Positions 1 through 64,000 of a stretch of DNA of 64,000 nucleotides are shown here, in pieces. Location: positions 1-64,000 of the forward strand of contig NZ_FOFA01000001.1 in NCBI RefSeq assembly GCF_900110855.1, given 5' to 3'. Below the pieces are notes generated by a model that searched no databases, was not told the origin of the DNA, and saw nothing but the letters and a program-made list of their open reading frames with translations. The translations under genes and the position numbers were made by a program. The first letter of the stretch is position 1. The number at the start of each line of letters is the position of its first letter. This stretch comes from Microlunatus flavus. Its GTDB lineage: Bacteria; Actinomycetota; Actinomycetes; Propionibacteriales; Propionibacteriaceae.

Positions 1-144
1 GAAGAAGAACAACATCGTCGTCACGAAGTACAAGTTCCCGATCACCTTGTGATCGGTCGTCACCATCCACTTCCACGAGATCGTGCCCAGCTGCCGCTTC
101 GGCAGCGCGACCTCGGTCGCCGTGCGCTGCAGGGTGGTGGCCAC
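1..144 (-). CDS. ctaD: Cytochrome c oxidase subunit I, N-terminal fragment
   Basis: Only the first 48 codons are in the window; the gene continues past the left edge. The translated start carries the TTDHKVIGNLY signature found just before the first membrane helix of aa3-type oxidase subunit I, the haem-copper catalytic subunit of the terminal respiratory oxidase. The GTG at 144 is chosen over the GTG at 150 because a GAAGGAG ribosome-binding sequence (152-158 on the minus strand) is well spaced only for 144. A perfect hairpin lies just upstream at 170-194. The assignment rests on one motif in a short fragment, but that motif is distinctive. Confidence 0.88.
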   Translation of the reverse strand, partial: MATTLQRTATEVALPKRQLGTISWKWMVTTDHKVIGNLYFVTTMLFFF

Positions 145-169
145 GGGCACTCCTTCAGGGTCGGACCAG

Positions 170-194
170 CGCTCGGCTGTGAGACAGCCGAGCG
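170..194. promoter_or_regulatory. Perfect 11-bp hairpin upstream of ctaD
   Basis: Arms 170-180 and 184-194 are exact reverse complements (CGCTCGGCTGT / ACAGCCGAGCG) around a GAG loop. It lies in the 290-bp gap between divergent ctaD and sdaA, about 26 bp before the ctaD start. It could be an operator or a leader hairpin; there is no T-run, so a terminator is less likely. Nothing else recognisable is in the gap apart from the -10-like CACACT before sdaA. Confidence 0.5.
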
Positions 195-434
195 TGGTCT
201 GAGACTACCGAGTCCGGCCGCGCACGCTGGTGGACGGCCCGCCCCTCTACGGGCGCGGACCAGGCGCCGGGGCCGGTGGACGGCAGTCCGGCGTGGCTTC
301 GCGACCACCGCCGGCTGCAGCCTGAGAATCGTCGGGAGCGAGGTCCCGTCTGGGTCCGGCGGCGGGGCCCGCTCATCCAAGCGCCGGTCCTGCGCGCTTC
401 GACGTCCCCGGGCCCGGGCGGGCACACTGGCCCC

Positions 435-1826
435 GTGGTCAGCGTGTTCGAGCTCTTCACCGTCGGCATCGGGCCGTCGAGCTCGCACACCGTGGGCCCC
501 ATGCGGGCCGCCAAGCGGTTCGTCCAGACGCTGACGGGCACCGGCGACCTCGCGCGTACGCAGCGGGTCCGCGTCGAGCTGTTCGGCTCCCTGGGCGCCA
601 CCGGGCACGGGCACGGCAGCGACCGCGCGGTCCTGTGGGGGCTGATGGGGCTCGACCCCGAGACGATCGACACCGACAGCGCGCCGGGCCTGGCTCGTAC
701 GGTCAAGGAGTCCCGCCGGCTGGTGCTCGCCGGGCAGCACGAGGTCGCCTTCGACGCCGCCGAGGACCTGGTCATGCACCGGCGCCGCTCGCTCCCCTTC
801 CACCCCAACGGGATGACGTGCACGGCCTGGGACGCGCAGGGCGCGGAGCTCGCCTGCCGCACCTACTACTCCATCGGCGGCGGGTTCGTCCTCGACGACG
901 ACGGTTCCGGCCGGCCGGCGCTGCGCCCGGACACGACCCCCGTCCCGTACCCCTTCCGCACCGCGGGCGAGCTGCTCGCGACCTGCGAGCATGAGGGGCT
1001 CGGCATCGCCGACGTCATGCTCGCCAACGAGGCGGCGCGGACGTCGGAGGCGGAGGTCCGGGCCGGCCTGCTGCACCTGTGGGACGTCATGGTCGCCTGC
1101 GTGGAGCACGGGACCACGACGCCCGGGGTCCTGCCCGGCGGGCTCAAGGTGCGTCGGCGCGCCGCCGACCTGCGCACCTCGCTCGACGGGGGCGACCCGG
1201 CGCACCCGGAGCGCGCCCGGGGCGTCGACCCTCTCGGTGCGCTCGACTGGCTGACCGTCTGGGCGCTCGCGGTCAACGAGGAGAACGCCTCCGGCGGCCG
1301 CATCGTCACCGCCCCCACCAACGGGGCCGCCGGCGTGATCCCCGCGGTGCTGCACTACGCGGTGCAGTTCCTGCCGGGTCCCGCGGAGGACACCGTGGTG
1401 CGGTTCCTGCTGACGGCCGGGGCGATCGCCGCGATCTACCAGCAGACGGCCTCGATCTCCGGCGCCGAGGTCGGCTGCCAGGGCGAGGTGGGCACCGCCT
1501 GCTCCATGGCCGCGGGGGCGCTCGCGGCGGTGCTCGGGGGGACCCCGGCCCAGGTCGAGAACGCCGCCGAGATCGGCATGGAGCACCACCTCGGCCTCAC
1601 CTGCGACCCGGTGGGCGGGCTCGTCCAGATCCCCTGCATCGAGCGGAACGCCGTCGGCGCGGTCAAGGCCGTCACCGCGGCGCGGCTCGCGCTGCACGGC
1701 GACGGGCGCCACACGGTCAGTCTCGACAAGGTCATCAAGACGATGATGGAGACCGGGGCGGACATGAAGGTCAAGTACAAGGAGACGTCCCGCGGCGGCC
1801 TCGCGGTGAACATCGTCGAGTGCTGA
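435..1826 (+). CDS. sdaA: L-serine ammonia-lyase (single-chain, iron-sulfur)
   Basis: Deaminates L-serine to pyruvate and ammonia in the cytosol. The 463-residue product matches the single-chain bacterial enzyme, with the beta domain first ([12 protein letters not shown] at residues 11-22) and the alpha catalytic domain after. Cysteines near residues 351, 393 and 401 (in [15 protein letters not shown] and IPCIE) correspond to the ligands of the oxygen-labile [4Fe-4S] cluster. The GTG at 435 is chosen because it puts [17 protein letters not shown] at the very N-terminus, as in homologues. CACACT at 423-428 ends 6 nt before it, suggesting a leaderless transcript. A strong hairpin terminator follows. 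It stands alone rather than in a serine/glycine operon; glyA is 8 kb away. Confidence 0.95.
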
Positions 1827-1855
1827 GGTCGTGTCGTCTGTCCTCGCGGAGCCTG

Positions 1856-1873
1856 TCCTGAGCCTGTCGAAGG
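1856..1873. repeat. Single copy of the CCTGAGCCTGTCGAAGG repeat
   Basis: A solitary copy of the dispersed CTGAGCCTGTCGAAGG motif lies just after sdaA. Better preserved, paired copies occur at 18595-18745 and 25321-25412. Confidence 0.7.
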
Positions 1874-1935
1874 ACTCGGACGCGGATCGCACCCTGGTGC
1901 GATGTCTTCCTTGCCGCCTGCTGGATCCGCTCGAT

Positions 1936-2000
1936 AGGAAGCGCCAGCTGCTCCTTCGGGGTTCCTCACGGCCCCGAAAGACCAGCTGGCGCTTCCTTTT
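1936..2000 (+). terminator. Long-stem terminator after sdaA
   Basis: Arms AGGAAGCGCCAGCTG (1936-1950) and CAGCTGGCGCTTCCT (1983-1997) pair perfectly over 15 bp. A second nested stem (CCTTCGGGG 1953-1961 with CCCCGAAAG 1972-1980) continues the hairpin, and four Ts follow. This is the clearest intrinsic terminator in the window and separates sdaA from the next gene. Confidence 0.88.
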
Positions 2001-2064
2001 GCGCAACCGTCTCGCGAACCGGCCGGAGGTCGGGGCGGTCGCTCGAGCCGGAAGAATCCGCGAC

Positions 2065-2880
2065 GTGAAGCGGACCGTCACCAGCCACCTCGACCTCGGG
2101 CTCTCCGCGCCCGCGCGGCTCGTCTTCGCCGTCGCGGCGGCGCAGGGGTCGCCGTTCGAGAGCCAGTCGCTGTCGATCACCGTCGACGGCCACGACGTCA
2201 TGCCGCGCGAGCTGGTCGACATCACCGGCAACCGCATGCACGTGCTCGACGCGCAGGGCGGGCAGGTGGTCATGGACTACGCGGCCGCCGTCGTGGGCGA
2301 GGCCGCGCCGCCGCCGGTCGACGACTTCGACCTCATCACGTACCTGCGCCCGAGCCGCTACTGCGAGTCCGACAGCCTCGCGCCGACCGCGGCGGCGCAG
2401 TTCGGCGGGCTGCAGGGCGCCGAGCTCCTCGACGCGGTCTCCTCCTGGGTGTCGGACATCCTCACGTACGTCCCCGGCTCGAGCCTGCCCACCGACGGCG
2501 CGGTGCGGACGTTCCTGGGGCGCCAGGGCGTCTGCCGCGACTACGCGCACCTGTGCATCGCGCTGCTGCGCGGCCTGAACGTCCCCGCCCGGCTCGCCGC
2601 GGTCTTCGCCCCCGGGCTGAGCCCGATGGAGTACCACGCGGTCTGCGAGGCGTACCTCGACCAGACCCCCGACGGCGGCCCCGGCGGCTGGTACGTCGTG
2701 GACGCCACCCGCCTCGCCCCGCGCCAGAGCCTGCTCCGCGTCGCCACCGGCCGCGACGCCGCCGACACCGCGTTCCTCACCAACTACGGCGGCAACGTCT
2801 CCCTCGACGGCCTCGAGGTCACCGCGGTCGTCGACGACTTCGACACCGACGACGGCAGCCAGCTGGTCCAGCTGCGCTGA
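2065..2880 (+). CDS. Transglutaminase-like superfamily protein
   Basis: A 271-residue protein of the bacterial transglutaminase-like cysteine-protease fold. The C-terminal half holds the expected triad: Cys in GVCRDYAH (about residue 156), His in EYHAVC (about 191) and Asp in VVDATR (about 212). The N-terminal ~110 residues fit the beta-sandwich module that precedes this domain in many actinobacterial homologues. No signal peptide or membrane segment is visible, so it is probably cytoplasmic. The GTG at 2065 begins the conserved N-terminus (VKRTVTSHLDL); no clear ribosome-binding site is seen. The substrate is unknown: proteins with this fold may be amidases or peptidases rather than true transglutaminases. 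Confidence 0.85.
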   Translation: MKRTVTSHLDLGLSAPARLVFAVAAAQGSPFESQSLSITVDGHDVMPRELVDITGNRMHVLDAQGGQVVMDYAAAVVGEAAPPPVDDFDLITYLRPSRYCESDSLAPTAAAQFGGLQGAELLDAVSSWVSDILTYVPGSSLPTDGAVRTFLGRQGVCRDYAHLCIALLRGLNVPARLAAVFAPGLSPMEYHAVCEAYLDQTPDGGPGGWYVVDATRLAPRQSLLRVATGRDAADTAFLTNYGGNVSLDGLEVTAVVDDFDTDDGSQLVQLR

Positions 2881-2937
2881 CGGCGGTCCCCGCCGGGAGC
2901 TGGTGCTTCCCGCAGCAGATCCGCCGTGGGGAGCGAC

Positions 2938-2962
2938 GGTTCTCACGTGAACGTGAAAAACC
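2938..2962. promoter_or_regulatory. Low-G+C dyad upstream of the ABC ATPase
   Basis: The segment reads GGTT-CTCACGTGAACGTGAAAA-ACC, an imperfect dyad with two overlapping CACGTGA/ACGTGA units, in an unusually A/T-rich patch of the 292-bp gap before the ATPase gene. It could be an operator, but it is more than 200 bp from the start codon. Confidence 0.3.
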
Positions 2963-3080
2963 GGAGACCGCTGGGACGAGCGGGTCGGAGCGCGAGACGC
3001 CTCCGAGCGGACCGAGGACAGATAACACGAGTCACAGGCGCACCACAGGTCGTGGTCTGTCCACCTGAGGGTTGCTCGGC

Positions 3081-3116
3081 TACAGTTCGTCTCGCGCAGC
3101 GCTGCGTAGCGCTACG
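3081..3116 (+). promoter_or_regulatory. Putative promoter with two overlapping palindromes
   Basis: TACAGT (3081-3086) is a good -10 candidate. It is followed by two perfect 12-bp palindromes, CGCAGCGCTGCG (3095-3106) and CGTAGCGCTACG (3105-3116), with centres 10 bp apart, then a T5 run. The position at and just after the expected start point fits a repressor operator for the ATPase gene. A short hairpin attenuator is the alternative. Confidence 0.45.
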
Positions 3117-3172
3117 CGTTTTTCCACTACGGATCGTCGGGCACGTACCTGCCCGTGGAAAGGAAGTGTGGC

Positions 3173-4273
<1,101 letters not shown>

Positions 4274-4303
4274 GGCACCGGCCGGTGAGCACCACCTGAA
4301 CCA

Positions 4304-4344
4304 CGACGAGGCCCCTCGCACCCACCGGTGCGGGGGGCTTCGCC
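4304..4344 (+). terminator. Hairpin after the ABC ATPase
   Basis: An imperfect G+C-rich stem-loop (GAGGCCCCTCGCACC facing GGTGCGGGGGGCTTC) lies about 35 bp after the stop codon. There is no T-run, as is common in this G+C range. Confidence 0.6.
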
Positions 4345-4437
4345 GTTCCCGGAGCAGTTCCCAGGAGCCGTCGCGCACCGCGTACGCGCCCGTGCTCGGC
4401 CGGTGCGCCGACGCCTGCCCGGTGGGAGGATGAACGG

Positions 4438-5817
4438 GTGCCCCGCTTCCTCTCGGTCAAGCCCGACACCCGGCTGATCACGCTCCCCTGGAGCACGCCG
4501 CTGGCGGAGTGGCCGACCGACCTGCTCGTCGCGCTCCCCCGCGGCATCTCCCGCCACGTCGTGCGCTTCGTCAAGGTCGGCCGCGAGGTCTACGCGGTCA
4601 AGGAGGTCATCGAGCACCTGGCCCGCCACGAGTTCTCCCTGCTGCGCGACCTGCAGCGCCTGGACACCCCCTCGGTCGAGGGCGTCGGCGTCGTCGTCGG
4701 CCGCCTCGACGCCGACGGCGAGCCGCTCGACCCCGTCCTGGTGACGCGGCACCTGCAGTTCTCGCTGCCCTACCGCTCGCTGTTCACCCGTGGTGTCCGG
4801 CAGGACACGGTGAACCGGCTCGTCGACGCCATGGTCGTCCTCATCGCCCGGCTCCACCTGATCGGCTTCCTGTGGGGCGACGTCTCGCTGTCGAACACGC
4901 TGTTCCGCCGCGACGCGGGCGCCTTCGCCGCCTACCTCGTCGACGCCGAGACCGGGGAGCTCCACGAACGCCTGACCGACGGCCAGCGCGAGCACGACCT
5001 GCAGATCGCCCGCACCAACCTGTTCGGCGAGTTCCTCGACCTCGAGGCCGGTGGCCTGCTCGACGAGGCCCTCGACCCGCAGGTGCTGGTCGAGTCGATC
5101 GAGAGCCGCTACCGCGAGCTGTGGGGCGAGCTGACCGAGGTCGAGGAGTTCTCCGACAGCGAGATGCACCGCATCGACAGCCGCGTGCGGCGGCTGAACG
5201 CGCTGGGTTTCGACGTGGCCGAGCTCGACATCACCACCGACTTCGCCGGTTCGACCATCCGGATCCAGCCCAAGGTCGTCGACCCCGGCCACCACCAGCG
5301 CCGGCTGCTGCGGCTCACCGGGCTGGACACCGAGGAGAACCAGGCCCGCCGCCTGCTCAACGACCTCGACTACTTCCGCGCGATGACCGACCAGCAGGGC
5401 GCCGACGAGTCGATCGTCGCCCACCAGTGGCTCACCGAGCGGTTCGAGCCCGTCGTCGGGTCGGTGCCGCCGGAGCTGCGCGGCAAGCTCGAGCCCGCGG
5501 AGGTCTACCACCAGGTGCTCGAGCACCGCTGGTTCCTCGGCGAGCAGGCCGGCCGGGCGATCCCGCTGATGGAGGCGGCCCAGGGCTACGTCCACGACGT
5601 CCTCGGCAGCCTGCCCGACGAGCAGATCGCGCTGTCGTCGATGGCGTCGATGGGCCCGCTGGCCAACCCGTACGACCCGTCGCAGGGCTACGACGACGAC
5701 GAGGAGTCGGCACCGTACGACCCGTGGGAGGACGACGAGGCGGCGGCCGACGACGACGCCGCGCCGTCGGGGTTCCTCGACATCGCGGCGCTGCGTGCAA
5801 AGGCGGGCAAGGGGTAA
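4438..5817 (+). CDS. DUF4032 protein with a kinase-like N-terminal half
   Basis: A 459-residue protein of the actinobacterial DUF4032 family. The N-terminal half resembles lipopolysaccharide-kinase-like folds: VYAVKEV has the lysine position, LRDLQRL follows, and LHLIGFLWGDVSLSNTLF (about residues 140-157) resembles the HGDxxxxN catalytic loop with Trp-Gly replacing the usual His. The middle is helical. The C-terminus is very acidic (DDDEES, EDDEAAADDDAA). GTG at 4438 is preceded by GGGAGGA with 7-nt spacing. The function is not established, and I do not claim kinase activity. Confidence 0.8.
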   Translation: MPRFLSVKPDTRLITLPWSTPLAEWPTDLLVALPRGISRHVVRFVKVGREVYAVKEVIEHLARHEFSLLRDLQRLDTPSVEGVGVVVGRLDADGEPLDPVLVTRHLQFSLPYRSLFTRGVRQDTVNRLVDAMVVLIARLHLIGFLWGDVSLSNTLFRRDAGAFAAYLVDAETGELHERLTDGQREHDLQIARTNLFGEFLDLEAGGLLDEALDPQVLVESIESRYRELWGELTEVEEFSDSEMHRIDSRVRRLNALGFDVAELDITTDFAGSTIRIQPKVVDPGHHQRRLLRLTGLDTEENQARRLLNDLDYFRAMTDQQGADESIVAHQWLTERFEPVVGSVPPELRGKLEPAEVYHQVLEHRWFLGEQAGRAIPLMEAAQGYVHDVLGSLPDEQIALSSMASMGPLANPYDPSQGYDDDEESAPYDPWEDDEAAADDDAAPSGFLDIAALRAKAGKG

Positions 5818-5902
5818 TCGCTCCTCCGACGAGCGGGGCGCCGCGGGCGAGCAGCCTCGCGGCGCTGCTGTGGCGCGCCCGGACGCCCACTACCCTTGGG
5901 TG

Positions 5903-6340
5903 ATGGACGACGAACTGCTGGCGCTCGGCGAGGACCTCGTCACCACGGCGGCGCGGGTGGTGCGGTGGGTGCCCCGAGGAACCGACTTCGGGCTGAGCCT
6001 CGCGGCGGTCCGCCTCCTCGCCCGCATCTCGGACCACGGCCCGGTGCGCATCAGCGACCTCGCCGTCGCGGAGAACTGCTCCCAGCCGACCATCACCAAC
6101 CACATCAAGAAGCTCGAGTCCGAGCACCTCGTGGACCGTGCGGCGGACCCGAAGGACGCGCGGGTGTGGATGATCGACCTCACCGACCTGGGACGCCAGC
6201 GCCTCACCGAGATGCGCCACTCGCTGGGGACCAGCGTGCTGCCGAACCTGTCCTCCCTGTCACGCAAGGACCAGAAGGCCCTGCGTGACGGCGTCGACGC
6301 GATGCGCCGGCTGATGGCCGCGCAGGCCTCGAGCAACTGA
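5903..6340 (+). CDS. MarR-family transcriptional regulator
   Basis: A 145-residue winged-helix regulator. The recognition-helix region reads ISDLAVAENCSQPTITNHIKKLE (about residues 50-72), followed by the wing with the typical DPKDARVWMIDLT, then a C-terminal dimerisation helix. ATG at 5903 is chosen because TACCCT (5891-5896) ends exactly 6 nt upstream, the geometry of a leaderless start, and no Shine-Dalgarno sequence is visible. The target genes are unknown; the neighbours DUF4032 and cysS are not obvious targets. Confidence 0.88.
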   Translation: MDDELLALGEDLVTTAARVVRWVPRGTDFGLSLAAVRLLARISDHGPVRISDLAVAENCSQPTITNHIKKLESEHLVDRAADPKDARVWMIDLTDLGRQRLTEMRHSLGTSVLPNLSSLSRKDQKALRDGVDAMRRLMAAQASSN

Positions 6341-6359
6341 GGCACCGGCCCGGCCCCGC

Positions 6360-6371
6360 TAGACTTCCGCG
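6360..6371 (+). promoter_or_regulatory. Leaderless promoter -10 of cysS
   Basis: TAGACT (6360-6365) is followed by six bases and then the GTG start at 6372. This fixes the cysS start and shows that cysS is transcribed separately from the MarR gene that ends 20 bp upstream. Confidence 0.6.
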
Positions 6372-7862
6372 GTGCTGACGGGTGAGGGAGAGCGGGCTGA
6401 GGCCCGCGAGGTGGGCGGTTTCCGCGTCTACGACACCCGGACGAGCACGGTCTGCGACCTCGAGACGGTCGTGCCGGGCAAGGTCTCGATCTACCACTGC
6501 GGCCTGACCGTCCAGTCGGCGCCGCACGTCGGCCACATCCGCAAGGAGGTCGTCTTCGACGTCCTGCGGCGCTGGCTGGCCCACCTCGGCTACGACGTCA
6601 CCGTGGTCGCCAACGTCACCGACATCGACGACAAGATCCTCGCCAAGGCCGAGGCCAACGGCGAGCCCTGGTGGGCGCTGGCCTACCGCTTCGAGCGCGA
6701 GCTGCACCAGGCGTACGACGCGCTCGGGTGCCTGCGGCCGACCTACGAGCCGCGCGCCACGGGGCACGTCCCGGAGATGATCGAGCTGATCAAGGTCCTG
6801 ATCGACCGCGGGCACGCGTACGCCGCGACCGACGGTTCCGGGGACGTCTACTTCGACGTGCTGTCCTGGCCCGCGTACGGCGAGCTGTCGCACCAGGCCA
6901 TCGGCGACATGGAGCCGGCGGCCGACGCCGACCCGCGCGGCAAGCGCGACCCGCGCGACTTCGCGCTCTGGAAGGGCCACAAGCCCGACGAGCCGGAGAC
7001 CGCGTCGTGGTGGACCCCGTGGGGCCGCGGCCGTCCGGGCTGGCACCTGGAGTGCTCCGCCATGGCCGCGAAGTACCTCGGCGACGAGTTCGACATCCAC
7101 GGCGGCGGCCTCGACCTGCGCTTCCCGCACCACGAGAACGAGCTCGCCCAGTCGACGGCCGCCGGCCAGCGCTTCGCGCGCTACTGGATGCACAACGGCT
7201 GGGTCACCGCGGCCGGCGAGAAGATGAGCAAGTCGCTGGGCAACGGGGCGCTGGTCAGCGAGGTGGTGCGCGCCTACCCGCCGCGCGCCGTGCGCTTCTA
7301 CCTCGCGGCCCCGCACTACCGCTCGGCGATCGAGTTCAGCGACACGTCGCTGGCCGAGGCGACGGCGGCGCTCGAACGGATCGACACCTTCGTCCAGCGC
7401 GCCACCGTCCTGGTCGGGCCGGAGCTCGCGTCCCCGGTCGTGCCCGAGGCCTTCGCCGCCGCCATGAACGACGACCTCGGCACCCCCGGTGCGGTCGCCG
7501 TGCTCTACACCGCGGTGCGCACGGGCAACAGCGCCCTCGCCCAGGGCGACACCGACGCCGTCGCCGCCAGCCTGGCCGAGGTCCGCGGCATGCTCGGCGT
7601 GCTCGGGCTCGACGCCGACGACCCCGCGTGGGCGGGGTCCGCGCAGGACGACCGTCTCGAGGGCGTGGTCGACGGCCTCGTGCAGGCCGTGCTGGACCAG
7701 CGGGCGCAGGCGCGACGGGACCGCGACTTCGCGGCGGCCGACCGGCTGCGCGACCTCCTGAGCGGCCTCGGGGTCGAGGTCGCCGACACACCCCAGGGCG
7801 CCGAGTGGTCGCTGAGGGCGCCGAGCACGAGCACCACCACCAGCGACAAGGACGGGGTCTGA
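6372..7862 (+). CDS. cysS: Cysteinyl-tRNA synthetase
   Basis: Charges tRNA-Cys with cysteine. The 496-residue class I synthetase has the HIGH-type motif in SAPHVGHI (about residue 50), the second signature KMSKS (about 284), zinc ligands in YHCGLTV, LECSAM and FPHHENE, and the family-typical GDVYFDV segment. A C-terminal anticodon-binding part follows and ends in a Ser/Thr-rich tail. The paralogue MshC (mycothiol ligase) is excluded by length and motif layout. A downstream GTG at 6411 is possible, but the -10 box at 6360 favours 6372. The stop overlaps the rlmB start (TGATG), so the two genes are translationally coupled, a common cysS-rlmB arrangement. Confidence 0.96.
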
Positions 7863-8827
7863 TGCCCGGGAACAGCCAGCGCAAGGGCGCGGTCGCCCGC
7901 AAGGGCAAGGGGAACACCGCCGGTTCCGGGGGCCGCGTCCGTCGCGGGCTCGAGGGCCGCGGCCCCACGCCCAAGGCGGAGGACCGGCCGTACCACGCGG
8001 CCCACAAGGCCAAGAACCGCGCCGAGCGCTCGGCGTCGGGCCGCCAGACGACCCCGGCCAAGCGCACCGGGCGACCCGGGTCCGGGCCGGAGTGGGTCAT
8101 CGGCCGCAACGCCGTGCTCGAGGCCATGGAGGCGGAGATCCCGGTCAAGGCCGCGTACGTCGCCGAGGGCGCCGAGCGCGACGACCGCCTGCGCGAGGTG
8201 TTCAGGCTCGCCGCCGAGCGCAGCACCCCGATGCTGCAGGTCACCCGGGCCGAGCTCGACCGGATGACCGACGGCACGATCCACCAGGGCCTCGCCCTGC
8301 AGCTGCCGGAGTACACGTACACGCACCCCGACGACCTGCTGGCCGCCGCCCTCGACGCCGACACGGTGCCGCTCGTCGTCGCGCTGGACTCGATCACCGA
8401 CCCGCGCAACCTCGGCGCGGTCATCCGCTCGGCGGCCGCGTTCGGCGCGAGCGGCGTGCTCATCCCCGAGCGCCGCTCGGCCGGCATGACCGCCGCCGCG
8501 TGGAAGACCTCGGCCGGCGCCGCCGCCCGCATACCGGTGGCGCGTGCGGTGAACCTCAACCGCGCGCTGCGCGCGTACGCCGACGCCGGCTTCACCCTGG
8601 TCGGCCTGGACGGCGAGGCGGAGACCGACATCGCCGCGGCCGAGGGCATCGCGGGCCCGCTCGTGCTCGTCGTTGGGAGCGAGGGCGCCGGGCTGTCGCG
8701 GCTCGTGCGGGAGGCGTGCGACACCATCGCCGCGATCCCGATCAGCGCCGAGGTGGAGTCGCTCAACGCGGGTGTCGCCGCCGGCATCGCGCTCTACGAG
8801 ATCGCGCGCCAGCGCCGCGTCCCCTGA
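7862..8827 (+). CDS. rlmB: 23S rRNA 2'-O-methyltransferase, RlmB/TrmH type
   Basis: A 321-residue SPOUT-fold methyltransferase expected to methylate guanosine 2251 of 23S rRNA with S-adenosylmethionine. The knotted domain carries the three family motifs: DPRNLGAVIRSA (about residue 180), LVVGSEGAGLS (about 271) and SLNAGVAAGIALYE (about 300). A small substrate-binding domain precedes it (VIGRNAVLEAM, about 79). The first ~75 residues are a Lys/Arg/Gly-rich disordered extension, usual for actinobacterial members and probably RNA-binding. ATG overlaps the cysS stop by one base. Confidence 0.94.
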   Translation: MPGNSQRKGAVARKGKGNTAGSGGRVRRGLEGRGPTPKAEDRPYHAAHKAKNRAERSASGRQTTPAKRTGRPGSGPEWVIGRNAVLEAMEAEIPVKAAYVAEGAERDDRLREVFRLAAERSTPMLQVTRAELDRMTDGTIHQGLALQLPEYTYTHPDDLLAAALDADTVPLVVALDSITDPRNLGAVIRSAAAFGASGVLIPERRSAGMTAAAWKTSAGAAARIPVARAVNLNRALRAYADAGFTLVGLDGEAETDIAAAEGIAGPLVLVVGSEGAGLSRLVREACDTIAAIPISAEVESLNAGVAAGIALYEIARQRRVP

Positions 8828-8865
8828 GCCCGGTGAGGAGCGGCCCGCAGGAGTAGGACTGGAGC

Positions 8866-9927
8866 GTGTCGTCCTGGCCCCTCTGGTTGCTCCTGCTCGT
8901 CTTCGCCGCCGCCGCCGCGCTCGTCTGGGTCGCCGGCGTCCAGCTCTCCCGCACCACCGACGTCCTCGACGACCGGCTGCACCTCGGCAGCGCGCTGGGC
9001 GGGCTGGTCGTGCTCGCGGTGGCCACGAACCTGCCGGAGATCGCCATCACCGTCAGCGCGGCGATCAGCGGCAACCTCGGCGTCGCCGTGGGGAACATCC
9101 TCGGCGGCATCGCCCTGCAGACGGTGGTGCTCGTGGTGCTCGACCGGTTCGGCAAGCGGGGCCGTGACGCCAGACCGCTCACCTACCGCGCCGCGTCCCT
9201 CACGCTCCTGGTCGAGGCCACGACGGTGATCGCCGTGCTGGCCGTCGTCGTCGCCGGCACCCAGCTGCCGGCCGGCTCGGTCGTCGGCCGGGTCAGCCCC
9301 AGCGGGCTGCTGATCGCGGTCCTGTGGGTCGTCGGGCTGCTGCTCGTCCGCCGGGCCGGCCGTGGGTTACCGTGGACGAAGGACGGGAACGCGCCGGACG
9401 CGTCGCCGCACGCCTCCGGGCACCGGCGCAGCACGCCCGAGAAGCCGCACAGCGGCTGGAGCACCGGCAGGGCCGGCCTCGTCTTCGGCCTCGCCGCCCT
9501 CGCGACGCTGGTCAGCGGTGTCGTGCTGGAGCGGGCCGGGGACGCGGCCGCCGACCGGCTCGGCCTCGGCGGCGTGCTCTTCGGCGCCACGGTGCTCGCG
9601 CTCGCCACCTCCCTGCCGGAGATCTCGACCGGGCTGCAGGCGGTCAAGCAGGGCGACGACAACCTGGCGGTCAGCGACATCTTCGGCGGCAACGCCTTCC
9701 TCCCGGTCCTGTTCCTCGTGGCCACCGTCATCTCGGGCGAGGCCGTGCTGCCGAAGGCCGGCGCGGCGAACGTCTACCTGACCGCGCTGGCCATCCTGCT
9801 GACCCTCGTCTACGCCGTCGGCCTCGTGTTCCGGCCCCGGCGACGCGTGCTCGGGATGGGCGTCGACTCGCTCGTGGTGCTGGTGCTCTACCTCGTCGGC
9901 GTCGGTGGTCTGGTCGCCATCACCTGA
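8866..9927 (+). CDS. Calcium/cation antiporter-like membrane protein
   Basis: A 353-residue polytopic membrane protein with two internal repeats, each containing a family alpha-motif: VATNLPEI (about residue 54) and ATSLPEIS (about 247). These repeats bind the cation in the Ca2+/cation antiporter superfamily. About ten hydrophobic segments are separated by a polar cytoplasmic loop near residues 165-195. Ion specificity cannot be read from sequence. The GTG at 8866 has GGAG nearby, and TAGGAC ends 6 nt upstream, so either leadered or leaderless initiation is possible. It follows rlmB by 38 bp. Confidence 0.82.
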   Translation: MSSWPLWLLLLVFAAAAALVWVAGVQLSRTTDVLDDRLHLGSALGGLVVLAVATNLPEIAITVSAAISGNLGVAVGNILGGIALQTVVLVVLDRFGKRGRDARPLTYRAASLTLLVEATTVIAVLAVVVAGTQLPAGSVVGRVSPSGLLIAVLWVVGLLLVRRAGRGLPWTKDGNAPDASPHASGHRRSTPEKPHSGWSTGRAGLVFGLAALATLVSGVVLERAGDAAADRLGLGGVLFGATVLALATSLPEISTGLQAVKQGDDNLAVSDIFGGNAFLPVLFLVATVISGEAVLPKAGAANVYLTALAILLTLVYAVGLVFRPRRRVLGMGVDSLVVLVLYLVGVGGLVAIT

Positions 9928-9974
9928 GGTGGCCCGGGCCCACCGGGACGAGGCGGTCGGTCGACCACCACCGC

Positions 9975-10020
9975 GTTAGATTGGGCGGAGTCCGCCGACC
10001 TGCTGCCCAGGAGCACGCCC
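9975..10020 (+). promoter_or_regulatory. glyA promoter and leader
   Basis: TTAGAT within GCGTTAGATTGGG (around 9975-9980) is a plausible -10 element. The remaining ~40-nt leader contains AGGAG 8-9 nt before the GTG start. I see no glycine or tetrahydrofolate riboswitch in this short leader. Confidence 0.4.
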
Positions 10021-11508
10021 GTGACCGACACCCTCACCCCCGCGACGACGACCGGTCCGGCGACGGCCGGCAGCGACCTCAGCGGGGCCGCGACCCAGGC
10101 GTACCGGTCGGCCCTCGAGGTGATCGCCTCCGTCGAGCCGCGCATCGCCGAGGCCACCCGCGCCGAGCTGGCCGACCAGCGCTCGTCGCTCAAGCTCATC
10201 GCGTCGGAGAACTACGCGTCGCCGGCCACGCTGCTGACGATGGGCACCTGGCTGTCGGACAAGTACGCCGAGGGCACGGTCGGCCACCGCTTCTACGCCG
10301 GCTGCCAGAACATCGACACCGTCGAGTCCGTCGCCGCCGAGCACGCGCGCGAGCTCTTCGGCGCCGAGTACGCCTACGTCCAGCCGCACTCCGGCATCGA
10401 CGCCAACCTCGTCGCCTTCTGGGCGATCCTGGCGCACCGCGTCGAGCTGCCCGAGCTGGCCGAGCTCGGCCTCAAGAACATCAACGAGATGACCGAGGCG
10501 CAGTGGGAGACCCTGCGGCACAAGTTCGGCAACCAGCGGGCGCTGGGCATGTCGCTCGACGCCGGCGGCCACCTCACCCACGGCTTCCGCCCGAACATCT
10601 CCGGCAAGATGTTCCACCAGCGCTCGTACGGCACCGACCCGCAGACCCAGCGCATTGACTACGACGCCGTCCGCGCCGCTGCGCGCGAGTTCAAGCCGCT
10701 CATCCTCATCGCCGGCTACTCGGCCTACCCGCGCCGGGTGAACTTCGCCAAGATGCGCGAGATCGCCGACGAGGTCGGCGCGACGTTCATGGTCGACATG
10801 GCGCACTTCGCGGGTCTGGTCGCCGGCAAGGTGTTCACCGGCGACGAGGACCCGGTGCCGCACGCCCACCTCGTCACGACCACGACGCACAAGTCGCTGC
10901 GCGGTCCGCGCGGCGGCATGGTCCTGGCGACCGAGGAGTACGCGCCGAGCGTCGACCGCGGCTGCCCGATGGTGCTCGGCGGTCCGCTCGGCAACGTGAT
11001 GGCGGCCAAGGCGGTCGCCCTCGCCGAGGCGCGCACGCCCGCGTTCCAGACCTACGCCCAGGCGGTCGCGGACAACGCGCAGACCCTGGCCGGCGGGCTG
11101 CTGTCCCGCGGTGCCCAGCTGGTCACCGGCGGCACCGACAACCACCTCGTGCTCATCGACGTGAGCTCGTTCGGCCTGACCGGGCGCCAGGCGGAGTCGG
11201 CGCTGCTCGACGCCGGCATCGTCACCAACCGCAACGCGGTCCCCGCCGACCCGAACGGCGCCTGGTACACCTCCGGCGTCCGCATCGGCACCCCGGCGCT
11301 GACCACGCGCGGCTTCGGCGCCGCCGAGTTCGACCGGGTGGCCGAGCTCATCGTCGACGTGCTGGAGAGCACGTCGCCGGCCACGACCGCCGCGGGCACC
11401 CCGGGCAAGGCCAAGTACGTGCTGGCGGACGGAGTGGCCGAGCGGACCAAGGCGGCCTCCGCCGAGATGCTCGGCGCGCACCCGCTGTACGCCGGCCTGG
11501 AACTCTGA
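10021..11508 (+). CDS. glyA: Serine hydroxymethyltransferase, long form
   Basis: PLP enzyme converting serine and tetrahydrofolate to glycine and methylene-tetrahydrofolate, the main cellular one-carbon source. The PLP lysine lies in [14 protein letters not shown] (about residue 290). [29 protein letters not shown] and the C-terminal [15 protein letters not shown] are typical. At 495 residues it is about 70 longer than the common bacterial form. The extra sequence includes a ~25-residue N-terminal tail and an insert around residues 145-185 ([20 protein letters not shown]), as seen in a subset of actinobacterial enzymes. It is monocistronic or co-transcribed with the 65-residue gene that follows. 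Confidence 0.96.
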
Positions 11509-11547
11509 GGGCTCGGGCGGCAGCCGGGGGACGGCGGGGTCGGCACG

Positions 11548-11745
11548 ATGGCGGCGACCACCTTCACGAGCATCGTGCTGGTGGCGTTCGCCCTGGTCGT
11601 GCTGACCATCGCGTCGTACGCCTGGTTCGGTGACTGGGAGCCGCAGCCGCGCCGGCTGCCCGCCGACGAGGAGCGCGCCCGGGCGGAGGTCGAGGCCTTC
11701 CGCCGGGCGATCGAGTCCTACGAGCGCGACCAGCAGCAGGGCTGA
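11548..11745 (+). CDS. Small single-pass membrane protein
   Basis: A 65-residue ORF with one hydrophobic helix (about residues 6-27, TSIVLVAFALVVLTIASYAW) and then a charged tail ending RAIESYERDQQQG, which probably forms a cytoplasmic helix. It starts 39 bp after glyA in the same direction. No family is recognised. Codon usage and G+C at third positions match its neighbours, which supports it being real. Confidence 0.55.
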   Translation: MAATTFTSIVLVAFALVVLTIASYAWFGDWEPQPRRLPADEERARAEVEAFRRAIESYERDQQQG

Positions 11746-11748
11746 GCG

Positions 11749-12801
11749 TCAGCCGGCGGCGGCGCGGTAGAGCTGCCAGGTCTGGCTCATCCGGCTGACC
11801 TGGCCCTTGGTGAAGCGGCTCAGGCACTTGTCGTCGCCGTAGCTCATGAAGTTGTGGACCGGGTCCTTGCCCTTGCTGCGGCAGGTGTTCAGCTTGCTGC
11901 TGCAGGAGAAGATGTTGTCGCCGTCGGCCTGGTACGGGGTGTCGGAGACCAGGTCGCCGGGCTTCGCGCACCCGTTCTGGAAGGTGTGCAGCAGGCCCAG
12001 CCAGTGCCCCACCTCGTGGGTGGCGGTGTCGCCCTTGTCGTAGCCCTTGGCCGACCCACCCGGCAGGGCGCTGTTCAGCAGGACGACGCCGTCACGCGGC
12101 AGCGTGGTGTCCCAGGGGAACGACGAGTAGCCGAGCACCCCGTCCTCGAGGGCGGCGACGTAGAGGTTCAGGTCGCCGAAGCCGCCCCGGTGCAGGGCCG
12201 TCTTGGGGGCGACGTCGTCTCCGACGCCGGTGTCGGTCGGCGGCGCCCAGGAGTACCAGTCCGAGCGCGCCGTCCGGTCGACCGCCTCGAGCTCGAACCT
12301 GAACGGGGTCTTCTTCGACGACTTCGAGGTCTTGCCGGCGTACGCCTTGTTGAGCACCGAGATCTGCTTCTCGATGCGCTCGGTGCTCACGTCGCCCTTG
12401 CCCGAGGCGGTCGTGATCACGTGCACGTAGACGGGGATCGTCGTCTTGCCGAGCTTGTGCTGCGCGCTCACGCGGCGCTGCTGCGTCCGTGCCGCCGAGG
12501 CGTCCTGCGCCTGCTCCGTCTGGCCCAGGCTGAGCGTGTTGGGGTCGGCGCCGTCGGACGCGCTGCCGACCCGCACCCGCTGGGCGGAGGACGCGGCGAG
12601 GCACGGCTCGTCGTGCGTGGCCGCGACCACGCGGACGTCAGGCGCAGGAGCGGACGCCGTCGGACGAGCCGCCCCGCCCGCCGTCGGGACCGCGGCCGGT
12701 GCCGCGGCGGCGACGCCCAGGGCGGTGGTGGAGAGGGCGGCGGCCAGGCCGAGGGCCACGCGTGCCGCGCGTCCGGCCCGAGGGTGCCGGAAGGTGATCA
12801 T
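11749..12801 (-). CDS. Secreted M43-family zinc metalloprotease
   Basis: A 350-residue exported protease. An Arg-rich start and hydrophobic stretch (about residues 14-40) form a signal peptide. The catalytic site is HEVGHWLGLLH (about residues 258-268), the HExxHxxGxxH zinc motif of metzincins. The downstream NFMSYGDDKC (about 315) is the Met-turn typical of the M43 (pappalysin/cytophagalysin) family. A linker rich in Ala/Pro/Thr follows the signal. ATG at 12801 has AGGA at a good distance; longer frames upstream lack a signal peptide at their start. Its stop lies 3 bp from the convergent small membrane protein gene. A role in extracellular nutrient proteolysis is inferred. Confidence 0.9.
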   Translation of the reverse strand: MITFRHPRAGRAARVALGLAAALSTTALGVAAAAPAAVPTAGGAARPTASAPAPDVRVVAATHDEPCLAASSAQRVRVGSASDGADPNTLSLGQTEQAQDASAARTQQRRVSAQHKLGKTTIPVYVHVITTASGKGDVSTERIEKQISVLNKAYAGKTSKSSKKTPFRFELEAVDRTARSDWYSWAPPTDTGVGDDVAPKTALHRGGFGDLNLYVAALEDGVLGYSSFPWDTTLPRDGVVLLNSALPGGSAKGYDKGDTATHEVGHWLGLLHTFQNGCAKPGDLVSDTPYQADGDNIFSCSSKLNTCRSKGKDPVHNFMSYGDDKCLSRFTKGQVSRMSQTWQLYRAAAG

Positions 12802-12968
12802 GATGTCCTGACGTCGACGGAGTGCCCGGCTCCCGTCGGCGCCGGGCAGCAGCGCGCGACGGAACCGTCGCACCGCACCGCCCGCCCCCCGAGAGGCAGA
12901 CCCCGAGAACCTTAGGTGCTCACGGCCGTGCCCGCGGGCGCTTCGCGGGCTTGGGGCAGGCTGGGGGC

Positions 12969-13973
<1,005 letters not shown>

Positions 13974-13978
13974 TGGGT

Positions 13979-14199
13979 CCTCGCTCCGCTCGGACGCGAT
14001 CCGCGAGGACGCTCCCTGAGCTCATCGTCGAGCCAGGACGCCCGCCGACCCTGCGTGCCGAACCCCTCCACATCGTCGAGAGGTAGGTTCCCGCGCCAGA
14101 TCGGCTGGGAACAGCGCGGCAACCTACCGTTCGACAGCCTCAGGGAGCGTCGCTCGTACGCCGACGAGTGCGTGGGCCTCGACCGGCTCAGGGAGCGTT
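13979..14199. repeat. Degenerate composite repeat region
   Basis: The gap between convergent genes starts with CCTCGCTCCGCTCGGACGCG (13979 onward), the same opening as the ~105-bp dispersed repeats at 20.8 and 60.9 kb. It then has a degraded CCCTGAGC...GTCGAGCC unit (14013-14034) and two inverted partners ending CTCAGGGAGCGT (14142-14153 and 14187-14198). In the middle is a dyad, GGTAGGTT (14084-14091) with AACCTACC (14123-14130), with inner GTTCCC/GGGAAC pairs. It probably also acts as a bidirectional terminator. Confidence 0.55.
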
Positions 14200-15672
14200 G
14201 AACTCGGGGTTCTCTGCCAGAAGCTGGTCGAGGTCCTTGAGGCGGTCGAGGTTGCGGAGCACCTGGCCCATGCGGAAGTTGCCGGACAGGTGCTCGCGGT
14301 TGCGGTTCAGGAAGCCCCAGTAGCCGACGGTGAAGGGGCAGGCGTCGTCGCCCGTGCGCTTCTTCGGGTCGTAGACGCAGTCGCCGCAGAAGTCGCTCAT
14401 CCGGTTGATGTAGGCGCCGCCGCCCACGTACGGCTTGGTGCCCAGCACCCCGTCGTCGGCGTACTGGCTCATGCCGACCACGTTCGGCACCATGACCCAG
14501 TCGTAGCCGTCGACGAAGCTGCGGTGGTACCAGTCGGTCAGGGCCTGCGGGTCCCAGCCGCGCTGCTGCGCGTAGTTGCCGATGACCATCAGGCGCGGGA
14601 TGTGGTGCGCCCAGCCGACCTCACGGACCGACGAGACGGCCCAGGACAGGCAGCGCGCCTGCGTGCCCGACGGGTCCAGGTCGCTGAACCACTGCGGCAG
14701 CGGTGTCGTCGCCCTCAGGGCGTTCTCGTTGCGGTAGTCCTCGCCGAGGTACCAGTAGAGGTTCCAGATGTAGTCGCGCCAGCCCATCACCTGGCGCACG
14801 AACCCCTCGACGGCGGAGATCGGGGCGTCGCCGGCGACGTACGCCTCCTCGGCCGCCCGGACGATCTCGAGGGGGTCGAGCAGGCCGAGGTTCAGCGGCG
14901 CCGAGATCAGCGAGTGGGCCATCCACCGGTCGCCCGTGAGCATGGCGTCCTCATAGCGCCCGAACAGCGGGAGCCGGTGCTCGACGAAGTGGTCGAGCGC
15001 CGCCTGCGCCTCGGCCGTCGACGCCGCAAACGTCCGCGGACCGTCCTCGCCCACGAACTCGTAGCCGTCGGCCTCCATCTGGTCGAGGTCGGCGCGGACC
15101 TGCGCGTCGATCTCGTCCTCCTCCGGCCACCACGGCTCGAGGACGTCGAGCCGCCCGCTCTTGGGCGGGGGCTCGCGGTTGTCGGCGTCGAAGTTCCAGC
15201 GGCCCTCGACGGGCTCGGCGCCCTTCATGAGGACGTCGTTGCGGGTGCGCGCGTCGCGGTAGAAGTTCTCCATGAGGAGCCGCCGCCGGCCGCGACCGTC
15301 GGCCCAGCGGCTGAACTCGGCACGGCCCGTCACGTAGCCGCGGGCGGGCAGCCGCTCGATCTCGCGCTCGGTGGCGAGCGTGTCCACGAAGTGCACGGCC
15401 GCCCACGTCGTCGGCTGCACGACGCTGAGCGGCTCCTCGACCTGCTCCAGCGCCTCGCGGTAGGTGTCCGTGACGAGGTAGGTGCACCGCTCCCCCAGCT
15501 CGGCGGCGCGGTGCCGCATCGCCGAGAGGATCAGGTGCGCCTTCTGCCGGTGGAACCGCCGGCGACGGAACACCCGACGCGACTCGACGATCAGGACCTG
15601 CTGGTCCTCGTCGTCGAGGAAGTACGGCCCGAGCTGATCGCCGAACAACCACCGGGTGTGCTCCACGGCCAC
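14188..15672 (-). CDS. phrB: FeS bacterial cryptochrome / (6-4) photolyase
   Basis: A 494-residue flavoprotein of the iron-sulfur photolyase group (PhrB-like), which repairs UV (6-4) photoproducts with light. The N-terminal part is the antenna-binding alpha/beta domain (WLFGDQLGP at the start). The helical FAD domain follows, with GWAHHIPRLMVIGN and the DYDWVMVPNVVGMSQYAD-like stretch. Four cysteines, near residues 340, 428, 431 and 444 (QARCLSW, FCGDCVYD, DACPF), match the [4Fe-4S] ligand spacing. GTG at 15672 is preceded by GGAGGAGG. Repair is the usual role, although some relatives act as light sensors. Confidence 0.93.
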   Translation of the reverse strand: MAVEHTRWLFGDQLGPYFLDDEDQQVLIVESRRVFRRRRFHRQKAHLILSAMRHRAAELGERCTYLVTDTYREALEQVEEPLSVVQPTTWAAVHFVDTLATEREIERLPARGYVTGRAEFSRWADGRGRRRLLMENFYRDARTRNDVLMKGAEPVEGRWNFDADNREPPPKSGRLDVLEPWWPEEDEIDAQVRADLDQMEADGYEFVGEDGPRTFAASTAEAQAALDHFVEHRLPLFGRYEDAMLTGDRWMAHSLISAPLNLGLLDPLEIVRAAEEAYVAGDAPISAVEGFVRQVMGWRDYIWNLYWYLGEDYRNENALRATTPLPQWFSDLDPSGTQARCLSWAVSSVREVGWAHHIPRLMVIGNYAQQRGWDPQALTDWYHRSFVDGYDWVMVPNVVGMSQYADDGVLGTKPYVGGGAYINRMSDFCGDCVYDPKKRTGDDACPFTVGYWGFLNRNREHLSGNFRMGQVLRNLDRLKDLDQLLAENPEFNAP

Positions 15673-15734
15673 GACGCCTCCTCCGGTCCGAGGACCGGAA
15701 GGCCTCGCGAGCGCTTACCCCGCCGACCGGGCGG

Positions 15735-17450
15735 TCAGCGCGTGAAGAGGGTTCCGGAGACGGTGGTCGTGAAGTTGCGCAGGGAGTCGGGCAGGTCGCG
15801 CAGGTGCCAGTCGTCGGGCCCGTGGAACCAGGACAGGTCCTCCGAGTCCGGCGCCGCGTCGGTGTCGGTGGCGACGAGCGCGTCGAGCCAGCGCTCGGTC
15901 CCGCCGAGCACGATCGCGTACGGGAGCACCTCCGACAGCTCCTCGACCGCACGCCCCGGCGGCATCTGGTCGGTCGGGTGCGAGGTGAGCTCGGAGCGCA
16001 GCGCGCCGAGCCCCTGCAGCAGCGCGACGCCCTTGGCCGTGCGGGCCGGCATCTCCTGGGCGACCAGGATCAGCCCAAGGCCGAGGATGATCAGCGCCAG
16101 GCCGACCAGGCCGAAGGTCGTGAACGCGGCGAGCAGCGCGGTCACGACGACGGCGACGATGAGGACGCCGAAGGCGAGCTGGGTGGTCCGGCTGCGGACG
16201 ACGTCCGGGCGGCGCGCGTACCAGCCGTTGGCGACGACCTCGTCGTAGAGCGCGTCCTGCACGCCGCCGATGGCCGCGTGCACGCGGCCGCCGATCTCGG
16301 AGACGCGGACGGCCTGGCCGTCGGGCGCGATGCCCTCGAGCAGGCGCTGCTCGAAGGGACGCAGGCCGGTGCCGTCGCCGGTGCGCGTGAGCGTCCAGTC
16401 GGGGCGCCCGTACGCGCTGGTGCGCGGCAGCTCGGTGATCAGCAGGTGGCCGCGCACGGCGAGGTCGACCAGCGTCGCGGTCACGTCGATCGGGTCGACG
16501 CGCTCGTCGGCGACGGTGCCCACGTGACCGGGCCGGACGTCGTCGACGACGCGGAACTCGGACTGCCCCGGGCCGACGGGGACGAACTCGCCGACGCGGG
16601 CGGCCTCGCCCGAGTACGCGGCGTCGGCGCCTCGGCGGCGGTGCGCCAACCAGAGCGCCAGCCCGCCGAGCACGAGCAGCCCGATCGCGATGCCCAGCGG
16701 CAGCGGGTCGGGCGAGAAGGCGCGACCGATCGTCCAGCGGTACTCGACCTGCTCGTTGGCGGTGACCTCGCCGGCCGGGAAGCCGATGTCGACGGCGACG
16801 ACCTCGCCCTCGCCGCGCGGGCCGTCGGTGAAGGTGGGCGTCGTGGCGTCCTCGGTCCCGGCGGCGGCAGACAGGCAGGGGGTGGAGGAGTTCGGGCTGC
16901 CCGCGGTGCAGCGGACGTACGTGAAAGTGCCCGGGATCAGCACCCGCGCCTGGAACGAGGTGACGGCGACGTCGAGGCCCTGCAGCATCCGCCACTGCAG
17001 CGCGGTGCCGTCCGGCACCGTCACGACCGCGCCGTCGACGGTGTAGCTGATCACCAGCTCCGGTGCGCCGTTCGTGGCGACGGTCGCGGTGGTGAAGCGG
17101 CCCTCGGTGCTGACCTGCGGCGTCACGGCCGCGCCGCCGGCGGTGGCGGTCACGTCGCGCACGGTCGTGCGGTACTGGCGGTCGCCGACCAGGTTCTGAA
17201 GGGTCTCGAACTTCTGCGTCACCTGCGCCGGGGCCGACCCGTCGAAGGTGATGGTCTCCGTCACCTTCAGCGTGCCGTCCTTCGCCAGGTTGCCGGCCGC
17301 GACCACCTTCGAGGCGGTGCCCTCCGCGTGCGCCGTCCGCGTGAGGGGGCCCGCGAGGAGCCCGGCTGCGAGCAGCAGCAGGGCGAGGAGGGCGACGACG
17401 CGCCGGGGACCACCGAGGACGGCGGCCGGGGCGGAAGATCGTGGGTGCAC
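15735..17450 (-). CDS. DUF2207 predicted membrane protein
   Basis: A 571-residue envelope protein. An N-terminal signal or anchor helix (VALLALLLLAAGLLAG) precedes a large extracytoplasmic DUF2207 domain with the usual ITFDGSAPAQVTQKF-type beta segments. A helix near residue 250 (LPLGIAIGLLVLGGLAL) and a helical pair near 430-480 follow, then a cytosolic C-terminus with conserved PYAIVLGGTERWLD. The function is unknown. GTG at 17450 gives a normal signal peptide; an ATG at 17489 would add 13 residues and run into the promoter of the divergent peptidase gene. No good ribosome-binding site distinguishes the two. Confidence 0.85.
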   Translation of the reverse strand: MHPRSSAPAAVLGGPRRVVALLALLLLAAGLLAGPLTRTAHAEGTASKVVAAGNLAKDGTLKVTETITFDGSAPAQVTQKFETLQNLVGDRQYRTTVRDVTATAGGAAVTPQVSTEGRFTTATVATNGAPELVISYTVDGAVVTVPDGTALQWRMLQGLDVAVTSFQARVLIPGTFTYVRCTAGSPNSSTPCLSAAAGTEDATTPTFTDGPRGEGEVVAVDIGFPAGEVTANEQVEYRWTIGRAFSPDPLPLGIAIGLLVLGGLALWLAHRRRGADAAYSGEAARVGEFVPVGPGQSEFRVVDDVRPGHVGTVADERVDPIDVTATLVDLAVRGHLLITELPRTSAYGRPDWTLTRTGDGTGLRPFEQRLLEGIAPDGQAVRVSEIGGRVHAAIGGVQDALYDEVVANGWYARRPDVVRSRTTQLAFGVLIVAVVVTALLAAFTTFGLVGLALIILGLGLILVAQEMPARTAKGVALLQGLGALRSELTSHPTDQMPPGRAVEELSEVLPYAIVLGGTERWLDALVATDTDAAPDSEDLSWFHGPDDWHLRDLPDSLRNFTTTVSGTLFTR

Positions 17451-17489
17451 GGCCGGATCATTCCATCCTTCGGGTGCCCTGTGGAGCAT

Positions 17490-17502
17490 TAAGGTGCCTC
17501 AC
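17490..17502 (+). promoter_or_regulatory. Leaderless promoter -10 of the zinc peptidase gene
   Basis: TAAGGT (17490-17495) ends 7 nt before GTG at 17503. This favours that GTG over the one at 17494, which lies inside the -10 element. Confidence 0.5.
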
Positions 17503-18588
17503 GTGAGCTACCAGCAGTGGGGTGGGCGTCCCGCGGCGGGCCCCTGGCAGCAGCAGGGCTACCCGCAGGCAGGGTTCGGGCAGGGCTACGGCCAGCCCGC
17601 CTTCGGCCGCCAGGGACCCGGCTACGCACCGCAGGGTCCCTTCGGTGGCGGCCCGCAGCGCCCGCCGCGGCGACGCGGCGGCGCCGGCACGATGCTGCTG
17701 ATCGGGCTCGGGCTGATCGGGTTGTTCGCCCTCATCGGGTTCGTCGCGACGGGTCTGCACGGTGGCAGCAACAACTCCGACGTCGCCTACCAGAACGACG
17801 ACTACCGAGTCCCCCCGCCCGACCTCAGCCCGCCGCCCCTCCCGGTGCCGGACACGTACGAGCAGGCCCAGGACCTCATCACCAACAGCCCCTTCTACGG
17901 CCAGCAGGTGCCGGCGCCGGTGCGCTGCGACGCCACCCCGATCAACGTCGGCACCGCCTCCGACGCCCAGCTCGAGGACCACTTCACCAAGGCCATGGAG
18001 TGCCTGGTGCGGGTCTGGGAGCCGCCGGTCACCGGAGCCAAGCTCATCATCGTGCGCCCGAGCGTCACGATCTACGGTTCCAAGATGACCACCAAGTGCG
18101 GCACGAGCGGCGTCAACGCCTTCTACTGCGCGGCCGACCAGCAGGTCTACTACTCCAACCAGCTCGCGCGGGCGGTCCCGATCGTCGCCGACGACAAGTG
18201 GGCGGCCGACGTCGTCATCGCCCACGAGTTCGGCCACGCGCTGCAGGCGCGTACGGGCATCCTCATCTCGGCCAAGGCCCTCGGGCAGAACTCCAACGAC
18301 GAGCAGACCGACCTGCTCTACAGCCGGCGGCTGGAGACCCAGGCCGACTGCTTCTCCGGCATGTACATCCGCGCGGTCGCCACCTCGCTGGGCATCCAGC
18401 AGTCCGACGTGCAGGGCATCGAGGACACCTACAAGGCCGTCGGCGACGACCAGGTGACGGGCGACCCCACCATCGTCGGCAACCACGGCCTCGCCCGCTC
18501 GCGCGTCTTCTGGGGCGACAAGGGTCTCGGCAGCGCCGACATCAGCGCCTGCAACACCTTCACCGCGCCGAAGAACGAGGTCCGCTGA
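17503..18588 (+). CDS. Neutral zinc metallopeptidase, YpfJ type
   Basis: A 361-residue membrane-anchored peptidase of the bacterial neutral zinc metallopeptidase family. It begins with a Gly/Gln/Pro-rich cytoplasmic tail containing GYPQ and GYGQP repeats, followed by one membrane helix (LLIGLGLIGLFALIGFVA, about residues 64-81). The extracytoplasmic catalytic domain has HEFGHALQ (HExxH, about residue 242), a downstream ETQADCFSG carrying the third ligand, and paired Cys. The GTG at 17503 (VSYQQWGG) gives the usual family start. It is divergent from the DUF2207 gene. The natural substrate is unknown. Confidence 0.88.
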   Translation: MSYQQWGGRPAAGPWQQQGYPQAGFGQGYGQPAFGRQGPGYAPQGPFGGGPQRPPRRRGGAGTMLLIGLGLIGLFALIGFVATGLHGGSNNSDVAYQNDDYRVPPPDLSPPPLPVPDTYEQAQDLITNSPFYGQQVPAPVRCDATPINVGTASDAQLEDHFTKAMECLVRVWEPPVTGAKLIIVRPSVTIYGSKMTTKCGTSGVNAFYCAADQQVYYSNQLARAVPIVADDKWAADVVIAHEFGHALQARTGILISAKALGQNSNDEQTDLLYSRRLETQADCFSGMYIRAVATSLGIQQSDVQGIEDTYKAVGDDQVTGDPTIVGNHGLARSRVFWGDKGLGSADISACNTFTAPKNEVR

Positions 18589-18590
18589 GG

Positions 18591-18745
18591 TTCGCTGAGC
18601 CTGTCGAAGGGCCCGGCGGACGTTCCCTGAGCCCGTCGAAGGGCCCGGCGGACGTTCCCTGAGCCCGTCGAAGGGCCCGGAACGGGTCGACGTCCTGCCT
18701 GGTCGAGGAGCCGACCTCTTCGAGGCCCTTCGACGGGCTCAGGGG
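18591..18745. repeat. Tandem 32-bp repeat with inverted partner
   Basis: Three direct copies of CTGAGCCYGTCGAAGGGCC begin at 18595, 18627 and 18659, an exact 32-bp period including the GGCGGACGTTCC linker. An inverted copy, GGCCCTTCGACGGGCTCAG, follows at 18724-18742. The last direct and the inverted copies can form a long hairpin. The right end (GCCGACCTCT..CGAGGCCCTTCGAC) is also found at 25378-25403, so both loci carry the same element. The gap otherwise holds nothing and lies between convergent genes. Confidence 0.8.
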
Positions 18746-18797
18746 GCGTTGACGCGCTCAGGCGGCGTTGGACAGGCCCCGGGGACGTCGATGAGGC

Positions 18798-19277
18798 TCA
18801 GCCCGGAGTCGTGCGGTGCACCAGCGCGGTGGCGAGGGCGGCGATCCCCTCGCCGCGGCCGGTGAGGCCCAGACCGTCGGTCGTGGTGGCGCTGACGGTC
18901 ACCGGTGCGCCGACGGCTTCGCTGAGGACCGCCTCGGCCTCCGCACGGCGCGGGCCCAGCTTGGGCCGGTTCCCGATCAGCTGGACGGCGACGTTCCCGA
19001 CCTCCCAGCCCGCAGCGCGTACGCGGCGGGCCGTCTCCACGAGGAACGCGACCCCGCCGGCGCCGCTCCACTCGGGCTCGCTGGTGCCGTAGTTGGAACC
19101 GAGGTCCCCCAGGCCGGCCGCGCTCAGCAGGGCGTCGCAGGCGGCGTGCGCGACGACGTCGCCGTCGGAGTGGCCCTCCGGCCCGTGCGGGTCGTCGAAG
19201 ACCAGGCCGGCGATCGTCATCGGACGACCCCCCACAAGACGATGGACGTCCGTACCGATCCCGGTACGGACGTCCAT
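18798..19277 (-). CDS. ispF: 2-C-methyl-D-erythritol 2,4-cyclodiphosphate synthase
   Basis: Fifth enzyme of the non-mevalonate isoprenoid pathway, forming MEcPP from CDP-ME 2-phosphate. The 159-residue protein has GIGTDVHRL (metal ligands Asp10 and His12), [14 protein letters not shown] and the [14 protein letters not shown]-terminus. ATG at 19277 sets a normal-length N-terminus; ATG at 19298 would add seven residues. It lies 46 bp after carD on the same strand. In mycobacteria ispD sits between carD and ispF, and it is missing here. The start codon lies inside a perfect 17-bp inverted repeat. Confidence 0.95.
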
Positions 19278-19278
19278 C
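19241..19278 (-). promoter_or_regulatory. Perfect 17-bp hairpin enclosing the ispF start codon
   Basis: Arms 19241-19257 (GATGGACGTCCGTACCG) and 19262-19278 (CGGTACGGACGTCCATC) are exact reverse complements with a 4-nt loop. In the mRNA the start codon and codons 2-5 pair with codons 8-12, which encode the metal-binding GTDVH. Such a stem would block ribosome access unless melted. It may be a translational control device or a chance product of local duplication. Confidence 0.6.
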
Positions 19279-19323
19279 TGCCCTGCACTGCTGTTCATCT
19301 GGTGCCCCGGTGGGGCAGCGCCA

Positions 19324-19809
19324 TCAGGAGGCCAGCACCTCGTCGAGCAGCACCTCGGCGCGCGTCTCCTCGACGCGCTCCGCGAGCGCGAGCTCGGAGA
19401 CGAGGATCTGACGGGCCTTCGCGAGCATGCGCTTCTCGCCGGCCGACAGCCCGCGCTCGCGCTCACGACGCCACAGGTCGCGGACGACCTCGGCGACCTT
19501 GAGCACGTTGCCCGAGTGCAGCTTCTCCAGGTTGGCCTTGTAACGACGCGACCAGTTGGTGGGCTCCTCCGTGTGCGGCGCACGCAGCACGCTGAAGACC
19601 CGCTCCAGGCCGTCGGCGTCGACGACGTCCCGGACCCCGACCAGGTCGAGGTTCATGGCGGGCACCCGGACGACCAGGTCGGTCTGGCCCACGATGCGGA
19701 GCACGAGGTAGAGCCTGTCCTCGCCCTTGATCTGTCGAGTCTCGATGTCCTCGATCACGGCTGCGCCGTGATTGGGGTAGACCACCGTTTCGCCGACTGT
19801 GAAAGACAT
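19324..19809 (-). CDS. carD: CarD-family RNA polymerase-binding regulator
   Basis: A 161-residue global regulator that binds the RNA polymerase beta subunit and stabilises promoter opening, especially at rRNA promoters. The N-terminal Tudor-like RNAP-interaction domain ([17 protein letters not shown], residues 3-19) is followed by the helical DNA-binding domain with the conserved Trp ([14 protein letters not shown]) and [18 protein letters not shown] at 19809 has GGAGGAAC. The upstream region contains TAAACT (minus strand, near 19848), a plausible -10. It is probably co-transcribed with ispF. The order carD, then a divergent LpqE-like lipoprotein, matches Mycobacterium tuberculosis Rv3583c-Rv3584. 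Confidence 0.95.
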
Positions 19810-20099
19810 GTTCCTCCAGTAACCCCGATTGAGCGACCGACCAAGTTTAGCACGCTCACAGGGTCGGCCAGAAAGCGTTCCCGCTGGTCAGAGCCAGTTT
19901 AGGCGCTGACCGGGGGTTGACAAACCTGTGGTTCCTATGCGTGCGGAGGGTCGTCGGTGCCACCGGCCGGGTCGTACCTGCACCACCACCGCCGGTGTCG
20001 CTAGGCTGCACCCGATCGACCAGCAGTCCCACGAGCAACGCAGGACTCCGACGGAGCACCGCGCCGTGGCTGCACGAACCAGACGAGACAGGGGTCCCC
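19810..20099. other. carD/lpqE divergent promoter region
   Basis: The 290-bp gap contains two TAAACT boxes on the minus strand (near 19848 and 19900) suited to carD transcription. On the plus strand TTGACA at 19917-19922 is a consensus -35, but no matching -10 lies 17 bp downstream. No riboswitch or RNA gene is recognised. Confidence 0.35.
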
Positions 20100-20708
20100 G
20101 TGACTGTCAGCGCGCAACGCGCCCGCCGCTCCCGGCTCGCGCGTACGGGCCGGGCGCGAGCCGCCCTCGCGGCCACCGCCCTCGCGGTGGTCCTGCCGAC
20201 CGCGGCGTGCGGGTTCGGCGGGCAGACCTCGCGTCCGTACACCCCCGCCGAGGGCGTCAACTTCGACGTCGGCGACCCGAACGACCCCAACGTCGTCGTC
20301 CACGTGCGCAACCTGCTGGTCATCAGCCGCAGCCCCGGCAGCGGCATCGTCTCCGGGACGATGGTGACCGCCGGTCGTGACACCCTGACCAGCGTCACCG
20401 GTACGCCCTACAAGGCCGACAGCAGCAAGGGCACGCCCTTCACCGCCGACCTCGCCAGCCCGGTCCTGCTGACGAACAACGCGCAGGTCGTGCTCACCAA
20501 CCAGCAGCCCTTCCTCACCATCACGGGTGCGCAGGGCCTCCAGGCCGGCCTCGACACCGAGATCACGGTGACCTTCAACAAGGCCGGCAGCTACACCACG
20601 CGGACCACGGTCGTCGACGGCAACCTCTCGCCGTACAACCAGATCACGCCCTCCGCGAGCCCCTCGGCCACCCCGTCGGTGACGGCGGCGCCGAGCCCGA
20701 CGCCGTAG
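20100..20708 (+). CDS. LpqE-like exported lipoprotein
   Basis: A 202-residue protein with an Arg-rich N-terminus, a hydrophobic core and lipobox LPTAAC (Cys near residue 38), so it should be lipid-anchored outside the membrane. The mature part resembles small beta-sandwich domains, and the tail is Pro/Ser/Thr-rich (SPSATPSVTAAPSPTP). Assignment to the LpqE type rests mainly on synteny (divergent from carD, as Rv3584) and architecture; copper-chaperone-like activity known for related folds is not shown here by obvious Met/His ligands. GTG at 20100 gives a standard signal peptide. Two ~105-bp repeats follow. Confidence 0.7.
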   Translation: MTVSAQRARRSRLARTGRARAALAATALAVVLPTAACGFGGQTSRPYTPAEGVNFDVGDPNDPNVVVHVRNLLVISRSPGSGIVSGTMVTAGRDTLTSVTGTPYKADSSKGTPFTADLASPVLLTNNAQVVLTNQQPFLTITGAQGLQAGLDTEITVTFNKAGSYTTRTTVVDGNLSPYNQITPSASPSATPSVTAAPSPTP

Positions 20709-20715
20709 CTCTGTG

Positions 20716-20947
20716 CTCGCTCCGCTCGCACGCGGAGCGGGCTCAGACCCGATGCCTTCCTCCCTCCCGGGCAGGACGAAAAGCGTGTCCTGCCCGTCCG
20801 GTCGTCCAGGCACCGGCGCCCGCTCCGGCGAGTCTTCTGTCCTCGCTCCGCTCGGACGCGGAGCGGGCTCTGACCCGATGCCTTCCTCCCTCCCGGGCAG
20901 GACGAAAAGCGTGTCCTGCCCGTCCGGTCGTCCAGGCACCGGCGCCC
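20716..20947 (+). repeat. Two tandem copies of a ~105-bp hairpin repeat
   Basis: Copies begin at 20716 and 20842 (offset 126 bp) and are nearly identical. Each has the opening CTCGCTCCGCTCGnACGCG, the polypyrimidine CTTCCTCCCTCCC, a stem GGGCAGGAC-(loop GAAAAGCGT)-GTCCTGCCC, and the end GTCGTCCAGGCACCGGCGC. They lie directly downstream of the lipoprotein gene in gene orientation. Related copies are at 21077, 57409, 57532 and 60903. Confidence 0.85.
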
Positions 20948-21076
20948 GCACCGGCGGTGATCAGGTCGGATCCTGCCGGACCTCGGCGCCCGAGGATCGA
21001 CCGTCACCATCTCGCCGGCGCTGACCCGTTCCTGTACGCCGCGGCGCGGGAGGGTTGACCAGCCACCGCCGGTCCG

Positions 21077-21185
21077 GGCGCCGGCGCCTGGACGACCGAG
21101 AGAGCAGACACGCTTTTCGTCTGCGAAGGAGGGAGGAAGGCGCCGGACCAGAGCCCGGACCGCGCCGGAGCGAAGCGGAGGCAGA
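21077..21185 (-). repeat. Third copy of the ~105-bp hairpin repeat
   Basis: An inverted copy immediately after the regX3 stop, in regX3 orientation. Its stem is GCAGAC-ACGAAAAGCGT-type loop-GTCTGC, one base pair changed on both sides relative to the 20.8-kb copies, so pairing is kept. The rest of the 479-bp gap holds no gene. Confidence 0.8.
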
Positions 21186-21187
21186 AA

Positions 21188-21865
21188 TTACGCCTCGAAC
21201 TTGTAGCCCAAGCCCCTCACCGTGAGCAGGTGCTCGGGGTTGCCCGGGTCGGTCTCGAGCTTGGCGCGCAGGCGCTTGACGTGGACGTCGAGGGTCTTGG
21301 TGTCGCCCACGTAGTCGGCGCCCCAGATGCGGTCGATGAGCTGGCCGCGGGTCATGACGCGGCCCGAGTTGCGCAGCAGCATCTCCAGCAGCTCGAACTC
21401 CTTGAGCGCGAGCTTGACCGGCTTGCCGTCGACGGCGACCTCGTGGCGCTCGACGTCCATCCGGACGCCGCCGGACTCGACCACGTCGGGCACCAGCTCG
21501 ACGTCCTGGCCGCGCCGCAGCACCGCGCGGATCCGGGCGACGAGCTCACGGTGGCTGAAGGGCTTGGTGACGTAGTCGTCGGCACCGAGCTCGAGGCCCA
21601 CGACCTTGTCGATCTCGGAGTCGCGCGCGGTCAGCATGATGACCGGGACCGGGCCGCGCTGGCGCAGCTGCCGGCAGACCTCGGTGCCCGGGATGCCGGG
21701 CATCATGAGGTCGAGCAGCACGATGTCGGCGCCCGCCCGGTCGTACGCGGCGAGCCCCTCGGCGCCGTCGGCGGCCTCGAGCACCTCGAAGCCCTCGCGT
21801 CCGAGCATGAAAGCGAGCGTCTCGCGGTAGGACGGCTCGTCCTCCACGACCAGCACGCGCGTCAC
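21188..21865 (-). CDS. regX3: Phosphate response regulator RegX3/PhoP type
   Basis: A 225-residue OmpR-family regulator. The receiver domain has the acidic pair in VVEDEPSY, the phospho-acceptor Asp in VLLDLMMPG (about residue 52) and the conserved Lys in YVTKPFS. The C-terminal winged helix ends with the typical LLTVRGLGYKFEA. It should activate phosphate-starvation genes. Its GTG start overlaps the senX3 stop by 4 bp (GTGA), so the kinase and regulator are coupled. The divergent phoU and the PHO boxes at 23130-23214 confirm the pathway. Confidence 0.95.
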   Translation of the reverse strand: MTRVLVVEDEPSYRETLAFMLGREGFEVLEAADGAEGLAAYDRAGADIVLLDLMMPGIPGTEVCRQLRQRGPVPVIMLTARDSEIDKVVGLELGADDYVTKPFSHRELVARIRAVLRRGQDVELVPDVVESGGVRMDVERHEVAVDGKPVKLALKEFELLEMLLRNSGRVMTRGQLIDRIWGADYVGDTKTLDVHVKRLRAKLETDPGNPEHLLTVRGLGYKFEA

Positions 21866-23109
21866 GACCGCACCTCCTGGGGCTCGTCCTGCGCGGCGGG
21901 GGAAAGGTCCTGCGGCACTGCGTCCTCCTCGGGGCGCGTCTCGTCCTGGCCCGCCCGCTCGGCGCTGCGCACCTGGGCGAGGTGGGCCGGGATGGTGATC
22001 GTGAAGGTCGAGCCTCGGCCGAGCTGGCTCCAGACACCGACCCTGCCGCCGTGGCTGGCGGCGATGTGCTTGACGATGGACAGGCCGAGCCCGGTGCCGC
22101 CGTTGGCACGGCTGCGGCCGTAGTCGACGCGGTAGAAGCGCTCGAAGATGCGCTCCGCGTCGGTCGGGGTGATCCCGATGCCCGTGTCGGACACGGTGAT
22201 CTCGACGTCGTCGTCCTCGCTGTGGGCCCGCGTGTGCGCGGCCACGACGACGCGCGCGCCGGGGTCGGAGTAGACGACGGCGTTCTCGACGAGGTTGCCG
22301 ACGGCGGTGCTCAGCTGGCGGGCGTTGCCGAGCACCTTCGCGCCGTGCGCCCCGGCGAGCGTCAGCGTCACCCCGCGCTTCTCGGCGTCCACGCGGCAGC
22401 GGTCGACGGCGTCGTGCAGCACCTCGTCGATCTCGACCACCTGGGGCTCGGAGAGCGGGTCGTCGGCCTGCAGGCGGGAGAGGTCGATGATCTGGCTGAC
22501 GAGGTCGGCGAGGCGGGCGGACTCGACGCCCATCCGGCCGGCGAACCGGCGTACGGCGTCGGCGTCGTCGGCCGCGTCCTCCACGGCCTCGGCCAGCAGC
22601 GAGATGGCCCCGATGGGCGTCTTGAGCTCGTGGCTGACGTTGGCGACGAAGTCGCGACGGGTGGCCTCGATGCGGTGCGACGCGGTGAGGTCGTCGGCCA
22701 GGACGACCACCAGGCCGCCGGCGAGCGCCGCCACCCGGGCGCTGAGGTAGAGCGTGGCCTCGCCCGGGCCGCGGTTGAGCTCCAGGTCGTGCACCCGCGT
22801 CTGCCCGTCCCGACGGACCTGGCGGACGAGGTCGAGGACCGGCTGGAGACCGACCCGGGTCCCCCGCGCGATCCCGAGGGACCGTGCGGCGCGCGTCGCC
22901 TCGAGCACCTCGTCGTGGGGCCCGACCACGACGGCGCTGGAGCTGAGGACGGCGAGGACGTCCGAGACGCCCTCGGGCACGACGGCCGGCGGGTCGTCGT
23001 CGAAGGTGATCGGCTCCGGAGCCGGCGGCCGGCGCCGGACGAGCCAGGACACCAGCAGGCCGACGAGGATGCCCGCGACCAGCACGGCGGCAGCCCCGAG
23101 CAGGTTCAC
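21862..23109 (-). CDS. senX3: Phosphate-sensing histidine kinase SenX3/PhoR type
   Basis: A 415-residue membrane kinase. An N-terminal helix (LLGAAAVLVAGILVGLLVSWLV) anchors it. A PAS-like domain follows, then the H-box FVANVSHELKTPIG (His about residue 158-159). The ATP-binding domain has the N-box NLVENAVVYSD, DTGIGI and GTGLGLSIVKHI. The tail after residue ~385 is acidic and Gln/Glu-rich. In this family the kinase senses phosphate through the Pst transporter and PhoU. GTG at 23109 overlaps a GTTCACG half-site, suggesting autoregulation. PstSCAB is not in the window. Confidence 0.94.
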   Translation of the reverse strand: MNLLGAAAVLVAGILVGLLVSWLVRRRPPAPEPITFDDDPPAVVPEGVSDVLAVLSSSAVVVGPHDEVLEATRAARSLGIARGTRVGLQPVLDLVRQVRRDGQTRVHDLELNRGPGEATLYLSARVAALAGGLVVVLADDLTASHRIEATRRDFVANVSHELKTPIGAISLLAEAVEDAADDADAVRRFAGRMGVESARLADLVSQIIDLSRLQADDPLSEPQVVEIDEVLHDAVDRCRVDAEKRGVTLTLAGAHGAKVLGNARQLSTAVGNLVENAVVYSDPGARVVVAAHTRAHSEDDDVEITVSDTGIGITPTDAERIFERFYRVDYGRSRANGGTGLGLSIVKHIAASHGGRVGVWSQLGRGSTFTITIPAHLAQVRSAERAGQDETRPEEDAVPQDLSPAAQDEPQEVRS

Positions 23110-23129
23110 GCGGCGATCCTAGGCCGACC

Positions 23130-23150
23130 GTTCACCCGGGCTTCACGTCC
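23130..23150. promoter_or_regulatory. PHO box 1 near senX3
   Basis: Two 11-bp direct-repeat units, GTTCACCCGGG (23130-23140) and CTTCACGTCC (23141-23150), match the GTTCACC-type PHO box bound by PhoP/RegX3 in actinobacteria. A further GTTCACGCGGC half-site overlaps the senX3 start (23104-23114). Confidence 0.8.
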
Positions 23151-23181
23151 AGACCGGTCGCAGGCGCAGGCGTCGCCAGGC

Positions 23182-23214
23182 GTTCGGGGTGCGTTCACCC
23201 GACGTTCACGCCGC
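23182..23214 (+). promoter_or_regulatory. PHO box 2 (three units) upstream of phoU
   Basis: Three consecutive 11-bp units, GTTCGGGGTGC, GTTCACCCGAC and GTTCACGCCGC, end about 28 bp before a -10 candidate TACTGT (23242-23247). This places the site against the -35 region, as expected for activation by a phosphate response regulator. Confidence 0.85.
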
Positions 23215-23287
23215 CGTCGGATCCGGTGCGGGGCCCACTTCTACTGTGGTGCCGCAGATCACTTCTGAGATGGGACAAGATTCGCTC

Positions 23288-23953
23288 ATGCGCGAGAACT
23301 ACCGCGAACAGCTCGACGACATCCTGGCCGACCTGGTGCAGATGTGCCAGACCGTGTCCGGGGCCGTACGGACCGCGACGACCGCCCTCCTCGAGGCCGA
23401 CCTGCAGCTCGCCGAGGTCGTCATCAGCGAGGACGAGGCGATCGACGCCAAGCAGCGCGAGGTCGAGGGCCGCGCGTTCTCCCTGCTCGCCCGGCAGGCC
23501 CCGGTCGCCGGCGAGCTGCGCACCGTGGTCACGACCCTGCGCATGGTGACGGAGCTGGAGCGGATGGGCGACCTCGCCGCGCACGTGGCCAAGATCGCGC
23601 GGCTGCGCTACCCCGAGGTCGCCGTGCCCGCCTCGCTGCGCTCCAACTTCGTGCGCATGGGTGACGTCGCGGAGAAGATGGTCGTCACCGCCGGCCAGAC
23701 CCTGAACGACCGCAACATCCAGGTCGCCCAGGAGCTGCGGGCCCGCGACGAGGAGATGGACGAGCTGCGGCGCACCCAGTTCCGGGTGCTGCTGAGCGAG
23801 GACTGGGACGACGGCGTCGAGGCGGCCGTGGACGTCGCGCTGCTCGGGCGCTACTACGAGCGGATCGCCGACCACGCCGCGTCGATGGGCCGCCGCGTGA
23901 TCTACGTCGTGACCGGGCAGTTCCCGGACGAGGAGTTCTGGCCCCAGCCCTGA
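23288..23953 (+). CDS. phoU: Phosphate-signalling protein PhoU
   Basis: A 221-residue all-helical protein with two PhoU repeats, each with a metal-binding E-x3-D-type helix (ELERMGDLAAHVAKIA in the first, YYERIADHAASMGRR in the second). It is a negative regulator linking the Pst phosphate transporter to the SenX3 kinase. ATG at 23288 matches the family N-terminus (MRENYREQLDDI); an in-frame ATG at 23270 would add six residues. The gene is divergent from senX3-regX3 with shared PHO boxes, and ends in a strong bidirectional terminator shared with gpmA. Confidence 0.95.
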   Translation: MRENYREQLDDILADLVQMCQTVSGAVRTATTALLEADLQLAEVVISEDEAIDAKQREVEGRAFSLLARQAPVAGELRTVVTTLRMVTELERMGDLAAHVAKIARLRYPEVAVPASLRSNFVRMGDVAEKMVVTAGQTLNDRNIQVAQELRARDEEMDELRRTQFRVLLSEDWDDGVEAAVDVALLGRYYERIADHAASMGRRVIYVVTGQFPDEEFWPQP

Positions 23954-23960
23954 GGCGGGG

Positions 23961-24001
23961 ACGACGAAGGGGCGAGGCCGTCGGCCTCGCCCCTTCGTCG
24001 T
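23961..24001. terminator. Bidirectional terminator between phoU and gpmA
   Basis: Arms 23961-23979 (ACGACGAAGGGGCGAGGCC) and 23983-24001 pair perfectly over 19 bp around a 3-nt loop, between convergent stop codons. Confidence 0.9.
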
Positions 24002-24005
24002 GCTG

Positions 24006-24752
24006 CTACTTCTTGCCCTGGTTCTTGACGGCCTCGATGGACGCCGCCGCGGCCTCCGGGTCGAGGTAGCGGCCCGGGCCGGTCGGGCGCAGGTCGTCGT
24101 CCAGCTCGTAGACCAGCGGGATCCCGGTCGGGATGTTCAGGCTGACGACCTCGGCGTCGCCGATCCGGTCGAGGTGCTTGACGATCGCGCGCAGCGAGTT
24201 GCCGTGCGCGGCGACCAGGGTGACGCGGCCGGCCTGGAGGTCGGGCACGATCGCGTCGTACCAGTACGGCAGGGCGCGCAGCAGCACGTCCTTGAGGCAC
24301 TCCGTCGCCGGGCGGGCGTCCGGCGGGAGGCTCGCGTAGCGCGGGTCGTGGAAGTTCGCGAACTCGTCGTCCGGGTCGATCGGGGGCGGCGGCACGTCGT
24401 ACGAGCGGCGCCAGGTCATGAACTGCTCCTCGCCGAACTCGGCGAGCGTCGCCTTCTTGTCCTTGCCCTGCAGCGCGCCGTAGTGCCGCTCGTTGAGCCG
24501 CCAGGAGCGCCGGGCGGGCACCCAGTGGCGCTCCGCCTCCATGAGGGCGATCTGGGCGGTACGGATGGCGCGCTTGAGCAGCGAGGTGTGCACGACGTCG
24601 GGCAGCAGGCCCGCCTCGACGAGCAGCTCGCCGCCCCGCTTGGCCTCGGCCGCGCCCTTCTCGTTGAGGTCGACGTCCACCCAACCGGTGAAGAGGTTCT
24701 TGGCGTTCCACTCGCTCTCGCCGTGCCGGAGGAGGATCAGCGTCGAGGTCAT
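24006..24752 (-). CDS. gpmA: 2,3-bisphosphoglycerate-dependent phosphoglycerate mutase
   Basis: A 248-residue glycolytic enzyme interconverting 3- and 2-phosphoglycerate. [10 protein letters not shown] holds the phospho-histidine (about residue 10), with [14 protein letters not shown] and the second catalytic His in [11 protein letters not shown]. Length and motifs are standard for the cofactor-dependent form. Its place next to senX3-regX3 is the same as gpm1 (Rv0489) in mycobacteria, so this is a conserved neighbourhood. Confidence 0.96.
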
Positions 24753-24822
24753 GACGCGAGCCTATCGAGGACGGCCCAGCGGTCCGGCCCTGCCCGCTCC
24801 TCGTCTGGGTAGGGTCGCGCAC

Positions 24823-25299
24823 GTGCCCCGCTCCATCGCCACGAACACCTCGGCCACGCTCGACGAGCTGCTCGACTTCGTCCGTCCGCGCCACCGCTTC
24901 CTGCTGGCCACGACGCGGCGCGACGGCCGCCCGCAGCTCTCCCCCGTGAGCGGCGGGGTCGACGCGCAGGGCCGCCTCGTCGTCTCCTCCTACCCCTCGC
25001 GCGCCAAGGTCACGAACGCCGAGCAGCGCCCGCAGGTGTCGGTCTGCGTGATCTCGGACGAGTGGAACGGTCCCTGGGTGCAGGTCGACGGCGACGCCGA
25101 GGTGCTGCACATGCCCGAGGCCGAGGACGGGCTGGTCGACTACTTCCGCTCGATCGCGGGCGAGCACCCCGACTGGGACGAGTACCGCGCGGCGATGCGC
25201 GTCCAGGACAAGTCCCTGCTGCGCATCACCCCGACGCGCTGGGGCCCGATCGCCACGGGCGGGTTCCCCGCCGACGTGGCCGCCCGCCTGGACGGGTAG
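24823..25299 (+). CDS. PPOX-class flavin/F420-dependent oxidoreductase
   Basis: A 158-residue split beta-barrel protein of the pyridoxamine-phosphate-oxidase-like superfamily. HRFLLATTRRDGRPQLSPV and LVVSSYPSRAKVTNAEQRPQVSVCVI are the cofactor-binding strands, and the C-terminus has LLRITPTRWGPIATG. Actinobacterial members commonly use F420, but the cofactor cannot be told from sequence. TAGGGT (24810-24815) ends 7 nt before the GTG start at 24823, so it is probably leaderless. It interrupts the mycobacterial-like gpm-YbjN order. Confidence 0.85.
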   Translation: MPRSIATNTSATLDELLDFVRPRHRFLLATTRRDGRPQLSPVSGGVDAQGRLVVSSYPSRAKVTNAEQRPQVSVCVISDEWNGPWVQVDGDAEVLHMPEAEDGLVDYFRSIAGEHPDWDEYRAAMRVQDKSLLRITPTRWGPIATGGFPADVAARLDG

Positions 25300-25320
25300 G
25301 TCCCGGCGACCGAGGCACGC

Positions 25321-25412
25321 TCCCTGAGCTCGTCGAAGGGCCACGTAGTGGTGGGCGTTCCTCGTGCGTCGAGAACGCCGACCTCTGACGAGGCCCTTCG
25401 ACAGGCTCAGGG
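25321..25412. repeat. Paired CCCTGAGC..GTCGAAGGGCC inverted repeat
   Basis: Direct copy TCCCTGAGCTCGTCGAAGGG (25321-25340) and inverted copy CCCTTCGACAGGCTCAGGG (25394-25412) flank about 50 bp and can form a long stem-loop between convergent genes. The inner right flank (GCCGACCTCTGACGAGGCCC) matches that at 18711-18729. Confidence 0.78.
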
Positions 25413-25424
25413 GGCGTTCGGGGT

Positions 25425-25913
25425 TCAGTCCGCGGCGCGTGCCGGGTCGAGACGGCTGAACGCCGCCAGGTTGCGGGTCGACTCCCCACGGGCGCGGCGC
25501 CAGGCCCACTCGCGCCGGATGCTGTCGGCGAAGCCCAGCGCGACGATCGTGTCGAAGCTGCCGTCGGCGGTCTCCGCGACGGCCCCGAGGACGAAGTCGA
25601 CGCTGCTCGGCTCCAGCCCGGCGACGGGCAGGCGCCCGACGAGGTAGACGTCGCCGAGGTGGTCGAGGCAGAAGGCGACCCCGCCGAGGCGGAGGTTCCG
25701 CTCGAGCAGCCAGCGGTGCACGCGGTCGGCGTCCTGCTCCGGAGCGCGGGCCACGAACGCCCGCACCTGCACGGTGTGCGCCCCGACCTCGAGGGCGCAC
25801 TCGGTGCTCAGCTTGTGCTCCCCCGGCAGCGTCACCGTGAACGTGTCGCCGCTGCGTGACCACTCCAGCCCGAGCCCCTCGAGCGCCTCCTGGACGACCT
25901 CGACCGCACTCAC
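25425..25913 (-). CDS. YbjN-domain protein
   Basis: A 162-residue protein of the YbjN/type III secretion chaperone-like fold. It opens with VSAVEVVQEALEGLGLEW, has the hydrophobic strand pattern around residues 45-110 (VQVRAFVA, VAFCLDHLGDVYLVGRL), and ends with a basic helix FADSIRREWAWRRARGES. The GTG start overlaps the amylosucrase stop by 4 bp. In mycobacteria the equivalent gene (Rv0487) lies next to mshA and gpm1; here mshA is absent. The function is unknown. Confidence 0.8.
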   Translation of the reverse strand: MSAVEVVQEALEGLGLEWSRSGDTFTVTLPGEHKLSTECALEVGAHTVQVRAFVARAPEQDADRVHRWLLERNLRLGGVAFCLDHLGDVYLVGRLPVAGLEPSSVDFVLGAVAETADGSFDTIVALGFADSIRREWAWRRARGESTRNLAAFSRLDPARAAD

Positions 25914-27811
25914 GTGGGCGCCACGAACCAGCGCACCTCGTACGGCTCGAGGTGCAGGGGGCCGTCGGTGAGGGGCGTGTCCTCGGTGAGCGCGTCCCAG
26001 GCCCAGCTGCCGACGGGGACGACCCAGCGCGGCAGGCTCTGCACCTCGGGCGTGACGTTGTGGACGGCGACCATCGTCTGGGTGGGTGCGCGGCGCAGGT
26101 AGACGAGCACGGCCGGGTTCACCGGGTCGAGCACCTCGGTCTCGACCGCGGCCTCGAGCGCGGCCAGGGAGGAGCGGACGGCGACCAGGTGCCGGATCCC
26201 GCCGAACACCCGGTGCTCGAGCGTGCCGGGCTCGTGGCGCCGATCGGCCACGTCCCACGGCATCCGCGGCCGGTGGACCCAGCGGTTGTCGTCGGCGTGG
26301 TCGGGGTCGTCGGCGTAGGAGTGGTCGTTGCGCAGACCGAGCTCGTCACCCATGAACAGCAGCGGCAGCCCACCGAAGCCGAGGAACATCGCGTGGGTCA
26401 GCAGCAGCTTGCGCACGGCGAGGTCGACCTGGGCGTCGTCGCCGCTGGCGAGGGCCGCCTCGAGCCCGGCCAGCGACGCGGCGGTGCCGCTGATGCGCCG
26501 GTCGCCGGTCTGCAGGTTCTCCTGGAACACCAGCCCCCGCGCGTCGCTCATCGGGTAGGTGCCGGCGTAGTAGTCGGCGAGGAAGCGCCGGTGCTCGTGG
26601 CCGTCCAGCCCGACCGACGCCGCGTCCGCGTCGTCGATCGCCCAGCCGATGTCGTCGTGGCAGCGCAGGTAGGTGCCCCACACCGTCGTCGGCGGCTTGG
26701 CCGGGAAGCGGTTCATGGCCGCGCAGAAGAGGCGCGTGTCCTTGGCGGCCAGCGCCGACCAGATCTGGACCATGAGCGAGTTCTGGTAGGCGAGGTCGCT
26801 CACCTTGCCCGCGTGCTTGCCGACGCCGAGGTACGGGGCCAGGTCGGCCGGGCCGACGATCGCCTCGGCCTTGAAAACCAGCGCCGGCGCGGCGATCCGG
26901 GCCACCGCCCGCAGGGCCTGGGTGATGGCGTGGACCTCGGGCTGGTTCTGGCAGGAGGTGCCCATCCGCTTGAAGATGAACGCGATGGCGTCCAGGCGGA
27001 GGCACTCCACGCCCAGGTTGGCCAGCCACAGGACCAGCTCGGCGAACTCGTAGAAGACGTCCGGGTTGTGCCAGTTCAGGTCCCACTGCCAGGAGTTGAA
27101 GGTGGTCCACACCCACGACCCCGACTCCTCGTCGAAGGTGAAGCTGCCCGGCGCGGTGTCCGGGAACACCTCCGGCAGGGTCCGCTCGTAGGCGTCCGGC
27201 AGCTCGCGGTCGGCGTACAGGTGGAAGAAGCGGCGGTGGTACGCGTCGCCGGCCCGGGCCGCCTGCGCCCAGGCGTGCTCGCGCGCCACGTGGTTGAGCA
27301 CCAGGTCGAGGGTCAGCGAGATGCCTCGCGAGCGCAGGGTGGTCGCGAGGTCGCGGAGGTCCTCGACGGTGCCGAGGTCCTCGCGCACGGCCCGGTAGTC
27401 CATGACGGCGTAGCCGCCGTCGTTCTGCCCCGGTCGCGGCTTGAGGAGCGGCATCAGGTGCAGGTAGGTCACGCCGAGCTCGGAGAGGTAGTCGACGCGC
27501 TCCCCCACCCCGCGCAGCGTCCCGCCGAACAGGTCGGTGTACGTCGCGTAGCCGAGCATCGACTGGTGGCCGAACCACTGCGGGTCGGCGTGGCGCTGGA
27601 GGTCGAGCACGCGCAGGTCCTCCGGACGGCGGCGGAACCCGTCGGCAGCGATCTCCACGAGGCGCTCGGCCATGTCCACCGCGTGCGCGGGGTACGCGCC
27701 GCCCAGCCCCGTGAGCAGGTCGGGCCAGTAGCGCCTGAGGCGGGTCTCGAAGACCGCCTGGTCGTGCCGCGGCTCGCCCTCGAGCAGCCCCCGCACGTCG
27801 GGAGTCGTCAC
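25910..27811 (-). CDS. Amylosucrase (GH13 family)
   Basis: A 633-residue glucosyltransferase that builds alpha-1,4-glucan from sucrose, releasing fructose. An N-terminal helical domain (about 1-85) precedes the (beta/alpha)8 barrel. Catalytic residues lie in RLDAIAFIFK (nucleophile Asp about 273), FKAEAIVG (acid/base Glu about 315) and RCHDDIGW (Asp about 387). DLVLNHVAREHAWA is the conserved barrel region, and a C-terminal beta-sandwich follows. Length and motifs fit amylosucrase better than trehalose synthase; sucrose phosphorylase is shorter. No signal peptide is present, so it acts on imported sucrose. GTG start at 27811. Confidence 0.88.
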   Translation of the reverse strand: MTTPDVRGLLEGEPRHDQAVFETRLRRYWPDLLTGLGGAYPAHAVDMAERLVEIAADGFRRRPEDLRVLDLQRHADPQWFGHQSMLGYATYTDLFGGTLRGVGERVDYLSELGVTYLHLMPLLKPRPGQNDGGYAVMDYRAVREDLGTVEDLRDLATTLRSRGISLTLDLVLNHVAREHAWAQAARAGDAYHRRFFHLYADRELPDAYERTLPEVFPDTAPGSFTFDEESGSWVWTTFNSWQWDLNWHNPDVFYEFAELVLWLANLGVECLRLDAIAFIFKRMGTSCQNQPEVHAITQALRAVARIAAPALVFKAEAIVGPADLAPYLGVGKHAGKVSDLAYQNSLMVQIWSALAAKDTRLFCAAMNRFPAKPPTTVWGTYLRCHDDIGWAIDDADAASVGLDGHEHRRFLADYYAGTYPMSDARGLVFQENLQTGDRRISGTAASLAGLEAALASGDDAQVDLAVRKLLLTHAMFLGFGGLPLLFMGDELGLRNDHSYADDPDHADDNRWVHRPRMPWDVADRRHEPGTLEHRVFGGIRHLVAVRSSLAALEAAVETEVLDPVNPAVLVYLRRAPTQTMVAVHNVTPEVQSLPRWVVPVGSWAWDALTEDTPLTDGPLHLEPYEVRWFVAPT

Positions 27812-27881
27812 GCGGGCAGCCTAACCAGCCGAGGCGCTAGCCCCGGGAGGCGGTTGATCTTGAACGTTCGCGTCCGCCGCG

Positions 27882-29009
27882 TCAGGCCGAGGTCTTCGAC
27901 CGGATCTTGAGCCTCTTCTTGAACTCCTCGGTGAACGCCTCGCGCACGGCGTCGGTGTCGAGCACGCCGCCGACCTTGCCGAACGACCCCGTCGCCGCGC
28001 GCTGGCAGACGGCGAGCCAGGCCTGACCCATCGCGTACGTGTAGGTCGAGGCGACCCCGGCGCCGATCAGGCCGCCGGCGATCGTGCCCGCCCCCGGCAC
28101 GAGCTTGAGCAGCCCCGTGAACGTCGCGCGCCCGGCCTGCGTCGCCGCGGTGGTCGACGCGATGGCCATGAGGGCGGCCCGGTCGAACTTGATCTTGTAG
28201 AGCTGAGCGATCTTGGCCATCATGCCGAGCTGGATCGGCACGAGCATGACCGCGTCCGAGAAGGGCACAGGGACGGCGGCGCTCGCCGCGGCGCTCGACG
28301 CCGCGGCCGCGATCACCTTCTGGGCCTCGGACGCCTTCCGGGAATGATCGATCTCCTGCGCCGCGACGAGAGCTCCGTGAACACCTTCGGGCGCAACGCG
28401 AAAGGTGGCATCGAGGACCTCTCGCAGGCCGTACGCCCGCTGCTGCGTCCACTCGTCCGGCTTGGCGTAGGTGAAGAACGGGCTCCCCGGCACCACCGGG
28501 AGGTGGCGCTGCCGGATCAGCTCGGCGAGGGCGACGGCGTCGGGGTGGAACCCCATCTCGTTGCGCGGCACCTGCGTCATGACGATGATCACCGGCAGCC
28601 CGAGCTCGTCGAGCCGGCGGACGAGCTCCGCCTCGGTGTCCTCGAAGCGGCGGTCCATGCCCCGCACGCAGTACCAGGCGACGTGCACCTGCTCGCTCAG
28701 CGGGAGCTTCCGCGTGCGGTTGATCATCTTCTGCATCTCGTCGATGATCTTCTTGTCGTCGACGCCGATCTCCAGGCCCTGCGTGTCGACGATGCCGAGG
28801 CTGCCGACCTTGTCCAGGTAGAGGTGGCTGCCCTGCGTGACGGGCTCGCCGATGCCGACCTTGGCGACCTCCTCGCCGAAGATCGCGTTGACCAGCGTGG
28901 ACTTGCCGACGCCGGTCTTGCCGAACACCGCGAGGTTGAACCGGCCGATCGCCTCCGACTCCTGGTCGTAGCGCTCCCGGAACGAGTCCTTGAGCCAGTC
29001 GCCTGCCAT
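27882..29009 (-). CDS. GTPase with C-terminal DUF697-like membrane-associated region
   Basis: A 375-residue protein. The N-terminal G domain has Walker A FGKTGVGKST (about residues 27-36), switch II VDTQGLEIG (about 74) and TQVP in place of the TKxD motif. The C-terminal half is Ala/Gly-rich and hydrophobic (VPVPFSDAVMLVPIQLGMMAKIA, LLKLVPGAGTIAGGLIGAG), typical of DUF697/YcjF-like regions that bind or insert into membranes. ATG at 29009 has AGGAGG. The function is unknown; dynamin-like or stress-linked membrane roles are possible. It stands between the amylosucrase and SARP genes. Confidence 0.85.
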   Translation of the reverse strand: MAGDWLKDSFRERYDQESEAIGRFNLAVFGKTGVGKSTLVNAIFGEEVAKVGIGEPVTQGSHLYLDKVGSLGIVDTQGLEIGVDDKKIIDEMQKMINRTRKLPLSEQVHVAWYCVRGMDRRFEDTEAELVRRLDELGLPVIIVMTQVPRNEMGFHPDAVALAELIRQRHLPVVPGSPFFTYAKPDEWTQQRAYGLREVLDATFRVAPEGVHGALVAAQEIDHSRKASEAQKVIAAAASSAAASAAVPVPFSDAVMLVPIQLGMMAKIAQLYKIKFDRAALMAIASTTAATQAGRATFTGLLKLVPGAGTIAGGLIGAGVASTYTYAMGQAWLAVCQRAATGSFGKVGGVLDTDAVREAFTEEFKKRLKIRSKTSA

Positions 29010-29056
29010 CGCGCCTCCTGCGCTGGGTGGGAGCCCAGGGTACGGGCCGGCCCTCG

Positions 29057-32000
29057 TCAGCCGGGGACGCTCGCTCCCCCGTCGGTCGGGACGGCGTCGC
29101 GGGCGCCCAGCTCCGCGGCGCGGATCACGAGGCGGCGCAGGCCGAGCCGTTCCGCCTGCGCGGCGACCTCGCCGAGGCGCGCCCCCTCGGGCTGCCCCCC
29201 GCGGGCCAGGTCGAGCTCGAACCGGGCGAGGGCGCAGCGCAGCGACACCGGTCCGCCCTGGTTGCGGGCGACCATGTCCTCGGCGAGCGCCAGGTCGGCC
29301 GCCGCGGCGTCGACGTCGCCCAGCACGGTGCTCAACCGGGCGAGCGGCAGCGCGACCGGACCGCACGAGGCGACCTGGCCGACCATCGCCAGGTGGTGCC
29401 GGTCCGGGAGCAGCTGCTCCACCAGGGCCGGCGCGTGGTGGACGAGCCCGAGGTCGGCGACGACGTTGGCGAGCACCGTCAGGTGGCCGAGGGTGAGCCA
29501 CACGGTCGGCACCTGGACGGTCAGCCGCTCGGCCACCAGCGCGTCGGCCCGGTCGCGGTCGCCCGCGAAGGCCGCCCGCACGGCCGCCCAGGTGAGGTCC
29601 TCGCGCACCTGGAACGCCTGCGGCCACTCGACGACGTGGCCGGTGTCCAGGCCGAGCAGGTTGGTGGCGAGCTCGAAGATGCCGAGCTCGTAGAGCTCGG
29701 TGCGCCGGTGCGCCTCGATCGCGCCGTCGAGCAGGTGCTGGGCGTCGCCCGCGCCGTGCCACGTGGCGAGGCCGAACTCGGCCCAGCGCAGCTGGGCCCG
29801 GAGGAGCCGCAGGCGCAGCCGGTCGGCCTCGGCAGCGCCGGCCGCCAGGTGGCGCTCGGCGCCCGCCACGTCGCCCAGCAGCGTGCGGCTCATCGTCGAG
29901 ACCGTGTGCAGCAGGACGCCGTCGACGTCGCGCTGCGCGTGGTCGAGGGCGTGGAGCCGCGCGAGCAGCGCCTCGCACTCCTCCGCGTGGGAGGCCACAC
30001 CGACGTAGGTCAGGATCCGCCCGACCAGCGCGTCGGCGAGCGCCTCGACGTCCCCCACCTCCTCGGCCAGCGCGAGCGCCCCCCGGGTCAACCCGTCGGC
30101 CACGCGCGGGTCCGGGTTGTAGCCCTGGCCCACGCCCATGGCCGCGAGCAGCCGGACCCGGGCCACCGGGTCGGGCTCGACGAAGCGTTCGAGGGAGGCC
30201 AGGCGTCCCAGCAGCGGGAGCGGGTCGTCGCCCCCGCTCGTCCAGGGCCAGGCGCCGGCCGAGCGCAGCAGCGCCGAGCACAACCGGCCCACGGTCGCCG
30301 TCGTGCCCGTGGCCTGCACCTCGGCGAGCGAGGACTCGACGAGGTCGAGCAGGGTCTGCCCCCGCCCCGACCTCGCGAGGGCCGCGACCTGGGCGACCAG
30401 GAGCGCGTCCCGGCCGTCGGGGTCGGCGTGGCCGTGGGGTGCGGAGTCCCAGGCCGCGAGGGCCGTCTCCCACCACTGGGCCGCCGTCTCGTAGCTCCAC
30501 TGCTCCTCGGCGCGCCGGGCGGCGGCGCGGCACGCCTGGACGGTGGCCCGCACGTCGGCGAGGGGCAGCGCGGCCACGAGGTGGTGGGCGCGCCGGGCGA
30601 GGGGCTCCTCGGTGCTGGTCGACGGCGCGTCGGCGAGCACGTCGGCCACCCGCAGGTGCAGCCGCTGCCGACGGATCGGGCTCAGCCCCGCCAGCACCTC
30701 GTCGCGCAGCAGCGCGTGCGTGAAGCCGTAGCCCGTCCCGCCCGGCGTCGGCCCGATGATGGCCTCGTCGGCGGCGCCGTCGAGGAGGTCGGCGGCCCGC
30801 TCCGGGTCGAGGCGGACCACCCGGCCGAGCAGCGGCAGGTCGACGCGCTCGCCGATCACGGCGGCCGCCCGGACGACGTCGAGCACGGCCGGTTCCAGGA
30901 CCTCGAGCCGCCGCCCCAGCACCGCACGCACCGCACCGGGCAGGGCGGCCCCGAGCCGCTCCTGCGCGGGGAGCCTGGCGTACTCGCGCACGAAGAGCGG
31001 GTTCCCACCGGTGCGCTCGGCCAGGGAGGCGGCGTCGGAGCCGGACAGGGCCTCGCCGCTCACCGTCCCGACCATCGCGGCCACGTCGGCGGCGTCGAGC
31101 GGTCCGAGCGCGAGGTCGCGGGCGTCGGGGGCGCGCCCGACGGCCCCGAGCGCGCGGCGCAGCGCGTCCTCGGTCGCCGGACGGCGCTCGCCGTCGCGCA
31201 GCGTCGCCAGCACGGCGACGTCGGCGTCGTGCAGCGTGACCGCCAGCGAGGCGAGCGCCGCCAGGGACGTCGCGTCGGCCCACTGCAGGTCGTCCAGCAC
31301 GATCACCAGCGGAGCGCGCGACGCGGCGCTCCGCAGCAGCTCCTCGAGCCGCTCGTAGACGAGGAACCGTCCGGCGTCGGCGTCCGCGCCCGCCGGCGGC
31401 GCGAGCAGCACCGCCGGATCAGCCCCGAGCGCGCGGACCACCGCCCGCCACGGCCACCAGGCCGGCGCCCCCTCCTCCTCGAGGCAGCGCCCCCACACGG
31501 CGCGCGCGCCGGTGGCCTCGGCCCGGTGCACCGCCTCCTGCGCGAGCCGGGTCTTGCCGATCCCGGGCGGGCCGGTGAGCACCGCCCAGGCCGTGCGTCC
31601 GGAACGTCCCTGCGCCAGCACGTCCGCCAGCGCGGCGAGCAGCCCCGCACGCCCGACGAAGCGGTCGGCCGGCCTCGGGGAGGCGGGTTCCCCCGCCGGG
31701 GGTGGCGCGCCCGGCGCCGGCGCGGCACGGGTCTGCGGCGCCGAGGAGCGGGACGGGGACGGCACCGACGGGACCGACGAGACTGCCGGGGCCGGGACCG
31801 AGCCCTCGGGCCAGGCCGCCAGCGCCGCGTCCCCCCGGAGCACGGCCTGGTGCAGCGCCCGCAGCTCCTGGCCGGGGTCGAGCCCGAGCTCGTCGGCGAG
31901 CCCGTCGGCGTACGCACGGTAGGCCTCGAGCGCCTCGGTGGTGCGGCCGGCGCGGGCGAGCACCCGGACGAGCAGGCCGGCGACGTCGTCGCGCCACGGG

Positions 32001-32587
32001 TGCTCCTCGGCCAGCGCCCGGGCGACCTCGAGGGCCGTGCCGAGGTCCCCGGTCGCCGCGTGCGCGAGGACGGCGTCGGCCAGGGAGCGCGCCCGGCGCT
32101 CGTCGAGCGCGGTCGCCTCCGCCTGCACCCGGTCCTCGTCGGCCAGGTCGGCGAGCAGCGGTCCGCGCCAGAGGCTCCGGGCGCGGTCGCCGGCCTCGAC
32201 CGCCACCCGCCACTCGTGCCGCTGCACGGCGTCGGCCTGCACCCGCACCGCCTCGAGGTAGTCGTCGAGGTCCACCGCGCTCCCGGTCACGTCGAGCCGG
32301 TAGCCGGGCGCCTGGCGGACCAGCGGCGTCGCGCGCCCGGAACCGTCGACGTCGGGCTCGCGGAGCAGGCGGCGCAGGTTGGACAGGTACGCCTGCAGGC
32401 TCGGCACGGCACTGGGCGGCGCGTCCCGCGGCCACGCCGCGGCCACCAGCCGGTCGGTCGAGACGACCCGGCCGCGCTCGAGCAGGAGCAGCGCGAGGAC
32501 GAGCCGCTGCTTGGGCGCCCCGAGGTCGAGCGGGCGTCCGTCACGGCTGACGGTCAGCGGACCGAGCAGCCCGTACGCGAGTGCCAT
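29057..32587 (-). CDS. SARP-type regulator with BTAD and AAA ATPase (AfsR-like)
   Basis: A 1176-residue transcriptional activator. The N-terminus is an OmpR-like winged helix (LGPLTVSRDGRPLDLGAPKQR, residues 7-27). The bacterial transcriptional activation domain follows to about residue 240, then an Ala/Pro linker and an NTPase with Walker A LTGPPGIGKTRL (about 336) and Walker B IVLDDLQWAD. A long helical-repeat (TPR-like) C-terminus completes it. ATG at 32587 has GAGGACGG. Such proteins switch on secondary-metabolite or stress genes. No biosynthetic cluster is adjacent; the divergent FAD oxidase gene is the likely target because heptamer repeats occur between them. Confidence 0.9.
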   Translation of the reverse strand: MALAYGLLGPLTVSRDGRPLDLGAPKQRLVLALLLLERGRVVSTDRLVAAAWPRDAPPSAVPSLQAYLSNLRRLLREPDVDGSGRATPLVRQAPGYRLDVTGSAVDLDDYLEAVRVQADAVQRHEWRVAVEAGDRARSLWRGPLLADLADEDRVQAEATALDERRARSLADAVLAHAATGDLGTALEVARALAEEHPWRDDVAGLLVRVLARAGRTTEALEAYRAYADGLADELGLDPGQELRALHQAVLRGDAALAAWPEGSVPAPAVSSVPSVPSPSRSSAPQTRAAPAPGAPPPAGEPASPRPADRFVGRAGLLAALADVLAQGRSGRTAWAVLTGPPGIGKTRLAQEAVHRAEATGARAVWGRCLEEEGAPAWWPWRAVVRALGADPAVLLAPPAGADADAGRFLVYERLEELLRSAASRAPLVIVLDDLQWADATSLAALASLAVTLHDADVAVLATLRDGERRPATEDALRRALGAVGRAPDARDLALGPLDAADVAAMVGTVSGEALSGSDAASLAERTGGNPLFVREYARLPAQERLGAALPGAVRAVLGRRLEVLEPAVLDVVRAAAVIGERVDLPLLGRVVRLDPERAADLLDGAADEAIIGPTPGGTGYGFTHALLRDEVLAGLSPIRRQRLHLRVADVLADAPSTSTEEPLARRAHHLVAALPLADVRATVQACRAAARRAEEQWSYETAAQWWETALAAWDSAPHGHADPDGRDALLVAQVAALARSGRGQTLLDLVESSLAEVQATGTTATVGRLCSALLRSAGAWPWTSGGDDPLPLLGRLASLERFVEPDPVARVRLLAAMGVGQGYNPDPRVADGLTRGALALAEEVGDVEALADALVGRILTYVGVASHAEECEALLARLHALDHAQRDVDGVLLHTVSTMSRTLLGDVAGAERHLAAGAAEADRLRLRLLRAQLRWAEFGLATWHGAGDAQHLLDGAIEAHRRTELYELGIFELATNLLGLDTGHVVEWPQAFQVREDLTWAAVRAAFAGDRDRADALVAERLTVQVPTVWLTLGHLTVLANVVADLGLVHHAPALVEQLLPDRHHLAMVGQVASCGPVALPLARLSTVLGDVDAAAADLALAEDMVARNQGGPVSLRCALARFELDLARGGQPEGARLGEVAAQAERLGLRRLVIRAAELGARDAVPTDGGASVPG

Positions 32588-32606
32588 CCACCGTCCTCGG
32601 CGAGAC

Positions 32607-32638
32607 CTTGGCGATTTCTTGGCGGGCGCCCCTTGCCG
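32607..32638. promoter_or_regulatory. Heptamer direct repeats, candidate SARP-binding site
   Basis: CTTGGCG occurs at 32607-32613 and again at 32618-32624, 11 bp start to start, with a third related unit CTTGCCG at 32632-32638. SARP proteins bind heptamer direct repeats with this 11-bp (one helical turn) spacing. The site is close to the SARP start codon and in the divergent promoter shared with the oxidase gene. Confidence 0.55.
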
Positions 32639-32760
32639 AACCCGGCGATGTGTGGTGCCCGCGCCATTGTTCCGCCAAACCCGCGGCACGACTGTAGCTG
32701 CGCAAGGTCGTCCACGACCACGAGACCGCCCAACAGGGCACGCACCAGGGAGAACATCGC

Positions 32761-34164
32761 ATGAGCAGCACGAGCACGACGAGCGGCACCGCGACCACGG
32801 GGGGCGCCCAGCGGCTGACGGCGCTCCGGGACGCCGGCCTCGTCGTCCACGCCCCGGGCAGCGACGCGTACGACGCGCTCGTCAGCGGCTTCAACCTCGA
32901 CAACGCGGTCAGCCCGGCCGCGGTCGTCGAGCCCGCCGACGCCCACGACGTCGCGACCGTGGTCCGGCTCGGCAACGAGCTGGGCTTCGGGGTCGGCGTG
33001 CGCCTCACCGGTCACGGGCTGAGCCCGGCCCTCGACGACCAGGTCATGGTCCACACGGGCACCTTGTCCGAGCTCCACGTCGACCCCGACGCCCGGCGCG
33101 CCCGCGTGGGTGCCGGGGTGGTCTGGCAGCAGGTGCTCGACGCCGCGGCCCCCTACGGGCTCGGCGCGGTCGCCGGCTCCGCGCCGGCGGTCGGGGTGGT
33201 CGGCTACACCACCGGCGGCGGCGTGAGCCCGGTCGGGCGGACGTACGGGCTGGGCATCGACCGGGTGCGGTCCTTCGAGGTCGTGACGGGCGACGGCTCG
33301 CTGCGGGAGGCCAGCGCGGAGGAGGACCCCGACCTCTACTGGGCGCTGCGCGGCGGACGCGGGACGGCCGGCATCGTCACCGCGGTCGAGATCGAGCTCG
33401 TCGAGCAGGCCGAGCTCTACGCCGGCTCGATGTTCTTCGACGGCGCCGACGCGCCGGCGGTGCTCCGGGCCTGGGCCTCCTGGTCGGCGGCGCTGCCGGA
33501 GGCCGCCACGACATCGCTCGCCTTCATGCGGCTGCCACCGCTGCCGACCCTGCCGCCGCCGCTCGCGGGACGGTTCACCGTGGGGGTGCGGTTCGCCTGG
33601 ACCGGGTCGGCGCAGGAGGGCGCCGAGGCCCTCGCACCGCTCCGCGCGGCCGCCACCCCGGTGCTCGACGGGATCGGGCCGATCCCGTTCGCCGCCTTCG
33701 GCGCCATCCACATGGACCCCGTCGACCCCATGCCCGTCGTCGAGGACCACACCCTGCTGGCCGAGCTCCCGGACGGGGCCGTCGACGCCCTGCTCGCGCT
33801 GGCCGGGCCGGAGGCGGAGTGCCCGCAGATCATGGTCGAGGTGCGTCAGCTCGGCGGAGCGATGCGCCACGGGACGGACGCCGCGTTCGCGCACCGCGCC
33901 GCGGGCTTCAGCGTCCACTCGGTGGGCCTGGCCGTGCCGCCGGTGCGCGACGCCGCCCTGGGGCACGGCGCCGCGCTGGTCGAGGCGGTGCGGCCCTGGA
34001 GCACCGGCGGGCGGCTGCCGAACTTCGCCACCCGGGGCGACGCCGACTGGTACCGCGCGGCGTACGGCGAGACCGGTGTGGCCCGGCTGCGCGAGGTCGC
34101 GCTGGCCCACGACCCGCGCGGCGTGCTCGCGGGCACCCGCGCCCTCCGTGCCGCGACGGACTGA
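32761..34164 (+). CDS. FAD-binding oxidoreductase, berberine-bridge-enzyme-like
   Basis: A 467-residue flavoprotein of the PCMH/VAO superfamily. The FAD-binding half has VRLTGHGLSPAL (His in the position used for covalent FAD attachment), AVGVVGYTTGGGVSPVGRTYGLGIDRV and ALRGGRGTAGIVT. The substrate domain follows, and the C-terminus YRAAYGETGVARLREV..HDPRGVL matches the BBE motif. The usual second-attachment Cys is not evident, so FAD is probably bound once. ATG at 32761 has GGGAG. There is no secretion signal. It is likely controlled by the divergent SARP regulator; the substrate is unknown. Confidence 0.88.
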   Translation: MSSTSTTSGTATTGGAQRLTALRDAGLVVHAPGSDAYDALVSGFNLDNAVSPAAVVEPADAHDVATVVRLGNELGFGVGVRLTGHGLSPALDDQVMVHTGTLSELHVDPDARRARVGAGVVWQQVLDAAAPYGLGAVAGSAPAVGVVGYTTGGGVSPVGRTYGLGIDRVRSFEVVTGDGSLREASAEEDPDLYWALRGGRGTAGIVTAVEIELVEQAELYAGSMFFDGADAPAVLRAWASWSAALPEAATTSLAFMRLPPLPTLPPPLAGRFTVGVRFAWTGSAQEGAEALAPLRAAATPVLDGIGPIPFAAFGAIHMDPVDPMPVVEDHTLLAELPDGAVDALLALAGPEAECPQIMVEVRQLGGAMRHGTDAAFAHRAAGFSVHSVGLAVPPVRDAALGHGAALVEAVRPWSTGGRLPNFATRGDADWYRAAYGETGVARLREVALAHDPRGVLAGTRALRAATD

Positions 34165-34245
34165 CCGCGGACTGACCGCAGACTGACCACGGACGGGTCG
34201 TCCAAGGACGCCGTCCGACCGACCACCGCCTGGTGCGGCCCGGGG

Positions 34246-34908
34246 TCACTCCCCGGGCCGCACCAGGCCGCTGGCGTAGGCGAAGGCGATCGCCCGGTTG
34301 CGGTCCCGCAGCCCGAGCTTGTCCAGGACCCGCCCGAGGTGGGTCTTGACCGTGGTCTCGCCGAGGTAGAGCTCCGCCGCGATCTCGGCGTTGCTGTGGC
34401 CGAGCCCGACGAGGCGCAGCACGTCGGTCTCGCGGGGCGTCAGCACGTCGAGCTCCACCGCCCGTGCCGGCGCCGCCGGCGCGGCCGAGATCCGCGAGAT
34501 CACGCCGGGCACCACCTTGGGGTCGAGCGCCCCCTGCCCGGCTCGCGCGTGCCGGATGGCGTCCACGAGGTCCTCCGGCGGAGAGCTCTTGAGCAGGAAG
34601 CCGGCCACCCCGTGGCGCAGCGAGGCGTCGACCACCTCGTCCTCGTCGAAGGTGGTCAGCATCAGGACCTTGGTCGCCGGGGCGAGGGCGAGCACCCGCC
34701 CGGCCGCCTCGAGGCCCGACAGCCGCGGCATCCGCACGTCCATCAGCACGACGTCGGGCCGCAGCCGTGCGACCACCTCCACACCCTCCTGGCCGTCGGC
34801 CGCCTCGCCCACGACCTCCAGGTCGTCCTCGCTGGCGATCAGCAGCCGCAGGCCGGCCCGCACCATCTGCTCGTCGTCCACCAGCACGACCCGGGTGGGA
34901 GCGCTCAC
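34246..34908 (-). CDS. NarL/LuxR-family response regulator
   Basis: A 220-residue regulator with a receiver domain (VLVDDEQMVR; phospho-acceptor Asp in VLMDVRMPRLSG, about residue 57; Lys in FLLKSSPPEDL) and a LuxR helix-turn-helix (LTPRETDVLRLVGLGHSNAEIAAELYLGE). GTG at 34908 overlaps the kinase stop by 4 bp (GTGA). The kinase gene is directly upstream in the same operon. The two membrane-protein genes transcribed divergently from the operon are probable targets. Confidence 0.93.
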   Translation of the reverse strand: MSAPTRVVLVDDEQMVRAGLRLLIASEDDLEVVGEAADGQEGVEVVARLRPDVVLMDVRMPRLSGLEAAGRVLALAPATKVLMLTTFDEDEVVDASLRHGVAGFLLKSSPPEDLVDAIRHARAGQGALDPKVVPGVISRISAAPAAPARAVELDVLTPRETDVLRLVGLGHSNAEIAAELYLGETTVKTHLGRVLDKLGLRDRNRAIAFAYASGLVRPGE

Positions 34909-36131
34909 CGGGCGACCGCCGGCTCCGGCGCCGCCGGACGCCCGGCGCCCGCGCGGTCGGGATCCAGCGGCAGGTCCGCCCGGACGGCGAACCCGCCCGC
35001 GGTCCCCGGGCCGTAGGTCAGCGCACCGCCGAACGCGGCCACCCGCTCACGCATGCCCGTCAGTCCGTGGCCGGCGACGACGGGGCCCGGCGCCGGGCCG
35101 TCGTCGACGACGCCCACGGTGATCGCCGTGGTCCCGACGGCGAGGTCGACCGACACCGTCGAGCCGGGCGCGTGCTTGAGGGCGTTGGTCACGGCCTCCT
35201 GCACGAGCCGGTAGACCGTCACGCCGAGGGTCGGCGCCACGTCGTCCAGCGCCCCGCTGCGTCGCAGGGTGATCGTCGTGCCGGCCGCTCGGACCTGGTC
35301 CACGAGGTCGTCGAGCTGGGCCAGCGAGACCACCGGGCTCAGCTCGGGAGCCGCGGTGCGCACCAGCCCGACGATCCGGCGCAGCTCGTCGACCGAACGT
35401 CGCCCCAGCTGCTCGGCCTGGGCCAGGGTCTCCTGCTCGGCGGGGAGCGCGCCGAGGCGGCGCCGGACCACGCCGACCTGCAGCGTCATCACGCTGACGC
35501 TGTGCGCGACGGCGTCGTGCAGCTCGCGGGCGATCCGGGCGCGCTCGGCGACCAGGGCGTTCTGCGTGCCCTGCTCGCGCTCGGCGGCCAGCTCGGCGGC
35601 GAGCGCGCTCAGCTCGGCCGACCGGGTCCGCTCGCGCTGCAGCAGCATGCCCACCACCCACGCCGGCGCGAGGAACAGCAGGTAGAAGGCGATCTCGAAG
35701 ACGTCGCCCCGCTCGCTGAGGGCCGCGCTCAGCCCGACGGAGGACGCCGCGACGGCCCAGGCCGCGAGCCCCCAGCGCCCGGGCAGGCGGAAGGAGAGGA
35801 AGCCGATGAGGAACAGCAGCGTGATCAGCTCCGTCCCACCGCCGTGCGGCATGCCGGGCACGAGCATGTTCGCGATGCTGAGGGCCACGGCGAGGAGCAG
35901 CCCGAGGAACGGCGTCGGGTACGCCGCGAGGCAGGCGAGCACCGCGATGCCGATGCTGAGCCACACCATCGGGGTGATGGCGCCCTGCGGGAAGGCCGCG
36001 TTCTCCAGCAGCATCGAGCCCGTCAGCAGCCCGCAGACGCCGACCATCGCCAACCAGCCGCGCCGCGACGTCTCGAAGAGCTGGCGCGGCCTGCGCCCGA
36101 CGGGGCGCGGCGGCGGCGCGACGACGTCCAT
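34905..36131 (-). CDS. DesK-type sensor histidine kinase
   Basis: A 408-residue membrane kinase. Five or six helices fill residues ~25-165, followed by a coiled-coil linker. The HisKA_3 H-box RIARELHDAVAHSVSVM (His about residue 204) follows, then an ATPase domain with AVTNALKHAPG and GHGLTGMRERVAAFGG. No extracytoplasmic sensor domain is present, so it probably senses membrane or intramembrane signals, as DesK/LiaS-type kinases do. ATG at 36131 starts the operon kinase-regulator. Confidence 0.92.
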   Translation of the reverse strand: MDVVAPPPRPVGRRPRQLFETSRRGWLAMVGVCGLLTGSMLLENAAFPQGAITPMVWLSIGIAVLACLAAYPTPFLGLLLAVALSIANMLVPGMPHGGGTELITLLFLIGFLSFRLPGRWGLAAWAVAASSVGLSAALSERGDVFEIAFYLLFLAPAWVVGMLLQRERTRSAELSALAAELAAEREQGTQNALVAERARIARELHDAVAHSVSVMTLQVGVVRRRLGALPAEQETLAQAEQLGRRSVDELRRIVGLVRTAAPELSPVVSLAQLDDLVDQVRAAGTTITLRRSGALDDVAPTLGVTVYRLVQEAVTNALKHAPGSTVSVDLAVGTTAITVGVVDDGPAPGPVVAGHGLTGMRERVAAFGGALTYGPGTAGGFAVRADLPLDPDRAGAGRPAAPEPAVAR

Positions 36132-36196
36132 GACGTGAACCTAGGCCAGCGCAGGGCCCGCCGCATCGTCTCGCGGGAGGAGCCGGCCGCCGAGGA

Positions 36197-36343
36197 GGTC
36201 GTCCCCGGAAAGGATCCGACGGCCCGGCGGCCCTCCGCCGGTCGCACCCGGGACCGCCCGCAGGATCGATGTGGCGCCCGGTGCTGCTCCGTAGCGTCCT
36301 CGGCACCGACCTCTCGGCTCGGAGACCGACACCAGGAGCAGCC
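36197..36343 (+). promoter_or_regulatory. Conserved upstream region of the first paralogue
   Basis: GGTCGTCCCCGG begins 147 bp before the start codon and a -10-like TAGCGT lies at 36292-36297. The second paralogue has GGTCGTCCGCGG exactly 147 bp before its start and TAGCGT 51 bp before it, so the regulatory region was duplicated with the gene. Confidence 0.55.
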
Positions 36344-37090
36344 ATGACCACCCTCGCGACGACGTCCGCCGCCGTCGAGCAGACCCCCGGCACCAGCGCC
36401 ACCCCGGCCGCCCCGGCCGCCTCCACAGGTGACCCCGGCGTCGGCCGGACGTTCTCGCTGCTCGGGGGTGCGGCGCTCGCCCTCGGCCCGCTGCTGATCG
36501 TCGGCGGGACGCTCACGAGCCCGCCCCAGGCGAGCGGCAGCCGGGCGGACTACATCGCCTCCCTCGCCGCGGACCCGGCGCTGACGCACCTGTCAGCGAG
36601 CCTGTTCCACTACGGCTGGGTCGCGCTCACCTTCGGCTTCCTCGCCGCCGTCGGCCTGGTCCGTGGGGCCCGCGGCCGCACCCTGGCCCTGGTGGGCGGG
36701 ATCGGGGGGTCGCTGGGCGCCCTCCAGATGTCCGGGCTGCTGCTCGCCGACTGGTCCGACGGCGCAGCCGGTCGGATCGTCCCGCTCGACCAGGCCGTCG
36801 CGATCCTCGAGGCGATGGACGGGTCGGTGTCCATGGCGATCTGGTTGAGCTCGGCCAAGGTGCTGGCGATCGTGTTCCCGGTCCTGCTCTTCCTCGGGCT
36901 CGCGCGGGCCGGTGTCGTCTCGTGGTGGATCGCCCCGCTGATCGCCGGGAGCATGCTCGTCGGCGCGCTGCTCCTCTTCCTCGTCGGCGGGGTGCTCGGC
37001 GGCGTCCTCGGCGTCGTCGTCTCGCTGGTCTGCTACCTGCCGGCCTTCGTCGCGGCCGCCCGCCTCGTCGAGCGCGGCCGCACCGCCTGA
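36344..37090 (+). CDS. Tandem membrane protein paralogue A
   Basis: A 248-residue protein with an Ala/Thr/Pro-rich N-terminal tail and six predicted membrane segments. It shares LTSPPQA..ADYIASLA, LHYGWVAL, GLVRG.RGR and LQMSGLLL..W with the following gene over its whole length, so the two arose by duplication. ATG at 36344 has AGGAGC upstream. No named family is recognised; the overall pattern resembles small DUF membrane proteins found beside DesK-type systems. It is divergent from the kinase gene, and regulation by that system is inferred. Confidence 0.75.
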   Translation: MTTLATTSAAVEQTPGTSATPAAPAASTGDPGVGRTFSLLGGAALALGPLLIVGGTLTSPPQASGSRADYIASLAADPALTHLSASLFHYGWVALTFGFLAAVGLVRGARGRTLALVGGIGGSLGALQMSGLLLADWSDGAAGRIVPLDQAVAILEAMDGSVSMAIWLSSAKVLAIVFPVLLFLGLARAGVVSWWIAPLIAGSMLVGALLLFLVGGVLGGVLGVVVSLVCYLPAFVAAARLVERGRTA

Positions 37091-37159
37091 CCCTGCGTCC
37101 CGGCCGCCCCGGACCCGGCGTGTCCCGCGGGCCGGGCGCCTCCTCCTCCAGGCCGTCGG

Positions 37160-37306
37160 GGTCGTCCGCGGGGAGGACCCCTGCAGCCTCCGGACGGGCT
37201 CCCGGACGGAGGAAGCACCGCCCGTCGGGCCGATCCCGCGACCGCTGCACCTTCCTAGCGTTCTTCCCACCAGCTCCCCGACCCGGGGACCAGCACAGGA
37301 GCCACC
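37160..37306 (+). promoter_or_regulatory. Conserved upstream region of the second paralogue
   Basis: GGTCGTCCGCGG starts 147 bp before the ATG and TAGCGT is at 37256-37261. Both match in sequence and spacing the region before the first paralogue. Confidence 0.55.
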
Positions 37307-38083
37307 ATGACCACCACCCTGCCCCGCCCCACCAGCCCCACGACCGAGGCCGACCCGGCCGCCGGCACCGACGACTCCGGCACCTGCGGGGCCTCGCTGC
37401 GCCGCCCGGTCAGCCTCGTCGGCGGCGCCGCGATGCTGGCCGCCCCGCTGCTCGTCGTGGCCGGCATCCTCACCTCGCCCCCGCAGGCGACGCGGGGCCA
37501 GGCCGACTACATCGCCTCGCTGGCCCGCGACCCGTTCCAGAGCGCGCTGTCGGCGTCGCTGCTCCACTACGGCTGGGTCGCGATGGCACTCGGCCTCGTC
37601 GTCGCCATGAGCCTGGTCAGGGGCCGCCGCGGCCGGGCGCTGACGTTGGTCGGCGGCCTGGGAGGCGGCTTCGCGGTCGTCCAGATGTCCGGGCTGCTGC
37701 TCAACGACTGGTTCCTGGTGGCGCTCGGCACCCACCTGCCGATGCCGCAGGCGGTGAGCGTCGCGGACGCGATGATGGTCGACGGGGACGCGTGGTCCCA
37801 GGTCTGGGTCCAGAGCGCGAAGCTCGCGATCGCCCTGCCCGTGCTGCTCTACGCCGGGCTCGCGCGCGCCGGGGTCATCTCCTGGTGGCTCGTGCCGCTC
37901 GCGGCCCTGCCGATGGTCGCGCCGTACGTGGTCATGGGCCTCGTGGGCGGCGCCGCCGGTCAGGTCGTGGGCGGGAACGCCTTCGGCCTGGTGGCCGGAG
38001 GGCTGGTCGGGCTGGTCTGCTACCTGCCGACCTTCCTGGTCGGGCTGCGCCTGGTCGGACGAGGACGGCTGGCAAGGGCCTGA
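37307..38083 (+). CDS. Tandem membrane protein paralogue B
   Basis: A 258-residue paralogue of the preceding gene with the same six-helix layout. Conserved blocks are ILTSPPQATRGQADYIASLA, LLHYGWVAM, VVQMSGLLLNDW and LVCYLPTFLVGLRLV. The loop regions differ (DWFLVALGTHLPMPQAV here), suggesting some divergence in function. ATG at 37307 has AGGAGCC. It has its own promoter region rather than being an operon partner. No function is assigned. Confidence 0.75.
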   Translation: MTTTLPRPTSPTTEADPAAGTDDSGTCGASLRRPVSLVGGAAMLAAPLLVVAGILTSPPQATRGQADYIASLARDPFQSALSASLLHYGWVAMALGLVVAMSLVRGRRGRALTLVGGLGGGFAVVQMSGLLLNDWFLVALGTHLPMPQAVSVADAMMVDGDAWSQVWVQSAKLAIALPVLLYAGLARAGVISWWLVPLAALPMVAPYVVMGLVGGAAGQVVGGNAFGLVAGGLVGLVCYLPTFLVGLRLVGRGRLARA

Positions 38084-38151
38084 CCCTCGCTCCGGACCGG
38101 GCCAGCACGCCTGGGCGCGGGGCGCAGCACGAGGACGGGTCCACGGACGAC

Positions 38152-38177
38152 GGGCGTCCCGCGCGAGCGGGACGCCC
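38152..38177 (+). terminator. Hairpin after membrane paralogue B
   Basis: GGGCGTCCCG (38152-38161) and CGGGACGCCC (38168-38177) pair perfectly around a 6-nt loop. The typA promoter (TAGACT at 38193-38198) follows 16 bp later. Confidence 0.7.
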
Positions 38178-38192
38178 ACCTCCGCGCGCCGG

Positions 38193-38286
38193 GTAGACTT
38201 CTCTGGTTGCCCGAACGACGCCGTCGCGGGCCCGCTGGACCGGCACGACCTGGTCCGCCACCCCGGACGATAAGGAACACCGCTCC
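38193..38286 (+). promoter_or_regulatory. typA promoter and leader
   Basis: TAGACT (38193-38198) is a consensus-like -10, the same hexamer as at cysS. The ~80-nt leader ends with AAGGA before the ATG. No cold-shock-type box was recognised. Confidence 0.5.
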
Positions 38287-40149
38287 ATGCCCGTACGCAG
38301 CGACCTGCGCAACGTCGCCATCGTGGCCCACGTCGACCACGGCAAGACGACCCTGGTGGACGCCATGCTCTGGCAGTCCGGCGCCTTCCGCGCCAACCAG
38401 GACATCAACAACCGCGTGATGGACTCGATGGACCTCGAGCGCGAGAAGGGCATCACCATCCTCGCGAAGAACACGGCGGTGCTGCACCACGCGCCCGACG
38501 GTTCCGACGTGATCATCAACATCATCGACACCCCCGGCCACGCCGACTTCGGCGGTGAGGTCGAGCGCGGCCTCGAGATGGTCGACGGCGTGCTGCTGCT
38601 CGTCGACGCCTCCGAGGGCCCGCTCCCCCAGACCCGGTTCGTGCTGCGCAAGGCGCTGGCCAAGAACCTGCCGATCATCGTGGTCGTCAACAAGGTCGAC
38701 CGGCCCGACGCCCGCATCGCCGAGGTCGTCGAGGAGACGTACGAGCTCTTCCTCGACCTGCTCGAGGACGGCGACACCGACGTGCTCGACTTCCCGGTCG
38801 TCTACGCCTCCGCCAAGGCCGGCCGCGCCTCGCTGACGGCCCCCGAGAACGGTGAGATGCCCGACTCGGAGAACCTCGGCCCGCTGTTCGCGACGATCCT
38901 CGACGGCGTCCCGGCGCCGGAGTACGAGGAGGGCGCGGTCCTGCAGGCCCACGTCACCAACCTCGACGCCTCCCCCTACCTCGGCCGCCTCGCGCTGTGC
39001 CGGGTGTTCGCCGGCGAGATGAAGCGCAACCAGGTCGTCGCGTGGTGCAAGCAGGACGGCACCGTGCAGAACGTCAAGCTGTCCGAGATGCTGATCACCG
39101 AGGCGCTCGACCGCGTCCCGGCCGACATCGCCCGGCCCGGCGACATCGTCGCCATCGCCGGCATCCCCGACATCACCATCGGCGAGACGCTGTCGGACCC
39201 CGAGAACCCGAAGCCGCTGCCGCTGATCACGGTCGACCAGCCGTCGATCTCGATGACCATCGGCATCAACACCTCCCCGCTCGCGGGCAAGTCCGGCAAG
39301 AACCTCACGGCGCGCCTGGTGAAGAACCGCCTCGACGCCGAGCTCATCGGCAACGTGTCGATCAAGGTCAACCCGACCGAGCGCCCCGACACCTGGGAGG
39401 TGCAGGGCCGCGGCGAGCTCCAGCTCGCGATCCTCGTCGAGATGATGCGCCGCGAGGGCTTCGAGCTGACCGTGGGCAAGCCGCAGGTCGTCACGCGCGA
39501 GATCGACGGCAAGCTGCACGAGCCCGTCGAGCGCCTGACGATCGACGCGCCCGAGGACTTCGTCGGGGTCGTGACCCAGCTGCTCGGCCTGCGCAAGGGC
39601 CGCCTGGAGCAGATGATCAACCACGGCACCGGCTGGGTCCGCATGGAGTACCTGGTCCCCGCCCGCGGCCTCATCGGCTTCCGGACCGAGTTCCTCACCG
39701 AGACCCGCGGCACCGGCATGATGCACCACGTCTTCGAGACGTACGAGCCCTGGCACGGCGAGCTGCGGACGCGTCCGAACGGCTCGCTCGTGGCCGACCG
39801 CAGCGGTGTCGTCACCGCGTACGCGTCGTTCAGCCTGCAGGAGCGCGGGACGCTCTTCGTCGGCCCGACGACCGAGGTCTACGAGGGCATGATCGTCGGC
39901 GAGAACGCCCGCGCCGACGACATGGACGTCAACATCACGCGCGAGAAGAAGCTCACCAACGTGCGCTCCTCCACCGGCGACGAGCTGGAGCGGCTGATCC
40001 CGCCGAAGCTCATGGCCATGGAGCAGGCGCTGGAGTTCTGCCGCGGCGACGAGTGCATCGAGGTCACCCCGGCCGCGGTGCGCATCCGCAAGGTCGTGCT
40101 CAACGCCGGCGAGCGGTCGCGCACGCGCTCGCGCGCCAAGAACGCCTGA
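38287..40149 (+). CDS. typA: Ribosome-associated GTPase TypA/BipA
   Basis: A 620-residue translational GTPase of the EF-G class, important for ribosome assembly and stress growth. The G domain has AHVDHGKTTLVD (residues 14-25), switch II IDTPGHADFGG (about 80) and NKVDRPDA (about 135). The beta-barrel, two alpha/beta domains and the TypA-specific C-terminal domain (LVPARGLIGFRTEFLTETRGTG, then ARADDMDVNITREKKLTN) are all present at normal length. The tail is Arg-rich. It is monocistronic. Confidence 0.97.
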   Translation: MPVRSDLRNVAIVAHVDHGKTTLVDAMLWQSGAFRANQDINNRVMDSMDLEREKGITILAKNTAVLHHAPDGSDVIINIIDTPGHADFGGEVERGLEMVDGVLLLVDASEGPLPQTRFVLRKALAKNLPIIVVVNKVDRPDARIAEVVEETYELFLDLLEDGDTDVLDFPVVYASAKAGRASLTAPENGEMPDSENLGPLFATILDGVPAPEYEEGAVLQAHVTNLDASPYLGRLALCRVFAGEMKRNQVVAWCKQDGTVQNVKLSEMLITEALDRVPADIARPGDIVAIAGIPDITIGETLSDPENPKPLPLITVDQPSISMTIGINTSPLAGKSGKNLTARLVKNRLDAELIGNVSIKVNPTERPDTWEVQGRGELQLAILVEMMRREGFELTVGKPQVVTREIDGKLHEPVERLTIDAPEDFVGVVTQLLGLRKGRLEQMINHGTGWVRMEYLVPARGLIGFRTEFLTETRGTGMMHHVFETYEPWHGELRTRPNGSLVADRSGVVTAYASFSLQERGTLFVGPTTEVYEGMIVGENARADDMDVNITREKKLTNVRSSTGDELERLIPPKLMAMEQALEFCRGDECIEVTPAAVRIRKVVLNAGERSRTRSRAKNA

Positions 40150-40171
40150 GCGGGACCGCACGCACGCCGAC

Positions 40172-40193
40172 GCCGGGCGGTCCGCCGCCCGGC
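40172..40193 (+). terminator. Hairpin after typA
   Basis: GCCGGGCGG (40172-40180) and CCGCCCGGC (40185-40193) pair over 9 bp with a 4-nt loop, 22 bp after the stop. No T-run. Confidence 0.6.
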
Positions 40194-40227
40194 CCCGGTG
40201 TTGACGACGTCCGACCCGTTCCGTAGG

Positions 40228-40270
40228 TTCGCGGTCAGGAGAAACTTCCTCTCCTGACCGCGAAACTTTC
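40228..40270. promoter_or_regulatory. LacI-type double operator of the GH5 operon
   Basis: GAAACTTCC (40241-40249) and GAAACTTTC (40262-40270) are exactly 21 bp apart. The first box sits in the loop of a perfect 14-bp inverted repeat (TTCGCGGTCAGGAG 40228-40241 / CTCCTGACCGCGAA 40251-40264). The patch is A/T-rich for this genome. The second box, in CGAAACTTTCTGA, is repeated as the same 13-mer at 52285-52298. GAAAnTTTC palindromes are typical LacI-family targets in actinobacterial polysaccharide genes. Confidence 0.75.
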
Positions 40271-40287
40271 TGACGAGGACGTCAACG

Positions 40288-41688
40288 ATGGCCAGCGCCA
40301 CGCCCCTGATCCGGACCTCCGGCTCGTCGTTCCTGGGACCGGACGGGGAGCCGCTGCTCCTGCGCGGGGTCTGTCTGGGCGGCTGGCTCAACATGGAGAA
40401 CTTCATCACCGGCTACGCGGCCAACGAGTCGCTGATGCGCGCCGAGGTCGCCAAGGTGCTCGGCGCCGAGCGGGCCGAGGCCTTCTTCGAGCGGCTGCTC
40501 ACCCGCTTCTTCGACGAGGCCGACGCGGCCTTCCTCGCCGAGTCGGGCTTCAACCTGGTGCGCATCGCCGTGGGCTACAAGCACCTCGAGGACGACGCGC
40601 GGCCCTTCGAGATCAAGCCCGACGGCTTCCGCCACCTCGACCGTGTGATCGAGCTGCTCGCGGCCCACGGCATCTACTCGATCGTCGACCTGCACGCCCT
40701 GCCCGGTTCGCAGAACCAGCACTGGCACTCCGACAACCCGACCCACGTCGCCGCCTTCTGGCAGCACCGCCACTTCCAGGACCGGGTCGTCAACATCTGG
40801 GAGGCCGTCGCGGAGCACTACCGCGGCAACGGATGGGTCGCGGGCTACAACCTCCTCAACGAGCCCTCCGACGAGACCGGTGCGGTCGTCGGCCCGTTCT
40901 ACGAGCGGCTCGTCGCCGCCATCCGCGCGGTCGACCCCGACCACGTGCTGTTCCTCGACGGGAACACGTACGCGACCGACTTCTCGATGTTCGACGAGCC
41001 GTTCCCCAACGCCGTCTGGACGCTGCACGACTACGTGCCCGCCGGCCTCGGCCGCAGCCCGCACTACAGCACCGAGGAGGCGGAGGCGAAGTTCCTCGAG
41101 CGCTCCGAGCACGCCCGGTCGCTGAGCTCGCCGATCCTCGTGGGCGAGTTCGGGCCGATCTACGGCGGCGACGAGGAGCACGACGCGTGGCTCCGCGGCA
41201 TCCTGCGCGACCAGCTCGACCTCTACAACCGCCACGCGGCCAGCTGGACTTTGTGGATGTACAAGGACATCGGCCGCCAGGGCCTCGTCTCGGTGAAGAA
41301 GGACACGCCGTACCGGCAGCGCTTCGACGCGTTCGTGGCCAAGAAGGAGCGCCTCGCCGTCGACCAGTGGGGCAGTGACGGCATCGGCCTCGCCGAGGTG
41401 ACCCAGCCGGTCCAGGACCTCGTCGCCGCCGAGTTCCCCGACTTCGACCCGTACCCCTGGGGTCGCTTCGACTGGGTGCGCACCCTGCTGCTGAACATCA
41501 CGCTGGCCCAGCCGATGGCCCACGAGTACGCGAGCCTGTTCCGCGGGCTCTCCGACGACGACCTGGACGCGCTGGCCGACTCCTTCGCCTTCGAGCACTG
41601 CGAGGTGCGCGCGCCGCTGCTGGCCGAGCTGCAGCGGGCCCAGGCCGCGGCCGACCCGCACGCCGCCCTGGAGAGGGAGGACGCCTGA
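40288..41688 (+). CDS. Glycoside hydrolase family 5 enzyme, intracellular
   Basis: A 466-residue (beta/alpha)8 glycosidase. The acid/base Glu lies in YNLLNEPSDE (Glu192) and the nucleophile Glu in LVGEFGPIYGG (Glu287), as in clan GH-A; GVCLGGWLNMENFI and HALPGSQNQ are GH5 features. No signal peptide is present, so it cleaves imported oligosaccharides. The C-terminal ~100 residues are not part of the barrel. ATG at 40288 has GAGGAC. It is the first gene of an operon with ADH and an aldonate-type dehydratase, directly behind paired LacI-type boxes. Substrate specificity (beta-glucan, mannan or xylan fragments) cannot be set. Confidence 0.88.
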   Translation: MASATPLIRTSGSSFLGPDGEPLLLRGVCLGGWLNMENFITGYAANESLMRAEVAKVLGAERAEAFFERLLTRFFDEADAAFLAESGFNLVRIAVGYKHLEDDARPFEIKPDGFRHLDRVIELLAAHGIYSIVDLHALPGSQNQHWHSDNPTHVAAFWQHRHFQDRVVNIWEAVAEHYRGNGWVAGYNLLNEPSDETGAVVGPFYERLVAAIRAVDPDHVLFLDGNTYATDFSMFDEPFPNAVWTLHDYVPAGLGRSPHYSTEEAEAKFLERSEHARSLSSPILVGEFGPIYGGDEEHDAWLRGILRDQLDLYNRHAASWTLWMYKDIGRQGLVSVKKDTPYRQRFDAFVAKKERLAVDQWGSDGIGLAEVTQPVQDLVAAEFPDFDPYPWGRFDWVRTLLLNITLAQPMAHEYASLFRGLSDDDLDALADSFAFEHCEVRAPLLAELQRAQAAADPHAALEREDA

Positions 41689-42788
41689 TGCGCGCCGCCG
41701 TGCTCCGCGAGACCGGGGCGCCCCTGACGATCGAGGACGTCGAGCTCGACGACCCGGGCCGCGGCGAGGTCCGGGTCCGCGTCGAGGCCGCCGGGGTGTG
41801 CCACAGCGACCTGCACTACGTTCTCGGCGACCTCCCGGCGAGGCTGCCGCTGGTCGTCGGCCACGAGGGTGCCGGCGTGGTCGAGGCAGTCGGTCCGCTC
41901 ACCACCGGCCGGGTGTCGGTCGGCGACCGCGTCGCCCTGCAGTGGCGGCCGCGCTGCGGCGAGTGCGACGCCTGCGTCGCCGGCAACCCGGTGCTCTGCC
42001 GCTACGGCCGCGTGCTCGCGACGACCAACGGCCTGATGGACGGCACCAGCCGCCTGCACGCCGGCGGCGAGACCCTGCACCACCTGATGGGCGTCTCCTG
42101 CTTCGCCGAGCAGGTGGTCGTCTCCGAGACCAGCGTGCTGGCCATCCCCGACGGGGTGCCCACCGAGGTCGCCGCCATCTCGGCCTGCGCCGTCATCACC
42201 GGCGTCGGCGCCGTGCTCAACGCGGTCGACGACGTGGCCGGACGGCCGCTGCTCGTCATCGGCACCGGCGGCGTCGGGGTGGCCGCGGTGATGGGGGCCT
42301 CCCTCGTCGGCGCCGGCCCGGTCATCGCCGTCGACGTCGACCCCGCGCGCCTCGAGCTGGCCCGCTCCGTCGGCGCGACGCACACCCTGGACGCCCGCGA
42401 GGGCGACGTCGTGGCGCGCGTGCTCGACCTCACCGGCGGGGTCGGCGTGCCCTGGGCCCTCGACGCCGTGGGCAGCCCTGACACCATGCGGCAGGCGGTC
42501 GACGCGCTCGCGCCCGGCGGCACCCTGGTCGCGGTCGGCCTGAACCGTCCCGACGCCACCGTCGCCGTGGGCATCAACGACCTCGTGCAGCGCCAGAAGC
42601 GTGTCGTCGGCGCGCTCTACGGCGCCAGCAACCCGCGCCTCGACCTGCCGCGGCTCTTCGGCCTGTACGCCTCCGGGCGCCTGCCGATCGACCGGCTGGT
42701 CGGCGCGCGGCGCCCGCTCAGCGAGGTGAACGAGGCCCTGGCGGGCCTCCGCGGGGGCAGCGCCGGCCGGACGATACTCGTGCCATGA
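41688..42788 (+). CDS. Zinc-dependent alcohol/polyol dehydrogenase
   Basis: A 366-residue medium-chain dehydrogenase. Catalytic zinc ligands are in GVCHSDLHY (Cys38) and VGHEGAG (His60), with the structural-zinc cluster CGECDACVAGNPVLC (residues 90-104). The Rossmann motif is GTGGVGVAA (about 192). NAD is the probable cofactor (VIAVDVDPARLEL has Asp after the second strand). Start and GH5 stop overlap (TGATG), and its stop overlaps the next gene by 4 bp, so the three genes are translationally coupled. Its role is presumably oxidation of a sugar or sugar alcohol from the GH5 product. Confidence 0.9.
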   Translation: MRAAVLRETGAPLTIEDVELDDPGRGEVRVRVEAAGVCHSDLHYVLGDLPARLPLVVGHEGAGVVEAVGPLTTGRVSVGDRVALQWRPRCGECDACVAGNPVLCRYGRVLATTNGLMDGTSRLHAGGETLHHLMGVSCFAEQVVVSETSVLAIPDGVPTEVAAISACAVITGVGAVLNAVDDVAGRPLLVIGTGGVGVAAVMGASLVGAGPVIAVDVDPARLELARSVGATHTLDAREGDVVARVLDLTGGVGVPWALDAVGSPDTMRQAVDALAPGGTLVAVGLNRPDATVAVGINDLVQRQKRVVGALYGASNPRLDLPRLFGLYASGRLPIDRLVGARRPLSEVNEALAGLRGGSAGRTILVP

Positions 42789-44542
42789 ACGACGTCGACA
42801 AGCACAGCCGGCAGGACCCCGACCACCAGCCCCTCCGCAGCGACGCCTGGTACGCCGGCGACGACCGCAACGCCTACCTGCACCGCGCCTGGATGCGGCG
42901 CGGGGTGCCGTCGAACGCGTTCGAGGGCCGCCCGCAGATCGCCATCGCCAACACCGCCTCCGACCTCACTCCCTGCAACGCCCACCTCAACGAGGTCTCC
43001 CGCGCGGTGCAGCAGGGCGTGTATGAGGCCGGCGGCATCCCGCTCGACCTGCCGGTGGTCTCCCTCGGGGAGACGCTGGTCCGCCCGACCGCGATGCTGT
43101 GGCGCAACATGGCCGCGATGGCCATGGAGGAGATGTTCCGGGCCAACCCCATCGACGGCCTGGTGCTGCTCGGCGGCTGCGACAAGACCATCCCGTCGCT
43201 GCTCATGGCCGCGGCCAGCGTCGACCTGCCCGCCGTCGTCGTCCCCGGCGGGCCGATGCTCAACGGGACGTTCCGGGGGCAGACCCTGGGCTGCGGCACC
43301 GACGTCTGGCGCCTGGGCGAGGAGGTCCGTGCGGGCACGCTGAGCGCTGAGCAGTTCGTGCGCTCGGAGTCGTCGATGATCCGCAGCCGCGGCCACTGCA
43401 ACACCATGGGCACCGCGTCGAGCATGGCCGTGGTGGCCGAGGCGCTGGGCATGACCATCCCGGGCATGGCCGGGACCCCGGCGCCCGACAGCCGGCTGCT
43501 CGAGGGCTCCCACGAGGTCGGCCGCCTGGCCGTCGAGCTGGTCCGCGAGGGCCGCACGATCAAGCAGGTGATCACGCGGGAGTCGTTCCACAACGCGATC
43601 GTCGCGCTGGCCGCGGTCGGCGGCTCGACCAACGCGGTCGTGCACCTGATGGCCATCGCCGGCCGCCTCGGGATCGACCTCGACCTCGGCGACTTCGACC
43701 GCATCGGCGCCGGCGTGCCGCTGCTGGTGAACCTGCAGCCGGCTGGTGAGTTCCTCATGGAGGACCTCTACCGCGCGGGCGGGCTGCTGGCGGTGCTGCA
43801 CCAGGTCGCCGACCTGCTCGACCCCGGCGCGATCACGGTGACCGGCGAGACCCTCGTGGAGGCCGCCTCCCGGGAGCACCCGGTCTGGGACACGACCGTC
43901 ATCACGCCGCGCGAGACCCCGCTGCAGGCCGACGCGGGCATCGCGGTGCTGCGCGGCAACCTGGCCCCGCACGGCGCCATCGTCAAGCCCGCCGCGGCGA
44001 GCAAGGAGCTGCTCACCCACCGCGGGCCTGCGCTGGTCTTCGACTCCGTCGAGGACCTCAAGGCCCGCATCGACGACCCGGACCTGCCCGTCACCCCGGA
44101 CTCGGTCCTGGTGCTGCGCGGCTGCGGTCCCCGCGGCTACCCGGGCATGCCCGAGGTCGCCAACCTGCCCCTGCCGAAGAAGATGCTGCAGCTCGGCGTC
44201 CGCGACATGGTCCGCGTGTGCGACGGCCGGATGAGCGGGACCGCGTACGGCACGGTCGTGCTGCACGTCGCCCCGGAGGCGGCGGCCGGCGGCACGCTTG
44301 CGCTGGTGCAGGACGGCGACACGATCGTGCTCGACGTGCCCAACCGGCTGCTGCAGCTCGACGTCAGCGACGAGGAGCTGGCCGCGCGCACGCCGCCGGC
44401 GTCCCTGGTCCAGCACTTCGCCGCCCCGACGCGCGGCTGGGAGAAGCTCTACGTCGAGCACGTGCGCCAGGCGGACACCGGTGCTGACCTCGACTTCCTG
44501 GTCGGCAGCACCGGCCCCGAGGTCGCGCGCGAGTCGCACTGA
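42785..44542 (+). CDS. IlvD/Edd-family aldonate dehydratase
   Basis: A 585-residue iron-sulfur dehydratase. Cluster cysteines fall in LTPCNAH (Cys64), GGCDKTIP (Cys132) and GHCNTMGTAS (Cys205). The opening LRSDAWYAGDDRNAYLHRAWMRRGVP is typical of the pentonate/hexonate (xylonate, arabinonate) dehydratase branch, not of branched-chain amino acid IlvD. The reaction would be aldonate to 2-keto-3-deoxyaldonate. Its ATG overlaps the ADH stop (ATGA). It is the last gene of the plus-strand operon and is followed by a strong terminator. The enzyme for the next step (aldolase, or dehydratase plus dehydrogenase) is not in the window. Confidence 0.9.
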   Translation: MNDVDKHSRQDPDHQPLRSDAWYAGDDRNAYLHRAWMRRGVPSNAFEGRPQIAIANTASDLTPCNAHLNEVSRAVQQGVYEAGGIPLDLPVVSLGETLVRPTAMLWRNMAAMAMEEMFRANPIDGLVLLGGCDKTIPSLLMAAASVDLPAVVVPGGPMLNGTFRGQTLGCGTDVWRLGEEVRAGTLSAEQFVRSESSMIRSRGHCNTMGTASSMAVVAEALGMTIPGMAGTPAPDSRLLEGSHEVGRLAVELVREGRTIKQVITRESFHNAIVALAAVGGSTNAVVHLMAIAGRLGIDLDLGDFDRIGAGVPLLVNLQPAGEFLMEDLYRAGGLLAVLHQVADLLDPGAITVTGETLVEAASREHPVWDTTVITPRETPLQADAGIAVLRGNLAPHGAIVKPAAASKELLTHRGPALVFDSVEDLKARIDDPDLPVTPDSVLVLRGCGPRGYPGMPEVANLPLPKKMLQLGVRDMVRVCDGRMSGTAYGTVVLHVAPEAAAGGTLALVQDGDTIVLDVPNRLLQLDVSDEELAARTPPASLVQHFAAPTRGWEKLYVEHVRQADTGADLDFLVGSTGPEVARESH

Positions 44543-44547
44543 GCCGA

Positions 44548-44582
44548 CGACCCCTGGGCCCCGTCCGCGGGCCCAGGGGTCG
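44548..44582. terminator. Bidirectional terminator between the two sugar operons
   Basis: CGACCCCTGGGCCC (44548-44561) and GGGCCCAGGGGTCG (44569-44582) pair perfectly over 14 bp with a 7-nt loop, between convergent operons. Confidence 0.88.
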
Positions 44583-44609
44583 GTCCGACCGGCTCCCGCC
44601 AGCGGAAGG

Positions 44610-45479
44610 TCAGCCGGCGTACGCGTGCGGCACGGCGCCGCGGATCCCGGCGTCGTGGGTGAAGACCGCGCCGGCCTCGGGCTGCTCGCCGTCGGGCACG
44701 CCCTGGCGCGAGGTCGTGATGAACAGCGTCGAGAGGTCGGGCCCGCCGAACGTGCAGGCGGTGACCTGCGTGACGGGCAGCTCGACCACGCGGTCCAGAC
44801 GGCCGTCGGCGGTCCAGCGGCGGACCTGGCCGCCGCCCCACAGGGCCACCCAGACCCCGTCCCCCTCGTCGATCGCCATCCCGTCGGGCAGCCCGGGACC
44901 GTCGACCTCGGCGAACGTGCGCCCGTCGGACCAGGCGCCCGTCGCGGGATCCACGGCGAAGCGCTGCACCTTCGCCGTGGGCGTGTCGACGTAGAGGGCG
45001 GAGCGGCCGTCGCAGGTCCACTGCACGCCGTTGGAGATCGTGGCGCCGGTGCGGACGACCGACACCCGGCCGTCCGGGTCGAGCCGGTAGAGGGTGCCGC
45101 GCCCGGGCGTCTCGTCGTAGGCCATGGTGCCGACCAGGAAGGCCCCGAGCGGGTCGCAGCCGCCGTCGTTGAAGCGGAGCGTCGGGTCGGCGAAGACGGG
45201 CGGCAGCTCGCGCTCGACCGCGAGGTCGTCGTCGAGGAGCAGGAAGCGGTCCTCCGTCGCCAGCACGAACCCGCCGCTCCGACGTGCCCGCAGCGCGGCG
45301 GCCACCGACGCGAGGTGGTGGCGCTCGACGCTCGCCCCGCCCACGTCGTCCGGGCGTACGGCCAGCACGTCGCCGGCGAGCATGTCGACAAGCAGGAGCC
45401 GGTCGCGCGGCGCGTCCCAGGAGGGACCCTCGCCGTGGCTCGTGCAGGGCTCTGTGAGCTGCTCGGCCCGCACGGTCAC
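44610..45479 (-). CDS. SMP-30/gluconolactonase-family lactonase
   Basis: A 289-residue six-bladed beta-propeller that opens sugar lactones. Metal-binding residues are recognisable: Glu17 in SHGEGPSWD, Asn in RFNDGGCDPLG, Asn in TISNGVQW and Asp in GLPDGMAIDEG. GTG at 45479 overlaps the SDR stop by 4 bp. It is the last gene of the nine-gene minus-strand block. Functionally it links the sugar dehydrogenases (SDR or AKR) to the aldonate dehydratase encoded convergently. Confidence 0.92.
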   Translation of the reverse strand: MTVRAEQLTEPCTSHGEGPSWDAPRDRLLLVDMLAGDVLAVRPDDVGGASVERHHLASVAAALRARRSGGFVLATEDRFLLLDDDLAVERELPPVFADPTLRFNDGGCDPLGAFLVGTMAYDETPGRGTLYRLDPDGRVSVVRTGATISNGVQWTCDGRSALYVDTPTAKVQRFAVDPATGAWSDGRTFAEVDGPGLPDGMAIDEGDGVWVALWGGGQVRRWTADGRLDRVVELPVTQVTACTFGGPDLSTLFITTSRQGVPDGEQPEAGAVFTHDAGIRGAVPHAYAG

Positions 45480-46279
45480 ATCCAGCCCCCGTCGACGACC
45501 CACTTCTGCGCGGTGCAGCGGCGTGAGTCGTCGGCCGCGAGCCAGAGCACCATGCGCGCGACGTCGTCGGGGTAGAGCTTGTCGGGCAGGCACTGGTTGC
45601 GCTCGATCGAGGCCTCGGCCTCCGGCGTCACCCGCTCGGCCAGCTGCTTCTCGGTCATGATCCAGCCCGGGATGATGCAGTTCACGCGGACGTGCCAGGG
45701 TCCGTACTCACGGGCCAGCGTGCGGGTCAGGCCCTCCACGCCGGCCTTGGCGGTGATGTAGCCGGGCAGGTCCATCAGGTCGATGTGCACGCTGATCGAG
45801 CCGAGGTTGATGATCGACCCGCCACCCGCGTCGCGCATCATCGGCGCCACCGCCTGCGCGGCGAAGAAGTGGTGGCGCACGTTGACCGCGATGCGCTCGT
45901 CCCACAGCGCGACGTCCATGTCGGGCACCCGGTCGCGGTGGTCGTTCGCGGCGTTGTTCACGAGGACCCGGACCGGCCCGAGCTCGTCGGCCGCGGTCGC
46001 GATCGCCGCCTGCAGCGCCGGGACGTCGCGCACGTCGCAGACGGCGAAGCGCACCTGCGCGCCCTCGTCGCGCAGCCGCTGCTCGAGCGCGCGACCGCGC
46101 TCGGCGTCGACGTCGACGAAGAAGACGCGCGCGCCCTGCCCGGCGAGCTCGACGACGAACTCCGCCCCCAGGCCGGACGCTCCCCCGCTGACGAAGGAGG
46201 TACGCCCGCGCAGGCTCGGGTAGGAGGCGTAGACCGGCTCCGACTCGGGCACGGCCACTTCCGCGCCAGCCGCGCTCAT
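45476..46279 (-). CDS. SDR-family sugar dehydrogenase (probable)
   Basis: A 267-residue classical short-chain dehydrogenase. The cofactor loop is VSGGASGLG (a TGxxxGxG variant) with Asp at the end of the second strand (FFVDVDAE), favouring NAD. NNAAND is the NNAG-like motif, and the catalytic site is GSISVHIDLMDLPGYITAK (Ser, Tyr, Lys). ATG at 46279 overlaps the AKR stop (ATGA). The product with the SMP-30 lactonase suggests aldose 1-dehydrogenase activity, but the sugar is not defined. Confidence 0.88.
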   Translation of the reverse strand: MSAAGAEVAVPESEPVYASYPSLRGRTSFVSGGASGLGAEFVVELAGQGARVFFVDVDAERGRALEQRLRDEGAQVRFAVCDVRDVPALQAAIATAADELGPVRVLVNNAANDHRDRVPDMDVALWDERIAVNVRHHFFAAQAVAPMMRDAGGGSIINLGSISVHIDLMDLPGYITAKAGVEGLTRTLAREYGPWHVRVNCIIPGWIMTEKQLAERVTPEAEASIERNQCLPDKLYPDDVARMVLWLAADDSRRCTAQKWVVDGGWM

Positions 46280-47238
46280 CCCAGCCATCCGGCGGGGTCG
46301 GGCACCAGCCGCTCCAGCTCGTCCCACACGTCGTCCGGCACCTCGACGGCCGCCAGCTCCAGGGTCTGCGCCACCCGCTCGGGCGAGCTGACCCCGATCA
46401 CGGTCGAGTGGACGCTCGGCAGCCGCAGCGAGAACTGCAGCGCCGCCGCCGCGAGCGGCACCCCGGCCCGCGTGCACACGTCCCCCATCCGCCGCGCCGC
46501 GTCCGCGACCTCGTCGCCCCGCGTGCCGTAGGCGTACTTCGGCTGGGCCTCCGGGCCCTTGGACAGCATGCCGCCACCGTACGGCGCGGCGTTCAGCACG
46601 CCGATGCCACGCTCCGCGGCCTCCGCGAACAGCGGCAGCACCGAGCGGTCGAGCAGGGTCGCCCGGTTGTGGCTCAGCACCACCTCGAACTCTCCGGTCC
46701 CGAGGTAGTCGCGCAGCACACCGACGGGTCCGCCGGCCACGCCGAGGTGGTCGACCAGACCGCGCTCGCGCAGCTCGACCAGGGCCGGGACGGCCCCGCC
46801 GGGCTTGATGGCGTCGGCGAACTCCATGCGCTCGGGGTCGTGCAGGTGCAGCAGCGGCACCCGGTCGACGCCGAGGCGTTCGAGCGACTCCTCCAGGGAG
46901 CGGCGCACCCGCTCGCCGGAGAAGTCGCCGGTGCGCTTGTCCGGGTCGACCTTCGTGCTGAGGACGAGGCCCGGGGGCAGCCCGCCGGCCTCACGGACGG
47001 CGATGCCGATGCGCCGCTCCGCGCTGCCGTCCTCGCCGTAGCCGTTCGAGGTGTCCAGCAGCGTCACCGGGCTGTCGAAGACCGCCCGCACGGTCGCGAC
47101 GGCCCGCTCCTCCGCCACGGCGTAGCCGTAGAGGTTGCTCATGCTCGCGAGCGGGCTGGTGCCGAAGGCGACCGGGGTGACCTGCAGCCCGGTCGACCCG
47201 AGCGCCCGGGGGGTGCTGGCGGTGCTCGTCGGGTTCAC
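46276..47238 (-). CDS. Aldo/keto reductase, D-threo-aldose/L-fucose dehydrogenase-like
   Basis: A 320-residue aldo/keto reductase of the branch that contains D-threo-aldose 1-dehydrogenase. The tetrad is Asp in LLDTSNGYG with Tyr of the same motif, Lys in LSTKVDPDKRTGDFS, and His in LLHLHDPERM. GVLNAAPYGGGMLSKGP is a branch-specific motif. GTG at 47238 overlaps the epimerase stop. With the SDR it gives the operon two candidate sugar 1-dehydrogenases; they may act on different monomers of the imported glycan. Confidence 0.88.
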   Translation of the reverse strand: MNPTSTASTPRALGSTGLQVTPVAFGTSPLASMSNLYGYAVAEERAVATVRAVFDSPVTLLDTSNGYGEDGSAERRIGIAVREAGGLPPGLVLSTKVDPDKRTGDFSGERVRRSLEESLERLGVDRVPLLHLHDPERMEFADAIKPGGAVPALVELRERGLVDHLGVAGGPVGVLRDYLGTGEFEVVLSHNRATLLDRSVLPLFAEAAERGIGVLNAAPYGGGMLSKGPEAQPKYAYGTRGDEVADAARRMGDVCTRAGVPLAAAALQFSLRLPSVHSTVIGVSSPERVAQTLELAAVEVPDDVWDELERLVPDPAGWLG

Positions 47239-48296
47239 CGCGCACCCGCCTGCGGCGCGCGCTCGGCGAAGGCGGCGCGACCGGCGTGGTAGGCCCCGAC
47301 GATCCGGTCGAGCACCTCCTCGGTGGCCGTGTCCGGCCCGGTGGTCTCCGGGTGGTCCGCGCGCCAGCGGACCATCCGGTGCACGGCGCGGGCGAACGTG
47401 AGCCGCGGCGCGTACGAGGGCACCAGCCGGCGGACCTTGGTCGTGTCGAAGACGGCGCTGTGCCCGATGTCGCCCAGCACCTCGCCCGACCAGAACCAGT
47501 CCGGCGCGACGACGGGGTAGAGCTCGGAGGCCACGTGCACCAGCCGCGGCTCGACGCCCAGCGCCTCACCGACGAGGGTGTGGATCAGGTCCCAGGTCAG
47601 GACGTCGTGGCCGGTGATGTTGACGACCTCGCCGACCGCGTGCGGGCCGATCAGGCCGACCAGTCCCTGCGCGAAGTCCTCCGCGTGGGTCAGCGTCCAC
47701 AGCGACGTGCCGTCGCCGTGGACGGGGACCTCGACGCCGCGCGCGATGCGGTCGACGACCGTCCAGCCGCCGGCGAGCGGCGGGTTCGCGTCGTCGTAGG
47801 TGTGCGAGGGGCGCACGATCGTGACCGGGAAGCCCTGCTCGGCCCGGGCCTGCTGGAGCGCGACCTCGGCGCCCCACTTCGCCGTCGCGTACGGCAGCAC
47901 GGGGTTGGGCCCGGCCGGCGTCGACTCGGTGATGGGAGTGGTCCAGACCGGCTTGGAGTAGACCGAGCCCGAGCTGATGTGGACGTACTGCCGGGTGCGC
48001 CCGCCGCCGAAGATCCGCACCATCCGCGCGACGTCGGCGGCGTCGTACGACACGAAGTTGACCACCGCGTCGAAGGTGCGGTCGCCGAGGGCGGCGAGCA
48101 GCGAGTCGTCGTCGCTCGCGTCACCGACGAGCCGGGTGACGCCCTCGGGCAGGTCGCGGCCCGCGCTGTTGTTGCCGCGGTTCAGGACGAAGACGTCCAG
48201 GCCGGCCTCGGCCGACAGGCGCACGCACGAGGTGCTGATCGTGCCGGTGCCGCCGAGGTAGAGCACGCGGAGCGCCGCGCTGTCGTGTCGCATCAT
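47235..48296 (-). CDS. NAD-dependent epimerase/dehydratase (extended SDR)
   Basis: A 353-residue extended short-chain dehydrogenase. The nucleotide-binding loop is LGGTGTIS, HISSGSVYS has the catalytic Ser, and the YATAKWGAE region holds the YxxxK. The C-terminal half resembles nucleotide-sugar epimerases, but the GGTGTIS loop is seen in catabolic homologues acting on free sugars or sugar acids. Tandem ATGs at 48296 and 48293 are both possible. It overlaps the AKR gene by 4 bp. Confidence 0.85.
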   Translation of the reverse strand: MMRHDSAALRVLYLGGTGTISTSCVRLSAEAGLDVFVLNRGNNSAGRDLPEGVTRLVGDASDDDSLLAALGDRTFDAVVNFVSYDAADVARMVRIFGGGRTRQYVHISSGSVYSKPVWTTPITESTPAGPNPVLPYATAKWGAEVALQQARAEQGFPVTIVRPSHTYDDANPPLAGGWTVVDRIARGVEVPVHGDGTSLWTLTHAEDFAQGLVGLIGPHAVGEVVNITGHDVLTWDLIHTLVGEALGVEPRLVHVASELYPVVAPDWFWSGEVLGDIGHSAVFDTTKVRRLVPSYAPRLTFARAVHRMVRWRADHPETTGPDTATEEVLDRIVGAYHAGRAAFAERAPQAGAR

Positions 48297-48372
48297 CTGG
48301 GGTTCGGGTCCTTGGGGTGGGAGCGTCGCGCCGGGGTGGCGGCGCGGGGGTCGTGGCGCGTGGACGGCCCGG

Positions 48373-48728
48373 TCAGGAGCCGGCGTACCAGTCCTCGAAG
48401 CCGTTCTCGGTGACGGCGATCAGGATGTCCTCACGCCGGACGCCGGCCTCGGCGAAGCGCTCGGCCACGGCCTCAAGAAGCGCCGCTTGGTTGCCACGGG
48501 GTACATGTGGACCATCGTCACGCGGACGAGGACGAGCTGCTGGCGGTCGACCCCGCCGAAGGTGCGGTCGAAGCGCAGCTCGCCCTTGGGCCGGGGGGTG
48601 AAGACCTGGAACAGGTCGTCGCCGGGGATGTCGAGCGCGGCGAGCTGGGCCGCGTGCACGGCGTCGCTCAGCTGGTCGCCGGCCCGCTCGTAGAGCTCGG
48701 CGTCGAGGTCGATCTGGATCAGCGGCAC
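48373..48728 (-). pseudogene. Tautomerase-family gene with a -1 frameshift
   Basis: The first ~80 codons from the GTG at 48728 encode a tautomerase-type subunit (PLIQIDLDAELYERAGDQL, with Pro as residue 2, the catalytic N-terminal proline after Met removal). After MYPVATK the frame runs into unrelated Arg/Pro-rich sequence and stops at 48420. In the other frame the expected C-terminus continues (ALLEAVAERFAEAGVRREDI, then ITENGF-like and EDWYAGS) to a stop at 48373. One missing base near 48485 explains this; the repaired protein would have 118 residues. GAGGAGG precedes the start. It may be a true mutation or a sequencing error. Confidence 0.82.
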
Positions 48729-48834
48729 GGGTGCCTCCTCATCGGTCGGCTCCCCGGGCGGACGGTCCGCCGCGGGTCGGTCGTGGAGCGGCTCGGGGGG
48801 CGCGGGGAGGAGCGGGGCGTGCGGTCGGCCCGGC

Positions 48835-49623
48835 TCACTTCAGGGCGCCGGCGGCGAGACCGCGCTCGAAGAGCCGCTGCAGGCAGAGGTACGCGACGAC
48901 CTCGGGGATCGCGGTCAGCACGGCCGAGGCGAGGATCTTGGTCTGGTCGTTGCTGAACTGGCCGACGAAGAACTGCGGGACCAGGGTGATCGTCTGCATC
49001 TCGGGCGACTGCAGGAAGACCAGCGGCATCAGGTAGTTGTTCCAGGCCCCGATCAGGGTGAAGATCAGGATCGCCGCGGCGATCGGGCGCGTCAGCGGGA
49101 TGACGAGGTGGACGAAACCGCGCACCGCGCTCGCGCCGTCCACCCGGGCCGCCTCGAACAGCTCGTCCGGGATGCCGTTGACGAAGTTGCGCGTCAGCAG
49201 CACGGCGAAGGGGACCTGGAGCGCGGCGAGCGGCAGGATCACCGCCCAGTAGGTGTCGAAGAAGCCGAACGCCTGCGCCGTGGTGAACAGCGGGGCGAGC
49301 AGCACGACCTCGGGCAGGGTGAGGCAGGCCAGCAGCAGCCAGAAGTAGACCTCGCGGCCGCGGATGTGCAGCTTGGAGAAGCCGTACGCGGCCAGCATCG
49401 TCACCGCGTAGACGATGACGATCACCGCCGCCGCGATCACCACGGTGTTGACGAAGAAGCGCCACAGGCCGGGCACGGCCAGCACGGCGGCGTAGTTGCC
49501 CCAGCCGTCGCCGGCCAGCGAGCCCTGCACCATCGCCACCAGCGGGAACAGGAAGGGCAGCACGAGCAGGGTCACCACGAGCTGCAGCAGCAGCCGTGCC
49601 CCGCGGCTCCGGACCTCGAACAT
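48835..49623 (-). CDS. Sugar ABC transporter permease, MalG type
   Basis: A 262-residue membrane permease of carbohydrate uptake transporters. Six helices are visible. The cytoplasmic EAA loop, which docks the ATPase, reads NGIPDELFEAARVDGASAVRGFVHLVIPL (about residues 150-178). ATG at 49623 overlaps the stop of the other permease by one base (TGATG). It is slightly shorter at the N-terminus than the usual 270-290 residues. Confidence 0.92.
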   Translation of the reverse strand: MFEVRSRGARLLLQLVVTLLVLPFLFPLVAMVQGSLAGDGWGNYAAVLAVPGLWRFFVNTVVIAAAVIVIVYAVTMLAAYGFSKLHIRGREVYFWLLLACLTLPEVVLLAPLFTTAQAFGFFDTYWAVILPLAALQVPFAVLLTRNFVNGIPDELFEAARVDGASAVRGFVHLVIPLTRPIAAAILIFTLIGAWNNYLMPLVFLQSPEMQTITLVPQFFVGQFSNDQTKILASAVLTAIPEVVAYLCLQRLFERGLAAGALK

Positions 49624-50567
49624 CAGCCCGTCGTCTCCTTCTCCCGGCTGCGGACCTGCAGGAGGATCGCGAAGCCCAGCGCCAGGACGAGCAGGATCAC
49701 CGACAGCGCGGCGCCGTAGCCGACGTGCGACTGCGCGATGGTCTTGCGGTAGATGTACGTGCCGAGGAACTCGGTCGCGTAGTTCGGACCGCCGACGGCG
49801 ACCAGGTAGGGCACGTCGAACGTCTTCAGCGCGCCGATGGCGCTGAGGATGCCGAGCGCGACGGTCGTCCCGCGCACGCCGGGCCAGATGATGCTGGCCA
49901 GGACCCGCAGGTTGCCGGCGCCGTCGATCCGGGCGGCCTCGAGGACCGACACGTCGATCTGCGCCATCGCCGCGAAGTAGAGGACGAAGGTCAGGCCGGT
50001 CCACTGCCAGATGGTGATGGCCATGATCACGGGCAGCGCCGTGCTCTCCTGACCCAGCCAGGGCTGGGCCAGCGACCCGAGCCCGATGTGCTCCAGCACC
50101 CAGTTGAACTGGCCGTCCGGCGCGTACAGGCGGCGGAAGACCGGTGCGGTGATCGCCGGCGCGAGGACCACCGGGATGAAGATGATCACCTTGTACACGA
50201 CGGCGAGGCGCACCTTCGAGTGCAGCAGGACGGCGAAGACGACCCCGAGCGCCGTCTGCACGACGAAGGTCACGACGAAGAACACCGCCGTGTGCTCGAT
50301 GGTCTTCGCAAAGATCGGGTCCTGCGCGATCCGCACGTAGTTCCCGGCCCCGACGTGCTCGGGGAAGGGGTCGAGCCCGTCCCAGTCCCACGTCGAGATC
50401 ACCGCCGTGTAGGCGATGCAGTAGTAGATCAGCCCCACGCACAGCACCAGCGCCGGGAGGATCCACAGGTAGCCGGCGGGCCGGAGCCGGCGGCGGGTGC
50501 CGGGACCCACCTCGGTCCCGGCCGCCCCTGCCCCCAGCCGCTGCCGCTCGGCCGTCGTTCCGCTCAC
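49623..50567 (-). CDS. Sugar ABC transporter permease, MalF/UgpA type
   Basis: A 314-residue permease partner. It has a polar cytoplasmic N-terminus, six membrane helices and the EAA loop QIDVSVLEAARIDGAGNLRVLASIIWPG (about residues 205-232). GTG at 50567 has GGGGGAG. It forms the channel heterodimer with the downstream MalG-type permease. No ATPase gene accompanies them. Confidence 0.92.
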   Translation of the reverse strand: MSGTTAERQRLGAGAAGTEVGPGTRRRLRPAGYLWILPALVLCVGLIYYCIAYTAVISTWDWDGLDPFPEHVGAGNYVRIAQDPIFAKTIEHTAVFFVVTFVVQTALGVVFAVLLHSKVRLAVVYKVIIFIPVVLAPAITAPVFRRLYAPDGQFNWVLEHIGLGSLAQPWLGQESTALPVIMAITIWQWTGLTFVLYFAAMAQIDVSVLEAARIDGAGNLRVLASIIWPGVRGTTVALGILSAIGALKTFDVPYLVAVGGPNYATEFLGTYIYRKTIAQSHVGYGAALSVILLVLALGFAILLQVRSREKETTG

Positions 50568-50611
50568 CGCTGCTCCCCCGTCGGGTCGACCTGGTCGGAC
50601 GTCGTCGGCGC

Positions 50612-52042
50612 TCAGCGCGCCGCCTGGGCCGCCTTCTGCAGCGTGTCGGCGGCCTCCTGCGGCGTGGCCTTCCCGGTCGCCGTCGACGTCGCGGCCGCGA
50701 GGATCGCGTCCTGGACGTCGGTGGTGAGCAGGGCGAAGCGCGGCTCGGTGACCGTCCCGACCTGGCTGAGCAGCTGCTTGACCGGCGCCGCCTGGGTGGC
50801 CGGGTCGACGAAGGTGATCTTGTCGAAGTCCGGCTCGACGCCCTTGAGGGCGGGCACGTCGTTCAGCTGGTCGGCCACGGCCTGCTGGCCGGCCTTGGAC
50901 GTCGCGAGCCAGGTCACGAACGTCTCCGCGGCCGCGCGGTCCTTGGCCTTGGTCGAGACCGACAGCCCGTAGTCGGCGTCACCGAACATCTCGCTGGTGT
51001 TGCCGGCCTGGGCCACGTCGGGGAACTGCATCGGCAGGATCGGGAACGGCTTCGCCCCGGAGACGCCAGCAGCCTTGAGGGCTGCGGTCATCGCCTTCTC
51101 GGTCGAGTACTGGGTGTACCAGGTGCCCATCTGCACCATCGCGTACTTGCCCGTGAGGAAGTCGTTGTTGGCGTCGGGGTACTGCTGGTAGCCGACCGCG
51201 CCGGGCTGCATGATGCCGCGGCTGAAGAGCTGGTGCCAGATGTCGAGGGTCTTGACGATCGCCGGGTCGTTCCACGGCACCTCGCCGTTCGACGCCTTGG
51301 TCCACACGCCCGGGGAGACCGAGTTCGCGATCGCCTGGAGGGTGTCCTGGTCGAAGCCCTCGCCGGCCGCGCCCTGGACGAAGCAGCCCTGGTCGTGCGA
51401 CTTGAAGGTCTGGCAGACCTTCTCCCACTCGTCGAGCGTCTTCGGCGGCTGCAGGCCGTACTTGTCGAACAGGGCCGGGTTGTACCAGACGGTGCCGGAG
51501 TAGACCGCGCCCACGGAGGCGGCGACGAGCTTGCCGTCGGCCGACAGCCCGCTCACGCCGGCCGGGGCCACCTTGGACTGCCAGTCGTCGCCCAGCGCCT
51601 TCTGCATGACCGGGGTCAGGTCCTCGGCGAAGGACTTGTAGTTCTTCACGTACGCACCCGGCTGCATGTCGAACACGTCGGGCCCGGCGTCGGAGCGCAG
51701 GGCCGGCGGCAGCGCGGCCTGCCAGTCGGAGATCGCGACCAGCTTGAAGTTCACCTTGATGTCGGGGAACTCGGCGTTGAACGCCGCGATGTAGCCCTGC
51801 GCGGTGTCCACGTCGGTGGGCGTCCAGCCCCACCAGTTGACGGTGCCGGAGGTCGCCGAGCCGGCGTCGGACTGCTGCGCGGACTTGGCACCACCGCCCA
51901 CCGGGGAGCAGGCGGCCAGCGGCAGGAGCGCGGCGACGGCGGCCACGGCGACGGCGCGCAGCGCGGTGCGAGCACGACGCCCGCCGGGGCCGTGGGAGCG
52001 CGAGCCGGTCGTGGGACGGGCGAGACGGGTCGTGAGCTGCAT
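50612..52042 (-). CDS. Sugar ABC transporter substrate-binding lipoprotein
   Basis: A 476-residue extracellular binding protein of family 1 (MalE/UgpB-like). An Arg-rich start and hydrophobic stretch lead to lipobox LPLAAC (Cys near residue 46), so it is lipid-anchored. The mature protein has the usual features VNWWGW, FNAEFPDIKVNFK, FDMQPGAYV and GTWYTQYS. ATG at 52042 has AAGGGGA. It is the first transporter gene after lacI. Aromatic residues in the cleft suit an oligosaccharide ligand, but identity is not determined. Confidence 0.92.
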   Translation of the reverse strand: MQLTTRLARPTTGSRSHGPGGRRARTALRAVAVAAVAALLPLAACSPVGGGAKSAQQSDAGSATSGTVNWWGWTPTDVDTAQGYIAAFNAEFPDIKVNFKLVAISDWQAALPPALRSDAGPDVFDMQPGAYVKNYKSFAEDLTPVMQKALGDDWQSKVAPAGVSGLSADGKLVAASVGAVYSGTVWYNPALFDKYGLQPPKTLDEWEKVCQTFKSHDQGCFVQGAAGEGFDQDTLQAIANSVSPGVWTKASNGEVPWNDPAIVKTLDIWHQLFSRGIMQPGAVGYQQYPDANNDFLTGKYAMVQMGTWYTQYSTEKAMTAALKAAGVSGAKPFPILPMQFPDVAQAGNTSEMFGDADYGLSVSTKAKDRAAAETFVTWLATSKAGQQAVADQLNDVPALKGVEPDFDKITFVDPATQAAPVKQLLSQVGTVTEPRFALLTTDVQDAILAAATSTATGKATPQEAADTLQKAAQAAR

Positions 52043-52245
52043 GACGGTGATCCCCTTCGATCGACCGGGAGCCGGGAGCGTCCTCGGACGGGGGGCCCGG
52101 GACGAGCCGGAGGACCGGTCGGCACGCCTGGTCGCACCAGCCCGTGTCGAACCTGCCGGCGCGGGAAGCCCCGCAGGGGGCCGGACCTCGTCGGCGTCGT
52201 CCTCCGCGGGGTTGCGCTCGAGCAACCCGCCGCGTGACGGCGACG
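52043..52245 (-). other. lacI-transporter intergenic region
   Basis: A 203-bp gap with no ORF of its own. The A/T-rich operator pair lies just upstream, inside the lacI coding end, so the transporter promoter is probably located at 52200-52300 with a long leader. No clear -10 or terminator stands out. Confidence 0.4.
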
Positions 52246-53328
52246 CTACTTGCGCACTCCGGAGGCGTCAAGTTTCTTCGTGATTTCAGAAAGTTTCGTA
52301 GAACCGGGTGGAGCGGTGCTGTCGCGGACGATGAGCGTCGTCGCCATGTCGATGCGGCTCGCCCCGGAGGCGGTGCCCGCGCGCGGTTCCAGCACCAGCT
52401 CGACGGCCTCGGCCGCCATGTCGGCGATCGGCACCCGGACGGTGGTGAGCGCAGGGCCCGCCCACTGCGCCACCTTCACGTCGTCGAAGCCGACCACCGA
52501 GAGCTGGCCCGGGACGGACACCCCCAGGGCCCGGGCGGCCTCGTACACCCCGAGCGCGTGCACGTCGGAGGACGCGAAGACCGCGGTCGGCGGGTGCGCG
52601 AGGGTGAGGAGCGCCCGCCCCTGCTCGATGCCGTCGGCGTGGTGGAAGCCGCCGTGGCGGAGATGCTCGGGCCGCAGCTCCAGGCCCGCCGACTCGAGCG
52701 CGGCGCGGAAGCCCGACAGGCGCGCGGTGGCGGCCATCATGTCCTCGGGCCCGGTGATGATCGCGATCTCGCGGTGCCCGAGCCCGACCAGGTGCCGGGT
52801 CGCGGCGTACGCCCCGCTCCAGTCGGCCGAGCCGATCGTCGGCACCTCAGGAGGGACGTCGCCGGTCGGCCCGAGCACGACGAAGGGGATGTTCCGCGAG
52901 CGGAGCTGCTGCATCTGCTCGCCGGTCAGGTTCGTGGAGACGAGCACCGCGCCCACGGGGCGCCGGTTCAGCACCCCGTCGATCCAGCCGGGGTCGGGCT
53001 TGTCGCGGTCGTTGGTGCCGGAGACCACGACGCCGACGCCGCGCCGGCGCGCGACCCGCTCGATCGACGCGAGCGCCTCGCTCGCCCAGGAGCTGTCGAT
53101 CTCGAAGCAGAGGACCTCGATGAGCGGCGCGTGGTTGGGTCCGGGGTTGCGCGGGTTGTAGCTGTGGTCGGAGAGCAGCGCCTCGATCTTGGCCCTGGTG
53201 TCCTCCGAGACGCCGGCCCGGCCGTTGAGCACCTTGGAGACGGTGGAGACGGAGACGCCGGCGCGCTCCGCGACCTCGGCGAGCGTGGCTCGGGTGGTCG
53301 TCACGCCTCCGGCCGGGTCGGCGGGCAT
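52246..53328 (-). CDS. LacI-family sugar repressor
   Basis: A 360-residue regulator. The helix-turn-helix and hinge read TLAEVAERAGVSVSTVSKVLNGRAGVSEDTRAKI (about residues 12-45), then a periplasmic-binding-like effector domain (VVSGTNDRDKPDPGWIDGVLNRRPVGAVLV). The C-terminal codons (TKLSEITKKLDASGVRK) double as the GAAACTT operator pair. ATG at 53328 is chosen: TACGCT ends 7 nt upstream, the leaderless arrangement, and there is no Shine-Dalgarno sequence. GTG at 53304 is the alternative. It probably represses both sugar operons until the inducing sugar is present. Confidence 0.93.
   Translation of the reverse strand: MPADPAGGVTTTRATLAEVAERAGVSVSTVSKVLNGRAGVSEDTRAKIEALLSDHSYNPRNPGPNHAPLIEVLCFEIDSSWASEALASIERVARRRGVGVVVSGTNDRDKPDPGWIDGVLNRRPVGAVLVSTNLTGEQMQQLRSRNIPFVVLGPTGDVPPEVPTIGSADWSGAYAATRHLVGLGHREIAIITGPEDMMAATARLSGFRAALESAGLELRPEHLRHGGFHHADGIEQGRALLTLAHPPTAVFASSDVHALGVYEAARALGVSVPGQLSVVGFDDVKVAQWAGPALTTVRVPIADMAAEAVELVLEPRAGTASGASRIDMATTLIVRDSTAPPGSTKLSEITKKLDASGVRK
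52268..52297. promoter_or_regulatory. LacI-type double operator inside the lacI 3' end
   Basis: TCAAGTTTC (52268-52276) and GAAAGTTTC (52289-52297) are 21 bp apart, the same spacing as the pair before the GH5 operon. The second box lies in a 13-mer (CGAAACTTTCTGA on the minus strand) identical to 40261-40273. The site is ~230 bp upstream of the binding-protein start codon. Confidence 0.75.
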
Positions 53329-53428
53329 GAGGAGCAGCGTAGCCGTCGTGCCCCTCGCGGACCCCCACCCGAGCGCGACCGGGCCGGAGCGCCGGTCATC
53401 GCGGGAACAGCGCGGGCGGGGCGCGGGC

Positions 53429-54241
53429 TCAGCGGGCGAGCAGCGGGGCCACGGCGTCGACCAGGCGCCGGGCCGCCGCCCGGGTGCCGTCCTCGGTCGC
53501 GGCCGTCTCCAGCTCGGCGACCTCGAGCCCGACGACCTCACCGCGCGCCAGCGCGGCCAGGGCCCCGGCGAGGTCGTCCAGCGTCAGGCCGTCCGGCACC
53601 CGGTAGTCGGTCGGCACCGTGCCCGGCTCGAGCACGTCGCAGTCGACGTGCACGAAGACCGGGCGGCCGCCGACCACCGTGGCCAGGCGCTCCGCGAAGC
53701 CCGGCCCCGGGGCCACGAGCGTCACGCCGCCCGCGTCGAGGAGCTCCCGTTCGGCGGGATCGATGTCACGGGCCCCGGCGAGCACCGCCCGCTCGGCGGC
53801 CAGGCCGGCGCCCAGGCCGGAGTCCCACAGGCCGAGCGGGCCGGACAGGGCGAGCCCGCCCAGGAAGTCGGTGGTGCTCGTCGCCGGCGTGTTCAGGTCG
53901 GCGTGGCCGTCGAACCACACGACCACGGCGTCCGGGCGGTGCCGGGCCACGACGGGCAGCGTCGCCAGCGCCACGGAGCAGCGGTTCACCGCGGCGACCG
54001 GCGTGCGGCCGGCGCCGAGCAGGTCGTCGAACGTCGCCGCCAGGGTCACGAGACCCGCGCGAGCGGCCTCGAGCTCCTCGTGCCACCCGGCCGAGAGCGC
54101 AGGTTCGGGGTGCCCCACGACGAACGGGGGCACCCCGAGGTGCTCGGCGAACGCGGCCGCGACGTACGGCGCCGCCGCCATCGCGCGGTCGTTGTGGTCG
54201 CCGGAGCGCCCGGCGAAGTGGACGACCGCCTGGTCGGGCAC
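53429..54241 (-). CDS. Arginase/agmatinase-fold protein with altered metal site
   Basis: A 270-residue ureohydrolase-fold protein. Two metal motifs are intact: VVWFDGHADLNTP and FVHVDCDVLEPG. The first motif, normally GGDHS, is replaced by VNRCSVAL, so the His ligand of the first manganese is lost. Some arginase-like proteins keep a single metal or use other ligands. GTG at 54241 lies 9 bp after the HbhA-like stop and lacks a clear ribosome-binding site, suggesting coupled translation in that operon. The substrate is unknown; true arginase activity is doubtful. Confidence 0.78.
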   Translation of the reverse strand: MPDQAVVHFAGRSGDHNDRAMAAAPYVAAAFAEHLGVPPFVVGHPEPALSAGWHEELEAARAGLVTLAATFDDLLGAGRTPVAAVNRCSVALATLPVVARHRPDAVVVWFDGHADLNTPATSTTDFLGGLALSGPLGLWDSGLGAGLAAERAVLAGARDIDPAERELLDAGGVTLVAPGPGFAERLATVVGGRPVFVHVDCDVLEPGTVPTDYRVPDGLTLDDLAGALAALARGEVVGLEVAELETAATEDGTRAAARRLVDAVAPLLAR

Positions 54242-54249
54242 GGGAGGGT

Positions 54250-55185
54250 TCAGCTCTCGGTGCCCGGGCCCGTGACCGGGTCGACCGGCTGAGCCGGTTC
54301 GGCGGGACCAGAGGCGGCGTCGGTCGCGTGCTCGTGGGCGGCGGCCACGTCCGCGGGCGTCGGCGTCGTCTTCTTGGCCGTCGTCTTCTTGGCCGCGGCC
54401 TTCTTGGCGGGTGCTCCCGCGGTCGGGGACGGCGCAGCCTTCTTGGTCGCGGCCTTCTTCGCCGGCGCCTTCGTGGCCGCCTTCTTCGCCGCCTGCTCGA
54501 CCTCCCGCTCCTGGGCCAGGGCCTGCGCGGCGCTGGTGCCGTCGCTCTCCGCACTGCCGGTTGCGGCCGTCGCGGCAGCCTCCCGGGCGGCGCGCGTGGC
54601 GCTCTCCGGCGTGACGTCGCCGGACGCCGGGGCGGAGGTCTTGCGGGCCCGGGCGGCCCGGCCGGTCACGTTCCGCCGCACGTCGGTGACGGCCTCGGCG
54701 GCGGTGTCGACCACGGGCTCGACGGTCTCGGCGGCGGCGTCGGCCGCGTCCTTGGCGGCGTCGCCGGTCTCGCGGCGGACCTTGCGCGCGGTCGAGCGCA
54801 CCTCGCCCACCCGCTCGTCGACGACGCGCTTGCCCCGGCCCGCGAGCGAGCTGTAGGTGTCGCGGGACTGCTCCAGCAGCTCCTCGGCTTGGCGCTGCAG
54901 CTCGGCGAGACGCGTCCGCGTCGTCTCCGGGAGCGCCCGGAACTGCTCGGGCAGCGTGGACAGGAACTCGCGCAGCTCGTCGGCGTTGACCCGGGCCTGC
55001 TCGGCGCGCTCCAGGCGCTTGTCGCGGATCTCGGCGAAGCGCTGCTCCGCGCGGCGCTGACGCTCGGCGAGGGTCTCGCGGAACGTCTCGGCGATCACGT
55101 CGGCGAGACCGGCGACCGCGTAGAAGGGACCGAGGTCGGACTCGGCGGGCGTCGTACGACGGTCGTCGTCGGGCGTCGAGGTCAT
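54250..55185 (-). CDS. HbhA-like heparin-binding/helical protein
   Basis: A 311-residue protein with the architecture of mycobacterial heparin-binding haemagglutinin. The long N-terminal coiled coil (about residues 18-130: FYAVAGLADVIAETFRETLAE, then RLAELQRQAEELLEQSRDTY) is followed by an Ala-rich stretch and a Lys/Ala/Pro C-terminal region with AKKAATKAPAKKA-type repeats. It differs in having another ~45 acidic/neutral residues after the Lys-rich part. There is no signal peptide, as in HbhA. Its ATG overlaps the stop of the HTH gene (ATGA), the same order as Rv0474-hbhA. Roles in envelope, lipid inclusions or nucleoid binding are possible. Confidence 0.78.
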   Translation of the reverse strand: MTSTPDDDRRTTPAESDLGPFYAVAGLADVIAETFRETLAERQRRAEQRFAEIRDKRLERAEQARVNADELREFLSTLPEQFRALPETTRTRLAELQRQAEELLEQSRDTYSSLAGRGKRVVDERVGEVRSTARKVRRETGDAAKDAADAAAETVEPVVDTAAEAVTDVRRNVTGRAARARKTSAPASGDVTPESATRAAREAAATAATGSAESDGTSAAQALAQEREVEQAAKKAATKAPAKKAATKKAAPSPTAGAPAKKAAAKKTTAKKTTPTPADVAAAHEHATDAASGPAEPAQPVDPVTGPGTES

Positions 55186-55649
55186 GGCTGCTCCTTGGGG
55201 GTGGTGGTGGCGTCGACGGGGTCCGGCGCGCCTGCGTCGGGTGCGGCGTCGGAGGGGGGCTCGGACGGGGTGTCGGGGGGCTCGGCGAGCACGGCGGCGT
55301 CCTCGGCGACGAAGCTGCGGTACACGTCGAGCAGCACCTGCTTGTGCCGCTCGGTGATCGCGGTGTCGGCCAGCACCGCCGACTCGACACCGCCGGAGGG
55401 GTGCTCGTCGGGGTCGAGGATCCCGGCGCGCACGTAGAGGGACTCGGCCGAGACCCGCAGCGCCTTCGCCAGCTGCTGCAGCACCTCGGCCGACGGCCGG
55501 CGCAGCCCGCGCTCGATCTGGCTGAGGTACGGGTTCGAGACGCCGGTGAGGTCGGCGAGCTGGCGCAGCGTCAGCTCGGCCGCCCGCCGCCGGTCGGCGA
55601 TGAGCTCGCCCACCGACCCCAGCTGCTCGCCGACCGTCCTCCGCACCAC
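55182..55649 (-). CDS. XRE-family regulator upstream of the HbhA-like gene
   Basis: A 155-residue protein with a helix-turn-helix (LTLRQLADLTGVSNPYLSQIERGLRRPSAEVLQQLAKAL, about residues 25-63), a short helical linker, and a Pro/Glu/Asp-rich C-terminal tail (ending DATTTPKEQP). It corresponds to Rv0474. GTG at 55649 is preceded by CACACT ending 6 nt upstream, suggesting a leaderless transcript, and by an inverted repeat at 55659-55678 that may be its own operator. Confidence 0.88.
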   Translation of the reverse strand: MVRRTVGEQLGSVGELIADRRRAAELTLRQLADLTGVSNPYLSQIERGLRRPSAEVLQQLAKALRVSAESLYVRAGILDPDEHPSGGVESAVLADTAITERHKQVLLDVYRSFVAEDAAVLAEPPDTPSEPPSDAAPDAGAPDPVDATTTPKEQP

Positions 55650-55658
55650 GGATCCAGT

Positions 55659-55678
55659 GTGCTTGCAGCAGCAAGCAC
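55659..55678. promoter_or_regulatory. GTGCTTGC-AGCA-GCAAGCAC operator candidate
   Basis: A perfect 8-bp inverted repeat (55659-55666/55671-55678), followed by two further AAGCA direct units (55680-55689), overlaps the promoter of the XRE gene. A compact dyad at the regulator's own promoter fits autoregulation. Confidence 0.55.
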
Positions 55679-55884
55679 AAGCAAGCAAGGGGAAGCACGC
55701 AACCTTCTGAGCGCCTCAAAGCGCCCCGGGGCGCCTTCCCTCCCCCCGGTTCCGGACGAACCGCTGACACACGACGACGGATCGGGCCGATGCGGTGGCG
55801 TCTCTCAGCGATTCGCCCGACGGGGCGGGCGAGGGTGGGTCTGGGGCGTCACACCATCGCAACGCGCGGGGCTCGACGTGAAAC

Positions 55885-55906
55885 AGACCAGCCGCCACAC
55901 TGGTCT
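55885..55906 (+). promoter_or_regulatory. Leader hairpin before the APC permease
   Basis: AGACCAG (55885-55891) and CTGGTCT (55900-55906) pair around an 8-nt loop, 30 bp before the GTG start. The 286-bp gap between this and the XRE gene has no ORF; TCACACCAT may contain the -10. Confidence 0.4.
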
Positions 55907-55935
55907 CCCCCTGCAAGCCCGCCGAAGGAGCAGCC

Positions 55936-57378
55936 GTGAGCCAGACGACCACCGCCGACCGGCCCGGGGAGACCTCGGAGCAGCTCGAGCTCAAGCGGGT
56001 GATGGGACCCAAGCTCCTGCTGCTGTTCATCGTCGGCGACATCCTCGGCACGGGCATCTACGCCGTCACCGGAACCGTCGCCAAGGAGGTCGGCGGCGTC
56101 GTCTGGCTGCCGTTCCTGGTCGCCTTCGCCGTCGCGCTCGTCACCGCGTTCTCCTACCTGGAGCTCGTGACCAAGTTCCCGCAGGCGGCCGGCGCGGCGC
56201 TCTACGCGCACAAGGCCTTCGGCATCCACTTCGTGACGTTCCTGCTGGCCTTCGCGGTCATGTGCTCGGGCATCACGTCGGCCTCGACGGCGTCGCGGGC
56301 GTTCGCGGCCAACCTCGAGGCGATGGTCAACGTGGTCCGCGCCGAGTGGCTGGGCGGCGCCGAGGTCGACATCTCCGCCGGGCTGACGACCGTCCTCGCC
56401 GTCTGCTTCATGCTCGTCATCGCCCTGATCAACCTCCGCGGCGTGGCCGAGAGCGTCTACGCGAACATCGTGCTGACCTGCGTGGAGCTCACCGGCCTGC
56501 TGATCGTGATCTTCGTCGGCTTCTACGCCTTCACCCAGGGCAAGGCGGACCTCTCCCGCGTCGTCATGTTCGACACCCCCGAGGACAAGTCGCTCTTCAT
56601 CGCCGTGACGACGGCGACCTCGCTGGCCTTCTTCGCCATGGTCGGCTTCGAGGACTCGGTGAACATGGCCGAGGAGGTCAAGGACCCGTCACGGGTCTTC
56701 CCCAAGATCCTGCTGACCGGGCTGTCGATCACCGGACTGATCTACGTCCTCGTGTCGATCACGGCGATCGCCCTCGTGCCGGCCGGCGAGCTCGGCGAGG
56801 GCGACGCCCCGCTGCTCAAGGTCGTCAACGCGGGAGCGCCCGACCTGCCGGTGGGCGACGTCTTCCCGCTCATCAGCATGTTCGCGGTCGCGAACACCGC
56901 CCTGATCAACATGCTGATGGCGAGCCGGCTGCTGTACGGGATGGCCAGGCAGCGCGTGCTCCCGCCGGTGCTGGGCCGCGTCCTGCCGGGGCGGCGTACG
57001 CCGTGGGTGGCGATCATCTTCACCAGCCTGCTGGCGGTCGGCCTGATCACCGTCGTCGGCCAGATCAGTGCGCTGGGCGGCACGACCGCGCTGCTGCTGC
57101 TCGGGGTCTTCACCGTGGTCAACGTCTGCTGCCTCGTGCTGCGCCGGCAGCGCGTCGAGCACCAGCACTTCCGCGCCCCGACCTGGCTGCCGGTCGTCGG
57201 CGCTCTCGCGTGCGCCTACCTCGTCGGCCCCTGGACCGGCCGGGCGACCGAGCAGTACGGCATCGCCCTCGTCCTGCTCGGCATCGGCGTCGTGCTGTGG
57301 GCGGTCACCTTCGTCGTCAACCGCGCCCTCTACAGCCGCCACACCTACTTCGAGCGCCCCGAGGAGATCGAGAAGTAG
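55936..57378 (+). CDS. APC-family amino acid permease
   Basis: A 480-residue transporter with about 12 membrane helices. The first helix carries the unwound substrate-binding motif GDILGTGIYAVTG (about residues 34-46), and helix 6 has AFFAMVGFEDSVNMAEEVKDP, typical of the cationic amino acid and related APC transporters. GTG at 55936 has AAGGAG. It is monocistronic. Substrate cannot be specified. Two ~105-bp repeats fill the gap after it. Confidence 0.9.
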   Translation: MSQTTTADRPGETSEQLELKRVMGPKLLLLFIVGDILGTGIYAVTGTVAKEVGGVVWLPFLVAFAVALVTAFSYLELVTKFPQAAGAALYAHKAFGIHFVTFLLAFAVMCSGITSASTASRAFAANLEAMVNVVRAEWLGGAEVDISAGLTTVLAVCFMLVIALINLRGVAESVYANIVLTCVELTGLLIVIFVGFYAFTQGKADLSRVVMFDTPEDKSLFIAVTTATSLAFFAMVGFEDSVNMAEEVKDPSRVFPKILLTGLSITGLIYVLVSITAIALVPAGELGEGDAPLLKVVNAGAPDLPVGDVFPLISMFAVANTALINMLMASRLLYGMARQRVLPPVLGRVLPGRRTPWVAIIFTSLLAVGLITVVGQISALGGTTALLLLGVFTVVNVCCLVLRRQRVEHQHFRAPTWLPVVGALACAYLVGPWTGRATEQYGIALVLLGIGVVLWAVTFVVNRALYSRHTYFERPEEIEK

Positions 57379-57408
57379 GAGGAGCACAGGGAGCCACCGC
57401 CGGGTCCT

Positions 57409-57637
57409 GCGCCGGTGCCTGGACGACCGGACGAGCAGGACACGCTCTTCGTCCTGCTCGGGAGGGAGGAAGGCACCGGGTCAGAGCAGGATCCGCGCCG
57501 GAGCGGAGCGGAGGCAGAAGGCACCGGATCCTGCGCCGGTGCCTGGACGACCGAGCGAGCAGGACACGCTCTTCGTCCTGCTCGGGAGGGAGGAAGGCAC
57601 CGGGTCAGAGCACGATCCGCAGGCGAGGCGCAGCGCG
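57409..57637 (-). repeat. Two tandem copies of the ~105-bp hairpin repeat
   Basis: Inverted copies at 57409-57515 and 57532-57637 (offset 124 bp) lie directly after the GH65 gene in its orientation. The stem is GAGCAGGAC/GTCCTGCTC, changed on both sides relative to GGGCAGGAC/GTCCTGCCC at 20.8 kb, so pairing is retained. Confidence 0.85.
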
Positions 57638-57641
57638 CCCA

Positions 57642-60146
57642 TCAGACGACAGTCGCCTGCGGAACGCTCGCGGTGATGAGGGTGCCGTCCGGACGACGCT
57701 CGCCGCCGCGGGCGCCGAGGGGTCCCTTGAGGCGAGGCCCCTGGTCCTCGAGCGGGACCCAGACCTGCTTCGCCGCGGTGACGACGACGGCGTGCCCGCG
57801 CACGCTCACCTCCACCTGGGTGCCCTCGACGACCTCGAAGCCGATGCGCGTCGGCTCGAGGTCGACGCGGACGCGCGTGCCCTGCAGGGTCAGCGGGAAC
57901 GACAGCCCCGACCACCCGTCGGGCAGGCGCGGGTCGAAGGTGATCACGCCGTTGTAGTCGCGCATCCCGGCGAAGCCGTAGACGAGCGCGTTCCACACCC
58001 CGCCCGTCGACGCGACGTGGACGCCGTCGCTGGTGTTGCCGTGCAGGTCGGCCAGGTCGACGTAGAGCGAGCTGGTGAAGTAGCGCAGCGCCAGGTCGGC
58101 GTAGCCGACCTCCGCGGCGATGATCGACTGCACGACGCCGGACAGGGTCGAGTCGCCGGTGGTGATCGGGTCGTAGTACTCGAAGTCGACGCGCTTCTGC
58201 TCGGCGGTGAAGTGGTCGCCCTGCAGGAACAGCGCCAGCACGACGTCGGCCTGCTTGAGCACCTGGAAGCGGTAGATCACCAGCGGGTGGTAGTGCAGCA
58301 GCAGCGGCCGCTTGTCCATCGGCGTGTGCGCGAGGTCCCACACCTCGCGGTCGAGGAACAGCGAGTCCTGCGGGTTGATGCCCGTCACCGGGTCGAAGAG
58401 GATCGACATCGCCCGGGCGCACGCGGTCCACTCCGCCGCCTCGCCGTCGTGGATGTGCAGCCGCTCGACCGCCCGCTCGTACTCCTCCGGCGCCTCGGTC
58501 TTCATCCAGCCGAGCGTCCACGAGGCCTGGTCGAGGTTGAAGCGGGCCATCACGTTGGTGAAGAGGTTGTCGTTCACCACCGTCGTGTACTCGTCCGGGC
58601 CGGTGACGCCGTGGATGTGGAAGCTGCGCCGCCCGTCGCCGTTCTCGCGCCAGAAGCCGAGGTCGGCCCACATCCGCGCGGTCTCCACGAGGATGTCGAT
58701 GCCCTCGCGGTTCATGAAGTCGTGGTCGCCGCTGGCGGCCACGTACTTGCACAGCGCGTACGCCACGTCGGCGTCGATGTGGTATTGCGCGGTCCCGGCC
58801 GCGTAGTAGGCCGACGCCTCCGAGCCGTTGATCGTGCGCCACGGGTAGAGCGCACCCGCCTGCGTCAGCTCGCGCGCCCGCTGCCGGGCGGCGCCGAGCA
58901 GCTGGTAGCGGAAGCGCATCGCGCTGCGCGCCATCGCCGGGGAGGTGTACGACAGGAACGGCAGGACGTAGATCTCGGTGTCCCAGAAGTAGTGGCCGCT
59001 GTAGCCGGAGCCCGTCACGCCCTTCGCCGGCACGCCGGACTGCTCGGCGCGCGCGGCGGCCTGCGCCACCTGGAACAGGTTCCACCGGACCGCCTGCTGC
59101 AGCTCCGGCTGGTCGTGGAGCACCACGTCGGAGCGCTCCCAGAAGGCGTCGAGCCAGTCGCGCTGGGCGGCGACCTCGCGCTCCACGCCGTGCTGCAGCA
59201 CCCGGTCCAGGGTGCGCCGGCACCGGTCGCTGAGCTCGCGCACGGGCACGCCGCGGGAGGTGTGGTACGCCACGGTCTTGGTCACGGTGATCGTCTGGCC
59301 GCGCGACGCGTTGACCCGGTAGACCATCTTGCCGGTGTCCTCGTCGGCGCTGATGTGCTCGGTGTAGGCGTTCTCGGTCTCGATGCGGTGGTCGACGCCC
59401 ACGGCGAGCGTCATGCCCGACCGCGCGCTGCGGTAGCCGATCATCAGCCGCGTGCCGTCGGCCCAGTGCATCTGCGGCTCGAGCACCCGCTCGGAGAAGC
59501 CGTCGGCCTTGCGGGGGTCGGCGAGGTTGCCCTCGCCCATCGCCGCCGAGCGCACGTGGTACTCGTCGCGCCCGTCCTGGCGGTTGAGCGTCTGGCTGGA
59601 GATCACCACCGGTGCGGAGTCGTCCAGCATCGTGACCTCGAACGTCATGATCGCCAGGTGCCGCTGGGTGAAGCTGACCATGCGCGTCGAGGTGACCTGC
59701 ACCCGCTTGCCGGCCGGGGTGCGCCAGATCAGGTCGCGCCGCAGGCGGCCCTCGCGGAAGTCGAGCGTGCGCTCGTAGCACTCGAGGTCGGCGACGGGCA
59801 GCAGCAGCGGCTCGTCGTCGACGTAGAGCTTGATCGTCTTGTTGTCGGGAGCGTTGACGATGGTCTGCCCGACGCGCGCGAAGCCGAAGGCCTCCTCCGC
59901 GTGCCGGATCGGCCAGGTCTCGTGGAAGCCGTTGACGAAGGTCCCGTGCGCGTAGGTCTCGCGCCCCTCCTCCACGTTGCCGCGCATGCCCAGGTAGCCG
60001 TTGCCGACCGCGAAGAGGGTCTCGGTGACGCCGAGGTCCTCGGAGCTGTAGACGGTCTCGCTGAGGCTCCAGTCGCGGACCGGGAAGCGGACCCGGTCGA
60101 GCGGGTCACGGTGGAGCGGAGGCGTGTCCTCGTGGCTGCCGCGCAT
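57642..60146 (-). CDS. Glycoside hydrolase family 65 disaccharide phosphorylase
   Basis: An 834-residue cytosolic phosphorylase of the trehalose/maltose/kojibiose type. The N-terminal beta-sandwich (about 1-270) is followed by the (alpha/alpha)6 barrel. GYSGHYFWDTEIYVLPF and the catalytic acid in HGVTGPDEYT (Glu about 516) are family signatures, as is MDKRPLLLHYHPLVIYRFQVLKQADVV. It cleaves an alpha-glucosyl disaccharide with phosphate, giving beta-glucose 1-phosphate and glucose. The adjoining beta-phosphoglucomutase gene, overlapped by one base (TGATG), uses that product. Confidence 0.93.
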   Translation of the reverse strand: MRGSHEDTPPLHRDPLDRVRFPVRDWSLSETVYSSEDLGVTETLFAVGNGYLGMRGNVEEGRETYAHGTFVNGFHETWPIRHAEEAFGFARVGQTIVNAPDNKTIKLYVDDEPLLLPVADLECYERTLDFREGRLRRDLIWRTPAGKRVQVTSTRMVSFTQRHLAIMTFEVTMLDDSAPVVISSQTLNRQDGRDEYHVRSAAMGEGNLADPRKADGFSERVLEPQMHWADGTRLMIGYRSARSGMTLAVGVDHRIETENAYTEHISADEDTGKMVYRVNASRGQTITVTKTVAYHTSRGVPVRELSDRCRRTLDRVLQHGVEREVAAQRDWLDAFWERSDVVLHDQPELQQAVRWNLFQVAQAAARAEQSGVPAKGVTGSGYSGHYFWDTEIYVLPFLSYTSPAMARSAMRFRYQLLGAARQRARELTQAGALYPWRTINGSEASAYYAAGTAQYHIDADVAYALCKYVAASGDHDFMNREGIDILVETARMWADLGFWRENGDGRRSFHIHGVTGPDEYTTVVNDNLFTNVMARFNLDQASWTLGWMKTEAPEEYERAVERLHIHDGEAAEWTACARAMSILFDPVTGINPQDSLFLDREVWDLAHTPMDKRPLLLHYHPLVIYRFQVLKQADVVLALFLQGDHFTAEQKRVDFEYYDPITTGDSTLSGVVQSIIAAEVGYADLALRYFTSSLYVDLADLHGNTSDGVHVASTGGVWNALVYGFAGMRDYNGVITFDPRLPDGWSGLSFPLTLQGTRVRVDLEPTRIGFEVVEGTQVEVSVRGHAVVVTAAKQVWVPLEDQGPRLKGPLGARGGERRPDGTLITASVPQATVV

Positions 60147-60862
60147 CAGTCGACCAGCTCGGCGAGGTCGCGCACGACGCGGTCCGCGCCGCCCTGCTCG
60201 AGGCTCTCCACCCCGGCGCCGCGGTCGACGCCGACGACCAGGCCGAACCCGCCGTCGTGGCCCGCGCGCACCCCCGACACCGCGTCCTCGAAGACGACGG
60301 CCCGGGCCGGCTCGACGCCCAGCCGGCGCGCGCCCTCCAGGTACGTGTCCGGCGCGGGCTTGCCCGGCAGGCCGGCCTCGGCGGCGACCTGTCCGTCCAC
60401 GACCACCTCGAAGCGGTCAGCGAGGCCGGCGGCGTCGAGCACGGCCGGTGCGTTGCGGGAGGACGAGACGACCGCGACCTTGGTCCCCGTCTGCTCGAGG
60501 TGGTCGAGCAGCGCCACCGAGCCCGGGTACGGCTCCACCCCGTCGGTGGCCAGCGCGGCGGCGAAGAAGGCGTTCTTGCGGTTGCCGAGCCCGCAGACGG
60601 TGTCGCGGTCGGCCGGGTCGGACGGCTCGCCCTCGGGCAGCGTCAGGTCGCGCGAGGCGAGGAAGTCGCGGACGCCGTCGTAGCGCGGCTTGCCGTCGAT
60701 GAAGTCGAAGTAGTCGCTCTCGAGGTACGGACGGTCGGTGATCCCGCGCAGCGTCAGGTAGTCGGTGAACAGGTCGCGCCAGGCACGCATGTGCACCTCG
60801 GCGGTCGGCGTCAGCACGCCGTCGAGGTCGAAGAGCGCAGCGTCGTAGTCGTGCCAGTCCAC
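60146..60862 (-). CDS. pgmB: Beta-phosphoglucomutase-like HAD hydrolase
   Basis: A 238-residue HAD-family enzyme converting beta-glucose 1-phosphate to glucose 6-phosphate. Nucleophile and acid/base Asp lie in LFDLDGVLTPT (Asp12 and Asp14). VVSSSRNAP is motif II, GKPAPDTYLEGA has the motif III Lys, and VFEDAVSGVRAG is motif IV. The GTG at 60862 is preferred over an ATG at 60895: TACGCT (minus strand, 60871-60876) ends 8 nt upstream, and the longer start would overlap this promoter. It heads a two-gene operon with the GH65 phosphorylase. Confidence 0.93.
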   Translation of the reverse strand: MDWHDYDAALFDLDGVLTPTAEVHMRAWRDLFTDYLTLRGITDRPYLESDYFDFIDGKPRYDGVRDFLASRDLTLPEGEPSDPADRDTVCGLGNRKNAFFAAALATDGVEPYPGSVALLDHLEQTGTKVAVVSSSRNAPAVLDAAGLADRFEVVVDGQVAAEAGLPGKPAPDTYLEGARRLGVEPARAVVFEDAVSGVRAGHDGGFGLVVGVDRGAGVESLEQGGADRVVRDLAELVD

Positions 60863-60902
60863 GAGAGTGAAGCGTAGAGGGGGAATGTGACGCATCTTCT
60901 GT

Positions 60903-61016
60903 CCTCGCTCCGCTCGGACGCGCCTCGCGCTCCAACCCGCTGCCTTCCTCCCTCCCTCGCAGGACGAAGAGCGTGTCCTGCTCGCTCGGTCGTCCAGGCC
61001 CCGGCGCGCGAGCCGG
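60903..61016 (+). repeat. Sixth copy of the ~105-bp hairpin repeat
   Basis: A forward copy between divergent pgmB and the asparaginase gene. The stem is CGCAGGAC/GTCCTGCTCG with loop GAAGAGCGT. Unlike the other copies it is upstream of a gene rather than downstream. Confidence 0.8.
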
Positions 61017-61052
61017 TGGTGGTCAGGAACACGGCCGGGCCCCGGGGCGTCC

Positions 61053-61065
61053 TAGGGTCGGGCGC
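61053..61065 (+). promoter_or_regulatory. Leaderless promoter -10 of the asparaginase gene
   Basis: TAGGGT (61053-61058) ends 7 nt before the GTG at 61066, the same arrangement as at 24810. Confidence 0.5.
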
Positions 61066-62043
61066 GTGACCAGCCCGTTCGACAGCGATCCGATCCTCGT
61101 GGAGGTCGTCCGCGACGGCCTCGTGGAGAGCGTCCACCACGGCCGGGTGGCCGTGACCGGGCCCGACGGTTCGCTGCTCGCCGCGCTCGGGGACCCCGGC
61201 GCGCTCGTCTACCCGCGCAGCGCCAACAAGCCTCTGCAGGCGGTCGGGATGGTGCGCGCGGGTCTCGACCTCGAGGGCGAGCTGCTCGCGCTGGCGTGCG
61301 CCTCGCACTCCGGCGAGCCCTTCCACCGCGAGGGCGCCGCGCGGATCCTGACGCTGGCCGGGCTCGACGAGACCGCGCTGCAGGACCCGCCGGACTGGCC
61401 GCTCGACGAGTTGGCCAAGGAGGAGCTGCTCCGCGCAGGCGCCAGCAGGTCCCGCCTGGCCATGAACTGCTCCGGCAAGCACGCGGCGATGCTGCTGACC
61501 GCGGTGCGCTCGGGCGCCGACACGGCCACCTACCTCGCGCCGGAGCACCCGGTGCAGCGCGCGATCGAGCAGGCGCTGGGCGACCTGGCCGGCGAGGAGC
61601 CGGCCGGACCCGCCGTCGACGGCTGCGGGGCGCCGCTGTGGGCCCTGTCCCTCACCGCGCTCGCGCGGGCCTTCGGCCGCCTGGCGGCCAGCACGGAGGC
61701 GACGGAGCAGAAGGTGGCTGACGCGGTGCGCGCGCACCCGGCGTACGTGTCGGGGACCCGGCGCGACGAGCTCGCCCTCCACCAGGGCCTGCCGGGCGTC
61801 GTCGCGAAGGCGGGCGCCGAGTCGGTCTACGCCGTCGGGCTGCCGGACGGGCGAGGGGTCGCCCTCAAGATCGATGACGGTTCGACGCGCGGCCGCGCGG
61901 TCGCCATGGCCGCGGTGCTCCAGCGGCTCGGCCTCGAGGCCGACGTCCTGGCCGAGCAGGCCTCGTTCCCGGTGCTCGGCGGCGGGCGGCCGGTGGGCGA
62001 GGTCCGCCCGTACGCCCCGACGCTCGCAGGCATCGGGGCGTAA
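61066..62043 (+). CDS. L-asparaginase II (rhizobial type)
   Basis: A 325-residue member of the asparaginase II family (distinct from the E. coli AnsA/AnsB fold). Characteristic motifs are YPRSANKPLQAVGMV, ACASHSGEPFHREG, MNCSGKHAAML, VDGCGAPLWALSLTALA and a KIDDGSTRGRA segment. It hydrolyses asparagine to aspartate and ammonia. GTG at 61066 is fixed by the -10 element at 61053. No signal peptide is seen. Confidence 0.9.
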   Translation: MTSPFDSDPILVEVVRDGLVESVHHGRVAVTGPDGSLLAALGDPGALVYPRSANKPLQAVGMVRAGLDLEGELLALACASHSGEPFHREGAARILTLAGLDETALQDPPDWPLDELAKEELLRAGASRSRLAMNCSGKHAAMLLTAVRSGADTATYLAPEHPVQRAIEQALGDLAGEEPAGPAVDGCGAPLWALSLTALARAFGRLAASTEATEQKVADAVRAHPAYVSGTRRDELALHQGLPGVVAKAGAESVYAVGLPDGRGVALKIDDGSTRGRAVAMAAVLQRLGLEADVLAEQASFPVLGGGRPVGEVRPYAPTLAGIGA

Positions 62044-62065
62044 CGGGGCGGACCTCGCCGGCCGA

Positions 62066-62842
62066 CTACTTCTTCTTGCTCTTCTTCTTGTCGTCCTTCT
62101 TGGACTTCGACTTCTTGTCGTCGTCCTTCTTGGACGACTTCGACTTCTTGGCGTCGTCCTTGGTGCTCTTCTTGTCGTCCTTCTTCGACGACGGCGCGGC
62201 CTTCTTCGCGGCCTTCGGCGCGGACGGCTCGCTCGCCCCGGTCGCCGCCGCAGTCTGAACCGTCGCCTCGAGCCGGGCCAGACGCTCCTCCGCGCTTGCC
62301 AGCGCACGGCTCAGCACCTTGAGCTGGTCGCCCTGCGCGTCGACCTGGTTGTCGATCTCGGTGATGACGTCGCTCACCGGGGTGTCGATCGTCGCCGGGC
62401 GCGCGGGGGCCGGGGCCGCCGCCTTGCGGGCGCCGGTCGAGCGCGGGCGACGGGTGAGCCGCTCGGCGGTCTCCTCGGGCAGCGCCTGCTTGTTGTTCGG
62501 CGCGTCGAGCGGCGAGTCCGGGGTCTCGGCGCCCGACTGCGGCGTCGGCGCGGGCGTGCTGGCCGTCTTGCGCGGCGTCGTGGTGGTCTTGCGCGGGGTG
62601 GTCGCCTTGCGGGGCGTCGTCGTCTTGCGCGCGGTCGTCGTGCGCGGCGTCGTGGTGCGGCGCGTGGTCGTCTTCTTCGCCGGCGGCGCTCCCGCCGGCG
62701 CGGTGCCGGCGTCGGCGGCCTCGTTCCCGGGCGTCACGCTCGGCTCGTCGGCGGTCGTCGCGCTGGTGTCGGTCGGGGCCGCGGGACGCTCGGCGGCGTC
62801 GTCGGCGGCGGGCGTGGCCGCGTCGGCGGTCGGTTCGGTCAT
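62066..62842 (-). CDS. Low-complexity Lys/Thr/Asp-rich coiled-coil protein
   Basis: A 258-residue protein that I do not recognise. It has four zones: an acidic Ala/Asp/Thr start (1-50); a basic Thr/Arg/Lys tract with TTTPRK-type repeats (about 54-93); a helical heptad region that could form a coiled coil (about 155-195, ITEIDNQVDAQGDQLKVLSRA); and a Lys-rich end alternating SKKDD and KKSK (about 210-258). The charge pattern suggests binding to nucleic acid, polyphosphate or envelope polyanions. ATG at 62842. It shares its Lys-rich end, but not sequence, with the HbhA-like protein. Confidence 0.65.
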   Translation of the reverse strand: MTEPTADAATPAADDAAERPAAPTDTSATTADEPSVTPGNEAADAGTAPAGAPPAKKTTTRRTTTPRTTTARKTTTPRKATTPRKTTTTPRKTASTPAPTPQSGAETPDSPLDAPNNKQALPEETAERLTRRPRSTGARKAAAPAPARPATIDTPVSDVITEIDNQVDAQGDQLKVLSRALASAEERLARLEATVQTAAATGASEPSAPKAAKKAAPSSKKDDKKSTKDDAKKSKSSKKDDDKKSKSKKDDKKKSKKK

Positions 62843-62922
62843 CTGCGGTCCTCGGGTTCGGCGGGGTGGGTGGGGTGCTCGGCAGGCTGGATCCGGGGGT
62901 GGCTTACCCGCCCCGGAGACGA

Positions 62923-62952
62923 CTCAGCCGCCACCGTGCGGTGGCGGCTGAG
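62923..62952. terminator. Hairpin between csbD and the Lys-rich gene
   Basis: CTCAGCCGCCACC (62923-62935) and GGTGGCGGCTGAG (62940-62952) pair perfectly with a 4-nt loop, right after the csbD stop. Confidence 0.85.
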
Positions 62953-62967
62953 ACGAGGACGTCGTGC

Positions 62968-63159
62968 TTACTTGAAGGCGTCCTTGACGTCGCCGGCGGC
63001 GTCCTTGACGTGCTCGCCCGCCTGCTTGGTCTGGCCCGAGGCCTGGTCGGCCTGACCCTCGGCCTGCAGCCGCTCGTTGTCCGTGGCGTCGCCGGCGGCC
63101 TCCTTGGCCTTGCCGCCCAGCTCCTCCGCCTTGTTCGAGATCTTGTCGCCGATACCCAT
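62968..63159 (-). CDS. CsbD-family stress protein
   Basis: A 63-residue hydrophilic protein made almost wholly of the CsbD pattern (IGDKISNKAEELGGKAKEAAGDATDNERLQAEGQADQ). The family is induced by general stress in Gram-positive bacteria; its biochemical role is unknown. The GGGAG sequence upstream of ATG 63159 is a good ribosome-binding site. Confidence 0.9.
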   Translation of the reverse strand: MGIGDKISNKAEELGGKAKEAAGDATDNERLQAEGQADQASGQTKQAGEHVKDAAGDVKDAFK

Positions 63160-63231
63160 TCCTGGCTCCCTTCGTCGTCCGACGTGTGACAGCCACGTTA
63201 CGTGGGTACAGGCGGGGGTTCACAGGGGGCC

Positions 63232-64000
63232 TCAGCCGACGCCGAGGCGCGGCCTCACGTGCAGCCCGACCTCCGGGTCGACGAGCACCTCCTGCGCGGC
63301 CGCGACGCCGTCGGCCAGCAGCGTCGCGTCGACGTCGACGTTCCGCTTGACCAGCCCGAGGGCGATCGCGCCGAGCTCGTGGTGGCGGGCCGAGGTGCCG
63401 ACCCTCCCGACGGTGCGCCCGTCGAGGACGAGGGCCGAGCCGACCTCGGGCAGCCGCTCGGCGCTGCCGTCGAGGAGCAGCAGGACCAGGCGGCGCGGCG
63501 GGCGGCCGAGCGTGTGGACGCGCGCGACCGTCTCCTGCCCGCGGTAGCAGCCCTTGTCCAGGTGCACGGCGACGCCCAGCAGCCCCGCCTCGTTGGGGAT
63601 CGTGCGGTGGTCGGTGTCGAGGCCGATCCGGGCCACCCCGGCAGCGACGCGCCGCGCCTCGTACGCCCAGGTCCCGGCCAGCGGGCCGTCGCCGAGCACC
63701 TCGGCGAGCCGCGCGCGAGGGACGAGCAGCTCCGCGCCACCGAGCGAGTCGGCCGCCCGACGCACGACCAGGGCCGCCTCGTGCTGCACCTCGGGGTCGG
63801 CGCTCCAGACGACGGCCACCTCGTCGGACACGTCGGCGACCTCGACCCGCATCATGAAGCGCATCGAGTCGAGCCAGGCGGCAGCGGCCGCGGCGGCGCC
63901 CGGCTCGGTGTGCGCCCAGAAGCTCGTGCCGTCGTCGACGCCGTGCAGCGCGTGCTCGACGTGGCCCTGCGGCGACAGCACGAGCGTCGTCGTGCCCTGC
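63232..64000 (-). CDS. ygfZ: YgfZ/GcvT-type folate-binding protein, 5' end outside the window
   Basis: The visible 256 codons contain the hallmark KGCYRGQETVAR (about 110 residues before the C-terminus), which defines the YgfZ/CAF17 family. These tetrahydrofolate-binding proteins help repair or assemble iron-sulfur clusters. WLDSMRFMMRVEV and IPNEAGLLGVAVHLD are also typical. The start lies beyond the right edge of the window. Being beside csbD it is stress-linked by context only. Confidence 0.9.
   Translation of the reverse strand, partial: QGTTTLVLSPQGHVEHALHGVDDGTSFWAHTEPGAAAAAAAWLDSMRFMMRVEVADVSDEVAVVWSADPEVQHEAALVVRRAADSLGGAELLVPRARLAEVLGDGPLAGTWAYEARRVAAGVARIGLDTDHRTIPNEAGLLGVAVHLDKGCYRGQETVARVHTLGRPPRRLVLLLLDGSAERLPEVGSALVLDGRTVGRVGTSARHHELGAIALGLVKRNVDVDATLLADGVAAAQEVLVDPEVGLHVRPRLGVG

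Follow-up and report, generated by a model that had tools for sequence, protein, structure and literature searches.

Strong and weak boxes about two helical turns apart as likely LacI operators at a GH5 sugar locus of Microlunatus flavus

Both operons of a sugar locus in Microlunatus flavus are accompanied by an exact copy of GAAACTTTC with an imperfect copy at a distance of 21 bp. We propose that the two pairs are operators of the LacI-family protein encoded at 52246-53328, which would repress both operons, the dimer on each strong box stabilizing a dimer on the adjacent weak box; judging from the sequence, we give this reading a probability of about 70%. That the boxes serve as LacI operators is likely, and cooperative binding of adjacent dimers at the pairs is plausible.

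Box pairs at the two operons and the 3' end of lacI

The DNA studied, referred to as the window, is a 64,000-nt stretch (G000:C16:1-64000) of the 4.79-Mb M. flavus genome. The sugar locus that it holds consists of two convergent operons. The GH5 operon, on the plus strand, begins with the gene for the GH5 enzyme and continues with those for a zinc-binding dehydrogenase and an IlvD/Edd dehydratase. The minus-strand genes, starting at the outer end, are lacI, the gene for a substrate-binding protein, two permease genes, and a gene for an epimerase-like protein; genes for an aldo-keto reductase, a short-chain dehydrogenase, and an SMP-30-like lactonase complete the series toward the middle. The features are as follows.

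40201..40229, plus strand: putative GH5-operon promoter, TTGACG-17-TAGGTT, placed by eye
40228..40264, no strand assigned: 15-bp perfect inverted repeat around the GH5 weak box, weaker in the related genome G010
40241..40249, plus strand: weak box of the GH5 operon, GAAACTTCC, 7/8 match
40262..40270, plus strand: strong box of the GH5 operon, GAAACTTTC, 8/8 match, 21 bp from the weak box
40288..41688, plus strand: GH5 glycoside hydrolase
41688..42788, plus strand: zinc-binding dehydrogenase
42785..44542, plus strand: IlvD/Edd-type sugar-acid dehydratase
44610..45593, minus strand: SMP-30/gluconolactonase-like protein
45476..46477, minus strand: short-chain dehydrogenase, with the domain in the C-terminal part and the true start probably lower
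46276..47238, minus strand: aldo-keto reductase
47235..48296, minus strand: NAD-dependent epimerase/dehydratase-like protein
48835..49623, minus strand: second ABC permease, named from position and appearance, without Pfam
49623..50567, minus strand: ABC sugar permease
50612..52042, minus strand: substrate-binding protein, first gene of the transporter operon
52243..52271, minus strand: putative transporter-operon promoter, TTGACG-17-TAGCGT, placed by eye
52246..53328, minus strand: LacI-family regulator, predicted to bind the boxes
52268..52276, minus strand: weak box of the transporter operon, GAAACTTGA, 6/8 match, overlapping the putative -35
52289..52297, minus strand: strong box of the transporter operon, GAAACTTTC, 8/8 match, within the last lacI codons

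The original prediction, made from the letters of this DNA, had located two box pairs with the same 21-bp spacing and a shared 13-mer. Positions and spacing are as predicted, and CGAAACTTTCTGA is shared exactly by both pairs, the second lying on the minus strand (forward-strand letters TCAAGTTTC at 52268-52276 and GAAAGTTTC at 52289-52297). The pairs are real, but each includes an imperfect box (7/8 at the GH5 operon, 6/8 at the transporter operon). The second pair does precede the transporter genes, the substrate-binding-protein gene starting 226-255 bp further on at 52042, but it sits inside the lacI ORF, at its 3' end. The LacI gene noted at one end of the locus is there and adjoins the transporter operon. 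Its product matches PF00356 (57.0 bits, cut-off 27) and PF13377 (123.3 bits, cut-off 26.5), and has the LacI helix-turn-helix and periplasmic-binding-like core of the LacI/GalR family. Autoregulation of lacI was rejected, as the box scan found no box of at least 6/8 in the stretch scanned before the lacI start. The inverted repeat at 40228..40264 was considered as a typA terminator and rejected; the terminator scan called none, and there is no T run.

Because the consensus scan called neither promoter, we treat both as putative; the hexamers of both are identical in G010. The GH5 pair lies just downstream of its putative promoter. At the transporter operon, the whole pair and the putative -35 fall within the last lacI codons, and the lacI stop codon TAG is within the putative -10. 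The tail that these codons encode, GSTKLSEITKKLDASGVRK, has G or C at 10/18 third positions, against a fraction of 0.94 for the whole ORF. In G010 and G011, two other genomes of the genus, lacI ends before the boxes and the tail is absent from both proteins, which suggests that the tail of the window LacI is a by-product in this lineage. The phmmer alignment of the window LacI with E. coli LacI extends as far as residue 335-336, ahead of the tetramer helix of the E. coli protein. We consider the C-terminal tail unlikely to be such a helix: it is operator DNA read in frame, with the third positions given above, and it is missing in both relatives.

These observations bear on whether a tetramer could act here. 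The pairs stand at the outer ends of convergent operons, so that a LacI tetramer could in principle join them in a loop of about 12 kb closing the whole locus; we hold this to be very improbable given where the match to E. coli LacI stops and what the tail consists of. The related suggestion of the original prediction, a tetramer bridging a single 21-bp pair, is unlikely as well, since lac-type loops span longer distances than 21 bp and the residues beyond the LacI core are operator DNA translated as codons.

Box counts and other sites in the M. flavus genome

Although single boxes in the window were not beyond chance (3 with at most one mismatch against 1.10 expected, and 11/100 shuffles reaching 3), a chance origin of the pairs was rejected from a window simulation and a genome count. 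Twenty-two nine-mers in the window match GAAANTTTC at 6/8 positions or better, and the only pairs of such boxes within 60 bp are the two described, both at 21 bp. An exact box with a partner of at least 6/8 at 20-22 bp occurred in 0/200 windows simulated with a first-order Markov model. In the 4.79-Mb genome, GAAASTT-N10..18-GAAASTT has two places, both at the locus, and its control has none. The exact GAAASTTTC is present at six places and its backwards control at 0; when one mismatch and any centre are allowed, the counts are 69 and 21, respectively. Across genomes of the order, pairs of two exact boxes were no commoner than control pairs (1/391 genomes each, the exact boxes being 40 bp apart) and are thus not useful as a genome-wide signature.

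All six exact sites precede sugar-uptake or glycosidase genes. Four are outside the GH5/transporter locus. Two of these adjoin a binding-protein gene, with a lacI on the other side in one case and a GH3 gene in the other; a third separates a GH10 xylanase gene from a lacI; and the fourth precedes a binding-protein gene whose product has XylF as its best NCBIfam match (201 bits against a cut-off of 389.55). No partner above 4/8 is present at 20-22 bp from any of them. Since the core is shared by several sugar loci and partners are missing elsewhere, pairing appears special to the GH5/transporter locus within this genome.

Two other readings were weighed. If the four unpaired sites are functional, they favor the possibility that the strong box alone is the operator and that the weak copies arose by chance or belong to the promoter, as do the overlap of the transporter weak box with TTGACG and the mere 5/8 match of the second GH5 box in G010. 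We consider this unlikely: box similarity peaks at 20-21 bp across 21 classes of relatives, the outer halves of the poorer box are invariant in 36/36 selected promoters despite varied spacing, and pairing segregates with LacI groups, as set out below. Alternatively, the boxes could answer to another BxlR-like LacI, for example, the one beside the GH10 xylanase, which would place the locus in a xylan regulon. The same core at the GH10, GH3, and XylF-like loci and a common TVSKVLN helix speak for such an arrangement, but those sites stand alone, with CGAAACTTTCGG flanking them, whereas the window boxes are paired and followed by TGA, and lacI remains with the locus in G010 and G011. We therefore regard control by another LacI as improbable, more so than a strong box acting alone, and favor the LacI encoded at the locus as the predicted ligand.

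Recognition helices were also compared. The window LacI has GVSVSTVSKVLNGR, and in the LacIs next to the GH10 and GH3 sites the helix reads VSLATVSKVLN and VSVATVSKVLN; the LacIs of related GH5 clusters mostly have TVSKV[LI]NGR. The helix of the LacI at the C7 site is different (VGLGTVSRVFSN), so the rule linking helix and box has exceptions. No box lies in the 3.1-kb neighbourhood of the gene for a fourth TVSKVLN protein in this genome. Among 30 LacI loci examined, from a genome total of 32 LacI genes, boxes with at most one mismatch were near 4.

Pairs and LacI groups in related bacteria

A GH5 homologue of at least 65% identity is present in 4/20 genomes of the genus: G000, G010, G011, and G002. 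G010 keeps the gene order, and the lacI end of the locus is present twice on its contig, one copy being frameshifted. Before GH5, G010 has AGAGAAACTTTCTCT and, by eye, GAAACCTGT (5/8) 21 bp on, an order indicating that the strong and weak boxes have exchanged roles compared with the window; before its binding-protein gene, GAAACTTTC is followed by GAAACTTGA 22 bp on. G011 shows 21-bp spacing at both promoters, with boxes of 6-7/8. In G002, the GH5 homologue is without a box in front.

For a wider comparison, the GH5 protein was scanned against the genome contigs of 84,980 species, yielding 271 relatives; the 80 best were carried forward. With four from the genus, these gave 84 loci at 83 places (L122 and L126 are copies of one), and boxes were sought upstream of lacI, of GH5, and of the binding-protein gene in each. 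Exact GAAANTTTC was found in 61/84 loci and the control CTTTNAAAG in 1/84. Pairs of one box with at most one mismatch and one with at most two were spaced 20 bp apart in 30 loci, 21 bp in 15, and 22 bp in 3; control pairs were found at no distance across the 84 loci. Other recurrent distances were 9 (11 loci), 10 (10 loci), 46 (9 loci), 54 (6 loci), and 32 (5 loci). Those at 32 include Sinomonas and Humibacter, and the three Sinomonas loci have 32 rather than 20-22. Averaged over 21 genus-level classes (80 named loci), similarity of the partner exceeded background by 5.0 sd at 20 bp and by 5.1 sd at 21 bp. Further peaks at 46 (4.1 sd), 9 (4.2 sd), and 10 (3.8 sd), the last two adjoining the box itself, stem from shared descent or self-similarity. 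In related loci, a second box about two turns away is therefore found above control, as in a helically phased pair. The original prediction had called for scans of the genome and of relatives, and these returned a non-random distribution in which two-turn spacing recurs at related GH5/LacI loci.

A tree was built from 68 LacI proteins out of 83 candidate rows; 15 rows were left out for want of a match of at least 40% identity over more than 800 bp. A locus was scored as paired when a box of at least 7/8 had a partner of at least 6/8 at 20-22 bp, which gave 42 paired and 26 single loci. The group containing the window LacI (support 98/92) was paired in 41/45 cases, the exceptions being one Pseudonocardia and three Sinomonas rows, compared with 1/20 in the other large group and 0/3 elsewhere. 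The fewest changes of paired state on the midpoint-rooted tree numbered 4, against 21.1 in shuffles (0/500 as low), a clustering that near-copies inflate. As far as sequence comparison goes, pairing tracks the regulator group.

One Streptosporangiaceae group inside the window LacI group was paired in 36/36 cases; these loci are akin, so locus counts are not independent events. In the 36 promoters, which were picked by the match of at least 6/8 itself, the poorer box always had GAAA and TC at its ends (GAAAn..TC) and a variable centre, with a spacing of 20 bp in 28 and 21 bp in 8. Mean information was 1.87 bits in the better box, 1.62 in the poorer, 1.14-1.15 in the spacer, and 0.19 downstream. 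The recurrence of pairing in related bacteria probably reflects the way in which their LacI-type repressor binds. A broader and more tentative possibility, to which we give somewhat less than even odds, is that a LacI group spread across several actinobacterial families has fixed a non-looping pair, strong plus weak at 20-22 bp, as its binding rule, the pair being kept despite changes of its position at the promoter (downstream of the -10 or over the -35) and the role swap between the window and G010.

Predicted mode of action, known systems, and substrate

Under the proposed reading, LacI would repress the GH5 and transporter operons as long as it has bound no inducing sugar. The dimer occupying the strong box would set a second dimer alongside on the same DNA face and thereby stabilize binding at the weak box. 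The GH5 pair, downstream of the putative -10, would block initiation or promoter escape, and the transporter pair, at and upstream of the putative -35, would exclude RNA polymerase. Part of the match of the weak transporter box may be promoter sequence, since its last letters are common to the -35 TTGACG. In Humibacter, the weak box likewise shares letters with the -35.

In E. coli, LacI and GalR use more than one operator with helical phasing, and these operators lie farther apart and are joined by a loop. The window resembles them in its LacI-family protein, its more than one predicted operator, and helical phasing, and differs in a distance of 20-22 bp, which fits side-by-side dimers. Phage lambda CI binds adjacent operators about two turns apart, the strong one helping the weak one. 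The geometry here is alike, with neighbouring predicted operators and a strong site that would aid a weak one, but CI is an unrelated protein, and a contact between LacI dimers is what we infer for the window.

The operator core is already known. According to PMC4743123, BxlR is a LacI-type, xylobiose-responsive repressor that binds CGAAACTTTCG, of which the box is the core, and PMC12772271 places CGAANNTTTCG before xylanase genes. The link of GAAAnTTTC to xylanase-type genes in the original prediction thus has a counterpart in print, and one in this genome, where sites lie beside xylan- or xylose-type genes (GH10, GH3, and the XylF-like protein below its cut-off). Like Streptomyces BxlR as these texts describe it, the window system combines a LacI-family protein, the core GAAACTTTC, and sugar ABC transporter and glycosidase neighbours (PMC4743123, PMC12772271). 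The full 11-mer CGAAACTTTCG is not present at the strong boxes, where the base after GAAACTTTC is T rather than G; the comparison relies on the published description of BxlR. The window has 20-22 bp pairs with GH5 and oxidative sugar-acid enzymes, and BxlR is described with a GH3 xylosidase.

Strong-plus-weak pairing at 20-22 bp is a variant on this known core, and the motif itself is not new. Such pairing as a property of a LacI group was not found in the literature searched, which leaves out most subscription journals. For the motif letters, none of the matches listed was recognised as describing such pairs, and the matches listed for GE32 and for GH5/xylosidase/LacI included no relevant paper. 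If the proposed reading is true, the rule of strong box, weak box, and 20-22 bp would separate the targets of one LacI group from those of paralogues with the same core, provide a simple test system for side-by-side cooperativity of LacI-family dimers without looping, and make both halves of an oxidative sugar-catabolic locus one regulon.

A pentose-containing substrate, suggested in the original prediction, is favored by some of the encoded enzymes and not by others. The aldo-keto reductase resembles L-galactose dehydrogenase and the short-chain dehydrogenase resembles, among others, sulfoquinovose 1-dehydrogenase, both of which point elsewhere. In favor of a pentose, the nearest PDB entry to the GH5 protein is 9ku5, a 'putative beta-xylosidase GE32' (E 3.2e-91), the short-chain dehydrogenase also matches the NCBIfam D-xylose 1-dehydrogenase (306.6 bits, below the cut-off of 400), and the IlvD/Edd dehydratase matches L-arabinonate dehydratase (NCBIfam, 750.3, below the cut-off of 882).

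Inverted repeat at the weak GH5 box

The weak box of the predicted LacI operator pair at the GH5 operon is enclosed by a 15-bp perfect inverted repeat with a loop of 7 bases (40228-40264), which as DNA folds at -20.3 kcal/mol (z -6.84). At the corresponding place in G010, another genome of the genus, the fold is weaker (-9.1, z -3.22), and only a quasi-palindrome is found there, as opposed to the perfect repeat of the window. A hairpin-templated change could have given rise to the repeat, the weak GH5 box being degraded along with it.

The 3′ end of lacI

At the transporter operon, the operator pair and the putative -35 (assigned by eye) both lie inside the reading frame of lacI, the LacI-family regulator gene, within the stretch 52246-52302, and the tail that LacI gains in this way is absent in G010 and in G011, a further genome of the genus. 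The G010 contig carries the end of the locus from lacI to the binding-protein gene in two copies (L122 and L126), one of them frameshifted, a duplication that looks like an unclosed circular assembly.

Boxes at GH10 and GH3 loci

Elsewhere in the M. flavus genome, the exact GAAANTTTC box occurs twice at one locus (L007; G000:C13:371386 and 371574), with a spacing of 188 bp, in the stretch that separates a GH10 gene from a lacI gene. In G004, of the same genus, GAAACTTTC and GCAACTTTC are spaced 21 bp apart (L167; G004:C2:486252-486279). Because this pair adjoins a GH3 gene, box pairing may not be confined to GH5 loci.

Further features of the window

Two other features were annotated, the first of which may mark the ATPase common to sugar transporters:
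3111-3169, plus strand: msiK RNA (RF01747), 61.4 bits, at the start of the ORF 3155-4273
48420-48728, minus strand: small ORF of 102 aa, between the epimerase-like gene and the second permease
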